39,897 bases of DNA from Clostridia bacterium (lineage in GTDB: Bacteria; Bacillota; Clostridia; Oscillospirales; Acutalibacteraceae): the NCBI GenBank assembly GCA_017624735.1, contig JAGAMK010000049.1, positions 1 through 39,897 of the forward strand. Direction: 5' to 3'. Made by a program: the position numbers and the translations under genes. Each line of letters opens with the position of its first letter. Within the stretch, counting starts at the first letter, position 1. Under the pieces are notes generated by a model, which saw only the letters and a list, made by a program, of their open reading frames with translations, did no database searches and was not told where the DNA came from. This document shows, in pieces, positions 1 to 39,897 of the stretch.

Positions 1-11
1 TCATCTGATTT

Positions 12-125
12 CTTGTCTCCCCTGAAAGGGGAGATGTCACGAAGTGACAGAGGGGTTATAATAATGTGCAAATAAACCCCTCAGTCTTGCCTTCGGCAAT
101 CCAGCTCCCCTTTCAGGGGAGCCGA
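12..125. repeat. Palindromic intergenic repeat, copy 1
   Basis: A roughly 114-bp element built of nested inverted repeats. It has a left palindrome at 16-34 (TCTCCCCT/AGGGGAGA, loop GAA), a small hairpin at 36-48 (GTCAC/GTGAC), a long-range pair GAGGGGTT (50-57) with AACCCCTC (75-82), a hairpin at 87-99 (TTGCC/GGCAA) and a right palindrome at 104-122 (CTCCCCT/AGGGGAG). A second copy in the same orientation ends the window and a diverged copy lies at 10303-10412. It contains no coding sequence. The layout resembles REP/MITE-like elements; no mobilising enzyme is visible here. Confidence 0.85.
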
Positions 126-164
126 GAATAACTCAATTAAACAATCCGACAAACCCCAAATTTG

Positions 165-199
165 TATAACAAAAAACCACGGTTTGACACCGTGGTTTT
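165..199 (-). terminator. Intrinsic terminator of the SCP2/transketolase operon
   Basis: Inverted repeat AAAACCACGG (173-182) and CCGTGGTTTT (190-199) with a 7-nt loop. Read on the minus strand it runs into a T-rich tract (170-176). It lies just downstream of the last gene of the minus-strand operon. Confidence 0.85.
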
Positions 200-214
200 C
201 TTATGTCTAAAATC

Positions 215-1021
215 TTATTTAGCCAAGTCGCCAACTTCAAGCATAAATCCACCGAGCTGTGCACCAAATTCAGGACCACCATCCATAATAAGACGTCCTG
301 CTTTTGTTGCTTCAAGCATATCGTCGATGCTTAAAAGGATGCCGAGTGCTGAATCAAGGTTGTTGAAGCGAAGTGTGAAGAAAGGCATTGCTCTCTTGTA
401 TTCGCCACGTCCTGCTCTTGATTTACCTGCTTTAATACGGATGAAAGCAGCAACTTCCGGATGACCGTCAACCGCGAATGCATAAACACGGTCAGGGCTC
501 TTTGAAGTCCAGTCTTTAATTTCTGCATGACCCATTTTGTTAAGCTGGCTGATACCGCTTGAAAGGAGATAGAAGAAGCACTTAACCATAAGAGTTTTTG
601 TTTCTTCATCCTTTGGTGGCTGTGTAGCACCTGTAAGGTCAGAAAGCTTAAGAAGTGTCATAAGCATTGCTGTAAATGCAGGGAAATTCTTAACAACACC
701 CTTCATTTTTGGAAGGGTTTTAGGACCGATTTTGCCCTTGAAGAATGCGTTCATTGCCTCAATAGTTTTGAATTCAAGTTCAACATCAGGAGCTTCGTGA
801 GCAGCGTTGAGTTTTGTTTCCCATTCACCCTCTGTGATGATGAAATGTGTTGCATACTTGCCACCTTCAGCTTCAGGGTCAAGCGCACTAACCTGTAAAA
901 CAGTTGTGAGCTTGTCAAATTTAGCCTTGAGAGATGGAACATCAGTAGCAATAACTTTCAAAAGTGGCAATGCAGCATTGAAAAATATTTTAGATGCATA
1001 AAGTTCTTTTTGTTCGTGCAT
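215..1021 (-). CDS. SCP2-like tandem-domain protein B
   Basis: 268 aa, last gene of the five-gene minus-strand operon. I see two SCP2 (sterol carrier protein 2)-like segments. The first is roughly residues 25-110, with the characteristic PDVELEF...FFKGKIGPKTLPKMKG stretch; the second is roughly 170-268, ending in AGRLIMDGGPEFGAQL. The family binds hydrophobic or bulky ligands in a cytosolic pocket. No signal peptide or membrane segment is seen. The ATG at 1021 is preferred because AGAAAGAGAG lies just upstream; an earlier in-frame TTG at 1048 has no ribosome site. Its overall plan matches protein A at the start of the operon, so the two look like paralogues. The ligand is unknown. SCP2-like fold: fairly sure; function: not known. 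Confidence 0.7.
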   Translation of the reverse strand: MHEQKELYASKIFFNAALPLLKVIATDVPSLKAKFDKLTTVLQVSALDPEAEGGKYATHFIITEGEWETKLNAAHEAPDVELEFKTIEAMNAFFKGKIGPKTLPKMKGVVKNFPAFTAMLMTLLKLSDLTGATQPPKDEETKTLMVKCFFYLLSSGISQLNKMGHAEIKDWTSKSPDRVYAFAVDGHPEVAAFIRIKAGKSRAGRGEYKRAMPFFTLRFNNLDSALGILLSIDDMLEATKAGRLIMDGGPEFGAQLGGFMLEVGDLAK

Positions 1022-1054
1022 AATATCAACTCTCTTTCTGAACAACAAAGTGGA

Positions 1055-2062
1055 TTAAACTTCGTCGTCCCAGTTGTCGTCTTCTTCAAAGTCTGCATTC
1101 ATTGTTTCACGAACTGCAGCGATGATGCCGTTAGCGTCAATACCTGCATCAGACATAATGTCTTCGTGAAGACCAATCATTGCAAAGCTCTTATGACCGA
1201 GCATCTTGAATGCACAACCCTTACCGTACTGAGCCATAACCTCAGCAACTGCTGAACCAAGACCGCCTGTAACAAGATGGTCTTCAACTGTGATGATTCT
1301 TCTTGTTTCAGAAATAGCCTTCTGGATAGCTTCAACGTCGATTGGGCTAATTGTGTGCATATTAAGAACGCGAACACTGAGTCCGTCAGCATTCTTAAGG
1401 AATTTAGCAGCTTCACGAGCCTGGAATACGCAAGAACCACAAGCGATAACTGTGATATCTGTACCTTCGTGAACTTCAACTGCTTTACCAACCTCAAAGC
1501 CATAATCCATATTCTCATAAAGAACACGGTCAAAACCACGGTTGATACGGATATAGTAAGGACCAAAGTTATCATAAGCAGCATTAACTGCGTTTGCTGT
1601 TTCAAAGCCGTCAGCAGGAACGATAACTGTAAGGTTTGGCATTGCTCTTGTAATTGCAAGGTCAGTAATAGCGTGGTGAGTAGAACCAGCCTGACCGAAA
1701 GATGTTCCTGAGTGAGTAGCAATAATCTTTGCGTTTACGTTCTGATAGCAGATGTCTGTGTGAAGCTGGTCACAAGCACGCATTGATGTGAATGCAGAGA
1801 AACCTGAAAGGAAAGGAATCATACCTGCTCTTGCCATACCTGCTGCAACACCGAACATATCCTGCTCTGCGATACCAACGTTGATAACTCTTTCAGGACA
1901 AACCTTTAAAACGTCACCAAGCTTTGTTGATTTTGCAAGGTCAGCTGTAATAGCAACAACCTTTGGGTCTTTCATAATAATGTCGGCAAGTGCCTTACCG
2001 TAAATTTCAGCTGTAGAAAGTGCAGTCTGGTCAACTGCTGTATAAACAAATCCGCCTGCCAT
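1055..2062 (-). CDS. Transketolase C-terminal subunit (split type)
   Basis: 335 aa. It carries the pyrimidine-binding and C-terminal domains of transketolase, the half that completes the thiamine diphosphate site with the upstream gene. The catalytic glutamate motif is visible as NVGIAEQDMFGVAAGMA (Glu66), followed by HSGTSFGQAGSTHHAI and the transketolase C-terminal domain (TVEDHLVTGGLGSAV). It starts 2 nt after the N-terminal subunit stop with GGAGGG upstream, so the two are surely cotranslated. Split transketolases are common in Clostridia and archaea. In this operon the substrate may be specialised, because the partners are an aminotransferase and SCP2-like proteins rather than pentose-phosphate genes. 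A DXP-synthase-like activity is less likely, since the two-gene format is that of transketolase. Confidence 0.9.
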   Translation of the reverse strand: MAGGFVYTAVDQTALSTAEIYGKALADIIMKDPKVVAITADLAKSTKLGDVLKVCPERVINVGIAEQDMFGVAAGMARAGMIPFLSGFSAFTSMRACDQLHTDICYQNVNAKIIATHSGTSFGQAGSTHHAITDLAITRAMPNLTVIVPADGFETANAVNAAYDNFGPYYIRINRGFDRVLYENMDYGFEVGKAVEVHEGTDITVIACGSCVFQAREAAKFLKNADGLSVRVLNMHTISPIDVEAIQKAISETRRIITVEDHLVTGGLGSAVAEVMAQYGKGCAFKMLGHKSFAMIGLHEDIMSDAGIDANGIIAAVRETMNADFEEDDNWDDEV

Positions 2063-2064
2063 AA

Positions 2065-2946
2065 TTATTTACCCTCCTTCTCTGCTCTTGCAACACGAGC
2101 TGCATAGTCTGCATCAAGTTCATTATTGAACTTTTCAAACATTGCATCGTCGATTGCACCATAGTGCCATGTGTAGTCGCCTTCAATTGACTTGATACCT
2201 GCGCCCTTCTTTGTATCCATAAGAATACATGTAGGAGCCTGTGGTTCTTTTGCTCTTTCGATTGCAACGTCAATAGCATCACAGAGTTCACCAATATTGT
2301 TACCATCAACAACGATTGTGTTGAAACCGAATGCTGTCATTTTGTCAGCAAGTGGTTCAAGTTTCTTAATGTCTTCTGTGTTACCGTCAATCATGTTGTG
2401 GTTTCTGTCGATGAATACGATACAGTTAGAAAGGTTATAGTGATTCATTGTCATAAATCCTTCCCAGCATGAACCTTCACCAAGTTCACCGTCACCGGTA
2501 ACTACGTATGTAAGGAAATCTTTGTTCTGAAGTCTTGCTGCAAGTGCTGTACCTGCTGCGATTGATGGACCGTGACCAAGAGAACCTGTTGAAGCATCAA
2601 CGCCTACAACTTTGTTTGAGTCAAGGTGCATACCCATTTTTGAACCTGAAAGGTTGAATGATTTAAGCATTTCAACCGGGTTGAAACCTTTGTCGCAAAG
2701 AACAGGAGCATAAGCAATTGCTGCATGACCTTTTGAAAGAATAAATCTGTCACGGTCGTCCCATTTTGGGTCGTCAACCTTAATGTTGAGATATTTGTGA
2801 TAAAGAACTGTGAGAAGGTCCATAACACTCATACCGCCACCGAAATGTCCGCTACCTGCCCAAACTGTTGTCTGAACGCAGAGTTTACGGAGTTCAAGGG
2901 CTTTCTTTTCGAGTTGGAGCCATTCTGCTTTTGATAAATTAGCCAT
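2065..2946 (-). CDS. Transketolase N-terminal subunit (split type)
   Basis: 293 aa, thiamine diphosphate (pyrophosphate-binding) half of transketolase. Visible motifs are AGSGHFGG (His33), SKGHAAIAY (His73), STGSLGHG, and the TPP/metal motif GDGELGEG (151-158) with DRNHN about 25 residues later. It transfers two-carbon ketol units between sugar phosphates together with the C-terminal subunit immediately downstream. The start at 2946 is chosen for the TTGGAGGG site ahead of it; the longer frame from 2991 would begin inside an intercistronic hairpin. It follows the aminotransferase in the operon. Confidence 0.9.
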   Translation of the reverse strand: MANLSKAEWLQLEKKALELRKLCVQTTVWAGSGHFGGGMSVMDLLTVLYHKYLNIKVDDPKWDDRDRFILSKGHAAIAYAPVLCDKGFNPVEMLKSFNLSGSKMGMHLDSNKVVGVDASTGSLGHGPSIAAGTALAARLQNKDFLTYVVTGDGELGEGSCWEGFMTMNHYNLSNCIVFIDRNHNMIDGNTEDIKKLEPLADKMTAFGFNTIVVDGNNIGELCDAIDVAIERAKEPQAPTCILMDTKKGAGIKSIEGDYTWHYGAIDDAMFEKFNNELDADYAARVARAEKEGK

Positions 2947-2977
2947 AATTTTCCCTCCAAGAAAATATTTTATTAGA

Positions 2978-2997
2978 AGCGAAGTCCCCACTTCGCT
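2978..2997. repeat. Intercistronic hairpin, aminotransferase/transketolase gap
   Basis: Perfect 8-bp stem AGCGAAGT / ACTTCGCT with a CCCC loop, in the 64-nt gap between the aminotransferase stop and the transketolase start. No T-tract follows on the minus strand, so it is not an obvious terminator. It could be an mRNA processing or stability element. Confidence 0.6.
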
Positions 2998-3010
2998 ATG
3001 ATTTGTTTAA

Positions 3011-4279
3011 TTAGCCTTTAAGCTCTGGGTGATTCTTAGCAACTGCTGCGAATGCATCTTCAGCAATATCAATAGATAACTTAATGTCATCTTCTGTAAG
3101 AGAAGCGTTGATGAAATGGTTGTGGTGAGATGTAATGAACAAACCACGGTTAACACATTCTGCAACCCATTCCTGATGAAGCATGAGGTTATCATCGTTA
3201 GCGATTCTTAAATAGAAGAGAGCAGGTTCGCCTGAAACTTTAAGGTCAAAGCCGTGCTCCGCACCTGCTTTTTTGAAGCCTTCTGTAACCATTGTACCAA
3301 GACGGCGGAACATTGTTGGTGTGTCAAGTGCTTTCATCTTGTTGATACAAGCAACGCAAGCTGCGAAAGGAACACCACTCAACCAGTATGAACCTGTGTA
3401 TGTGATACCTGAAACTGTAGCCTTCATATGTTCGCCACCGCAAAGAGCTGACATGTTGTAGCCGTTTGCAAGAGCCTTACAGAAACAGATAAGGTCTGCT
3501 TTGAAACCATAGTAATGGTCAGAACCTGCAAGGTCAAGACGGAAACCTGCACGAACGTCGTCAATGATGAGAACTACGCCGTGGTCGTCACACCATTTAC
3601 GAACTGACTGCCAGTATTCTTTAGAAGCAACTTCGTTATCTTTAAAGTTACCGTGGTCATAAGGCTGTGCAATAAGACCTGCGATATCACCGTTGTTGTC
3701 GTCATATGCCTTCTGAAGAGCATCAAGATCAAACCAAGGACAGATGATGTTGTTAGCAACGTCTTCAGGAGTAATACCTGGGTAGTCAATTTTCTGTGCC
3801 CATGGGAAGTCTCCATGATAGTAGTATTTCAAGAAGATAATCTTCTTTTTATGTGTATGAGCCCTTGCTGCCATTGTTGCAAGAGTTGTTGTGTCCGAAC
3901 CATTCTTGCAGAAGAATGCCCAGTCAGCAGAAGCAACTGTGTCAACAAGTGTTTCAGCACATTCAACCATAACCTTTGCAGGAGCAGTTGTACAGTTACC
4001 GAGTTTTAATTGTTTGAGTGCAGCAGCGTCAACGTCAGGGTCATTATAACCAAGAACGTTAGGTCCATAAGCACACATGTAGTCAATATATCTGTTGCCG
4101 TCAACGTCCCAGAAGTATGAGCCCTGTGCTTTTTCTGAGAAAGAAGGCCATCTGTTTACAGGAATCCACTGACCTTCAGCAGGACCTAAGTGGCCGTAAA
4201 TACCTGATGGAATAACCTTTGTTGCACGGTCGAACATTTCACGGCTTTTTGTTGTGTTATATAATGGAAATTTACTCAT
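3011..4279 (-). CDS. Class III aminotransferase, GSAM-like
   Basis: 422 aa, PLP-dependent fold type I enzyme closest in layout to glutamate-1-semialdehyde 2,1-aminomutase. Features seen: the FWDVDGNRYIDYMCAYGPNVLGYNDPDV region (57-84), NGSDTT phosphate-binding loop (126-131), IIDDVRAGFR (cofactor-nitrogen Asp240) and the Schiff-base lysine in CFCKALANGYN (Lys268). The TAAGGAGG at the stop of the upstream gene doubles as ribosome site for the ATG at 4279, showing tight coupling; the longer frame from 4321 is therefore rejected. No other tetrapyrrole genes are nearby, and the operon holds transketolase and SCP2-like genes, so a haem role is doubtful. More likely it aminates a keto or aldehyde sugar or ketol-derived compound. 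Family: sure; substrate: unknown. Confidence 0.85.
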   Translation of the reverse strand: MSKFPLYNTTKSREMFDRATKVIPSGIYGHLGPAEGQWIPVNRWPSFSEKAQGSYFWDVDGNRYIDYMCAYGPNVLGYNDPDVDAAALKQLKLGNCTTAPAKVMVECAETLVDTVASADWAFFCKNGSDTTTLATMAARAHTHKKKIIFLKYYYHGDFPWAQKIDYPGITPEDVANNIICPWFDLDALQKAYDDNNGDIAGLIAQPYDHGNFKDNEVASKEYWQSVRKWCDDHGVVLIIDDVRAGFRLDLAGSDHYYGFKADLICFCKALANGYNMSALCGGEHMKATVSGITYTGSYWLSGVPFAACVACINKMKALDTPTMFRRLGTMVTEGFKKAGAEHGFDLKVSGEPALFYLRIANDDNLMLHQEWVAECVNRGLFITSHHNHFINASLTEDDIKLSIDIAEDAFAAVAKNHPELKG

Positions 4280-4292
4280 TTTAGTGTCCTCC

Positions 4293-5057
4293 TTATGCCA
4301 AGTAGAGTGCAACTCTGTCAAGGATACGGTTTACATTGTCAACCATTGAAATAAGACCACGGATTGTGATGTTACCGTTACCTACATGGTCGATTGAGTT
4401 TACTGTACCAGCGAAAAGAGCGTTTGCAAGTGGGATGTCACAGAATTCCATAATTGCACGAGGCTTTGGGGATGCCTGTTTAATTGTGATAAGGCGATTG
4501 TTCTTAACACGGATTGTAGCATAAACAGTATCCTTAATACCAATCTGGATATCACCGTCAACGATATTTGAAGCACTGAATTTGCCGATAGCATCCTGAT
4601 TACCAATCTGAGAGATTGCAACAGAAACTGTGTAGAATGTGCAAAGAGTGTTAAGACGGAAGAAGTCAGGGTCTTTTAATGCTTCTGCAGATGGACGCAT
4701 AACTTCTGTGAGTCTGTCTGTGAGAGCAGTGAAAGTCTTTAAAAGGAAATTAATCTTTGTAAGACCCTTTGTTGGGATAGGTGTAACCACACCGTCGATA
4801 ATTTTGTTGAATTTGTCGCAAGATGATACCGGAATTTTAATATCGCACTTGCTGTTGACGCCATCTTCCATACGGCATCCGTTTTTAGAGAATGTGAGTG
4901 TTGCACTTGGACCATCTTTAACGTCAAATGCCAAAGAAACAGGATTTTCAAGAGTTGAAATAATCTCTTTTGCTTTGTCATCAAGTTCGCAAAGGTTTTC
5001 CAATGTGCCGAGAACTGCATACATATTTATGTAAGCTAAAGTTCTTGCGTCAGTCAT
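4293..5057 (-). CDS. SCP2-like tandem-domain protein A
   Basis: 254 aa, first gene of the operon. Two SCP2-like lobes are visible. Lobe one is roughly 30-115 (AFDVKDGPSATLTF...CDIKIPVSSCDKFNKIIDG). Lobe two is roughly 160-254 and ends with PRAIMEFCDIPLANALFAG and NGNITIRGLISMVDNVNRIL, which fits the SCP2 core. The overall plan parallels protein B at the far end of the operon. The start at 5057 is set by AAGGAGG 6-8 nt upstream; the ORF extension to 5078 has no such site. It appears cytosolic, without a signal peptide. It may bind or present a substrate to the aminotransferase and transketolase, but that is inference from gene order alone. Confidence 0.7.
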   Translation of the reverse strand: MTDARTLAYINMYAVLGTLENLCELDDKAKEIISTLENPVSLAFDVKDGPSATLTFSKNGCRMEDGVNSKCDIKIPVSSCDKFNKIIDGVVTPIPTKGLTKINFLLKTFTALTDRLTEVMRPSAEALKDPDFFRLNTLCTFYTVSVAISQIGNQDAIGKFSASNIVDGDIQIGIKDTVYATIRVKNNRLITIKQASPKPRAIMEFCDIPLANALFAGTVNSIDHVGNGNITIRGLISMVDNVNRILDRVALYLA

Positions 5058-5118
5058 TTTGAACGCCTCCTTAATCATTTTTCAGTATAACTAAATTAAG
5101 AAATTTATATACATATTA

Positions 5119-5147
5119 AGAATATCAAAAATTGTCGTGTAAATCAA
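5119..5147 (-). promoter_or_regulatory. Promoter of the SCP2/transketolase operon
   Basis: On the minus strand TTGATT (5147-5142), 17-nt spacer, TATTCT (5124-5119), about 60 nt ahead of the SCP2-like A start. It is the best sigma-A-type match in the 243-nt divergent gap shared with secA. Confidence 0.5.
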
Positions 5148-5198
5148 GGAAAATACCTAAAATTTTCACAAAAAGTTAATGATTTTTTTTAAGTTATA

Positions 5199-5207
5199 TG
5201 TTATAAT
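5199..5207 (+). promoter_or_regulatory. secA promoter (extended -10)
   Basis: TGTTATAAT is an extended -10 with a perfect TATAAT (5202-5207); the -35 is weak. The leader of about 85 nt contains a TTAAGC/GCTTAA inverted repeat (5233-5238 and 5251-5256). Confidence 0.6.
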
Positions 5208-5300
5208 GTTACCAAATTGATAATGGGTTAGTTTAAGCAATTACAAAAAGGCTTAATTTTCCCTGTAAAACGTCAGAAACCTGAAAGGATAGATATAAAA

Positions 5301-8030
5301 ATGGGATTATTTAAAAAGTTGTTCGGTGATTACTCTTCACGAGAAATCAAGAGAATTATTCCGATTCAAAAACAGGTTTTAGCACTGGAAGAAGAGTATA
5401 AAGCACTTACAGATGCCCAGCTTCAGGCTAAAACTCCGGAATTTAAAGAAAGACTTAAAAATGGCGAAACTCTTGACGATATTTTGCCGGAAGCATTTGC
5501 TGCTTGTCGTGAGGCATCTGCCCGTGTGCTTAATATGCGTCATTTCCCTGTGCAGATTATCGGTGGTATTGTTCTTCATCAGGGACGAATTGCCGAAATG
5601 AGAACAGGTGAAGGTAAAACTCTTGTTGCAACACTTCCTGCATACCTTAATGCACTTTCAGGCAAGGGTGTTCACGTTGTTACCGTCAATGACTATCTTG
5701 CTCGTCGTGACTCTGAATGGATGGGTAAGCTTTATCGTTTCATGGGACTTTCAGTAGGTCTTATCGTTCACGACCTTGATGGTGAAGAAAGACGCGAGGC
5801 TTATGCTTGTGATATAACTTATGGTACAAACAACGAAATGGGCTTTGACTATCTTCGTGATAATATGGTTATCTATGCTGAGCAGAGAGTTCAGCGTGGA
5901 CATAATTTTGCAATCGTTGACGAGGTTGACTCAATTCTTATCGACGAGGCCAGAACACCACTTATCATTTCCGGTATGGGTGATAAATCCAACGAACTTT
6001 ACAAAGTTGCAAACGACTTTGCAAAGCGTCTTAAAATGTATGTTGTAAAAGAAATCGACTCAAAGCAGGGTATTGAAAATACTGTTCCTGAAGAGTATGA
6101 TTTTGTAGTTGATGAAAAAGGTAAAACAGCATCGCTTACACAGAGCGGTATTAAAAAGGCTGAAAAAGCGTTTGGTGTTGAAAACCTTGCAGATGTTGAA
6201 AACCTTACTCTTCAACATCACCTTGACCTTGCAATTAAAGCAATAGGTGTTATGAAACGTGACGTTGACTATGTTGTAAAAGATGGTCAAGTGCTTATTG
6301 TTGACGAGTTCACAGGCCGTATCATGATGGGTCGTCGATATTCTGACGGTCTTCATCAGGCTATTGAAGCAAAAGAAAATGTTAAGGTTGAAAGAGAGTC
6401 AAAAACTCTTGCTACAATTACTTTCCAGAACTATTTCCGTCAGTACGCTAAACTTTCGGGTATGACTGGTACTGCTATGACAGAAAGCACAGAATTTCAG
6501 GAAATTTACAACCTTGATGTTATTGAAATTCCAACTAACAAGCCAATGATTCGTAAGGATGAAGAAGATGTTCTTTACAAAACAGAGGCTATGAAATTCA
6601 AAGCAATTATTGAGCAGATTCTTGAATGTAACAAGAGCGGACAACCGGTTCTTGTTGGTACAACAAATATCGAAAAGAGCGAACTTTTAAGTAAGGCACT
6701 CAAAAAATTCGGTATCAAGCACAATGTACTCAATGCTAAATATCACGAAAAAGAAGCAGAAATTATTGCTCAGGCGGGTTCTCTTGGTGCAGTTACAATT
6801 GCAACAAATATGGCAGGTCGTGGTACTGACATTATTCTTGGTGGTAACCCTGAATATATGGCAAAAGCCGAGATGAGAAGACTTGAATTCTCCGAAGAGC
6901 TTATTGCTGAGGCAACAGGTTTTGCAGAAACAGATAATGCAGATATCATTGATGCAAGAAACACGTATCGTGAGCTTGAAAAGAAATATAAAGACCAGTT
7001 AAAGGATGAAGCAGATAAAGTCCGCGAAGCAGGTGGCTTGTTCATTATCGGTACTGAACGTCACGAATCACGTCGAATTGACAATCAGCTCCGTGGTCGT
7101 GCAGGTCGTCAGGGCGACCCCGGTCGCAGTAAGTTCTATTTGTCCGCAGAAGACGAGTTGCTCCATCTTTTCGCAGGTGACCGTTTCTACAATATCATTG
7201 ATGCCTTCCCAAGTGCTGCTGACCTTCCTATCGAGGCAAAGATTTTCTCAAGCACCATTGAAAATGCACAGAAAAAGGTTGAAGGCAACCACTTTGCGGC
7301 TCGTCGTAATGTCCTTAAATTCGACGACGTTATGAATGAACAGAGAAAGAAGATTTACGAGCAGAGAAATCAGGTTCTTGATGGCTATGACATCCATGGA
7401 GCAATCCTTAAAATGTTTGACGGATATTTTGAAGAAATGGTTGATTTCTACTGTCCTGAATCACAATCACCTGATGAGTGGAACAGAGCAGGTCTTGTTA
7501 AAAAACTTCAATATCTTGCAGAAGATGGTCTTGAAGAGAAATTTGATACAAATAAAGAATATAAAGATTATTTCTATAACAAGGCTATGGATATCTACAA
7601 GGCTAAGTCCGAGGAATATGGTGAAAACATTATGGCAGAGCTTGAAAGAAAAGTTCTCTTGCGTAATGTTGACCAACGCTGGATGGACCACCTTGATGCT
7701 ATGGAAGAATTAAAACGAGGAATTTACCTCCGTTCTTATGCTCAGCAGGACCCTGTTGTAGCATTCCGTATGGAAAGCTATGATATGTTTGACGAAATGA
7801 ATTCACTTATCCGTGAGGGCACAGTTACAACTCTTACATTATTCCGTTTGAGAAGTGAAGAAGACGTTAAGCGTGAGCAGACAGCAAAAATTACAGCAAC
7901 AAATGGTGCTTCAGATGGTAGTGAAAAGAAACAGCCGGTGAAAAAAGGGCAAAAAGTTGGTAGAAATGACCCATGTCCTTGCGGTAGTGGTAAAAAATAC
8001 AAGAAGTGCTGCGGTGCTAACGAGAACTAA
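5301..8030 (+). CDS. secA: Preprotein translocase ATPase SecA
   Basis: 909 aa, full length for SecA. It is the cytoplasmic and peripheral-membrane ATPase that drives preproteins through SecYEG. Seen in order: Walker [15 protein letters not shown] (100-113), the Walker B/DEAD-like region [20 protein letters not shown] (about 206-225), the preprotein cross-linking domain, motif [35 protein letters not shown], the helical scaffold, and a C-terminal zinc-binding tail [18 protein letters not shown], which is the SecB/ribosome contact module in other bacteria. The ribosome site is AAAGGAT, 12 nt ahead of ATG. Two genes for membrane proteins follow without a terminator, so they are probably cotranscribed. 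Confidence 0.98.
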
Positions 8031-8061
8031 TGATTATAAATAATCCAAAGGAGGAATAACC

Positions 8062-9606
8062 TTGGACGAAAATAAAGAAAAATTAAGTGGTGGTCATGAA
8101 CCAGACGTTGAAGCAGATGACCTTCAACAAGAGATGGAAGACCTTGCACGAATCTTTAAGGAAGAATTGGATAAAACAAAAAGAGAAGCAGAAGAAAGCC
8201 TGTCCATTGAAGAAATGAAAGTTGAAGGATACAACCCACAAACTGTTTCCAAAGAAGACACAAAGAAAAAGTCAGATGAAGAGCTTTGTGAGTATTGTGG
8301 TGAAAGAGCAAGAGGAACTGAAAAAAATCCCAAAAGTCCTTACTGTCAGGAATGTGAGAAACTTTTAGAAAAATGTCCTTATGATTATAAAGGCATAATC
8401 GCTGTTCTTGTAATTGCTTGTATTACAGTTGGTGCTATGTTCTGTTTCGCGGTAAATATGCCAATTTTCTCAATCATGAAAAAGGCTGACAAGGCTGCAG
8501 CGGAAAACAGAACTTTTACCGCTTTGATTGAGTATGAAAAGGCGTTGGAATTTGTTGAAAATAAGGAAACAAAGAACACGTTCTATAATCTCCATGAAAA
8601 AAGAATTGGTTTATATTATGACCTTGGTAACATTGATTCCGTAAACTACGAAATTGACACATATCTTAATGAGAACGACCTTAAACTTCCACTTTTCAAG
8701 GACACAAGAAAAATTGTAGCTGATATTGAAGCTATGGAAGCAACAAGTGTTATTATCGGTCAACATGCCGATTTGAATTTCATCAGTGAGAAGAATTATG
8801 AGGAAACATTAAAAGAGCTTGATAGTCTTATCGGTAAAAAAATCTATGTAAAGGGTAATGTTTACAAAGATAGTACCGACGAAAGTTTTACTCCTGATGG
8901 AACAGAGAAAGTATATGATGTTGATGCCGGTTGGGTTTATATTGCTAAGTATCAGGCATCTATTCTTCTTGAAAAAGAAGCAAAGGATTACGTGGCTGAC
9001 ATGGAAAAAGCAGTTGAATCTTCACAGTTTATGAAGAGCCTTGCAGGATATATGTTGGCAGATGCTTATGTTAAAGTTGGAGAATATGCAAAGGCAGAAG
9101 CCTTGGCAAAGGACCTTAAAGAAATCAACCGTGAAGCAACTGACTATTATCTCATAATGTCATTGGTTTCTCGTTACCGTGATAGAGATTACAACAAAGC
9201 TATTGAATATGCAGACCAAGGTATAAAGGCATTGGAAGAAAGTTCGGGAGAAGATGCATTCGTTATGCGTTACAGTCCTGTTCTTACAATGCAAAAAGGT
9301 CTTAACCTTATTATGTTGGATAAGCATGACGAAGCAGTTGACTCTATAAACGATTGTTGTTATGCCTTGGCAGAAACATATCTTGATTCATATACAACTA
9401 TGATTGTTCAGTATCCACAGGCTTGGGAAATCGCTGCACTTGCATCACTCCAGGCAGGGGATAACGACAACTATAAGGCTATGGAAGAAAATCTTACGCA
9501 AACTGTTGAAGATACTAAACAGTATAAAGCAGACTTGGAAGACTTCAAGTCAGGCAAGAAGACACTTAAAAATCTTGTGGAAAGTGGAAGGTATGATTTG
9601 GTATGA
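8062..9606 (+). CDS. Zinc-ribbon, single-TM, TPR-repeat protein
   Basis: 514 aa, hypothetical. It starts with TTG, set by AAAGGAGG at 8047-8054. The acidic, coiled-coil-prone N-terminus (1-55) is followed by a four-cysteine zinc ribbon (Cys76, 79, 95, 98), one membrane segment (about 110-131) and a long helical C-terminal region. That region has TPR-like repeats, such as AAAENRTFTALIEYEKALEF and MLADAYVKVGEYAKAEALAKDL. The topology suggests a cytosolic zinc ribbon and an external TPR domain. It lies 31 nt after secA and overlaps the next gene by ATGA. A role near the Sec translocon or in envelope quality control is suggested only by position. I do not recognise a named family for the whole protein. 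Confidence 0.75.
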   Translation: MDENKEKLSGGHEPDVEADDLQQEMEDLARIFKEELDKTKREAEESLSIEEMKVEGYNPQTVSKEDTKKKSDEELCEYCGERARGTEKNPKSPYCQECEKLLEKCPYDYKGIIAVLVIACITVGAMFCFAVNMPIFSIMKKADKAAAENRTFTALIEYEKALEFVENKETKNTFYNLHEKRIGLYYDLGNIDSVNYEIDTYLNENDLKLPLFKDTRKIVADIEAMEATSVIIGQHADLNFISEKNYEETLKELDSLIGKKIYVKGNVYKDSTDESFTPDGTEKVYDVDAGWVYIAKYQASILLEKEAKDYVADMEKAVESSQFMKSLAGYMLADAYVKVGEYAKAEALAKDLKEINREATDYYLIMSLVSRYRDRDYNKAIEYADQGIKALEESSGEDAFVMRYSPVLTMQKGLNLIMLDKHDEAVDSINDCCYALAETYLDSYTTMIVQYPQAWEIAALASLQAGDNDNYKAMEENLTQTVEDTKQYKADLEDFKSGKKTLKNLVESGRYDLV

Positions 9607-10157
9607 GAATAATTTATGTAATAATCAAAACATTGACACTTCCCGGTGCTATGCTTCATGCGTTTTTTGAACATTTATGTTGCCGAACATCAAAAATTAT
9701 TATTGATGACGAAAGAGTAGTGCGTTTCGACGAAATGATGTCACACGTTGACCACGACCTTGTAAAGAGAAAAGGACAAAGTTTTGATATCTGTTTCATT
9801 CCTTTCTTTTTTAACCTTGTTATAGGTAGTATGATTTTGATGTATGGCTCTGTTTCAATTATCTACTTTGGAAGACTTGCAGATATCTTCGGTTGGATTT
9901 GTCTTTATTTGGGAATTGCAATACTCACAAACCTTTTCCCACAAATTGAAGATGTTATGATGCTCAAGGAAAACTATTACACAGAGAATGAAAAGAAAAT
10001 CAGCAAGATTTTCGTAGCACCTTTCTATGGTATCTTCTGGCTTGGTGCAAGACTTGAAAAGTTTGGTCTTACACTCCTCACATCAATAGGCTTCGCATTC
10101 CTGATGCCATATATCTTAGGATTATTTGTACCTGCAATTTATAATGCATTAAAGTAA
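9603..10157 (+). CDS. Multi-pass membrane protein, possible distant M50-like relic
   Basis: 184 aa, hypothetical; its ATG overlaps the upstream TGA (ATGA), so it is translationally coupled to the TPR gene. At least four hydrophobic segments are seen (about 3-25, 64-90, 94-114, 135-180). The N-terminal LPGAMLHAFFEHLCC recalls the 'PG-x-x-HExxH' opening of M50-like zinc proteases, but the HExxH motif is not intact: His19, Glu23 and His24 are spaced H-x3-E-H. A later NLFPQIEDVMM stretch follows a transmembrane helix. Protease activity therefore cannot be claimed. The conserved look of both motifs argues for a real family of unknown function. Last gene of the secA unit. Confidence 0.65.
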   Translation: MRIIYVIIKTLTLPGAMLHAFFEHLCCRTSKIIIDDERVVRFDEMMSHVDHDLVKRKGQSFDICFIPFFFNLVIGSMILMYGSVSIIYFGRLADIFGWICLYLGIAILTNLFPQIEDVMMLKENYYTENEKKISKIFVAPFYGIFWLGARLEKFGLTLLTSIGFAFLMPYILGLFVPAIYNALK

Positions 10158-10174
10158 AACTAAATAAAAAACGA

Positions 10175-10209
10175 AACCCTTGGTCATCTGCCAAGGGTTA
10201 TATTTTTGT
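10175..10209 (+). terminator. Terminator of the secA unit
   Basis: AACCCTTGG (10175-10183) / CCAAGGGTT (10191-10199), 7-nt loop, then TATATTTTTGT. Lies 17 nt after the last stop codon of the secA unit. Confidence 0.85.
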
Positions 10210-10302
10210 CACTACACAGAAAAAAATTGGAATTTGTCGAACACATTGTTGTAGGGGTCGGCGTTCTCTCCTACCGGTTCGGTCGGTGCTTCTGCTACGC
10301 AG

Positions 10303-10412
10303 AGGTGTCCACCGGACACCTCTGCGTAGCAGACTGGGGGAGTTATCAATAATATCAACAAAACTCTCTCCGTCAAAATCTTCGATTTTGCCACCTCCCT
10401 CGATGAGGGAGG
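10303..10412. repeat. Palindromic intergenic repeat, diverged copy
   Basis: It has the same part order as the copies at the window ends but different bases. Parts: left palindrome AGGTGTCC/GGACACCT (10303-10321), hairpin CTGC/GCAG (10322-10332), GGGGGAGTT (10336-10344) facing AACTCTCTCC (10362-10371), hairpin CAAAATC/GATTTTG (10374-10390), right palindrome CCTCCCTC/GAGGGAGG (10394-10412). An extra CTGC/GCAG unit at 10292-10302 turns the left half into one long hairpin. Confidence 0.75.
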
Positions 10413-10425
10413 GAAATTAGCGAGT

Positions 10426-10498
10426 GTAGGGCAGGGGTTCAACTCCCGCCGAATAAAACACACAATATACTTGCGGCGGGAGCAAGCCCCCGCCCTAC
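10426..10498. repeat. GC-rich palindromic repeat, second family
   Basis: Outer arms GTAGGGC (10426-10432) and GCCCTAC (10492-10498), inner perfect arms CTCCCGCCG (10443-10451) and CGGCGGGAG (10474-10482). A partial start of a similar element (TGTAGGGGTCGGCG) lies at about 10249-10264. Confidence 0.7.
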
Positions 10499-10591
10499 GA
10501 TACACTAAATTGGTTAAAATATAAATTGCAACGCAGTTCCTTCATTTTGCGCTTTGAGTTTTGTACTCTGTTCGACAAACTCCTAATTTAC

Positions 10592-10627
10592 ACAAAACAC
10601 CCGATGGATATATGTTCATCGGGTGTT
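10592..10627 (-). terminator. Terminator of the XRE regulator gene
   Basis: 11-bp arms AACACCCGATG (10596-10606) / CATCGGGTGTT (10617-10627), with TTTTGTG following on the minus strand, directly downstream of the regulator stop codon at 10632. On the plus strand TTTTATTT follows, so it may work both ways. Confidence 0.75.
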
Positions 10628-10631
10628 GGTT

Positions 10632-10844
10632 TTATTTATTCATTTCTTGCTTGTCAGTTCGATTTAATAAATAATCTATGCTGACATCATAGAAATCTGC
10701 CAATTTAATAAGTATCGCAGTAGGCAAATCGTTTTCACCTGTTTCATATTTCGAATAACCTGTTTGTGACATACCGAGAATTTTAGCCACTTGTGTCTGA
10801 TTTAGGTCTTTGTCTTCTCTCAAATCTCGAATTCTTCTATACAT
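10632..10844 (-). CDS. XRE-family (Cro/cI-type) HTH regulator
   Basis: 70 aa, nearly all helix-turn-helix. RIRDLREDKDLNQTQVAKILGMSQTGYSKYETGENDLPTAILIKLADFYDVSIDYLLNRTD fits HTH_3 with the recognition helix around SQTGYSKYE. The ATG at 10844 is chosen because GGTGAT lies upstream; a TTG at 10856 is possible. The gene is divergent from the unknown gene at 10937. The shared 92-nt gap holds two near-identical operator-like sites, so it probably represses both itself and that gene. Such stand-alone small regulators often control stress, phage-related or toxin-type functions, but nothing here proves that. Confidence 0.9.
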   Translation of the reverse strand: MYRRIRDLREDKDLNQTQVAKILGMSQTGYSKYETGENDLPTAILIKLADFYDVSIDYLLNRTDKQEMNK

Positions 10845-10868
10845 AGCTATCACCAAGGATAGTATATG

Positions 10869-10886
10869 TTAATCTGTTTTAGGTTA
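10869..10886. promoter_or_regulatory. Putative XRE operator 1
   Basis: TTAATCTGTTTTAGGTTA, with half-sites TAATCT and AGGTTA (5 of 6 symmetric). It ends directly beside the -35 of the plus-strand promoter and lies near the start of the XRE gene, where it could autoregulate. Confidence 0.6.
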
Positions 10887-10915
10887 TTGACTTTTAATCT
10901 GAAATAGGTTAAGAT
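10887..10915 (+). promoter_or_regulatory. Promoter of the 10937 two-gene unit
   Basis: TTGACT (10887-10892), 17-nt spacer, TAAGAT (10910-10915), 21 nt before the ATG. The spacer is filled by operator 2. Confidence 0.65.
10894..10911. promoter_or_regulatory. Putative XRE operator 2
   Basis: TTAATCTGAAATAGGTTA matches operator 1 at 15 of 18 positions, with the differences confined to the centre. It begins 25 nt after operator 1 and sits between the -35 and -10 of the plus-strand promoter, the classic place for steric repression. Confidence 0.65.
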
Positions 10916-10936
10916 ATAGAAAAATGAGAGGATAAA

Positions 10937-11359
10937 ATGATTAACTCAAGTGAAATTAAACCAGTAAAAGCACAAGTTGTTCAAAAAAATATAAACATAA
11001 GAGATGTTTTAAACTTGCTTATTGATATTCTTGAACACGCAAAGATTCAACATCTTGACATTTCCAGCGATATTATTGATTTCGACGGTGCACAAGTTCC
11101 ATGCATAGTTATAAAATGTGAAGAAACCGGAGCGGATGAAATTTTTAAATATTTTGCTATTACAGTAATGGATGACAAAAACGGAAAACTCATAGGACTT
11201 TCTTCCATAGGAGAATCTTCCTTGGCGTTTTTAAGGGCTTCTAATGGCGGAGATAATGAATATGTGAGAGACCAGGACTATATTGATATGTGGGAATTAG
11301 AGTGTTATTTTTATAATTTGGTTTATGAATTATTTGATGCTATTTGTAAAAATACTTAA
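10937..11359 (+). CDS. Hypothetical 140-aa protein
   Basis: Not recognised. 140 aa, acidic, soluble, no signal peptide or membrane helix. It has a helical N-terminal part (NIRDVLNLLIDILEHAKIQ) and an alternating central part (VPCIVIKCEETG...KYFAITVMDDKNGKLIGL). An aromatic, acidic C-terminal helix follows (DYIDMWELECYFYNLVYELFDAI). The ribosome site is AGAGGAT. It lies 12 nt ahead of the beta-repeat gene, so the two form one unit under the XRE-controlled promoter. It could be an immunity or partner protein of the repeat protein, but there is no direct evidence. Confidence 0.7.
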   Translation: MINSSEIKPVKAQVVQKNINIRDVLNLLIDILEHAKIQHLDISSDIIDFDGAQVPCIVIKCEETGADEIFKYFAITVMDDKNGKLIGLSSIGESSLAFLRASNGGDNEYVRDQDYIDMWELECYFYNLVYELFDAICKNT

Positions 11360-11371
11360 GGAGTTATATTT

Positions 11372-11662
11372 ATGGCAAGATGTATCAGAAAAGGCGATAA
11401 AAGTTATGGCGATATTGTTTACACAATAGACGGCAACAGAATAAGGCAGGGCAGTAGCTCCTGGGGAACAGTGGTTTATACTATTGATGGTAATAAAATC
11501 AGACAAGGTGACAGCGCTTGGGGAACTGTCGTTTACACGATTGATGGTGATAAAATCAGACAAGGTGATAGCTCTTGGGGAACTATTATTTACAGAATTG
11601 ACGGTAGCAAAATCAGACAGGGAGATAGCTCATCGGGAACAATAGTATATAATATTGATTAA
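11372..11662 (+). CDS. Beta-repeat protein with 19-residue units (beta-flower-like)
   Basis: 96 aa made almost wholly of 19-residue tandem units of the form TVVYTIDGNKIRQGDSAWG. There are about four full copies plus a partial one at each end; the DNA repeats every 57 bp from about 11411 to 11656. Each unit alternates a hydrophobic strand (VVYTID), a turn (DGNK) and a second strand (IRQGDS), as in small closed beta-propeller or '4-fold beta-flower' folds. Cysteine occurs only at position 4. It has no signal peptide. The AAGGAG site ahead of ATG is strong. It is cotranscribed with the unknown 140-aa gene under the XRE-type operators. Function unknown; the fold assignment is from the repeat pattern only. 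Confidence 0.75.
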   Translation: MARCIRKGDKSYGDIVYTIDGNRIRQGSSSWGTVVYTIDGNKIRQGDSAWGTVVYTIDGDKIRQGDSSWGTIIYRIDGSKIRQGDSSSGTIVYNID

Positions 11663-11666
11663 ATTA

Positions 11667-11706
11667 AAACTGCTTGGTCAAATTGAAATGAACCAAGCAG
11701 TTTTTG
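11667..11706. terminator. Bidirectional terminator
   Basis: AAAACTGCTTGGT (11667-11678) pairs with ACCAAGCAGTTTTT (11692-11705). It serves the beta-repeat unit on plus and the aspS unit ending at 11707 on minus. Confidence 0.8.
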
Positions 11707-11955
11707 TCATTCTTTATTTTCTTTTCCATATTTCTCATTTCGTTTTGCAACTCGTTTTTCACGGATTTTTTCAAATGCTATTTCGCTAACAATGAAAAGC
11801 ACGATTACCAGTATTGCAAAGAAAATACGAATTGGAGTAACTGTTAAATCGTTTGAATACTTAACTGCTTTTTCAGCAAATGCCGTTACGGTAAAGGTGA
11901 GGCATAAAACTACTGAAAACAGTATGGTATTCAATTTCTTTATGCCTTTTTCCAT
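11707..11955 (-). CDS. Small membrane protein downstream of aspS
   Basis: 82 aa, hypothetical. It has an N-terminal hydrophobic segment ending in AFA (signal peptide or helix, about 8-27), a second helix (about 44-62) and a strongly charged cytosolic tail (KIREKRVAKRNEKYGKENKE). The ATG lies 4 nt after the aspS stop, and its ribosome site GAGGAA is formed by the last aspS codons, so translation is coupled. No family is recognised. Confidence 0.65.
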   Translation of the reverse strand: MEKGIKKLNTILFSVVLCLTFTVTAFAEKAVKYSNDLTVTPIRIFFAILVIVLFIVSEIAFEKIREKRVAKRNEKYGKENKE

Positions 11956-11959
11956 AGGA

Positions 11960-13744
11960 TTATTCCTCTATTTCTTTAATTGCAATTCCAAGTTCATCGA
12001 GCTGGAGTGTATCAACAGCTGATGGACATTCTGTCATTGGCTCGCTTGCATTCTGGAGTTTAGGGAATGCGATAACGTCACGGAGTGAGTCGGCACCAAT
12101 CATCTGCATAACAAGTCTGTCAAGACCGATACCCATACCACCGTGTGGAGGAGGTCCAAAACGGAATGCATCTGTTAAGAAACCGAATTTCTCATAAGCT
12201 TCTTCGTCTGAAAGACCAAGGAGTGTGAACATTCTCTTTTGAAGAACAGGGTCAGTAATACGGATTGAACCGCTTGACAATTCAACGCCGTTGAGTACCA
12301 AGTCATATGCCTTTGCACGAACTTGTGCCTTATCTGTTTCAAGGTATTCAAGACATTCGTCCATAGGTGATGTGAATGGGTGATGCATAGCAACAAAGGT
12401 CTGTGCGTCCTCGTCCCACTCAAAGAATGGGAACTCTGTAATCCAAAGGAGATTATATTTGTCAGTTGGGATAATATCAAGTTTCTTTGCAACTTCCTGA
12501 CGGAGAGCACCAAGAACTGAAAGAACGCTGTTTTTCTTTGTATCTGCAACAATAAGCACAACGTCACCTATTTCTGCTTCCGCTTTGTTAAGGAGTGCAG
12601 TCATTTCGTCCTCTGTGAGGAATTTCGCAAATGAAGATGCAAGTCCATCAGGCATAAGACGAGCAAAAGCAAGTCCCTTTGCACCGATACCGCGAACAAA
12701 TTCTGTAAGCTTATCAATTTCTTTTCTTGTAAGAGTATTAACAGCATTTTTAGCTGTGATACAGTAAACTGCGCCACCTGCTTCAAGTGCAGACGTGAAC
12801 ACACCGAAACCACAACCCTTTACAACATCACCGAGGTCGCAAAGTTCCATTTCGTAACGAGTATCAGGCTTATCAGAACCATAACGCTCCATGGCCTCTT
12901 TATAGGTGAGTCTTGGGAGTGGCAACTGAATGTCAACACCCATAGCATCCTTGAAAACCCTTTGAATGTAGCCTTCACCGATACCCATAACATCATCAAC
13001 ATCAACGAATGACATTTCAAGGTCAATCTGTGTGAATTCAGGCTGACGGTCTGCACGTAAGTCTTCGTCACGGAAACAACGAGCAATCTGCATATATCTG
13101 TCAAAACCTGCTACCATTGAAAGCTGTTTGTAAAGCTGTGGTGACTGTGGAAGAGCATAAAAGCTACCGTTGTGAATTCTTGATGGAACAAGGAAGTCAC
13201 GAGCACCTTCAGGAGTTGAACGAATAAGCATTGGTGTTTCAATTTCAATGAAGCCGTTTTCATCAAAGTAGTCACGTGTAATCTTTGTAATCTTGTGACG
13301 GAGAAGAATATTCTTCTGCAAGTCTGGACGACGAAGGTCAAGGTAACGATATTTAAGACGAGTCACCTCTGATGTCTGACAGTTTTCAACGATTTCAAAA
13401 GGTGGTGTTTCACTTACACCAACAATTCTCAAATCCTTAACTTCAATTTCAACATCACCTGTTGGAATGTCCTTGTTCTTTGAAGAACGTTCACGAACAA
13501 TACCCTTTGCCATAAGAACATATTCACTTCTTACGGTAAAAGCTTTATCAAAAATTTCTCTGTCTGTGTTATCGTCAAAAGCCAACTGAACAACACCTGT
13601 TCTGTCACGAAGGTCAACGAAGATGAGTGCGCCAAGGTCACGACGACGCTGTACCCAACCTGCAACTACAACTTCTTTGCCTACGAAATCGGCGTTAAGA
13701 GTGCCACAGTAAGCAGTTCTTTTTAATCCATTCATTCTATCCAT
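11960..13744 (-). CDS. aspS: Aspartyl-tRNA synthetase
   Basis: 594 aa, bacterial-type class IIb synthetase charging tRNA-Asp. Seen: N-terminal OB-fold anticodon-binding domain (VVVAGWVQRRRDLGALIFVDLRDRTGVVQL), motif 2 FRDEDLRADRQPEFTQID, the bacterial GAD insertion (about 290-420), and motif 3 GGMGIGLDRLVM near the C-terminus. The ATG overlaps the hisS stop (TAATG), with GGGAGG 9 nt upstream; a second ATG three codons later is possible but worse placed. Whether it discriminates Asp from Asn tRNA cannot be told by eye. Confidence 0.98.
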   Translation of the reverse strand: MDRMNGLKRTAYCGTLNADFVGKEVVVAGWVQRRRDLGALIFVDLRDRTGVVQLAFDDNTDREIFDKAFTVRSEYVLMAKGIVRERSSKNKDIPTGDVEIEVKDLRIVGVSETPPFEIVENCQTSEVTRLKYRYLDLRRPDLQKNILLRHKITKITRDYFDENGFIEIETPMLIRSTPEGARDFLVPSRIHNGSFYALPQSPQLYKQLSMVAGFDRYMQIARCFRDEDLRADRQPEFTQIDLEMSFVDVDDVMGIGEGYIQRVFKDAMGVDIQLPLPRLTYKEAMERYGSDKPDTRYEMELCDLGDVVKGCGFGVFTSALEAGGAVYCITAKNAVNTLTRKEIDKLTEFVRGIGAKGLAFARLMPDGLASSFAKFLTEDEMTALLNKAEAEIGDVVLIVADTKKNSVLSVLGALRQEVAKKLDIIPTDKYNLLWITEFPFFEWDEDAQTFVAMHHPFTSPMDECLEYLETDKAQVRAKAYDLVLNGVELSSGSIRITDPVLQKRMFTLLGLSDEEAYEKFGFLTDAFRFGPPPHGGMGIGLDRLVMQMIGADSLRDVIAFPKLQNASEPMTECPSAVDTLQLDELGIAIKEIEE

Positions 13745-15087
13745 TAGAGTGTGCCTCCCATAAGACTTGCCAAGTCAACACCTTCCATACCAAGTGATTC
13801 AAAACCCGACATAGCATCTTTTATAACAACTGATTGGAAATTTTCAGCAAAATCAAAAAGTGTCATTTCTGTTTCGTTGCCTGTTTCCATATTTTTAAGT
13901 TTAATATTTCCTGTTTCAAGCTCGCTGTCACCCAAAACAAGGGTGTATAAAGCACCGATTTTGTTAGCATATTTCATCTGTGGCTTTAAGCCTCTGCCAA
14001 CAGTATCAAATTGAACACACATTCCTTCACTGCGAAGGTCGGTAGCAATTTCAGCAGCCTTAATATTTGCTTTTTCGCCCATACTTACAATGTAAAGGTC
14101 ACATTTTTTTGGCTCGGGGAAAGGTGTTTTTTGTGCATCCATTAAGAGCAGAAGTCTTTCAAGACCTAAACCGAAACCACAAGCAGGAAGTGGTTGTCCA
14201 CCCATTTCTGCAATAAGGCCGTCGTAACGTCCGCCACCACAAACTGTACCCTGAGCACCGATTTCTTTTGAAACAAACTCGAAAACTGTTCTTGTGTAGT
14301 AATCAAGTCCGCGAACGATTTGTGGGTTAACTGTGTATTCAATATTCATAGCATCAAGGTATTCCTTAACACTTTCAAAGTGGTTTTTACAATCGTCACA
14401 TAGAAATTCAATAACAGTAGGTGCTTTTTCTGCAATACCTGAGCAAACAGGACTCTTACAGTCAAGAATTCTCATTGGATTTCTGTCAAGACGACCTAAA
14501 CAGGTTTCGCAAAGGTCATTTTTGTACTGTTCAAAATATTCTTTGAGAGCCTTGTGATAATGTTTTCTACATTCAGGGCAACCAATTGAATTGATTTCAA
14601 GAGCAAGGTTGTTGATTCCAAGATAGTTGAAAACTTCGTTTGCAAGTGAAATAACTTCTGCATCTGCACTTGGAGCGCCTGCACCAAAGCATTCAACACC
14701 AAACTGGTGGAATTCACGAAGACGACCTGCCTGAGGCTTTTCATATCTGTAACAAGATGTGAGATAGTAAATTTTCTGTGGCAAACCTTCGTTGAAAAGT
14801 CCGTGTTCAAGGAATGCTCTTACTGCACCTGCGGTACCTTCAGGACGGAGAGTGATTGAACGACCACCCTTGTCTTCAAATGTGTACATTTCCTTTTGAA
14901 CAACGTCAGTAGTTTCACCAACACCGCGTTGGAAAAGTTCAGTATGTTCAAAAACGGGGGTACGCATTTCGTGGAAACCAAAGTTTTCAGCAGTTTCTCT
15001 TACTGCGGATTCAACATATTGAATTTTGTAACTTTCTTTAGGGAGTGTATCCTGTGTTCCCTTAATAGCATTTGTAATTAAAGCCAT
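13744..15087 (-). CDS. hisS: Histidyl-tRNA synthetase
   Basis: 447 aa, class II synthetase charging tRNA-His. Motifs seen: IKGTQDTLP at the N-terminus, RPEGTAGAVRA (motif 2), GGGRYDGL and GFGLGLERLLLL (motif 3), plus the C-terminal anticodon-binding domain. The start at 15087 is chosen for AAGGAAGA upstream; the frame to 15132 has no such site. It overlaps aspS by one base. hisS-aspS pairs are common in Firmicutes. No T-box leader is seen; only 76 nt separate it from mgsA. Confidence 0.97.
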   Translation of the reverse strand: MALITNAIKGTQDTLPKESYKIQYVESAVRETAENFGFHEMRTPVFEHTELFQRGVGETTDVVQKEMYTFEDKGGRSITLRPEGTAGAVRAFLEHGLFNEGLPQKIYYLTSCYRYEKPQAGRLREFHQFGVECFGAGAPSADAEVISLANEVFNYLGINNLALEINSIGCPECRKHYHKALKEYFEQYKNDLCETCLGRLDRNPMRILDCKSPVCSGIAEKAPTVIEFLCDDCKNHFESVKEYLDAMNIEYTVNPQIVRGLDYYTRTVFEFVSKEIGAQGTVCGGGRYDGLIAEMGGQPLPACGFGLGLERLLLLMDAQKTPFPEPKKCDLYIVSMGEKANIKAAEIATDLRSEGMCVQFDTVGRGLKPQMKYANKIGALYTLVLGDSELETGNIKLKNMETGNETEMTLFDFAENFQSVVIKDAMSGFESLGMEGVDLASLMGGTL

Positions 15088-15124
15088 AAAAATCTTCCTT
15101 AAAAATATCCTTATATAGTAGGTG

Positions 15125-15148
15125 TGCCTCACCTGAAAAAGTGAGGCA
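15125..15148. repeat. Hairpin between mgsA and hisS
   Basis: TGCCTCAC (15125-15132) / GTGAGGCA (15141-15148). On the minus transcript no T-run follows the stem, so read-through into hisS is expected; it may tune relative expression. Confidence 0.5.
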
Positions 15149-15163
15149 TTAAAAGTTTTTTAA

Positions 15164-15565
15164 TTATTTTGGATTAACAATGTCTCTCCAGTCAAGGTCT
15201 CCACGCTCAAGAGCATGGATAAGAGCCTCTGCTGTTGCGATGTTTGTTGCAACAGGAACATTATGCACGTCGCAAAGACGGAGTAAAGTGTGGTCTTTAG
15301 GCTCGTGAGGTTTTGGATTAAGTGGGTCACGGAACATAAGGAGCAAGTCAATTTCGTTACAAGCAATTCTTGAACTGATTTGCTGGTCACCACCCTGAGA
15401 ACCGCTTAAAAACTTCTGAATTTTAAGTCCTGTAGCTTCTGATACCATTTTGCCCGTTGTTCCAGTAGCACAAAGATTGTGATGTGAAAGTATTCCACAA
15501 TAAGCAATACAAAACTGTGTCATAAGTTCTTTTTTTGAGTCGTGTGCCATAAGTGCTATGTTCAT
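15164..15565 (-). CDS. mgsA: Methylglyoxal synthase
   Basis: 133 aa, usual length for the family. It converts dihydroxyacetone phosphate to methylglyoxal and phosphate, a cytosolic bypass of lower glycolysis. Seen: MAHDSKK (6-12), phosphate-binding GTTGK (35-39), the catalytic-Asp motif [10 protein letters not shown] (Asp60) and [13 protein letters not shown]-like loop. AAGGGG ribosome site. It sits between the MinD-like gene and hisS; a minD-mgsA neighbourhood is common in Clostridia. Confidence 0.97.
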
Positions 15566-15638
15566 ACTTAACCCCTTCTTTCATAATTTTTATCCGTGTA
15601 TATGTGTTTAGCCCATAAATATAAGCTTATTCATATTT

Positions 15639-15667
15639 ATAATAACAAAAAACAACGAGTTTTTCAA
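15639..15667 (-). promoter_or_regulatory. Promoter of mgsA-hisS-aspS
   Basis: On minus: TTGAAA (15667-15662), 17-nt spacer, TATTAT (15644-15639). The roughly 65-nt leader holds an imperfect palindrome around AAGCTT (15614-15639). Confidence 0.65.
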
Positions 15668-15674
15668 CATTTTT

Positions 15675-16406
15675 TTACAAATTAAGTGGTATTTCTTTAC
15701 CTAAAATTCGTCCTGCAACATTATTAAATGCAAACTTGGCATCATTTCGAGAAGACAACCTTTTTCTGGATACGGAAGAGTACATTAAATTAGGTTCTTC
15801 AGGGATAATTCCGAGAAGACGTATATATGTAATATCAATGATTTCATCGATGTTCAAAAAGTTTCCTTTTTTAATAGCTTTTTCATTAAATCTGTTGATA
15901 ATGAGACGGAGGTTTTCTTCTTTTATACCTGATTTGACAAGAATATTTCCCGACACATATGCACTTCTGGCACTTACATTGTCAGGTGTTGCCACAATAA
16001 TACATTGGTCGGAAACTAAAGCATACACTTGTTGTAATTCTCCAATTCCGGCAGGTGAGTCAATGAAAATAAAGTCATAGTCAGAAGCGAAGGAAACTAC
16101 CAATTCCTTGAAAGAACTTACATCCAAAATATTAGGCACTTCTAACGGTGCAGGAAGAAGATGGATTTTATCATTATAACAAAGAATAGGTGCATACTTA
16201 CCGCAACGATTACAGATGATATCGGACCAATCATAAACTAAGTTTTCTTCAAGATTTAGTAATAAATCAAGACTGCGAAGAGCAATATCTCCATCAATTA
16301 ATAAAACTTTATTTCCCTTTTCAGCAAGGGATAAGGCAATGTTAACACAAAAAGTGGATTTTCCTACTCCGCCTTTACCTGATAAAACTGTAAAAATCTT
16401 TGCCAT
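15675..16406 (-). CDS. minD: MinD-like P-loop ATPase
   Basis: 243 aa of the MinD/ParA family. Seen: deviant Walker A GKGGVGKST (10-18), LLIDGDIALRSLDLLLNL (switch I), and FIFIDSPAGIGE (switch II/Walker B). The protein would place the division septum as a membrane-associated ATPase. The C-terminus VAGRILGKEIPL could form the short amphipathic helix of MinD, but it is less clear than usual. minC and minE are not in this window. The neighbour mgsA is typical for clostridial minD. TGAGGCG ribosome site. A FlhG- or Soj-like role is less likely. Confidence 0.75.
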   Translation of the reverse strand: MAKIFTVLSGKGGVGKSTFCVNIALSLAEKGNKVLLIDGDIALRSLDLLLNLEENLVYDWSDIICNRCGKYAPILCYNDKIHLLPAPLEVPNILDVSSFKELVVSFASDYDFIFIDSPAGIGELQQVYALVSDQCIIVATPDNVSARSAYVSGNILVKSGIKEENLRLIINRFNEKAIKKGNFLNIDEIIDITYIRLLGIIPEEPNLMYSSVSRKRLSSRNDAKFAFNNVAGRILGKEIPLNL

Positions 16407-16561
16407 AATTTCGCCTCATTTCTTCAAGTTATTTTACCACATTATGCTTGATATTAAAAGAATTTTTTTAATATTTTTTATGGCGTTTCAAATTAAGACA
16501 AATATCTTTATTTATCATCACAAACTTACCGTTCACAACATGCTACTTTCATCAAAAATTT

Positions 16562-16581
16562 TATAGGGACAAGCCTATAAT
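16562..16581 (+). promoter_or_regulatory. Dyad and -10 ahead of spoIIE
   Basis: TATAGG...CCTATA dyad (16562-16579) whose right arm forms a perfect TATAAT -10 (16576-16581), 30 nt before the start. No -35 at normal spacing is seen, as would suit an activator-dependent promoter. The rest of the 204-nt gap is AT-rich with nothing else clear. Confidence 0.45.
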
Positions 16582-16610
16582 GTTTAATACAAATGAAGGT
16601 AGGTGAAAAA

Positions 16611-18920
16611 ATGGAAAATCAAGAATTTGGTGTGTCAATGGATAATGGGAGAATACAACTTTCCCAGTTAGGAAAATCTGTATTGAGTCAGACAATTTGT
16701 TTTGTGTTGGCAGGACTTTCGGCAGCGGCTTCTTCCTACGAACATTTTTCCCCTTTAGGAATTGCATTTTGCTCTGGTATTGACAGAAGAAACACTCTTT
16801 TTTCATGCTTTGGTGCAATGACGGGGTACATTCTTTCAAATGATTATGTGTCTGCCTTTCGTTATGTAATGGCATTAATTTTGGTTTATATTTTAAAAGT
16901 CTATATAAATGCTTTTCCGAATTTAAGACAGAGCAATTTGACTATGTCGTTGATTTCTCTTTTTTCAACTCTTTCGACGGGCTTAGTAGTAATGATTACA
17001 GAAGATTTTTCCTTTCAACAAGTTGCTTTGAGAGTTGCAGAGTCTGTTACTGCATTTGCTGGAGCGTATTTTATCTCAACTGGAGTATCCACGTTAAACA
17101 GAATCAACAGAGATGACAGAATAACTGCAAAAGAGGTGACCAGCCTGGCTGTTGCCGTGTTGATGTTGATTTTAACTACATCACGATTGTCTTTGTTAGG
17201 TATTACACCATCAGGAGTAGCATGTTCCTATGTGACTTTGGTGGCAGCATATATTTTCAAGGAGGCAGGTGGCTCTATACTGGGCACGGGGGTTTCGTTA
17301 GGTTATACTGTAACAGGAAATAGTCTGCCAATAGTTTTTTGCTATGCAGGAGCAGGGCTGTTTTCAGGAATTTTTTCATATTCAGGCAGAGTACTTTGCG
17401 CTTGTGCATACATCTTCTCATATGGCGCAATGTTTGTTTTTTTCGGTGGCGAAGTGACTAATATAGAACCACTTATAGAAACAGCAATAGCATCTCTTTT
17501 CTTTGTTATAACTCCGCAATCAATGCTGATAAAAATAAAAACAAAGCTTTCCTTGGCTTTGCATAACGGCACGGACAGGGAATTCTTCAATATGGCTATT
17601 TCCAAAATCAAATCAAGCCGTTATGCAATAGGTGACATGTCCGATACATTGTCCAGAGTTTCTGAAATTCTAAAAGAAAGGTCAGTGCCTGACAGTATAT
17701 CTGTATATCTTCGGGTTAGAGATAATGTTTGCAGTGATTGTGCAAGTTATGATAAATGCTGGAAGAATTATATTGCTTCAACCTTGGGAGAATTTGATTG
17801 CATAGTTGAATACTTGAGAAAGCAAGGAAACGTAACACCATCTGTAACGCCAATGTCACTACAAAGCAAGTGTATAAGAATAATGTCGCTTTGTGATAGT
17901 TTTAATAAGAATTACTCATCATATTCAGCACGATTGGGTGCGGAAGGGAGAATCAACGAGATGAGAAAAATTTCCGTTGACCAGTTTGATAATGTTGGAC
18001 AGATGCTGGATGATTTGTTGGAAAGTTTTCAAGAGGGGATAAAACCAAAAGGGGAAATGTCCTTGAATATTAAGAATAGTCTTGAGGATTCAGGGGTTTA
18101 TCCGACTGTGACTTGTTATGAAGATGCAAAGGAAACATTATTTGTAAATATTACAATTAATAAAGATTGCAAAATAGATGATGAAGAAATCCTGGACTCT
18201 ATTGAAAAAGTAACAGAAAAAGATTTTTCATTACCTGTTACAGTAACTGACAAAAATGAAAAAATGCTTTTGTTCTGGGAAAAACCGGATTTTTCCGTTG
18301 AATATAATTTCTTTCAAATATCAAGCAAGGAAGGAGAGATTTGTGGAGACTATTTCGAGTCTTTTTATGATGGAAGAGGTAATTTTGTTGCGGTGTTGAG
18401 TGATGGAATGGGTAGCGGAAATCGTGCTGCAATAGATGGTACAATGGCAGCAACCGTTTTCTCCAAACTTATTATTTCGGGCTTTTCATTTCCTTGTGCA
18501 TTACGTCTTGTTAATTCTGCTATGCTTGTTAAGAGTCACGAGGAATCACTCGCAACCTTAGATATACTGAAAGTGAATCTGTATAACGGACAGTCAGTAA
18601 TATATAAGGCAGGAGCATCTGTATCCCTGTTATACCGAAATGGTAAGGTAGGGGAAATAAAAAAATCTGCTATGCCCATAGGAATTTTAAGACAAGCAGA
18701 ATTTGCAACAGTTAAGGGTATGCTTAAAGATGAGGATGTTATTGTAATAATGTCCGACGGAGCAACGGAAAACAGTATTAAAGAAATCAAAGAGTATATT
18801 GCAAAAAACGGATATTCCGATGATTTATCAGAGAAACTTTGCACCGTGGCAAGAAGTAAAAATATGAACCACTGTGATGATATTACGGTTGCTGTAATAA
18901 AAATAAAAAATGGAGATTAA
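16611..18920 (+). CDS. spoIIE: Stage II sporulation protein E (SpoIIE)
   Basis: 769 aa, close to the family's usual length. It is the membrane-bound PP2C-type serine phosphatase that dephosphorylates SpoIIAA and thereby frees sigma-F in the forespore. The N-terminal part (about 20-320) holds about ten membrane helices. A central regulatory region with CSDCASYDKCWKNY follows. The C-terminal PP2C/SpoIIE domain (about 575-769) has GDYFESF, LSDGMGSGNRA, VYKAGA-type core and MSDGATEN metal-binding motifs. The ATG at 16611 has AGGTAGGTG upstream; the ATG at 16593 has no ribosome site. Its presence shows an endospore-forming lineage. It stands alone between the MinD-like gene and a convergent operon. 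Confidence 0.96.
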   Translation: MENQEFGVSMDNGRIQLSQLGKSVLSQTICFVLAGLSAAASSYEHFSPLGIAFCSGIDRRNTLFSCFGAMTGYILSNDYVSAFRYVMALILVYILKVYINAFPNLRQSNLTMSLISLFSTLSTGLVVMITEDFSFQQVALRVAESVTAFAGAYFISTGVSTLNRINRDDRITAKEVTSLAVAVLMLILTTSRLSLLGITPSGVACSYVTLVAAYIFKEAGGSILGTGVSLGYTVTGNSLPIVFCYAGAGLFSGIFSYSGRVLCACAYIFSYGAMFVFFGGEVTNIEPLIETAIASLFFVITPQSMLIKIKTKLSLALHNGTDREFFNMAISKIKSSRYAIGDMSDTLSRVSEILKERSVPDSISVYLRVRDNVCSDCASYDKCWKNYIASTLGEFDCIVEYLRKQGNVTPSVTPMSLQSKCIRIMSLCDSFNKNYSSYSARLGAEGRINEMRKISVDQFDNVGQMLDDLLESFQEGIKPKGEMSLNIKNSLEDSGVYPTVTCYEDAKETLFVNITINKDCKIDDEEILDSIEKVTEKDFSLPVTVTDKNEKMLLFWEKPDFSVEYNFFQISSKEGEICGDYFESFYDGRGNFVAVLSDGMGSGNRAAIDGTMAATVFSKLIISGFSFPCALRLVNSAMLVKSHEESLATLDILKVNLYNGQSVIYKAGASVSLLYRNGKVGEIKKSAMPIGILRQAEFATVKGMLKDEDVIVIMSDGATENSIKEIKEYIAKNGYSDDLSEKLCTVARSKNMNHCDDITVAVIKIKNGD

Positions 18921-18950
18921 GGATAACTTAATCTCCAAAATTTTTATTTA
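18911..18950. terminator. Bidirectional terminator overlapping the spoIIE stop
   Basis: TGGAGATTAAG (18911-18921) / CTTAATCTCCA (18927-18937), 5-nt loop, then AAATTTTTATTT. The TAA stop codon of spoIIE is inside the left arm. The convergent gene ends at 18944. Confidence 0.85.
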
Positions 18951-20077
18951 ATTTCAATCCACATAGCCGGACGGACAAAGGCTTTATCAACGGAAACCGG
19001 TGTTCCCATATTGAGAATAAATCCGTCAATTTTTACCGAAGCTGCACTATAAAGTGATGACCCTGGGGAGCGTAACCACCAACGACAGTTGTGAGTAAGA
19101 CTGTCAAGCTCCGTGCCCTTGGATTCTGCATATTTTGTAGCCTGACACATTCTGTCAATGTTTTTAGGGAAATATCTCATTGTTTCTTCAATTGAAAGAA
19201 GAAAAACTTTGTCAGAGGTTTTGTTTCCACCACTCACATTAAAGTCAGAATTGCCTGTGTTTTCGTTTGTAACAGTTTTAACAGCAGATTTTTCTGACGA
19301 TGAAAATGCGTTTGAACAAAAATCATCATTAAGCCAGCTACGAATATCACTGTTTTCCCATGTTATCTGTTTGACAGAAGAATGATAGGTGCGACAATCA
19401 AGAGCGTATTTGCTCACAACAAGCATTTTGCCACTTTCATCTTTTTCAAGAACCTTCCATTCAATTTCTTCCTTGCCATTTGAGAGATTATTATCCTGTT
19501 CATAGTTGCCAAAATAGATAACATCACCAACTTGTGCAACATTAGGATGCTCTTTTACAAGTGCAGATGCTTTTGCCTGACTATCCTTGAATTTATATAA
19601 GGATTTAAAGGTTATATATGCATCTTCGTATCTCTGTTCTTCCACAGCCTTTACAGCACTGTTGTATTTAACCGATGGAATAATGACTGTTACAGTAAGG
19701 GCAACCAGAGCAAAAAAAGCGGAGATTATGAGAAATGCAGTAAGAAGTTTCTTCCTTATTGCCTTTGAACGACGGGATTTTTCAATTCGTTTTTGTTCAG
19801 CAAGCCTTTCACGTTCAAGTTGATTAGCTTCGGCTTCCATACGAGCTTGTTGTGCTCTTGCTTTTGCTTCTTCAGATTTTCTCTTCTCATTTTCGATGCG
19901 AAGAGCATTTATTTGTGCGGAGTTGTTGTTTTGTGTGCGTGCATTTTGGTTGTCATCCATAGAAGATTCAGTTTGAACAGTAGCTACTCGTGAACCACAA
20001 TATTCACAAACGGCATAAGCACCGTTATCTTCCAGAACGAGTGTTCCACCACACATTTCACATTTAAGAAGGGACAT
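18944..20077 (-). CDS. Zinc-ribbon, coiled-coil, single-TM protein with DUF6273-like domain
   Basis: 377 aa. N-terminal zinc ribbon (CEMCGG...CEYCGS), a long charged coiled coil (about 55-110), one membrane helix (about 112-134), a short TPR-like segment (SAVKAVEEQRYEDAYITFKSL), then a C-terminal module (about 180-377). That module has GDVIYFGNYEQ, WKVLEKDESGKMLVVSKYALDCRTYH, WENSDIRSWLNDDF and WWLRSPG, the pattern of DUF6273. Last gene of a three-gene unit with a membrane protein and an SPFH protein. The zinc ribbon plus one membrane helix recalls Bacillus YdjG. The DUF6273 part would be outside the cell; its ligand is not known. Confidence 0.75.
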   Translation of the reverse strand: MSLLKCEMCGGTLVLEDNGAYAVCEYCGSRVATVQTESSMDDNQNARTQNNNSAQINALRIENEKRKSEEAKARAQQARMEAEANQLERERLAEQKRIEKSRRSKAIRKKLLTAFLIISAFFALVALTVTVIIPSVKYNSAVKAVEEQRYEDAYITFKSLYKFKDSQAKASALVKEHPNVAQVGDVIYFGNYEQDNNLSNGKEEIEWKVLEKDESGKMLVVSKYALDCRTYHSSVKQITWENSDIRSWLNDDFCSNAFSSSEKSAVKTVTNENTGNSDFNVSGGNKTSDKVFLLSIEETMRYFPKNIDRMCQATKYAESKGTELDSLTHNCRWWLRSPGSSLYSAASVKIDGFILNMGTPVSVDKAFVRPAMWIEIK

Positions 20078-20090
20078 GGTATTACCTCAA

Positions 20091-20798
20091 TTATTTAAGT
20101 GCTTTGCATTTGTTGTTACGGTTATCAATTAAGATGAGCAATTCTTTTGCTTGATTTTCCATGACAGCAGTGTCACCACTCTTGACGGCCATCTCAAAAG
20201 TTTTGAATTCGTAGCCAATTCTACCTTCAATTTCATTGAGATTATCGTTGCTCATAGGGTCAGAATAACGAATAGCATCATAAACCTTATTAACTGTTGT
20301 CTTTGCTTCGGGAGTGTTTGCTCTTGCGATAAGATTCTGTGCATCAACAGTAAGATTTTTAATAAAGAATGTCTGTTCCTTGATTTTTTTATCAATGGAT
20401 TCAACTATATCTCCTGCTGATTTTGCCGTTATGGTTGCAATTATAACAAATGCAAGAATAACAATGCAGATAATTGCTGCAATCCAGCTTTCAATAGTTG
20501 GGATTGCCATAAAAATTGAGCCTGCAACTGCACTTACAACAAGTGAAATCACACTTATTCTTAAAAGAGGAATGTTATAAAAAACTTTTGTAAGTTTATC
20601 GTCTTTAAGTCCAAGGTACGAACAAGCAAGTTGGCCAACAAATCCAATCATGACGAAAGCGTAGCCAATCCAGAAAGTGTCTGTAAATTTACTCTCACCC
20701 TCGTATTCAGAAGGTGTTATGAAAACTATTGCATTAAAAAGTGCAACCAGAACAGCCCATACAACTGCGTATAATTTAAAATTTTTACTGATTTTCAT
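20091..20798 (-). CDS. Four-helix membrane protein with cytosolic helical tail
   Basis: 235 aa. Four hydrophobic helices (about 8-28, 43-63, 77-98, 105-125) followed by a soluble helical tail (DIVESIDKKIKEQTFFIKNLTVDAQNLIARA...). No named family is recognised with certainty. It lies between the SPFH and zinc-ribbon genes with GGGAGG at its start, right after the SPFH stop. Position and topology fit the YdjH-like membrane partner of a YdjG-YdjH-YdjI complex; this is inference. Confidence 0.65.
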   Translation of the reverse strand: MKISKNFKLYAVVWAVLVALFNAIVFITPSEYEGESKFTDTFWIGYAFVMIGFVGQLACSYLGLKDDKLTKVFYNIPLLRISVISLVVSAVAGSIFMAIPTIESWIAAIICIVILAFVIIATITAKSAGDIVESIDKKIKEQTFFIKNLTVDAQNLIARANTPEAKTTVNKVYDAIRYSDPMSNDNLNEIEGRIGYEFKTFEMAVKSGDTAVMENQAKELLILIDNRNNKCKALK

Positions 20799-20813
20799 TT
20801 TAGTTACCTCCCA

Positions 20814-22034
20814 TTAAAGCTTTTCACCACATTGTGGACAGAATTTTCCGTTTTCGACCTCTGTGCCACACTTTGAACAAGTGTTTGCGAATTTGTATCC
20901 ACACTCAAGGCAGAATTTGCCTTTTTGTACTGTTTTTCCGCAATCGGGACAAGCAATAAGGTTTGATTCAACTAATTTCTCGCCACATTCAAGGCAGAAT
21001 TTTGCATTCTGTGGAAGCATAGCACCGCATTTAGCACATTTTGGGTTTGCTGTTGCGCTTACAACATCACCCATCATTCCGCCAACCATTCCACCTACAG
21101 CACCACCAACGCCTGCCATTGTGCCAAGTCCCACACCCATATTTGTGAACTCGCCCACAGCTTCATTTTCTGCAATTTTTTCAGCAACATCAAATCCGCG
21201 TTCCTGACTGTATGTGTAACCCTCTTGTGCACGCTTTGCAGCCTGTGCTTTTGAGTCAATAACAACTTTTTGAGCTTGTGTTTCAGCATCAATAATTTCT
21301 TTTTGCTGACGAATTTTTGCTTCTGCGATATCAGCATACTGACGGAAATGGAGCGATTTGAAATTCTCATACATTGGGTCGCCATCAGGTTTTACGACGT
21401 TTGTTACAAAGAATTTTTCAAGTGCAACACCATATTCTGCAAAGTCATTCACAAGAAGAGCCTTGATTGCATCAGAGAACATCGCAAGATTTTCATCAAT
21501 TTCAAAAATGCTGATGCTGTTTGCCTTCATTGTCTGTGCAATATATGTCTTCACTCTTGTCATAAGGAATGAACGGAAGAAAACAGTGAGCTGTGCCTGT
21601 GTAAGGAAGTTTTCAGTACCAACAAGCTTTAAAAGAAGCTTTCTTGAATCTTCTGCACGAAGGCTCATTTCACCACTTGCACCAATTGAAAGCGGGAAAT
21701 TATATGTAGGCTCCATATACTGAACCTTTGAGTCAGTACCCCATTTGATTGACATCTGCTCAGCCTTGTTTATGAAATAAACCTCACAATGGAAAGGTGT
21801 GTCATCACCGGTTGTGCGATTAAGAGCCTTGCCGATTTCAGGAGTATTCTGCGTTTCAAGAGTGTAACGACCGGGACCGAATAAATCAAGTGCCTGACCG
21901 TTCATAAAGAAGATTGCTTCCTGACTTTCGTGAACAATCAACTGTGTGAGAGAATTAAAATCCTCACAAGGGTGCTTCCAGATGAAAACATTATTATTGC
22001 CCTCATATCTGATAATATCTGCTATTTTTGCCAT
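20814..22034 (-). CDS. SPFH-domain protein with C-terminal zinc ribbons (YdjI-like)
   Basis: 406 aa. The SPFH/band-7-type core (about 15-260) belongs to the 'virion core protein'/YdjI subfamily, seen as VIIHESQEA-type IVHESQEAIFFMNGQALDLFGPGRYTL and YGVALEKFFVTNV. A glycine-rich hinge (GVGLGTMAGVGGAVGGMVGGMMG) follows, then about three CxxC...CxxC zinc ribbons (CAKCGAMLP, CPDCGKTVQ, CSKCGTEVE). In Bacillus YdjI works with PspA in envelope stress; no pspA is present in this window. First gene of the operon, AAGGGGGA ribosome site, behind a near-consensus promoter. Confidence 0.85.
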   Translation of the reverse strand: MAKIADIIRYEGNNNVFIWKHPCEDFNSLTQLIVHESQEAIFFMNGQALDLFGPGRYTLETQNTPEIGKALNRTTGDDTPFHCEVYFINKAEQMSIKWGTDSKVQYMEPTYNFPLSIGASGEMSLRAEDSRKLLLKLVGTENFLTQAQLTVFFRSFLMTRVKTYIAQTMKANSISIFEIDENLAMFSDAIKALLVNDFAEYGVALEKFFVTNVVKPDGDPMYENFKSLHFRQYADIAEAKIRQQKEIIDAETQAQKVVIDSKAQAAKRAQEGYTYSQERGFDVAEKIAENEAVGEFTNMGVGLGTMAGVGGAVGGMVGGMMGDVVSATANPKCAKCGAMLPQNAKFCLECGEKLVESNLIACPDCGKTVQKGKFCLECGYKFANTCSKCGTEVENGKFCPQCGEKL

Positions 22035-22084
22035 ACTTGTTTCCCCCTTAATATTATAAGGTATTGCTCCAGTGTTTTTGTATA

Positions 22085-22113
22085 ATTATAATACCACAAG
22101 AATTTTATGTCAA
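22085..22113 (-). promoter_or_regulatory. Consensus promoter of the SPFH operon
   Basis: On minus TTGACA (22113-22108), 17-nt spacer, TATAAT (22090-22085): a perfect sigma-A match 51 nt ahead of the start, implying strong constitutive expression. Confidence 0.85.
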
Positions 22114-22151
22114 CAAAAGAGTTATTTATGAAACATAAAATAATTATCCTA

Positions 22152-22180
22152 TTGAAAAATTGCCTGAAAGGTGTTATTAT
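22152..22180 (+). promoter_or_regulatory. Promoter of the first GPH symporter
   Basis: TTGAAA (22152-22157), 17-nt spacer, TATTAT (22175-22180), 34 nt ahead of ATG. Confidence 0.6.
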
Positions 22181-22214
22181 TCTTTTATTGAGATGAGAAA
22201 GGGGAATAACCTTT

Positions 22215-23738
22215 ATGGCAAAAAACAAAAAACAACCTAAAGAGGTTAATAACCATCCTAACCGAATAGGTATCAAGGATATTGCGGGTTATACTATTGC
22301 CGAGGCAGGTAATATGTTTAACCTTACATACATTACAAGTTATCTTAAGGTTTTCATGACTGACGTTTTGAAAATTGCACCCAAGCTTGTTGGTTATATG
22401 TTTATTATCACACGTCTTTGGGACGTTGTTAATGACCCGCTCTGGGGTGCAGTTGTATCAAAAAGGAAAGCGGGTAAAGACGGCAAATACCGTCAGTATT
22501 TAAGACTTGTTGCAGTGCCTTTGGGAATTTCAACAGTTGTATGTTTCATTCCTTTCGGTGACCCTAATTCAATTTTCTACAATCAGACATTGGCTGAAAA
22601 ACCGATGCTTCTTTTCGTTCTTGCGATTATATTATATTTGATTTATTGTACAATGTATACTGCCATGAACATTCCTTTCGGTTCATTGGCATCCGTTATT
22701 ACTGATGACCCTAAGGGGAGAACACTCCTTTCAACTGCTCGTTCAGTAGGTAGTGGTATTGGCGGTGCAGTAGTTCTTCTTATTGCTCCAATGGTTATCT
22801 ATGTTGGCACAGGCGTTTTTGATGAACAGACAGGTAAGGAAATTGAAGTTGCTGACGGTAACAGAATGTTTATGTACGCACTTCTTATGGGTATTTTCTC
22901 AATAGTTAGCTATCTTATCGGTCACAGAATGGTTAAGGAAAGAGTTCCTGCTGTTGATGATGAAAATGTTGATTTGAAGGGCGTTTACAAAGGACTTTTC
23001 AAATCAAGACCATTCGTAATGCTTACTTTGTCAGGTGTGTTAATCAGCGGTCAGCTTCAATTTGGCTCGTTCAATGCTTATCTTTATAAAAACTATTTTA
23101 CAAATACAGGTCTTAGCATTATCGGTACAATCTGCAACTATCTTCCAATGGTATTGCTGATTTTGTTTACACCAAAGCTTTCTGCAAAATTCGGTAAGAA
23201 AGAACTTTGCGGAAGAATGTCAATTATTTCTGCAATAACATCTGTATTTCTCTTTGTAACTGCAAACAACCAGGATTTCATTATGTGGATAAATCCAAGT
23301 CAGGGTATTTATCCTGCATGGCTTTATATGCTTTGCTTACTTCTTATCGGCTTCGGATATACATTTGTCAGCCTTACTTGTTGGGCAGTTGTTATGGACG
23401 TTATTGACTATCAGGAATACAAGACAGGCATCCGAAACGAAAGTGCAGTTTATTCTGCATACACATTCGGCCGTCAGTTCGGTCAGGCAATTGCCGATGC
23501 AGGCGGACTTTTCCTTCTTCAATGGGCAAAATATGATAGCCTTACTGCAGGAAATGGCTTTATTGCTGAAAATGATACAAGTAAAAAGATTATGTTTATC
23601 TGCACAATAATTCCTGCCATTGTTTATACAAGTGTATGGCTTATCTTCAGATTCGGATATCCGCTTACAAAAGAAAAGATGGAGCCTATTTATGAAGCCC
23701 TTCGTGAAAAGCACGAGGCAGAAGCAAAGGCAGAGTAA
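22215..23738 (+). CDS. GPH-family glycoside/uronide:cation symporter 1
   Basis: 507 aa, about twelve membrane helices, MelB/GPH branch of the major facilitator superfamily. The conserved opening RLWDVVNDPLWGAVVSKR (helix II and its loop) and the AMNIPFGSLASVITDDPKGRTLLSTARSVG region are clear. It imports a sugar or glycoside with Na+ or H+. AAAGGGG ribosome site. It is convergent with uxaC, so a uronate or uronide substrate is plausible, but the sequence does not show specificity. It has its own terminator. Confidence 0.88.
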   Translation: MAKNKKQPKEVNNHPNRIGIKDIAGYTIAEAGNMFNLTYITSYLKVFMTDVLKIAPKLVGYMFIITRLWDVVNDPLWGAVVSKRKAGKDGKYRQYLRLVAVPLGISTVVCFIPFGDPNSIFYNQTLAEKPMLLFVLAIILYLIYCTMYTAMNIPFGSLASVITDDPKGRTLLSTARSVGSGIGGAVVLLIAPMVIYVGTGVFDEQTGKEIEVADGNRMFMYALLMGIFSIVSYLIGHRMVKERVPAVDDENVDLKGVYKGLFKSRPFVMLTLSGVLISGQLQFGSFNAYLYKNYFTNTGLSIIGTICNYLPMVLLILFTPKLSAKFGKKELCGRMSIISAITSVFLFVTANNQDFIMWINPSQGIYPAWLYMLCLLLIGFGYTFVSLTCWAVVMDVIDYQEYKTGIRNESAVYSAYTFGRQFGQAIADAGGLFLLQWAKYDSLTAGNGFIAENDTSKKIMFICTIIPAIVYTSVWLIFRFGYPLTKEKMEPIYEALREKHEAEAKAE

Positions 23739-23755
23739 TTATAAAATATACAACG

Positions 23756-23783
23756 AAAGCACCTCATTTGAGGTGCTTTTTTA
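23756..23783 (+). terminator. Terminator of symporter 1
   Basis: AAAGCACCTCA / TGAGGTGCTTT with a TT loop, followed by TTTTA. Confidence 0.9.
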
Positions 23784-23798
23784 TGCTGTGGTACACAC

Positions 23799-23826
23799 AA
23801 AAAAACGGAGGGATGAAACCCTCCGT
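23799..23826 (-). terminator. Terminator of uxaC
   Basis: ACGGAGGG (23805-23812) / CCCTCCGT (23819-23826); on minus it is followed by a seven-T run. 7 nt beyond the uxaC stop. Confidence 0.9.
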
Positions 23827-23832
23827 ACCGGT

Positions 23833-25233
23833 TTATATGCCAAAATAATTTTTCGAATTATTGAATGAGATATCTTCTACAACCTGTGAAAGGAACTCGG
23901 TGTCATTTGGGTACTTGCCTTCTTCTACTAAATCGCCGATGATTTCGCAGAGAATTCTTCTGAAATATTCGTGGCGTGGATAGGAAAGGAAACTGCGTGA
24001 GTCAGTAACCATACCAACAAACTTACCTAGCACACCAAGATTTGCGAGAGTTTTCATCTGTTCTCTCATACCGTCGTAGTTGTCGTTAAACCACCAAGCA
24101 GAGCCAAACTGAATTTTTGACTGTGCTTCGCTGCTCTGGAAATTACCGAGCATTGTGCCGAGAACATAATTATCTTTTGGATTGAGTGTAAAGAGAATTG
24201 TTTTTGGTAATTTGCCCTTAACATCAAGTGAATCAAGATATCGAGAAAGTCCATAGGCTAACTGATGGTCGTGAACGGAGTCAAAGCCTGTGTCAGCACC
24301 GATTGACTTGAACATTCTTGCATTGTTGTTTCTCATTGCACCGAAATGAAGTTCCATAGCCCAACCGAGTTCAGCATATTTTTCTCCAAAGAACTGTAAA
24401 AGTGCTGTTCTGTATTGGTCAAGTTCTTTCTTTGTGAACTCTCCGCCTGCAAGTGCTTTTGCGAAGATTTCTTCTAACTCTTCTGCTGTTGCAGGCTCAA
24501 ATGGGCAATACTCAAGTGCGTGGTCACTAGCTCTGCAACCCATTTCGTCAAAGAATGCAATTCTCTTTTCGAGTGCTGTAAGTAAATCAGAAAATGCATT
24601 GATTTCCATTTCTGCTGATTTTTCCATAGCAACAATCCATTCTTTAAATGCAGGAGTGTCAATAAGGAATGATTTATCAGGACGGAATGCAGGAATAACC
24701 TTGCATTTAAAGCTCTTATCCTCTGCCAATAACTTGTGATATTCAAGGCTGTCTGCTGCATCGTCAGTTGTGCAAACACAAGCAACGTTTGACTTTTCAA
24801 TGAGTGAGCGGGGAGTGAAACCACCTGATTTAATCTGTTCGTTACATTTATCCCAAATCATATCAGCAGTTTTTGGACTTAATGGCTCATAAATGCCAAA
24901 ATATCTCTGTAATTCAAGATGTGTCCAATGATAAAGTGGATTGCCGATGCAATATGGCAAGCTCTCTGCCCATTTCATGAATTTTTCGTAGTCAGTTGCG
25001 TCACCTGTAATATATTTTTCATCTACACCGCAACCACGCATAGCACGCCATTTGTAGTGGTCTCCACCAAGCCAGATTTTTGTAATGTTTTCAAATGGCT
25101 TGTCCTCATAAATCTCTTTTGGAGAAAGATGACAATGCCAGTCGAAAATAGGTGTGTCCTTTGCACCCTTTTCAAAAATGACCTTTGCTGTTTCGGTTGA
25201 AAGTAAAAAGTCTTTATCCATAAATGCTTTCAT
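23833..25233 (-). CDS. uxaC: Uronate isomerase
   Basis: 466 aa, full length. It isomerises D-glucuronate to fructuronate and D-galacturonate to tagaturonate in the cytosol, the entry step of hexuronate catabolism. The amidohydrolase-fold metal motif FDWHCHLSP (His33/His35), GGDHYKWRAMR, and late SAWWFNDN and VGMVTDSRSFLSYPRHEYFRR are typical. The start at 25233 is set by AAAGGTGAT; the ORF extends to 25275 without a site. Other uronate genes (uxaA/B, uxuA/B, kdgK) are not in this window. Confidence 0.97.
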   Translation of the reverse strand: MKAFMDKDFLLSTETAKVIFEKGAKDTPIFDWHCHLSPKEIYEDKPFENITKIWLGGDHYKWRAMRGCGVDEKYITGDATDYEKFMKWAESLPYCIGNPLYHWTHLELQRYFGIYEPLSPKTADMIWDKCNEQIKSGGFTPRSLIEKSNVACVCTTDDAADSLEYHKLLAEDKSFKCKVIPAFRPDKSFLIDTPAFKEWIVAMEKSAEMEINAFSDLLTALEKRIAFFDEMGCRASDHALEYCPFEPATAEELEEIFAKALAGGEFTKKELDQYRTALLQFFGEKYAELGWAMELHFGAMRNNNARMFKSIGADTGFDSVHDHQLAYGLSRYLDSLDVKGKLPKTILFTLNPKDNYVLGTMLGNFQSSEAQSKIQFGSAWWFNDNYDGMREQMKTLANLGVLGKFVGMVTDSRSFLSYPRHEYFRRILCEIIGDLVEEGKYPNDTEFLSQVVEDISFNNSKNYFGI

Positions 25234-25263
25234 AAAATCACCTTTAATTTTAAGATTGTATTT

Positions 25264-25272
25264 ATTGTAGCA
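25264..25272 (-). promoter_or_regulatory. uxaC promoter (extended -10)
   Basis: On minus TGCTACAAT, an extended -10; the -35 (TGTTAT) is weak, as for a regulated promoter. Confidence 0.45.
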
Positions 25273-25302
25273 CACCGGAATAAAAAATAACAGTATTTTT
25301 TA

Positions 25303-25331
25303 TTGTTTTAATCGTCTTATTATGATAAAAT
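25303..25331 (+). promoter_or_regulatory. dus promoter
   Basis: TTGTTT (25303-25308), 17-nt spacer, TAAAAT (25326-25331), 30 nt ahead of the TTG start. Confidence 0.5.
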
Positions 25332-25361
25332 TACTCTATCATTCTTTTACGAGGTAATGTT

Positions 25362-26327
25362 TTGAAAATTGGTAATGTTGAAATAAACGGAAAAGCGGTT
25401 TTAGCACCTATGGCAGGGGTTGCAGACCGTGCTTTTCGTGAATTATGTGTGAATTACGGTGCTGCATATGTTGTCAGCGAAATGATAAGTTCAAAAGGTG
25501 TTTCAATGGGTGACAGAAAATCCAAGGATTTAATGTTTTTATCCGATGAGGAGCGTCCTGCTGCTGTGCAGATTTTTGGTAGTGACCCCAAAATTATGGC
25601 AGATAGCATTGAATCCGTTATGCAGGTAAACCCACAGATTATTGATATTAATATGGGTTGTCCTGCACCAAAAATTGCAGGTAACGGTGGCGGTGCAAGT
25701 CTAGCGAAAAATCCACAACTTGCAGAGGATATTGTAAGAGAAGTCGTTAAGGCTTCACCCGTGCCTGTAACCGTGAAAATCCGTGCGGGGTGGGATGAAA
25801 ACTCAATCAATGCTGTTGAAATGGCACAAAGAGCTGAAAATGCAGGGGCTGCTGCTGTTACTATTCACGGACGCACAAGAAAACAGATGTATTCTCCACC
25901 TGTTGACAGAAATATTATTGCAGAGGTTAAAAAGGCTGTTTCTATTCCTGTTATAGGTAACGGTGATATTATTGACGGAATTTCGGCTGCAAGTATGCTT
26001 GAAGAAACAAACTGCGATTTGATTATGGTTGGTCGTGGTGCTTTAGGTTGTCCTTGGGTATTCTCACAAATCAATGCTTATCTTGAGCACGAAAGAATAA
26101 TCCCCCATCCACCCGTAAGCGAGAGAATGAGGGTTATGATTAAGCATATTGAGAAAATCTGCCAGTATAAAGGTGACTTTATCGGTATGCGTGAGGCACG
26201 AAAACATGCAGGCTGGTATACAAAAGGCCTTCACGGTGCTGCAAAGTATCGTCTGGAATTAGGTACTATTGAAACAATGGAACAATTACAAGAGATTGCA
26301 TACAAAATATGTGTTGAAAACCAATAA
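25362..26327 (+). CDS. dus: tRNA-dihydrouridine synthase (DusB-type)
   Basis: 321 aa, FMN-dependent TIM-barrel enzyme that reduces uridine to dihydrouridine in tRNA D-loops. Seen: VLAPMAGVADRAFR (13-26), VQIFGSDP, the catalytic-cysteine motif INMGCPAPKIAGNGGGASL (Cys100), KIRAGW, IHGRTRKQMYSP, and GNGDI/MVGRGALGCPW for FMN phosphate. The start is TTG at 25362, set by GAGGTAA 6-7 nt upstream; the ATG at 25357 is out of frame. Monocistronic, with its own terminator. Confidence 0.95.
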   Translation: MKIGNVEINGKAVLAPMAGVADRAFRELCVNYGAAYVVSEMISSKGVSMGDRKSKDLMFLSDEERPAAVQIFGSDPKIMADSIESVMQVNPQIIDINMGCPAPKIAGNGGGASLAKNPQLAEDIVREVVKASPVPVTVKIRAGWDENSINAVEMAQRAENAGAAAVTIHGRTRKQMYSPPVDRNIIAEVKKAVSIPVIGNGDIIDGISAASMLEETNCDLIMVGRGALGCPWVFSQINAYLEHERIIPHPPVSERMRVMIKHIEKICQYKGDFIGMREARKHAGWYTKGLHGAAKYRLELGTIETMEQLQEIAYKICVENQ

Positions 26328-26358
26328 AGGTAGGATTTTAAATCCTACCTTTTCTTTT
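26326..26358. terminator. Bidirectional terminator between dus and GH3
   Basis: AAAGGTAGGATT / AATCCTACCTTT, 3-nt loop, followed by TCTTTTT. It begins within the dus stop codon; the GH3 gene ends at 26358 from the other side. Confidence 0.85.
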
Positions 26359-28781
26359 TAATCCTTATACTTTTTCATACAGAGTTTAAGTACAAAACTT
26401 GCGTTTCTCTGCATTTCGTAAAGTGTGATACCGTCTTTTTTACCATAAGTCTTTAAGAGTGTGCCGTCAGGCTTGCCGTTTGTTACTCTGTCACCACCCG
26501 GCATAAGCACATTGACACCTGCTCTTACTCGGTAAGCTTGGTCACGCATTTTTGGGAATTCCTGACTCTTTGAAGGACGCATCCACCAGTCAGTCATAAC
26601 AACTCCGTCAAATCCCCATTCTTCACGAAGAATTCTTTCACAGAGTTCATAGTTGTAATGTCCCCAAACACCGTTAATTTTGTTGTAAGATGTCATAATT
26701 GTGTTTGGATGTGCTGTTTTAACACAGATTTCGAAGCCCTTTAAGTAGATTTCACGTAAAGCTCTTTCTGAAAGACGAGAATCATTACCTGTACGATTAA
26801 CTTCCTGATTGTTGCAAGCATAGTGCTTAGGACAAGCACTACCGCCACAGGTTTGAATACCTTTAACTGCAGCTGCACCCATCAAGCCTGTTACAACAGG
26901 GTCTTCTGAATAATACTCAAAGTTTCTGCCACAAAGATGGCTACGATGGATATTCATACCGGGTGCTAAGAGAATATCGCTTCCCTTTGCCTTTAATTCC
27001 TCACTGATTTTTGCATAAACCTTCTCAACAAGGTCGGTGTTGAATGTACTTGCAAGGGCTGTACCGTTCGGAATGAGTGAGCAGTAAGCGAGAAGTCGGA
27101 TACCTGATGGTCCGTCTGTTGTAATCATTGGCGGAATACCTTTATCACGAAGGCTCTGGAGAATACCACCCATAGCACCTGCATTGCCCTTTGCTCCTAA
27201 AGGTGAGTCCATTTTATAGTCACCACGGGAAATTGCTTCTAACTCATCAAGGCTTAACTGTGCAACAAAGTCTTCCATTGAAACCTTGCCTTCTTCCACA
27301 TCGCTGAGTTTATATCCTTTATCACCGGTAATTGCAACACCTTCGCCGATGTTTTCAAGTATAACCTTTTTAAGGTCATATTGGCGACACGCAACAGGCT
27401 CTTTCTTAAGTCCTTCTTCGCTGTTTACATAACGGTCAAAAGGAATTTGTGGTGCAGAACATTGTTTGAGACGGAGGGTTGCAACAGTTTCATTCTGGTA
27501 ATAACTCCATTTCTTTTCTGCACTACGAACATCACTGCCTACATAGAGAGAGTATTCGCCTTTTTCCATTACATAGGAATGAGCATATCCACTTGCACCG
27601 TTGTCGTCATAAGAAGAAAATCTTTCAATTGGAACAACAATTTCAAGAGTTTGACTTGCTCCCGGCTCAAGAGTATCTGTTTTGCCGAATGCAGCCAATT
27701 CTCTTGCAGGATTACCAAGCTTGCCACAAGGTTTTGAAACATAAACCTGAACAACTTCTTTACCTGCATATTCACCGATGTTCTTAACAGTACAATTTAC
27801 TTTGATATTTTCTTCTGTCTGCTCCGCACTATCAAAGTTAATCTGGAAATTTGTGTATGACAAGCCATAACCGAATGGATAAATAACAGCATCTTTGTTA
27901 AATGTTTCAAACCAACGATAGCCAACATAAATATCTTCTTCGTAAGTGTTTGCATCATGATTGCCAAAGTTTGCAGATGATGAATAATCTTCATATTTTC
28001 TTGCAATTGTATCAGTTAATTTACCACTTGGTGTAACCTTGCCACAAAGGAGGTCTGCAACAGCGTTACCACTTTCCATACCACCTTGCCAAACAATCAT
28101 AACAGCGCCGATTTTGTTACCAAATTCACGGAGCCAACTCATATCCATAACGGAGCCGATATTGAGAAGAATTGTGACATTATCAAACTGCTCACAAACT
28201 CTGTGAAGTGCTGTTCTTTCTTCGTCAGTTACATAGAAACTACCTTTTTCAAGTACGTTTTCCCTGTCTTCACCGGATGAACGACCAATTACAAAAACTG
28301 CGTTGTCACTATTTGCTTTTGCATTTTTTACAAGGTCAACGGTAAGTGGCATTTCGGGATAGAATCTTGGCCAATGACCCCAAACACCGTGGTCGATTGG
28401 ATTTTCCTTGCACCATTTTTCATAAGTATCTGAAAGTTTTGTGTTGAGAACTAAATCTTCACAATTTTTAAGTCCGTCAATAAGGTTTACACCATAAGGT
28501 TTCTTAACGTCGCCACCGGAACCGTAACCTGTGTAGAACCAGTCATTTTGTACTCTGCCGAAAACGGAAATTTTTGTGCCCTTTTTGAAAGGAAGAACTC
28601 CGTTGTTTTCTAAAAGAATTGCAGTTTCACCCGCAGCTTCACGTAATACTTCAGGCATTCCGTCGGTTATTGTTACTTCACCAAGTGCTTCAAGTGCCTC
28701 TTCCTGAGAAACGTCAGCACCGGCGATTTTCATGCCTAATTTCATTACACCAACAACAATTTTTTCTGTAAATTTTGACAT
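26358..28781 (-). CDS. GH3 beta-glucosidase, circularly permuted
   Basis: 807 aa. The domain order is the reverse of the usual: GH3 C-terminal alpha/beta domain first (about 40-290, AILLENNGVLPFKKG, VIGRSSGEDRE), then the fibronectin-III-like domain (about 310-410). The TIM-barrel N-type domain comes last (about 500-800). Its GFDGVVMTDWW supplies the likely nucleophile Asp731, with KHYACNNQEVNR and DGPSGIR nearby. Such permuted GH3 enzymes are known in Ruminococcus and Butyrivibrio. Hydrolyses beta-glucosides or related oligosaccharides. There is no signal peptide, so it is cytoplasmic. AAAGGGGAT ribosome site. Exact sugar specificity cannot be told. Confidence 0.92.
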   Translation of the reverse strand: MSKFTEKIVVGVMKLGMKIAGADVSQEEALEALGEVTITDGMPEVLREAAGETAILLENNGVLPFKKGTKISVFGRVQNDWFYTGYGSGGDVKKPYGVNLIDGLKNCEDLVLNTKLSDTYEKWCKENPIDHGVWGHWPRFYPEMPLTVDLVKNAKANSDNAVFVIGRSSGEDRENVLEKGSFYVTDEERTALHRVCEQFDNVTILLNIGSVMDMSWLREFGNKIGAVMIVWQGGMESGNAVADLLCGKVTPSGKLTDTIARKYEDYSSSANFGNHDANTYEEDIYVGYRWFETFNKDAVIYPFGYGLSYTNFQINFDSAEQTEENIKVNCTVKNIGEYAGKEVVQVYVSKPCGKLGNPARELAAFGKTDTLEPGASQTLEIVVPIERFSSYDDNGASGYAHSYVMEKGEYSLYVGSDVRSAEKKWSYYQNETVATLRLKQCSAPQIPFDRYVNSEEGLKKEPVACRQYDLKKVILENIGEGVAITGDKGYKLSDVEEGKVSMEDFVAQLSLDELEAISRGDYKMDSPLGAKGNAGAMGGILQSLRDKGIPPMITTDGPSGIRLLAYCSLIPNGTALASTFNTDLVEKVYAKISEELKAKGSDILLAPGMNIHRSHLCGRNFEYYSEDPVVTGLMGAAAVKGIQTCGGSACPKHYACNNQEVNRTGNDSRLSERALREIYLKGFEICVKTAHPNTIMTSYNKINGVWGHYNYELCERILREEWGFDGVVMTDWWMRPSKSQEFPKMRDQAYRVRAGVNVLMPGGDRVTNGKPDGTLLKTYGKKDGITLYEMQRNASFVLKLCMKKYKD

Positions 28782-28811
28782 GGTTCAAATCCCCTTTTCT
28801 TTAATGGTCTA

Positions 28812-28840
28812 ATTCTATCACAGAATACAGTAGTTTTCAA
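28812..28840 (-). promoter_or_regulatory. GH3 promoter
   Basis: On minus TTGAAA (28840-28835), 17-nt spacer, TAGAAT (28817-28812), 31 nt ahead of the start. Confidence 0.6.
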
Positions 28841-28842
28841 CA

Positions 28843-28876
28843 CAAAAAACATCTGCCTCAATTATGAAGCAGATGT
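28843..28876 (-). terminator. Terminator of the cohesin-like gene
   Basis: ACATCTGC (28849-28856) / GCAGATGT (28869-28876), then a T-run on minus, 8 nt past the stop. Confidence 0.85.
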
Positions 28877-28884
28877 CAAACTAT

Positions 28885-30081
28885 TTATTCTTTTTTCTTA
28901 CGCTGTTGAAGTAGTAATATGTAGATTGTCAATGTTACAACTGTAACTACCGCCAACACAATAACAAGTACCATGGCTTTGTCGCTATTGCTGACTTCGT
29001 CACCGAAAAGACCCGATAAACCATTCTTGTCATCGCCATCGTCTTTATCGTTTGGTTTGATGTTATTGTTGTTATTCATTGTTGGATTTGTGTTTGGCTC
29101 AATTGGGGTTATCTGTTGAGCAGGGGGTGTGATTGGGTTAGTGATTGGCTCGTCAGGAGTTGTTGTGAGTCTATCAATTGTTTGAGTCTCAATGTACTGA
29201 CAAGTATTACAAACTCTCCTCTGTTCACCACTCATCAATTGATTAGGTTCTCTTGTAACAACCCAGTTACCAAAGTTATGTCCCTTTGCAGGAATTGTTA
29301 CCGGAGTAGTGCTTTCAAATCCACAAGCATTACATTTACCAACAGCAGTACCTGTTGCAGTACAGGTTGGTTGCTGTTTTATTGCTGAATCATCAAACTG
29401 ATGACCTTTTGCGGGGATAGTTTCAGGCGTACCGTCGGCATTACATAATGTGCATTTTGCAACCTGAATGCCTGTTTCTGTACAAGTAGGTTGCTTTGTA
29501 ACAACAGGAGTACCAAATTTGTGTTCGCCTAATGGTAAGGGCTCTTCCTTTGTGAATCCGCAAGGGCAAGTACCTTTTTTAGTTCCTTGTTCCTTACAAG
29601 TTGATGCTTTAACGGTTTCCCATGACATATTGGCATGAGCACAATCTTTAAAAGTAAGACTGCTTGAAACAACTGCCTCGGTACTATCGGATGAGAGTGA
29701 ACCGATTGATATTGTTCCACCGCCTTGTTTTACCTTGAAACTCATTGATATAACAGTTCCACCGGCAACAACGGGTTCATAACTTGTTCCAAAGAAAGTA
29801 ATGGCACCTAACGATGACCCGGGTTCTTCAATATCAAACAGTTTATTTGAACTGAGTGAACCCGAAATATATTCAAAATGAGTGGTCGGGTAATTTACAG
29901 TGAATTTAAGCATTGTAAGATTTGATTCTTTTGAGAGATTGACATAAACAGTAACTGTATCGCCAACACTTACACTGGTGTTATTTGCTCCAACTGAAAC
30001 TGCTGGTGCCTCTGCAAAACAAGGAATCATACAGGCTGAAAAAATAAGTATTGCAATTAAGCAACTAAAAATCTTTTTCAT
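28885..30081 (-). CDS. Membrane-anchored cohesin-like protein with cysteine repeats
   Basis: 398 aa surface protein. Signal peptide 1-23 (ending CFA). A cohesin-like beta domain at about 26-148 (VSVGDTVTVYVNLSKESNLTMLKFTVNYPTTHFEY...GGTVISMSFKV). Four cysteine-rich units of about 35 residues at about 148-305, with the pattern 'H.F...V..QPTCT..G...KC..CG......IPAKGH'. A Pro/Thr/Asn-rich linker (about 308-350), then a membrane helix (about 368-390) and a basic tail QQRKKKE. Cohesin-type domains bind dockerins or sugars in cellulosome-like systems. No dockerin is seen in this window, so the partner is unknown. TAGGAGTGAT ribosome site. Confidence 0.8.
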   Translation of the reverse strand: MKKIFSCLIAILIFSACMIPCFAEAPAVSVGANNTSVSVGDTVTVYVNLSKESNLTMLKFTVNYPTTHFEYISGSLSSNKLFDIEEPGSSLGAITFFGTSYEPVVAGGTVISMSFKVKQGGGTISIGSLSSDSTEAVVSSSLTFKDCAHANMSWETVKASTCKEQGTKKGTCPCGFTKEEPLPLGEHKFGTPVVTKQPTCTETGIQVAKCTLCNADGTPETIPAKGHQFDDSAIKQQPTCTATGTAVGKCNACGFESTTPVTIPAKGHNFGNWVVTREPNQLMSGEQRRVCNTCQYIETQTIDRLTTTPDEPITNPITPPAQQITPIEPNTNPTMNNNNNIKPNDKDDGDDKNGLSGLFGDEVSNSDKAMVLVIVLAVVTVVTLTIYILLLQQRKKKE

Positions 30082-30115
30082 AATCTATCACTCCTAAAAA
30101 GTAATACTATAACTA

Positions 30116-30143
30116 ATTATACCAATAAAACTGATTTTGTCAA
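30116..30143 (-). promoter_or_regulatory. Promoter of the cohesin-like gene
   Basis: On minus TTGACA (30143-30138), 16-nt spacer, TATAAT (30121-30116), with a TGG extension. The -35 overlaps the stop codon of the upstream SOS-type gene. Confidence 0.8.
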
Positions 30144-30379
30144 TCAAATCTATGGGGGTGATAGGTCTTTTTACAATCATTTCCAGAATAATAATGGACG
30201 AGTTTTTTGCCAAGGATTCGAGTGTCTCTTTCCATTTCCTTCAGTGTTGTTATTTTACTGTTGAGTTCAAAAAGAGCAATGCCACAAAGGTTATTCCGTT
30301 GAGTGGAGAAAACGGAAATAACATTCTTTAAATCGTCTGCTTGTCTGAGATATTCCTCGCCTAACTGATATAAAGTCAT
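30140..30379 (-). CDS. Small helical protein under a LexA box
   Basis: 79 aa, not recognised. It is soluble and mostly helical (MTLYQLGEEYLRQADDLKNVISVFS, then ALFELNSKITTLKEMERDTRILGKKLVHYY), with a basic, His-rich end. The start at 30379 is set by AAAGGAGG; the 133-aa frame to 30541 crosses the promoter and is rejected. A perfect palindrome with GAACATTTGTTC lies just upstream, so the gene is very likely part of the SOS regulon. It could be a checkpoint or DNA-damage accessory protein. It lacks the membrane helix and LysM seen in YneA-type division inhibitors. Confidence 0.75.
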   Translation of the reverse strand: MTLYQLGEEYLRQADDLKNVISVFSTQRNNLCGIALFELNSKITTLKEMERDTRILGKKLVHYYSGNDCKKTYHPHRFD

Positions 30380-30394
30380 TGTTGCCTCCTTTCT

Positions 30395-30416
30395 GTACAG
30401 AACATTTGTTCTGTAC
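30395..30416. promoter_or_regulatory. LexA (SOS) box
   Basis: 22-bp palindrome with 10-bp perfect arms around TT; the core GAACATTTGTTC (30400-30411) fits the Firmicute LexA consensus GAAC-N4-GTTC. It lies right after the -10 and 16 nt ahead of the start codon, where bound repressor would block transcription. Confidence 0.85.
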
Positions 30417-30422
30417 GAAGGT

Positions 30423-30428
30423 ATCATA
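30423..30428 (-). promoter_or_regulatory. -10 of the SOS-type gene
   Basis: TATGAT on minus, with a weak TTTTAT -35 17 nt upstream and an ATCACA/TGTGAT dyad (30427-30446) in the spacer. Confidence 0.45.
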
Positions 30429-30455
30429 TCACAAAAGATTGTGTGATAAAAGGAT

Positions 30456-30492
30456 AAAAAGAAAAAACAGTCCGTTTTTGAGGACTGTTTTT
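30456..30492 (-). terminator. Terminator of the patatin-like gene
   Basis: AAAAACAGTCC (30463-30473) / GGACTGTTTTT (30482-30492), T-rich on minus beyond 30463. About 70 nt after the patatin stop. Confidence 0.8.
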
Positions 30493-30560
30493 GAAATTTG
30501 ATGGTAACATAATGAAAATTAATGTTTTGCCAGTTAGTCAAATTTGAATTTGTCGAGCTT

Positions 30561-31409
30561 TTAATTTTTGGATGAATTTAAAAAGTTTTCTATCTTTTTC
30601 GCATCATTATATCCAAGCTCATACAGTTTGCTTAAACCGATTTTATTTCTTGTCGCCGTTTTAATTCCGAAGCAATCTTCAGGATAAAGTATCAGCACTT
30701 TGCCTTGTTCTTCGAGTTCAAGAATTTCATTTATCCTATTATGATATATTGCATGCGACATTGTTATAGCTTTTGCAATTTGCGGATAATTAAAAAGTAA
30801 TGGATTGACTAGCCATTTGGGAAAAGCGGATTTTTTATAGTTAATAGGAAGTGTCAAACAGATAATCAGTTTATCGCAACCGTCATCAAATGCTTTTTTA
30901 TACGGAATCGGGTCAGAGATGCCACCATCGAAAAATTTTCCGTTCTTAAACAAAACAGGTTGACGGGTTGCTATAGGTAATGCACAACTTGCCTTTAATA
31001 AAGTAAAATCATTATAGGCTAAATCACTTTTATAAAAATACTTTTGAGTAGAACTCTGTGCATCCGTTACTGCAGCAACAAACTTTTTGGGTGATTTTAT
31101 TATAGCTTCAAAGTCTAATGGGTTTTTACCATAACTATTTGTTATGTCAGAATAAATATAATCAAGGTTGATATACATTCCCTTGCTGAAATAGTTGTGT
31201 ATACTCATATATTGTTTTTCAAATGAATATTCCTCATAAAAACTTTTTAATCTTCCACGCTGACCTGCTATGTATGTTATGAGGTTTGCAGTTCCTGCGG
31301 AAATGCCCAGACAATATTCAATATCAATAGAGTTATCAAGAAGATAATCAATAATACCACTTACATAGTTTCCTCTTAATCCGCCACCAACATCCATAAT
31401 TCCAACCAT
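30561..31409 (-). CDS. Patatin-like phospholipase (RssA/YjjU type)
   Basis: 282 aa, cytosolic patatin-fold serine hydrolase. Seen: the oxyanion loop DVGGGLRGNYVSG (6-18), nucleophile elbow GISAG (Ser37) and catalytic-dyad motif DGGISDP (Asp161). Likely acts on membrane phospholipids or neutral acyl esters. The start at 31409 has GAGGTG upstream; the frame to 31445 has no site. It is followed by a terminator and preceded by the zinc-ribbon membrane protein on the same strand, 77 nt apart. Confidence 0.9.
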   Translation of the reverse strand: MVGIMDVGGGLRGNYVSGIIDYLLDNSIDIEYCLGISAGTANLITYIAGQRGRLKSFYEEYSFEKQYMSIHNYFSKGMYINLDYIYSDITNSYGKNPLDFEAIIKSPKKFVAAVTDAQSSTQKYFYKSDLAYNDFTLLKASCALPIATRQPVLFKNGKFFDGGISDPIPYKKAFDDGCDKLIICLTLPINYKKSAFPKWLVNPLLFNYPQIAKAITMSHAIYHNRINEILELEEQGKVLILYPEDCFGIKTATRNKIGLSKLYELGYNDAKKIENFLNSSKN

Positions 31410-31486
31410 AATACACCTCGGTAAATTCAAATTTGATTTGCACATAAAAGATGGAATTCAGCTCCAACTTGCCATTAAATGTTGAT

Positions 31487-31891
31487 TTATGTCTTTTTTA
31501 TGACTTTTGCTCTGCATTTGGGACATGTAATTTCTATTTTACCTCTACCTTTTGGTACTCTTAAAACTGCTTTACAGTTTTTGCATTTGAAATACTTATG
31601 TGTCTCTCTTTCCTGTATCCGATTAATTAAAAGCTTAATTTCCGCTTTTGGCTTTGCTGACCATAAAAGGTACCAGTTAAGTTCTTTTCTTCGTGCATTA
31701 TAATTTTTAGAAAGAGTACGGAAAAGACCAAAGATAATTAGTATTGCTCCGATATAATATAAAAATCCCAGATATTTAAAATTTGCTAAAAGGCCAAGGA
31801 TAAGCCCTGCGAGAGATAAGAATAAAGTGAACTCATCATTACCGTAGCGACCAACCATAAATTGTTGTAGTTTTCGTGCCAATTGTCTCAT
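31487..31891 (-). CDS. Two-helix membrane protein with C-terminal zinc ribbon
   Basis: 134 aa. Two adjacent membrane helices (about 22-58) and a C-terminal zinc ribbon, KYFKCKNCKAVLRVPKGRGKIEITCPKCRAKVIKKT, with CxxC...CxxC. The ATG at 31891 is preferred for GAGG spacing; an ATG two codons earlier is possible. Same strand as the patatin gene. Function unknown; the family is common in Clostridia. Confidence 0.75.
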   Translation of the reverse strand: MRQLARKLQQFMVGRYGNDEFTLFLSLAGLILGLLANFKYLGFLYYIGAILIIFGLFRTLSKNYNARRKELNWYLLWSAKPKAEIKLLINRIQERETHKYFKCKNCKAVLRVPKGRGKIEITCPKCRAKVIKKT

Positions 31892-31985
31892 AATCATTTC
31901 CCTCTAAATGTTAATATAACTATATTATACCATGAATTTACTCAAATTGATTACGTGAATGTTAATAATATGTAAATGTTGTTAT

Positions 31986-32018
31986 GAAAAAAAGAAAAGT
32001 TGCCTTTGCAACTTTTCT
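31986..32018 (-). terminator. Terminator of tRNA-Thr
   Basis: AGAAAAGTTGC / GCAACTTTTCT (31993-32018), 4-nt loop, then TTTTTTTCA on minus, 6 nt past the CCA end. Confidence 0.85.
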
Positions 32019-32023
32019 GGAAA

Positions 32024-32099
32024 TGGAGCTGGAAACGTGACTCGAACACGCGACCTGCTCATTACGAATGAGCTGCTCTACCAACTGAGCTATTCCAGC
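32024..32099 (-). tRNA. tRNA-Thr (anticodon CGU)
   Basis: 76 nt including an encoded CCA (32024-32026). Acceptor arms GCTGGAA/TTCCAGC, D-arm GCTC...GAGC, anticodon arm GCTCA-TTCGTAA-TGAGC with anticodon CGT in DNA (reads ACG), T-arm GCGTG-TTCGAGT-CACGT. All four arms pair. Confidence 0.95.
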
Positions 32100-32119
32100 A
32101 TATTAAATTTGCAATTGAT

Positions 32120-32148
32120 ATTATATGCTAATTAAAAAACTTTTTCAA
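32120..32148 (-). promoter_or_regulatory. tRNA-Thr promoter
   Basis: On minus TTGAAA (32148-32143), 17-nt spacer, TATAAT (32125-32120), 20 nt ahead of the tRNA. Confidence 0.75.
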
Positions 32149-32210
32149 GTATTTTAATGCAAAACTAAACAAAGTGTGTTACAATATAAAAAGCCGAAAG
32201 GGATGATAAA

Positions 32211-32936
32211 ATGAAAAAAGTTGCATTGGTTACAGGTGGAGCAAAGGGAATCGGCTCTGCTGTTGTAAAAAGACTTATAAATGACGGATATAAGGTTGCA
32301 CTTACATATAATAATTCCGAAGAAAAGGCATTAAAGCTTTGTGCTGATATGGGTGCAGGTTGTAGGGCGTATAAACTTGATATTACTGACAGCAATTCTG
32401 TGAATTCTGTTGTGAGTGATATTGAAAAAAACTTTGGTGAAATTGCAATTCTTGTAAACAATGCGGGGATTGCCGAACAAACTTTATTCACTGATATTAC
32501 AGATGAAATGTGGCACAGAATGATTGAAACAAATCTTTCAGGCGCGTTTTATTGTAGTCGAGCCGTGCTTAAATATATGATTAACCGAAAATCGGGGAAA
32601 ATTATAAACATCTCATCAATCTGGGGTGAGACCGGTGGCTCGTGCGAGGTGCATTATTCTGCATCAAAAGCAGGAATTATCGGTATGACAAAAGCACTTG
32701 CAAAAGAAGTTGGACTTTCAGGGATTACCGTTAATTCTGTTTCACCGGGAGTGATTTTAACGGATATGACAAGCCATTTTGACGAAGAAACAATGAATTC
32801 GCTTAAAGAAGAAGCACCACTTAACAAAATTGGCACACCTGAAGATGTTGCAGGTGCAGTTTCTTTTCTTGCGTCAAAAGATGCTGATTTTATTACAGGA
32901 CAAAACATTTCCGTAAATGGTGGAATGAATATATAA
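32211..32936 (+). CDS. SDR-family NAD(P) oxidoreductase (FabG-like)
   Basis: 241 aa, classical short-chain dehydrogenase. Nucleotide motif TGGAKGIG (8-15), NNAG (83-86), catalytic Ser136, Tyr149 and Lys153 (YSASK), SPG and the C-terminal FITGQNISVNGGM. It resembles 3-oxoacyl-ACP reductase, but no fatty-acid genes are adjacent, so sugar, polyol or other ketone reduction is equally possible. AAAGGGATGAT ribosome site. Weak extended -10 (TGTTACAAT, 32177-32185). Confidence 0.9.
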   Translation: MKKVALVTGGAKGIGSAVVKRLINDGYKVALTYNNSEEKALKLCADMGAGCRAYKLDITDSNSVNSVVSDIEKNFGEIAILVNNAGIAEQTLFTDITDEMWHRMIETNLSGAFYCSRAVLKYMINRKSGKIINISSIWGETGGSCEVHYSASKAGIIGMTKALAKEVGLSGITVNSVSPGVILTDMTSHFDEETMNSLKEEAPLNKIGTPEDVAGAVSFLASKDADFITGQNISVNGGMNI

Positions 32937-32940
32937 CAGA

Positions 32941-32975
32941 AAAAAGGGACATCAATCAATGTCCCTTAATTTTTT
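32941..32975. terminator. Bidirectional terminator
   Basis: AAGGGACAT / ATGTCCCTT (32944-32967), T-rich on both sides, between the convergent SDR and AraC genes. Confidence 0.85.
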
Positions 32976-34206
32976 AGAATTTAATAGAGTTTTCACGATG
33001 TTCTTTTGGAGTTTTTCCGGTATGCTTTTTAAACATTTTGGTAAAATAATTAACATCGTAAATGCCACAATTCTGTGCGACTGTTTGAATTTGCAGGTTT
33101 GTTGTGGTGAGAAGAAAAGAAGCGTGTTCAATTCTCTTTTTGGTAACATATTCAGTAAGAGTTAACCCCATCTCTTTCTTGAAAAGAGTTGAAAGGTAAC
33201 TTGCATTAACATTCAGCATTTCTGCTTGACTGCTAAGACTTAGGTCTGATGTTATGTCGTAATCAACAAGTGCAATTACCTTTTGTACAAGAGGAGAAAG
33301 TTTTTTCATAGAATGGGTTTTCACGAGATTACAATATCTGTCTATCATCTCGTGGTGCATTGAAATGCCTTCTTCAACGGACTTTATAAGTTCAATTCTT
33401 TTTGCAAAATCTGTCGAAACACCGTCAATATAGAGAGGATGAACACCACCTTGTTCAGCGGATTTGCGAAGGAGAGTATTTACAATGATGCTGTAATTTT
33501 TAATATTTCTTACAGGGTCACTAACTCTCATTTCAAGCATAAGCGACGAGGATTTTGATAGAATCTGTTCTGCTTGATGTGTCATTCCCTGACTTACAGC
33601 CTGAAGCATTTTGTTTTCACCCTCGTATCTGCGTTCAAGCATCTGCATTGTAAAGAGTGCGTCGTCAGTTTTGTGTTCAAGATTTTTAACAACTCGAGGG
33701 AAATCTTGATTATTATACGACATATTGATTGTTTTATAGATAAATTTATCCGTGCTTCCCCAAAGGAGTTCACCAAATGAATTGAAAAGAGACAGAATAA
33801 CATCGTGGTCAGTATAAACAGGCACACTTGAATAGTATTTTTGTAGTTGCGAGAAAATATGTGCAGGAATATTGTTCTTTTCTGCAATTTCCATAAGGGA
33901 ATTTTGATTAAGGTCTATATCAATAAAAGGTCCTGCTATAAAGGTTGATGGGACTTCAGTATCAGGTAATATTATAAAGTAGTAGTTGCAGAAGAAGATG
34001 TCAGTAATTTTACATATCATGTTTTCTGTAATACTTTCGTGCGGAGTGCAGAAAAGCTGGTCATAATCTTCTTCCATATCTAAAAAATCACGAATTCCAC
34101 GGTCAATACCACGGTGGGATTTGTCTCCTTGTGTAATAAGATATGATTGAATTCTGTAATTTTTTAAAATTTTACGAAAAAATTCAAGTTCTTTTTCGTA
34201 AAGCAT
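32974..34206 (-). CDS. AraC-family transcriptional regulator
   Basis: 410 aa. The C-terminal double helix-turn-helix (about 305-405) is clear: ITSDLSLSSQAEMLNVNASYLSTLFKKEMGLTLTEYVTKKRIEHA and IQTVAQNCGIYDVNYFTKMFKKHTGKTPKEHR. The long N-terminal part (1-290) is helical and not a cupin of the AraC type; it fits the clostridial sugar-sensing AraC class. Divergent from the second symporter, it is the likely activator of the symporter, GH2 and perhaps GH28. GAAGGTG ribosome site. Confidence 0.92.
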   Translation of the reverse strand: MLYEKELEFFRKILKNYRIQSYLITQGDKSHRGIDRGIRDFLDMEEDYDQLFCTPHESITENMICKITDIFFCNYYFIILPDTEVPSTFIAGPFIDIDLNQNSLMEIAEKNNIPAHIFSQLQKYYSSVPVYTDHDVILSLFNSFGELLWGSTDKFIYKTINMSYNNQDFPRVVKNLEHKTDDALFTMQMLERRYEGENKMLQAVSQGMTHQAEQILSKSSSLMLEMRVSDPVRNIKNYSIIVNTLLRKSAEQGGVHPLYIDGVSTDFAKRIELIKSVEEGISMHHEMIDRYCNLVKTHSMKKLSPLVQKVIALVDYDITSDLSLSSQAEMLNVNASYLSTLFKKEMGLTLTEYVTKKRIEHASFLLTTTNLQIQTVAQNCGIYDVNYFTKMFKKHTGKTPKEHRENSIKF

Positions 34207-34246
34207 AAAAACACCTTCCCATGTAATTTTTTACAGTTTTTCTTAT

Positions 34247-34275
34247 ATTATGGTACAAATTTTGGTAAAAATCAA
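34247..34275 (-). promoter_or_regulatory. Promoter of the AraC gene
   Basis: On minus TTGATT (34275-34270), 17-nt spacer, CATAAT (34252-34247). Confidence 0.5.
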
Positions 34276-34311
34276 GAAATAAATAAAAATCATACCCAAA
34301 AAAGCAAAAAG

Positions 34312-34345
34312 TTTACTAACAAAAAAATTTTATATACTGTAAAAT
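34312..34345 (+). promoter_or_regulatory. Putative AraC-controlled promoter of symporter 2
   Basis: TTTACTAA (34312-34319) followed 22 nt after the TTTACT by TAAAAT (34340-34345). The same TTTACTAA...TAAAAT arrangement lies ahead of GH2. The -35-like part is poor, as in activator-dependent promoters. Confidence 0.4.
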
Positions 34346-34412
34346 AGTTGTGTAACAAAATCGGGTATTTATGTACTTGAGTTTTATTATATGATTTTTA
34401 GGGGGAAAATAA

Positions 34413-35822
34413 ATGGAAAAAACAAAAATTAGACCATTTGGTTGGCAGGACAAAATAGGTTATGCAATGGGTGATATGGGTTGCGGTTTTTCATTCCAAC
34501 TTGTTTCGACCTTTATGCAGCTTTTTTATTTACAGTACATAGGTATCAAGGCAGCGGACTATGCTGTAATCATACTCATTTCAAAAGTATTTGATGCTGT
34601 TAATGATGTTGTTATCGGTAACCTGGTTGATACAAAAAGAATTGGCAAAAAGAGTAAATATATGCCTTGGATTATTGCAGGTGGCTTAATTCTCGTTGTG
34701 TTTAATGTAATGATTTTCGCACCTGTTACTTCGTTGCCTTATGCAGGTAAATATGCTTGGTGTCTTATATCATATTGTTTGTGGTCAATTGCTTATACTA
34801 TGGTTAATGTGCCTTATGGTTCGCTTCACAGTGTTATTACAAGCGACCCACAAGAAAAGGTTTCTCTTTCCACTTTCCGTAGTGTAGGTGCTGCTTTGCC
34901 TGCAATTGTTATTATGATTATCCTCCCAGGTATTGTTTACAACAAGGTGAAAAATCCTACAACAGGCATTGAAGAAGAGGTTCTTAAAGGTGAAACACTT
35001 CTTCCTGTTGCACTTGTAATGTCAATTGTTGCTTTTGCAACTCTTTGGGGAACAACAAAGCTCGTTAAGGAAAGAGTACAGCGTGAGGACAGCACAGAAA
35101 ACAAGAATGTTGTGACCGCTTTCTTCTCTGCATTCAAATCATTCTTCACAAACAGAGCTATGGTGGGTGCTACTATCGCTTCAGTTGCTTCCGTTGCACT
35201 TTTCAACTCAACAATGGCTCTCAATAATATGGTTTTCCAGTACTTCTTCCAGGATACAGGTAAAGTAGGTATTGCAATGATTGGTTCTTATGCACCAATG
35301 ATTGTTTTTATGGCTATTCTTGGTAAAATTACTGCTAAGTATGGCAAGAAAAAAGTTGTCGTAACTTGTATGCTTATTGGTGCAATTTCAGGTGTGATTT
35401 CACTTTTTGTACCAATGACAGCTAATATGACAGGCATGCTTCTCTATATTGTCTGTCTTATGGGACTTAATGTTGGTAATGCAGTATTCCAAATTTCTGT
35501 TTGGGCTATCGTTGCAGACTGTATTGAAGTTAGCTACAGAAAAACCGGCAAGAGTGAAGAAGGTTCACTTTATGCACTTTATTCATTCTTCCGTAAACTT
35601 GCTCAGGGTATCGGTCAGGCGGTAGTTTCATGGGGACTTATTGCTATCGGCTTCGTTGAAGGAGAAAATGCTGTTCAGTCTGCAGACTTTGGCGAAAAAG
35701 TAAAGAATCTTTACTTTATAGTTCTTGCAGCAGGTTCTCTTATTGCGTTCTTATCAATGGCATTTATCTATAATATCGGTAAGAAAGAAGAACAAGAATT
35801 GGCAAAGACTATTGAAAAATAA
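34413..35822 (+). CDS. GPH-family glycoside/uronide:cation symporter 2
   Basis: 469 aa, about twelve membrane helices, MelB/GPH branch. Seen: KVFDAVNDVVIGNLVDTKR (conserved D-x3-D/G of helix II), TMVNVPYGSLHSVITSDPQEKVSLSTFRSVG. AGGGGGA ribosome site. It is divergent from the AraC regulator and followed by GH2 and GH28 on the same strand, each separated by a terminator. Probable substrate: an oligosaccharide later cut by those enzymes, such as a pectin-derived galactoside or galacturonide. Confidence 0.9.
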   Translation: MEKTKIRPFGWQDKIGYAMGDMGCGFSFQLVSTFMQLFYLQYIGIKAADYAVIILISKVFDAVNDVVIGNLVDTKRIGKKSKYMPWIIAGGLILVVFNVMIFAPVTSLPYAGKYAWCLISYCLWSIAYTMVNVPYGSLHSVITSDPQEKVSLSTFRSVGAALPAIVIMIILPGIVYNKVKNPTTGIEEEVLKGETLLPVALVMSIVAFATLWGTTKLVKERVQREDSTENKNVVTAFFSAFKSFFTNRAMVGATIASVASVALFNSTMALNNMVFQYFFQDTGKVGIAMIGSYAPMIVFMAILGKITAKYGKKKVVVTCMLIGAISGVISLFVPMTANMTGMLLYIVCLMGLNVGNAVFQISVWAIVADCIEVSYRKTGKSEEGSLYALYSFFRKLAQGIGQAVVSWGLIAIGFVEGENAVQSADFGEKVKNLYFIVLAAGSLIAFLSMAFIYNIGKKEEQELAKTIEK

Positions 35823-35835
35823 GGATTGACTTATT

Positions 35836-35871
35836 AAGTCGTCGGCGAAAATTTCGTTGACGGCTTTTTTG
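35836..35871 (+). terminator. Terminator of symporter 2
   Basis: GTCGTCGGCGAAA / TTTCGTTGACGGC with G-U pairs (35838-35864), then TTTTTT. Confidence 0.8.
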
Positions 35872-35910
35872 TGTAAAATTTCATAAAATAATACACAAAC
35901 CAATAAAAAT

Positions 35911-35945
35911 TTTACTAATAAAATTCTGCTTATTTAAGTTAAAAT
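35911..35945 (+). promoter_or_regulatory. Putative AraC-controlled promoter of GH2
   Basis: TTTACTAA (35911-35918) with TAAAAT (35940-35945), 23 nt between the hexamers, echoing the site at 34312. About 35 nt from the -10 to the GH2 start. Confidence 0.4.
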
Positions 35946-35979
35946 ATAAGTAACCGAAATAACTCAAAGGAGTGTATAT

Positions 35980-38214
35980 ATGAGAAAAATTATAAGTTTA
36001 AATCGTAAATGGTCTTTCCGTAAAGGCGTGTGCGAAGTTCCCGCAGTAGTTCCTGCTGATTGGGATTTTGTCAATGTTCCTCATTGCTGGAATGCTATTG
36101 ACGGTCAGGACGGCGGTAACGACTATTTTCGCGGTACTTGCTGTTATGTAAAAGAAATTGATATGGAAGAAATTCCGACAGCCGATAAGTATTACCTTGA
36201 AATCAACGGTGCAAATTCATCTGCAACTGTTTATATGAACGGTAATAAATTGGCATCTCATGACGGCGGTTATTCAACTTGGAGAGTTGATATTACAGAA
36301 GAACTCGGCAAGGGAAATAAACTTGCAATTCTTGTTGACAACTCTGCAAATGAAACTGTTTATCCTCAAATGGCTGACTTCACATTCTACGGCGGTCTTT
36401 ACAGAAACGTAAACATTATTGCTGTTAATGAAAGTCATTTTGACCTTGACTATTACGGAGGTCCCGGTATTCAGGTTACTCCTACCGTTAAGGGTGCGAA
36501 TGCTGTTGTTGAAATCGAAACATATGTTACGAATAAAAAAGACGGACAGTCAGTAAATTTTGCAATTAAAGACAAGGGTGGTAATGTTGTTGCGGCAGGC
36601 AAATCAACAGACAACAAAATTGTTCTTGAAATCAAAGATGTTACACTTTGGAACGGCAGAAAGAATCCTTATCTTTACACAGCAGAGGTTGAACTTGTAA
36701 ATGGCGATGAGGTTCTCGATAACATTTCTGCTAAATTCGGTTGCCGTACTTTCCAGATTGATGCTGAAAGAGGCTTCATTCTCAACGGTGAGGAGTACCC
36801 TCTCCGTGGTGTTTCACGTCATCAGGACAGATGGGGTATCGGTAACGCTCTTCTTCCCGAGCATCATAAGGAAGATATGGATTTCATCTATGAAATGGGT
36901 GCAAATACAATTCGTCTTGCACACTATCAGCATGACCAGTATTTCTACGACCTCTGTGACGAGTACGGTATGGTAATTTGGGCAGAAATTCCTTATATTT
37001 CGAAGCATATGCCAACAGGTCGTGAAAACACAATTTCACAGATGAAAGAACTTATTGTTCAGAATTATAACCATCCGTCAATCGTTGTTTGGGGACTTTC
37101 AAACGAAATTTCAATGAACGGTTCAGACGATGACCTTATTGAAAATCATAAAATCCTTAACGAACTTTGTCACGAAATGGATAAAACAAGACTTACTACT
37201 ATTGCAGTTGTTTCAATGTGCAGTCTTGATGACCCATACATTCAGATTCCTGATGTTGTTTCTCACAACCACTATTTTGGTTGGTACGGCGGCGACACAA
37301 GTATGAATGGTCCTTGGTTTGATAATTTCCACGCTAAATTCCCGAACATTCCTGTTGGTATGAGTGAATACGGCTGTGAGGCTCTTAACTGGCATACATC
37401 AAACCCACAGCAGGGCGATTACACAGAAGAGTATCAGGCATATTATCACGAAGAATTGATTAAGCAGTTATTCTCAAGAAAATATATCTGGGCAACTCAC
37501 GTTTGGAATATGTTTGACTTCGGTGCTGATGCTCGTGCAGAGGGTGGCGAAAACGGACAGAATCATAAGGGTCTTATGACATTTGACCGTAAATACAAGA
37601 AGGACTCTTTCTATGCATACAAGGCATGGCTTACTGATGACCCATTTGTTCATATCTGCGGAAAACGATATGTTGACAGAGTTGAAGATGTAACAAGGGT
37701 TACTGTTTATTCAAATCAGCCTGAAGTTGAACTTTATGTAAATGGTGAATTGCTTGAAAGGCAAACAAGTGAAAATCATTTCTTCTATTTCGATGTGCCG
37801 AATAATGGTATAACAAGAATTCAGGCAATCTCAGGTGAATTAGGTGACGAAAGCGTAATTCGCAAGGTTGAAACATTCAACGAAGATTACAGACTCAAAG
37901 AAAAAGGTGCAATTCTTAACTGGTTCGACATTACAGAGGTTGACGGTTACTTGTCACTTAATGATAAAATGAGCGAGCTTCTTAAAGTTCCTGAAGGTCA
38001 GGCTCTCTTCGGTCAGATTATGGGACCAATCGCAGCGGCTGCAAAGCAGAGTGCAGGCGAAGGCGGTTTTGAGATGAACGAAGGTATAATGCAGATGATG
38101 GGCGGATTTACAGTTCTTCGTCTTATCGGTATGCTCGGTATGACAGGTCTTAAAATGAATAAAGAAGAACTCCTCGAGCTTAATGCTAAACTCAACAAAA
38201 TCAAAAAGGCATAA
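35980..38214 (+). CDS. GH2 glycosidase with C-terminal helical extension
   Basis: 744 aa, cytoplasmic (no signal peptide). Order: sugar-binding jelly roll (1-150), immunoglobulin-like domain (about 155-265), TIM barrel (about 270-560) with acid/base WGLSNEI (Glu376) and nucleophile MSEYG (Glu463), and a further beta domain (about 570-640). An unusual C-terminal segment of about 90 residues follows (YLSLNDKMSELLKVPEGQALFGQ to the end), Met- and Ala-rich and helical. The LSNEI and MSEYG motifs fit beta-galactosidase-like GH2 rather than typical glucuronidase. The strong AAAGGAG site precedes the ATG. It lies between symporter 2 and GH28, suggesting pectin side-chain galactoside or similar oligosaccharide use. 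Confidence 0.9.
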   Translation: MRKIISLNRKWSFRKGVCEVPAVVPADWDFVNVPHCWNAIDGQDGGNDYFRGTCCYVKEIDMEEIPTADKYYLEINGANSSATVYMNGNKLASHDGGYSTWRVDITEELGKGNKLAILVDNSANETVYPQMADFTFYGGLYRNVNIIAVNESHFDLDYYGGPGIQVTPTVKGANAVVEIETYVTNKKDGQSVNFAIKDKGGNVVAAGKSTDNKIVLEIKDVTLWNGRKNPYLYTAEVELVNGDEVLDNISAKFGCRTFQIDAERGFILNGEEYPLRGVSRHQDRWGIGNALLPEHHKEDMDFIYEMGANTIRLAHYQHDQYFYDLCDEYGMVIWAEIPYISKHMPTGRENTISQMKELIVQNYNHPSIVVWGLSNEISMNGSDDDLIENHKILNELCHEMDKTRLTTIAVVSMCSLDDPYIQIPDVVSHNHYFGWYGGDTSMNGPWFDNFHAKFPNIPVGMSEYGCEALNWHTSNPQQGDYTEEYQAYYHEELIKQLFSRKYIWATHVWNMFDFGADARAEGGENGQNHKGLMTFDRKYKKDSFYAYKAWLTDDPFVHICGKRYVDRVEDVTRVTVYSNQPEVELYVNGELLERQTSENHFFYFDVPNNGITRIQAISGELGDESVIRKVETFNEDYRLKEKGAILNWFDITEVDGYLSLNDKMSELLKVPEGQALFGQIMGPIAAAAKQSAGEGGFEMNEGIMQMMGGFTVLRLIGMLGMTGLKMNKEELLELNAKLNKIKKA

Positions 38215-38250
38215 TCATATAGTATATAACGAGAAATATCAGTGAAATAG

Positions 38251-38287
38251 AATCCCGCAATTCTTTATGTATTGCGGGATTTTTATT
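38251..38287 (+). terminator. Terminator of GH2
   Basis: AATCCCGCAAT (38251-38261) / ATTGCGGGATT (38271-38281), 9-nt loop, then TTTATT. Confidence 0.85.
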
Positions 38288-38314
38288 GCTCTTTTGCTTT
38301 TGATATGCTATACT
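38286..38314 (+). promoter_or_regulatory. GH28 promoter
   Basis: TTGCTC (38286-38291), 17-nt spacer, TATACT (38309-38314) with a TGC extension; 32 nt ahead of the start. Shows GH28 can be transcribed apart from GH2. Confidence 0.6.
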
Positions 38315-38346
38315 TTACCACAGAAAACAACTTGGAGGATTTTATT

Positions 38347-39678
38347 ATGCTTTATTTTTATCCCGAAGATTTTGGTGCCATTGGTAATGGTGTGAATAAC
38401 GACTTTCAAGCTATTCAGTCTGCTATCGACAAGGCAGAAGAAAACGGTGGCGGTACAGTTGTGCTCACAAGTGGCAAAACATATTATTCCGACTCAATCC
38501 GTATGAAGAAAAATGTTGAGTTGCACCTTCAAAAAGGCTCTCGTCTTAAAGCAACTGACAATATCGAAGGTTACATACGTCCTTGCAATATGATTGACGA
38601 CCCTAAAACCGCACTTATCGGCAATCCTGTAACAGGCAAGCCATCATTCGTATTCATTTATGGCTATGAGGCTGACGGTTGCACAATTTCAGGTGAGGGT
38701 ACTATTGACGCAAACGGTCATGCTTTCGTTGAGAGAAAAGACCAATATTATGTAACAGGCAATTTCTATCCACGTCCAACAGTTATCTATGTTGAAAAGA
38801 GCAATAACATCACTTTCAAAGACGTTACAATCGTTGACGCACCATTCTGGACTTTGCATCCTGCTGGATGTGATGATGTTCTTATCTCACAAATCAGAAT
38901 TCTTAATGATTTGGATGTTGCAAATTCCGACGGTATTGACCCTGACCATTGTACAAATGTTAGAATTTTAGGTTGTCACGTGGAATGTGCTGACGACTGT
39001 ATCTGCCTTAAAACCTCAAAGGGTAATGCAGAATATGGTCCTTGTGAGAACATTATTATCGCAAACTGTACTCTAATTTCAACTTCTGCTGCTATTAAAA
39101 TTGGTACAGAGGGTGTTGGAGATTTCCGCAACGTGATTGTTGATAATTGTATCATTTCACGCAGTAACCGTGGACTTTCAATTCAGATTCGTGACGGCGG
39201 TAACGTTGAAAATGTTACATATTCAAACTGCATTATTGAAACTCGTCGTTTCTGCCCTGATTGGTGGGGTACAGCCGAGCCTATTGTTATTACAACCTTT
39301 AACCGTGATGAGAATACAAAATCGGGCAAAATCAGGAATATTCGTTTCCGTAATATTACCTGTAAGGGTGAAAACGGTGTGCTTATTCACGGCACAGGAG
39401 AAAATATGATTGAAGATGTAACCTTTGAGAATGTAAGTGTTACAATATCAAAAACATCAAAATGGGATTGCGGTCTTTATGACCTTCGTCCTTGCTTACA
39501 GTATGGTGTTGAAAAGTACAAAAACAGTGGTTTCTTTATCAGAAATGCTAAAAATGTACTTATTGAAAAATCATCAGTACAGTGGGGTACTATCTGTGAC
39601 GACTATAACAAGGCAATCGACGCAGAAAACGCACCAAACCTTGAACTCATAAGGTTTAGTGGCACAGATGCACAGTAG
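38347..39678 (+). CDS. GH28 polygalacturonase/rhamnogalacturonase-type enzyme
   Basis: 443 aa right-handed beta-helix. The pectate-lyase-like opening FGAIGNGVNNDFQAIQSAID and the GH28 catalytic aspartates NSDGID (Asp195) and ADDCICLKT (Asp216/217) are seen. The canonical GHG is not; instead SAAIKIGTEG follows, as in bacterial exo-acting or rhamnogalacturonan-type members. A following RDGG replaces the usual RIK. The start at 38347 has TTGGAGG upstream; the longer frame to 38272 runs through the GH2 terminator. With no signal peptide it would act in the cytosol on imported oligogalacturonides, yielding galacturonate for UxaC. Confidence 0.9.
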   Translation: MLYFYPEDFGAIGNGVNNDFQAIQSAIDKAEENGGGTVVLTSGKTYYSDSIRMKKNVELHLQKGSRLKATDNIEGYIRPCNMIDDPKTALIGNPVTGKPSFVFIYGYEADGCTISGEGTIDANGHAFVERKDQYYVTGNFYPRPTVIYVEKSNNITFKDVTIVDAPFWTLHPAGCDDVLISQIRILNDLDVANSDGIDPDHCTNVRILGCHVECADDCICLKTSKGNAEYGPCENIIIANCTLISTSAAIKIGTEGVGDFRNVIVDNCIISRSNRGLSIQIRDGGNVENVTYSNCIIETRRFCPDWWGTAEPIVITTFNRDENTKSGKIRNIRFRNITCKGENGVLIHGTGENMIEDVTFENVSVTISKTSKWDCGLYDLRPCLQYGVEKYKNSGFFIRNAKNVLIEKSSVQWGTICDDYNKAIDAENAPNLELIRFSGTDAQ

Positions 39679-39695
39679 TTTTTATATAACAGTTC

Positions 39696-39722
39696 GGCGG
39701 GGTCTTGACCCCGCCATTGTTT
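39696..39722 (+). terminator. Terminator of GH28
   Basis: GGCGGGGTC / GACCCCGCC (39696-39715), TT loop, followed by ATTGTTTTG; the T-run is short. Confidence 0.6.
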
Positions 39723-39760
39723 TGCCATATAAATATGAATTTGCCGAGGTCTTTTAGTTT

Positions 39761-39897
39761 CTTGTCTCCCCTGAAAGGGGAGATGTCACGGAGTGACAGA
39801 GGGGTTACGAAAAAAGCCTCAGTTAGTAAGGTGTAAAACGAACAAACCCCTCAGTCAAATGCTACGCATTTGCCAGCTCCCCTTTCAGGGGAGCCGA
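39761..39897. repeat. Palindromic intergenic repeat, copy 2 (window end)
   Basis: Same element and orientation as 12-125. The left palindrome and the right palindrome are identical in sequence to copy 1, and the small left hairpin has one loop change. The right inner hairpin is CAAATGC/GCATTTG (39856-39872) in place of TTGCC/GGCAA, and the central spacer is longer. It stops exactly at the window end. Confidence 0.85.

What the first reader, a model, noticed from the sequence alone, without database searches (positions are those of the whole stretch)
215..5057. Operon of two SCP2-like proteins, a GSAM-like aminotransferase and a split transketolase
Five minus-strand genes are tightly spaced, with ribosome sites overlapping upstream stops, one promoter and one terminator. 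Aminotransferase plus transketolase suggests making an amino-ketose or amino-alcohol by ketol transfer and amination. SCP2-like proteins at both ends suggest a bound or hydrophobic intermediate. No haem, pentose-phosphate or known amino-sugar genes are present. I know of no described pathway with this set.
Basis: partly seen in the sequence, partly recalled or inferred. Interest (0 to 1): 0.72.

Follow-up and report, generated by a model that had tools for sequence, protein, structure and literature searches.

The report
Gut Clostridia amino-ketol lipid operon
Gut bacteria share a strongly codon-biased, undescribed five-gene set that probably removes nitrogen from an amino alcohol, perhaps a sphingolipid base, and splits the rest with a modified sugar enzyme, a route that nobody seems to have tested.

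Summary
The five genes are real, at the stated coordinates and in the stated order. They form a conserved unit: 69 of 80 related loci carry all five in order, 8 are cut by contig ends, 3 carry only the first two. Two distant Firmicutes families carry the same set. The aminotransferase is not a haem GSAM; its nearest solved relative is FumI, which deaminates a long-chain amino-polyol. The split transketolase is not the housekeeping one: in 79 of 79 operon rows (76 different) an Asp and an Arg kept by housekeeping copies are replaced by small residues. The end genes are paralogues with weak SCP2 similarity. A second, co-occurring module (aminotransferase and tandem class II aldolase, in some genomes with FGGY kinase and TetR) points to catabolism. 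Best reading: breakdown of a hydrophobic, sphingoid-base-like amino-diol by deamination and ketol cleavage (0.38). Rivals: the reverse (synthesis), or a polar amino-polyol. Substrate and direction are inferred. Ten searches of open-licence papers showed no description of this gene set.

The parts
4293..5057 (-). SCP2-like protein A (254 aa), two SCP2-like halves; first gene, before the aminotransferase
   Evidence: present in 24 of 25 same-genus genomes and 0 of 15 others of the order
3011..4279 (-). class III aminotransferase AT1, nearest solved relative FumI (aminopentol aminotransferase); PLP lysine K268 kept in 103 of 103 rows (101 different)
2065..2946 (-). split transketolase, N half (ThDP domain); H34, H74, H107, H261 kept in 83 of 83 rows (81 different)
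1055..2062 (-). split transketolase, C half; small residue at 18 and Ala at 125 where housekeeping copies have Arg and Asp
215..1021 (-). SCP2-like protein B (268 aa), paralogue of A (hhalign probability 98%)
2978..2997 (-). 8-bp hairpin in the gap between aminotransferase and transketolase N half; role unknown
173..199 (-). terminator-like hairpin with T-rich arm just after the last gene
   Evidence: minus-strand use read by eye

Best explanation
The operon encodes a dedicated route that deaminates a 2-amino-3-hydroxy compound with the FumI-related aminotransferase (amine to 2-keto-3-hydroxy, amino group to an oxo-acid such as pyruvate). The modified split transketolase then cleaves the resulting hydroxyketone into an aldehyde and a two-carbon ketol, passed to a sugar-phosphate acceptor. 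The two tandem SCP2-like proteins hold the hydrophobic amine, ketone or aldehyde and hand it between the enzymes. The substrate that fits all parts best is a sphingoid-base-like long-chain 2-amino-1,3-diol. A linked second module (second aminotransferase, tandem class II aldolase, in some genomes FGGY kinase and TetR) would do the same for a 2-amino-1,3,4-triol such as phytosphingosine, giving DHAP and an aldehyde. Shown: the gene set, its conservation, kept catalytic residues, changed recognition residues, co-occurrence, strong codon bias. Inferred: substrate, direction, role of the SCP2-like proteins.
For: Five-gene order kept in 69 of 80 loci and in G941, G1082 and G1161 (G913 runs off its contig), where A is only 24-40% identical. 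No other family is in more than 18 of the 80 neighbourhoods. FumI, the nearest solved relative, takes the 2-amino group off a long-chain amino-polyol using pyruvate (PMC2933618 passages), leaving a 2-keto-3-hydroxy group, the pattern whose bond a transketolase cuts. Transketolase Asp to Ala and Arg to A/S/G in 79 of 79 operon rows (76 different); both are kept in the genome's own housekeeping split copy and in three others. Changes at the equivalent Asp in E. coli and yeast transketolase raise activity on aliphatic aldehydes (PMC5573996, PMC6310800 passages). Codon adaptation 0.755-0.848, within the range of the ribosomal region. In the order samples of 394 genomes AT1 is in 24, the second aminotransferase in 18, both in 15; by genus 11, 8 and both 5 of 168, hypergeometric p 2e-5. 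A TetR of the second module's type sits directly after the five-gene operon in G941 and G1082. In G729 an AT1-like gene lies within about 7 kb of an alanine-dehydrogenase-family gene, a sugar transporter, a split transketolase and a PrpR-type regulator.
Against: FumI is no closer than Proteobacterial plasmid aminotransferases, and groups with them (37.5% v. up to 39.6% identity); four of the six plasmid neighbourhoods fetched have ABC transporter genes beside the gene. SCP2 similarity is weak. Arg 175 and His 117 of the phosphate site are kept in 79 of 79 rows, so sugar phosphates may still bind. The best aldehyde mutant in the paper kept a charge (Asp to Glu); Ala was not in the passages read. 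Eleven of 16 neighbourhoods hold only SCP2-A plus aminotransferase. The second module is not universal: G396 has SCP2-A but no second aminotransferase at E 1e-70, and G941 and G1082 lack it. A ceramidase model hits 3 of 30 genus genomes, one over cut-off. Labelled sphinganine in mice went almost only to Bacteroides (PMC7910519 passages). Yeast transketolase makes (3S) ketones, while natural sphinganine is 3R (recalled).
Confidence: 0.38

Rival explanations
1. Same enzymes, opposite direction: the transketolase joins a two-carbon ketol from a sugar phosphate to a fatty (or other hydrophobic) aldehyde and the aminotransferase aminates the ketone, making a sphingoid-like 2-amino-1,3-diol membrane lipid without serine palmitoyltransferase.
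For: Direct chemical precedent in azinomycin (PMC9570651 passages). Ribosome-like codon bias and near-universal presence in one genus (24 of 25). Large BcrAD_BadFG + DUF2229 proteins, plasmalogen-synthase-like from memory, near the SCP2-A/AT1 pair in L102 and near the second module in L218, but in only these 2 of 227 loci held.
Against: The linked module pairs an aldolase, in some genomes with a sugar kinase, which makes most sense for cleavage. Alanine-dehydrogenase-family gene and transporters in the G729 region. SCP2-A plus aminotransferase without the transketolase in 11 of 16 neighbourhoods. No sixth family recurs in more than 18 of 80 neighbourhoods, so no conserved lipid-tailoring gene is seen.
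Confidence: 0.2
2. A polar amino-polyol or amino-ketose pathway, either direction; the SCP2-like proteins are adaptor or ligand proteins not tied to lipids.
For: Distant relatives of both aminotransferases lie among sugar or small-molecule uptake genes. Parts of the phosphate site are kept. SCP2 similarity weak.
Against: No sixth family, hence no conserved transporter, recurs in more than 18 of 80 neighbourhoods. Loss of the Asp and Arg at the substrate site. Two paralogous SCP2-like proteins kept with the enzymes.
Confidence: 0.27
3. An aminomutase role, as in GSAM: the enzyme moves an amino group between neighbouring carbons and the transketolase uses the resulting amino-ketone.
For: Class III fold shared with GSAM.
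Against: Much nearer FumI than GSAM among solved structures (308.8 v. 151.7 bits).
Confidence: 0.07

Closest known systems
Azinomycin AziC5/C6 transketolase plus aminotransferase (AziC1 or AziC7)
   Same: Two-carbon extension of an aldehyde by a transketolase, then an aminotransferase step (PMC9570651 passages)
   Different: Polar amino-acid semialdehyde substrate and a secondary-metabolite setting; no SCP2-like proteins in the passages read; sequence relation not tested
FumI, aminopentol (hydrolysed fumonisin) aminotransferase
   Same: Nearest solved relative, 37.5% identity over 411 residues; takes off the 2-amino group next to a 3-hydroxyl on a long chain
   Different: FumI groups with Proteobacterial plasmid relatives, not with this clade
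Split-chain transketolase of Carboxydothermus (6yaj/6yak) and housekeeping split transketolases
   Same: Same two-chain architecture, catalytic residues kept
   Different: Arg and Asp of the substrate site replaced in 79 of 79 operon rows
Glutamate-1-semialdehyde aminomutase (HemL)
   Same: Class III aminotransferase fold
   Different: Far under the HemL cut-off (176.4 v. 527.3 bits)
SgaAB polyketide-derived sphingolipids (PMC12134224)
   Same: A non-canonical bacterial source of sphingoid bases

Membership tests
Transketolase (split) | ThDP N domain, pyrimidine and C domains in two adjacent chains with catalytic His residues | tested here: met
   H34, H74, H107, H261 in 83 of 83 rows and E66 in 79 of 79
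Housekeeping transketolase (pentose phosphate) | Asp and Arg of the sugar-recognition site | tested here: not met
   Ala at 125 in 79 of 79; A 65, S 12, G 2 at 18; own genome has a separate split copy with Arg and Asp
GSAM (HemL) | Score over the curated HemL cut-off | tested here: not met
   176.4 v. 527.3 bits
FumI aminopentol aminotransferase | Groups with FumI in a tree | tested here: not met
   FumI sits with five plasmid rows, support 100/100; main AT1 clade of 20 rows apart, 99/100
FumI aminopentol aminotransferase | Deaminates long-chain 2-amino-3-hydroxy substrate with pyruvate | not testable with these tools
   needs an assay
SCP2 domain proteins | Score over the PF02036 cut-off | tested here: not met
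   window protein A 13.4 v. 21.3 bits, B no match
SCP2 domain proteins | SCP2 fold with hydrophobic cavity | tested here: inconclusive
Azinomycin-type ketol transfer and amination | Transketolase pair and aminotransferase encoded together | tested here: met
Azinomycin-type ketol transfer and amination | Amino-acid semialdehyde acceptor made by AziC2-C4-like enzymes | tested here: inconclusive
   no sixth family recurs in more than 18 of 80 neighbourhoods; AziC homologues were not searched for by name

The most novel reading that the evidence does not exclude
A transketolase that naturally works on lipids: gut and other anaerobic Firmicutes break down (or build) sphingoid bases by transamination at C2 and ketol cleavage between C2 and C3, with a sister route using a class II aldolase and an FGGY kinase for phytosphingosine, both independent of serine palmitoyltransferase and of sphingosine-1-phosphate lyase.
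Probability: 0.27. Interest if true: 0.88.

Novelty: new variant of a known kind. Interest (0 to 1): 0.62.

Why it matters
A five-gene set with ribosome-like codon bias, kept across a gut genus and recurring in distant Firmicutes, has no function that my searches could find. If its substrate is a sphingoid base, it would be a new anaerobic sphingolipid route and a transketolase on lipids, testable in one cultured strain. If the substrate is polar, it is still an undescribed amino-polyol pathway with a specific transketolase signature that makes it easy to find.

Tried and rejected
Haem role: rejected, the HemL cut-off is missed by far and no sixth family recurs in more than 18 of 80 neighbourhoods; hem genes were not searched for by name. 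Housekeeping pentose-phosphate role: rejected, another split transketolase with the usual residues lies on C23. FumI as proof of a lipid substrate: weakened, because plasmid relatives are equally near (six of 29 plasmid records were opened). SCP2-A in viral contigs: 13 pattern matches, none encoding a relative. PDB profile searches with both SCP2-like alignments: no match at E up to 10. Ceramidase as support for a sphingolipid diet: 3 of 30 genus genomes (the own one among them, under the cut-off), one over the cut-off, taken as mild evidence against. Promoter upstream of the first gene: none by consensus. Paper searches showed no description of this gene set; only open-licence papers are in that library.

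Weak points of my own work. The 80 loci are the best by aminotransferase similarity out of 584 or more relatives, so 69 of 80 speaks for close relatives. Conservation rows include repeats: 79 TK-C rows are 76 different, 83 TK-N are 81, 103 aminotransferase rows are 101. Not every transketolase relative keeps the Asp: a second relative in G316 (L119, 34%) has Leu there and G729's has Gly. The codon reference is every plus-strand ORF of a 19-kb ribosomal region, not a curated list. The first tree held a wrong-frame row (L007); I rebuilt without it and without the long row L178. Gene calls in draft genomes are mechanical, and some gene names (secA, DXS, plasmalogen synthase) are by eye or memory. 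The two 394-genome samples have the same handles wherever rows are shown; the rest of the rows are not printed. Co-occurrence is not corrected for relatedness beyond counting by genus. Residue equivalences between human, yeast and E. coli transketolase numbering are partly recalled.
Full report
What is there. Five minus-strand genes fill 215-5057: SCP2-like A, a class III aminotransferase (AT1), the two halves of a split transketolase, and SCP2-like B, with gaps of 13, 64, 2 and 33 nt and a terminator-like hairpin after the last. The consensus scan found no promoter upstream of the first gene. The next gene, divergent at 5301-8030, is secA by eye.

Is it a unit? Of the 80, 69 hold all five genes in this order, 8 are cut by a contig end, and 3 (L077, L081, L102) have room but hold only SCP2-A and AT1. 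One locus is Eubacterium coprostanoligenes ATCC 51222 (L072). Apart from the five, no family occurs in more than 18 of the 80 neighbourhoods. SCP2-A is in 24 of 25 genomes of the window's genus, and in 0 of 15 others of the order drawn in the same call. In broad samples AT1 is uncommon: 24 of 394 genomes of the order at E 1e-100, 7 of 391 of the class at E 1e-60, of which three incl. the window's are over 60% identical, and 7 of 398 of the phylum at E 1e-70. Of 16 neighbourhoods, the 12 from outside the window's family comprise 11 with SCP2-A plus AT1 alone and one (G729) with AT1 and a split transketolase some 5 kb away; the four from within the family hold all five. L154 and L077, both two-gene loci, lie inside the five-gene part of the tree, so the transketolase was probably lost there. 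In the phylum sample the full set recurs in G941, G1082 and G1161, and in G913 up to its contig end, with SCP2-A only 24-28% identical in G913 and G1161; G999 and G942 hold the pair. G316 and G325, checked genome-wide, have no operon-type transketolase elsewhere.

The aminotransferase. Its best solved relative is FumI (308.8 bits) against 151.7 for the best GSAM; it misses the HemL cut-off widely. The PLP lysine K268 is kept in 103 of 103 rows (101 different). FumI transfers the 2-amino group of hydrolysed fumonisin to pyruvate (PMC2933618, passages). In a tree of 39 rows FumI groups with five Proteobacterial plasmid rows (100/100), beside the main AT1 clade (20 rows, 99/100), while the three f117/f190 AT1 rows branch outside both, weakly (80/73). 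So FumI gives the chemistry of the family, not the substrate of this member.

The transketolase. It is a dedicated copy: the genome has another split transketolase (41% identical) and a one-chain relative (28%) that I take to be DXS. Against human transketolase the residue aligned to Arg 318 is Ala 65, Ser 12 or Gly 2 in 79 operon rows and that aligned to Asp 424 is Ala in 79 of 79, inside an SFGQAG motif. The own housekeeping copy and three others keep Arg and Asp; a further relative in G316 has Leu at the Asp place. Catalytic His residues and Arg 175 and His 117 of the phosphate site are kept. I take this Asp to be E. coli D469/yeast D477 (equivalence to human numbering recalled); changes there raise activity on aliphatic aldehydes (PMC5573996 and PMC6310800, passages), though the best one kept a charge and Ala was not in the passages I read.

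The SCP2-like proteins. A and B are paralogues (hhalign probability 98.4%, 217 columns; 94.8% with fewer rows). Against an SCP2 profile built here from 20 domains, the second half of each matches at 54-58% probability and the first half at 14-17%. Pfam SCP2 at E up to 1 is met by 12 of 27 A and 4 of 17 B members.

A linked second module. A second GSAM-like aminotransferase (AT2) with a tandem class II aldolase lies elsewhere in this genome beside an iron alcohol dehydrogenase and within 7 kb of the operon in 9 of the 80 loci, divergently next to it in 6. In the order samples of 394 genomes AT1 is in 24, AT2 in 18 and both in 15; by genus 11, 8 and 5 of 168, p 2e-5, relatedness not modelled. 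All 13 AT1-bearing genomes of the window's family in that sample have AT2; in a further check 11 of 13 genus genomes have it, the misses being G396, which has SCP2-A, and G409, which lacks SCP2-A too. AT2 is also 73-74% identical in G913, G1161 and G942, but at E 1e-70 it is absent from G941 and G1082 (five genes), from G999, and from all ten two-gene genomes of the order or class in that call; the two-gene G458 has it. In L063, L217, L218 and L222 AT2 and the aldolase lie with an FGGY kinase and a TetR regulator, and in L219 with the TetR and part of the kinase. That kinase and TetR were not found beside AT2 in this genome's stretch (L201) or in the other eight of the nine loci, and G606's AT2 has no aldolase beside it. 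A TetR of the same kind stands directly after the five-gene operon in G941 and G1082, one genus (34% identity). Kinase plus aldolase is a cleavage logic. In G729 the AT1-like gene lies near an alanine-dehydrogenase-family gene, an MFS_2 sugar transporter, a split transketolase and a PrpR-type regulator, again a breakdown setting.

Expression. Codon adaptation of the operon is 0.755-0.848, five of the six highest values among window genes; AT2 is 0.860, the highest of all genes compared. These look like major metabolic enzymes.

Reading. Deamination of a 2-amino-3-hydroxy compound followed by ketol cleavage explains the pairing of a FumI-related aminotransferase and a transketolase; a second aminotransferase with aldolase and kinase is the parallel for a triol. 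Loss of the Asp and Arg at the substrate site, and two SCP2-like partners with no recurrent transporter, point to a hydrophobic, non-sugar substrate; sphingoid bases fit best. Against it stand the weak SCP2 signal, the kept phosphate ligands, the transporter-rich settings of distant relatives, the two-gene loci, the patchy second module, the rarity of ceramidase (3 of 30), the finding that labelled sphinganine in mice went almost only to Bacteroides (PMC7910519, passages), and the stereochemistry of ordinary transketolase. I give 0.38 to the catabolic lipid reading, 0.20 to synthesis, 0.27 to a polar substrate.

Novelty. Ketol transfer plus amination is known (azinomycin, PMC9570651, passages). 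The conserved SCP2-like/aminotransferase/split-transketolase set, its transketolase signature and its link to the aldolase module I found in no paper (search listings; passages of six papers read).

Noticed in passing
L201:271-4473 (G000:C2): Iron alcohol dehydrogenase, second GSAM-like aminotransferase and tandem class II aldolase; the aminotransferase has the highest codon adaptation of all genes compared.
   Followed up: partly
L073:8001-9260: AT1 is 93% identical to the window while its operon partners are 58-74%, which suggests gene replacement inside the operon.
   Followed up: no
L102:2682-6974 and L218:1332-5669: Large BcrAD_BadFG + DUF2229 proteins (1430 and 1445 aa), plasmalogen-synthase-like from memory, near the SCP2-A/AT1 pair and near the AT2 module; only these 2 of 227 loci.
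   Followed up: partly
L155:37-14193 (G729): Region with AT1-like gene, split transketolase that also lacks the active-site Asp but by eye keeps the Arg, alanine-dehydrogenase-family gene, two transporters, old-yellow-type enzyme and a PrpR-type sigma-54 regulator.
   Followed up: partly
L130, L138, L139 (G392, G666, G692): AT1 matches flagged with one TAA inside in three genomes; not examined whether these are true breaks.
   Followed up: no
window 2978-2997: Hairpin in the longest intergenic gap of the operon; not tested for conservation.
   Followed up: no
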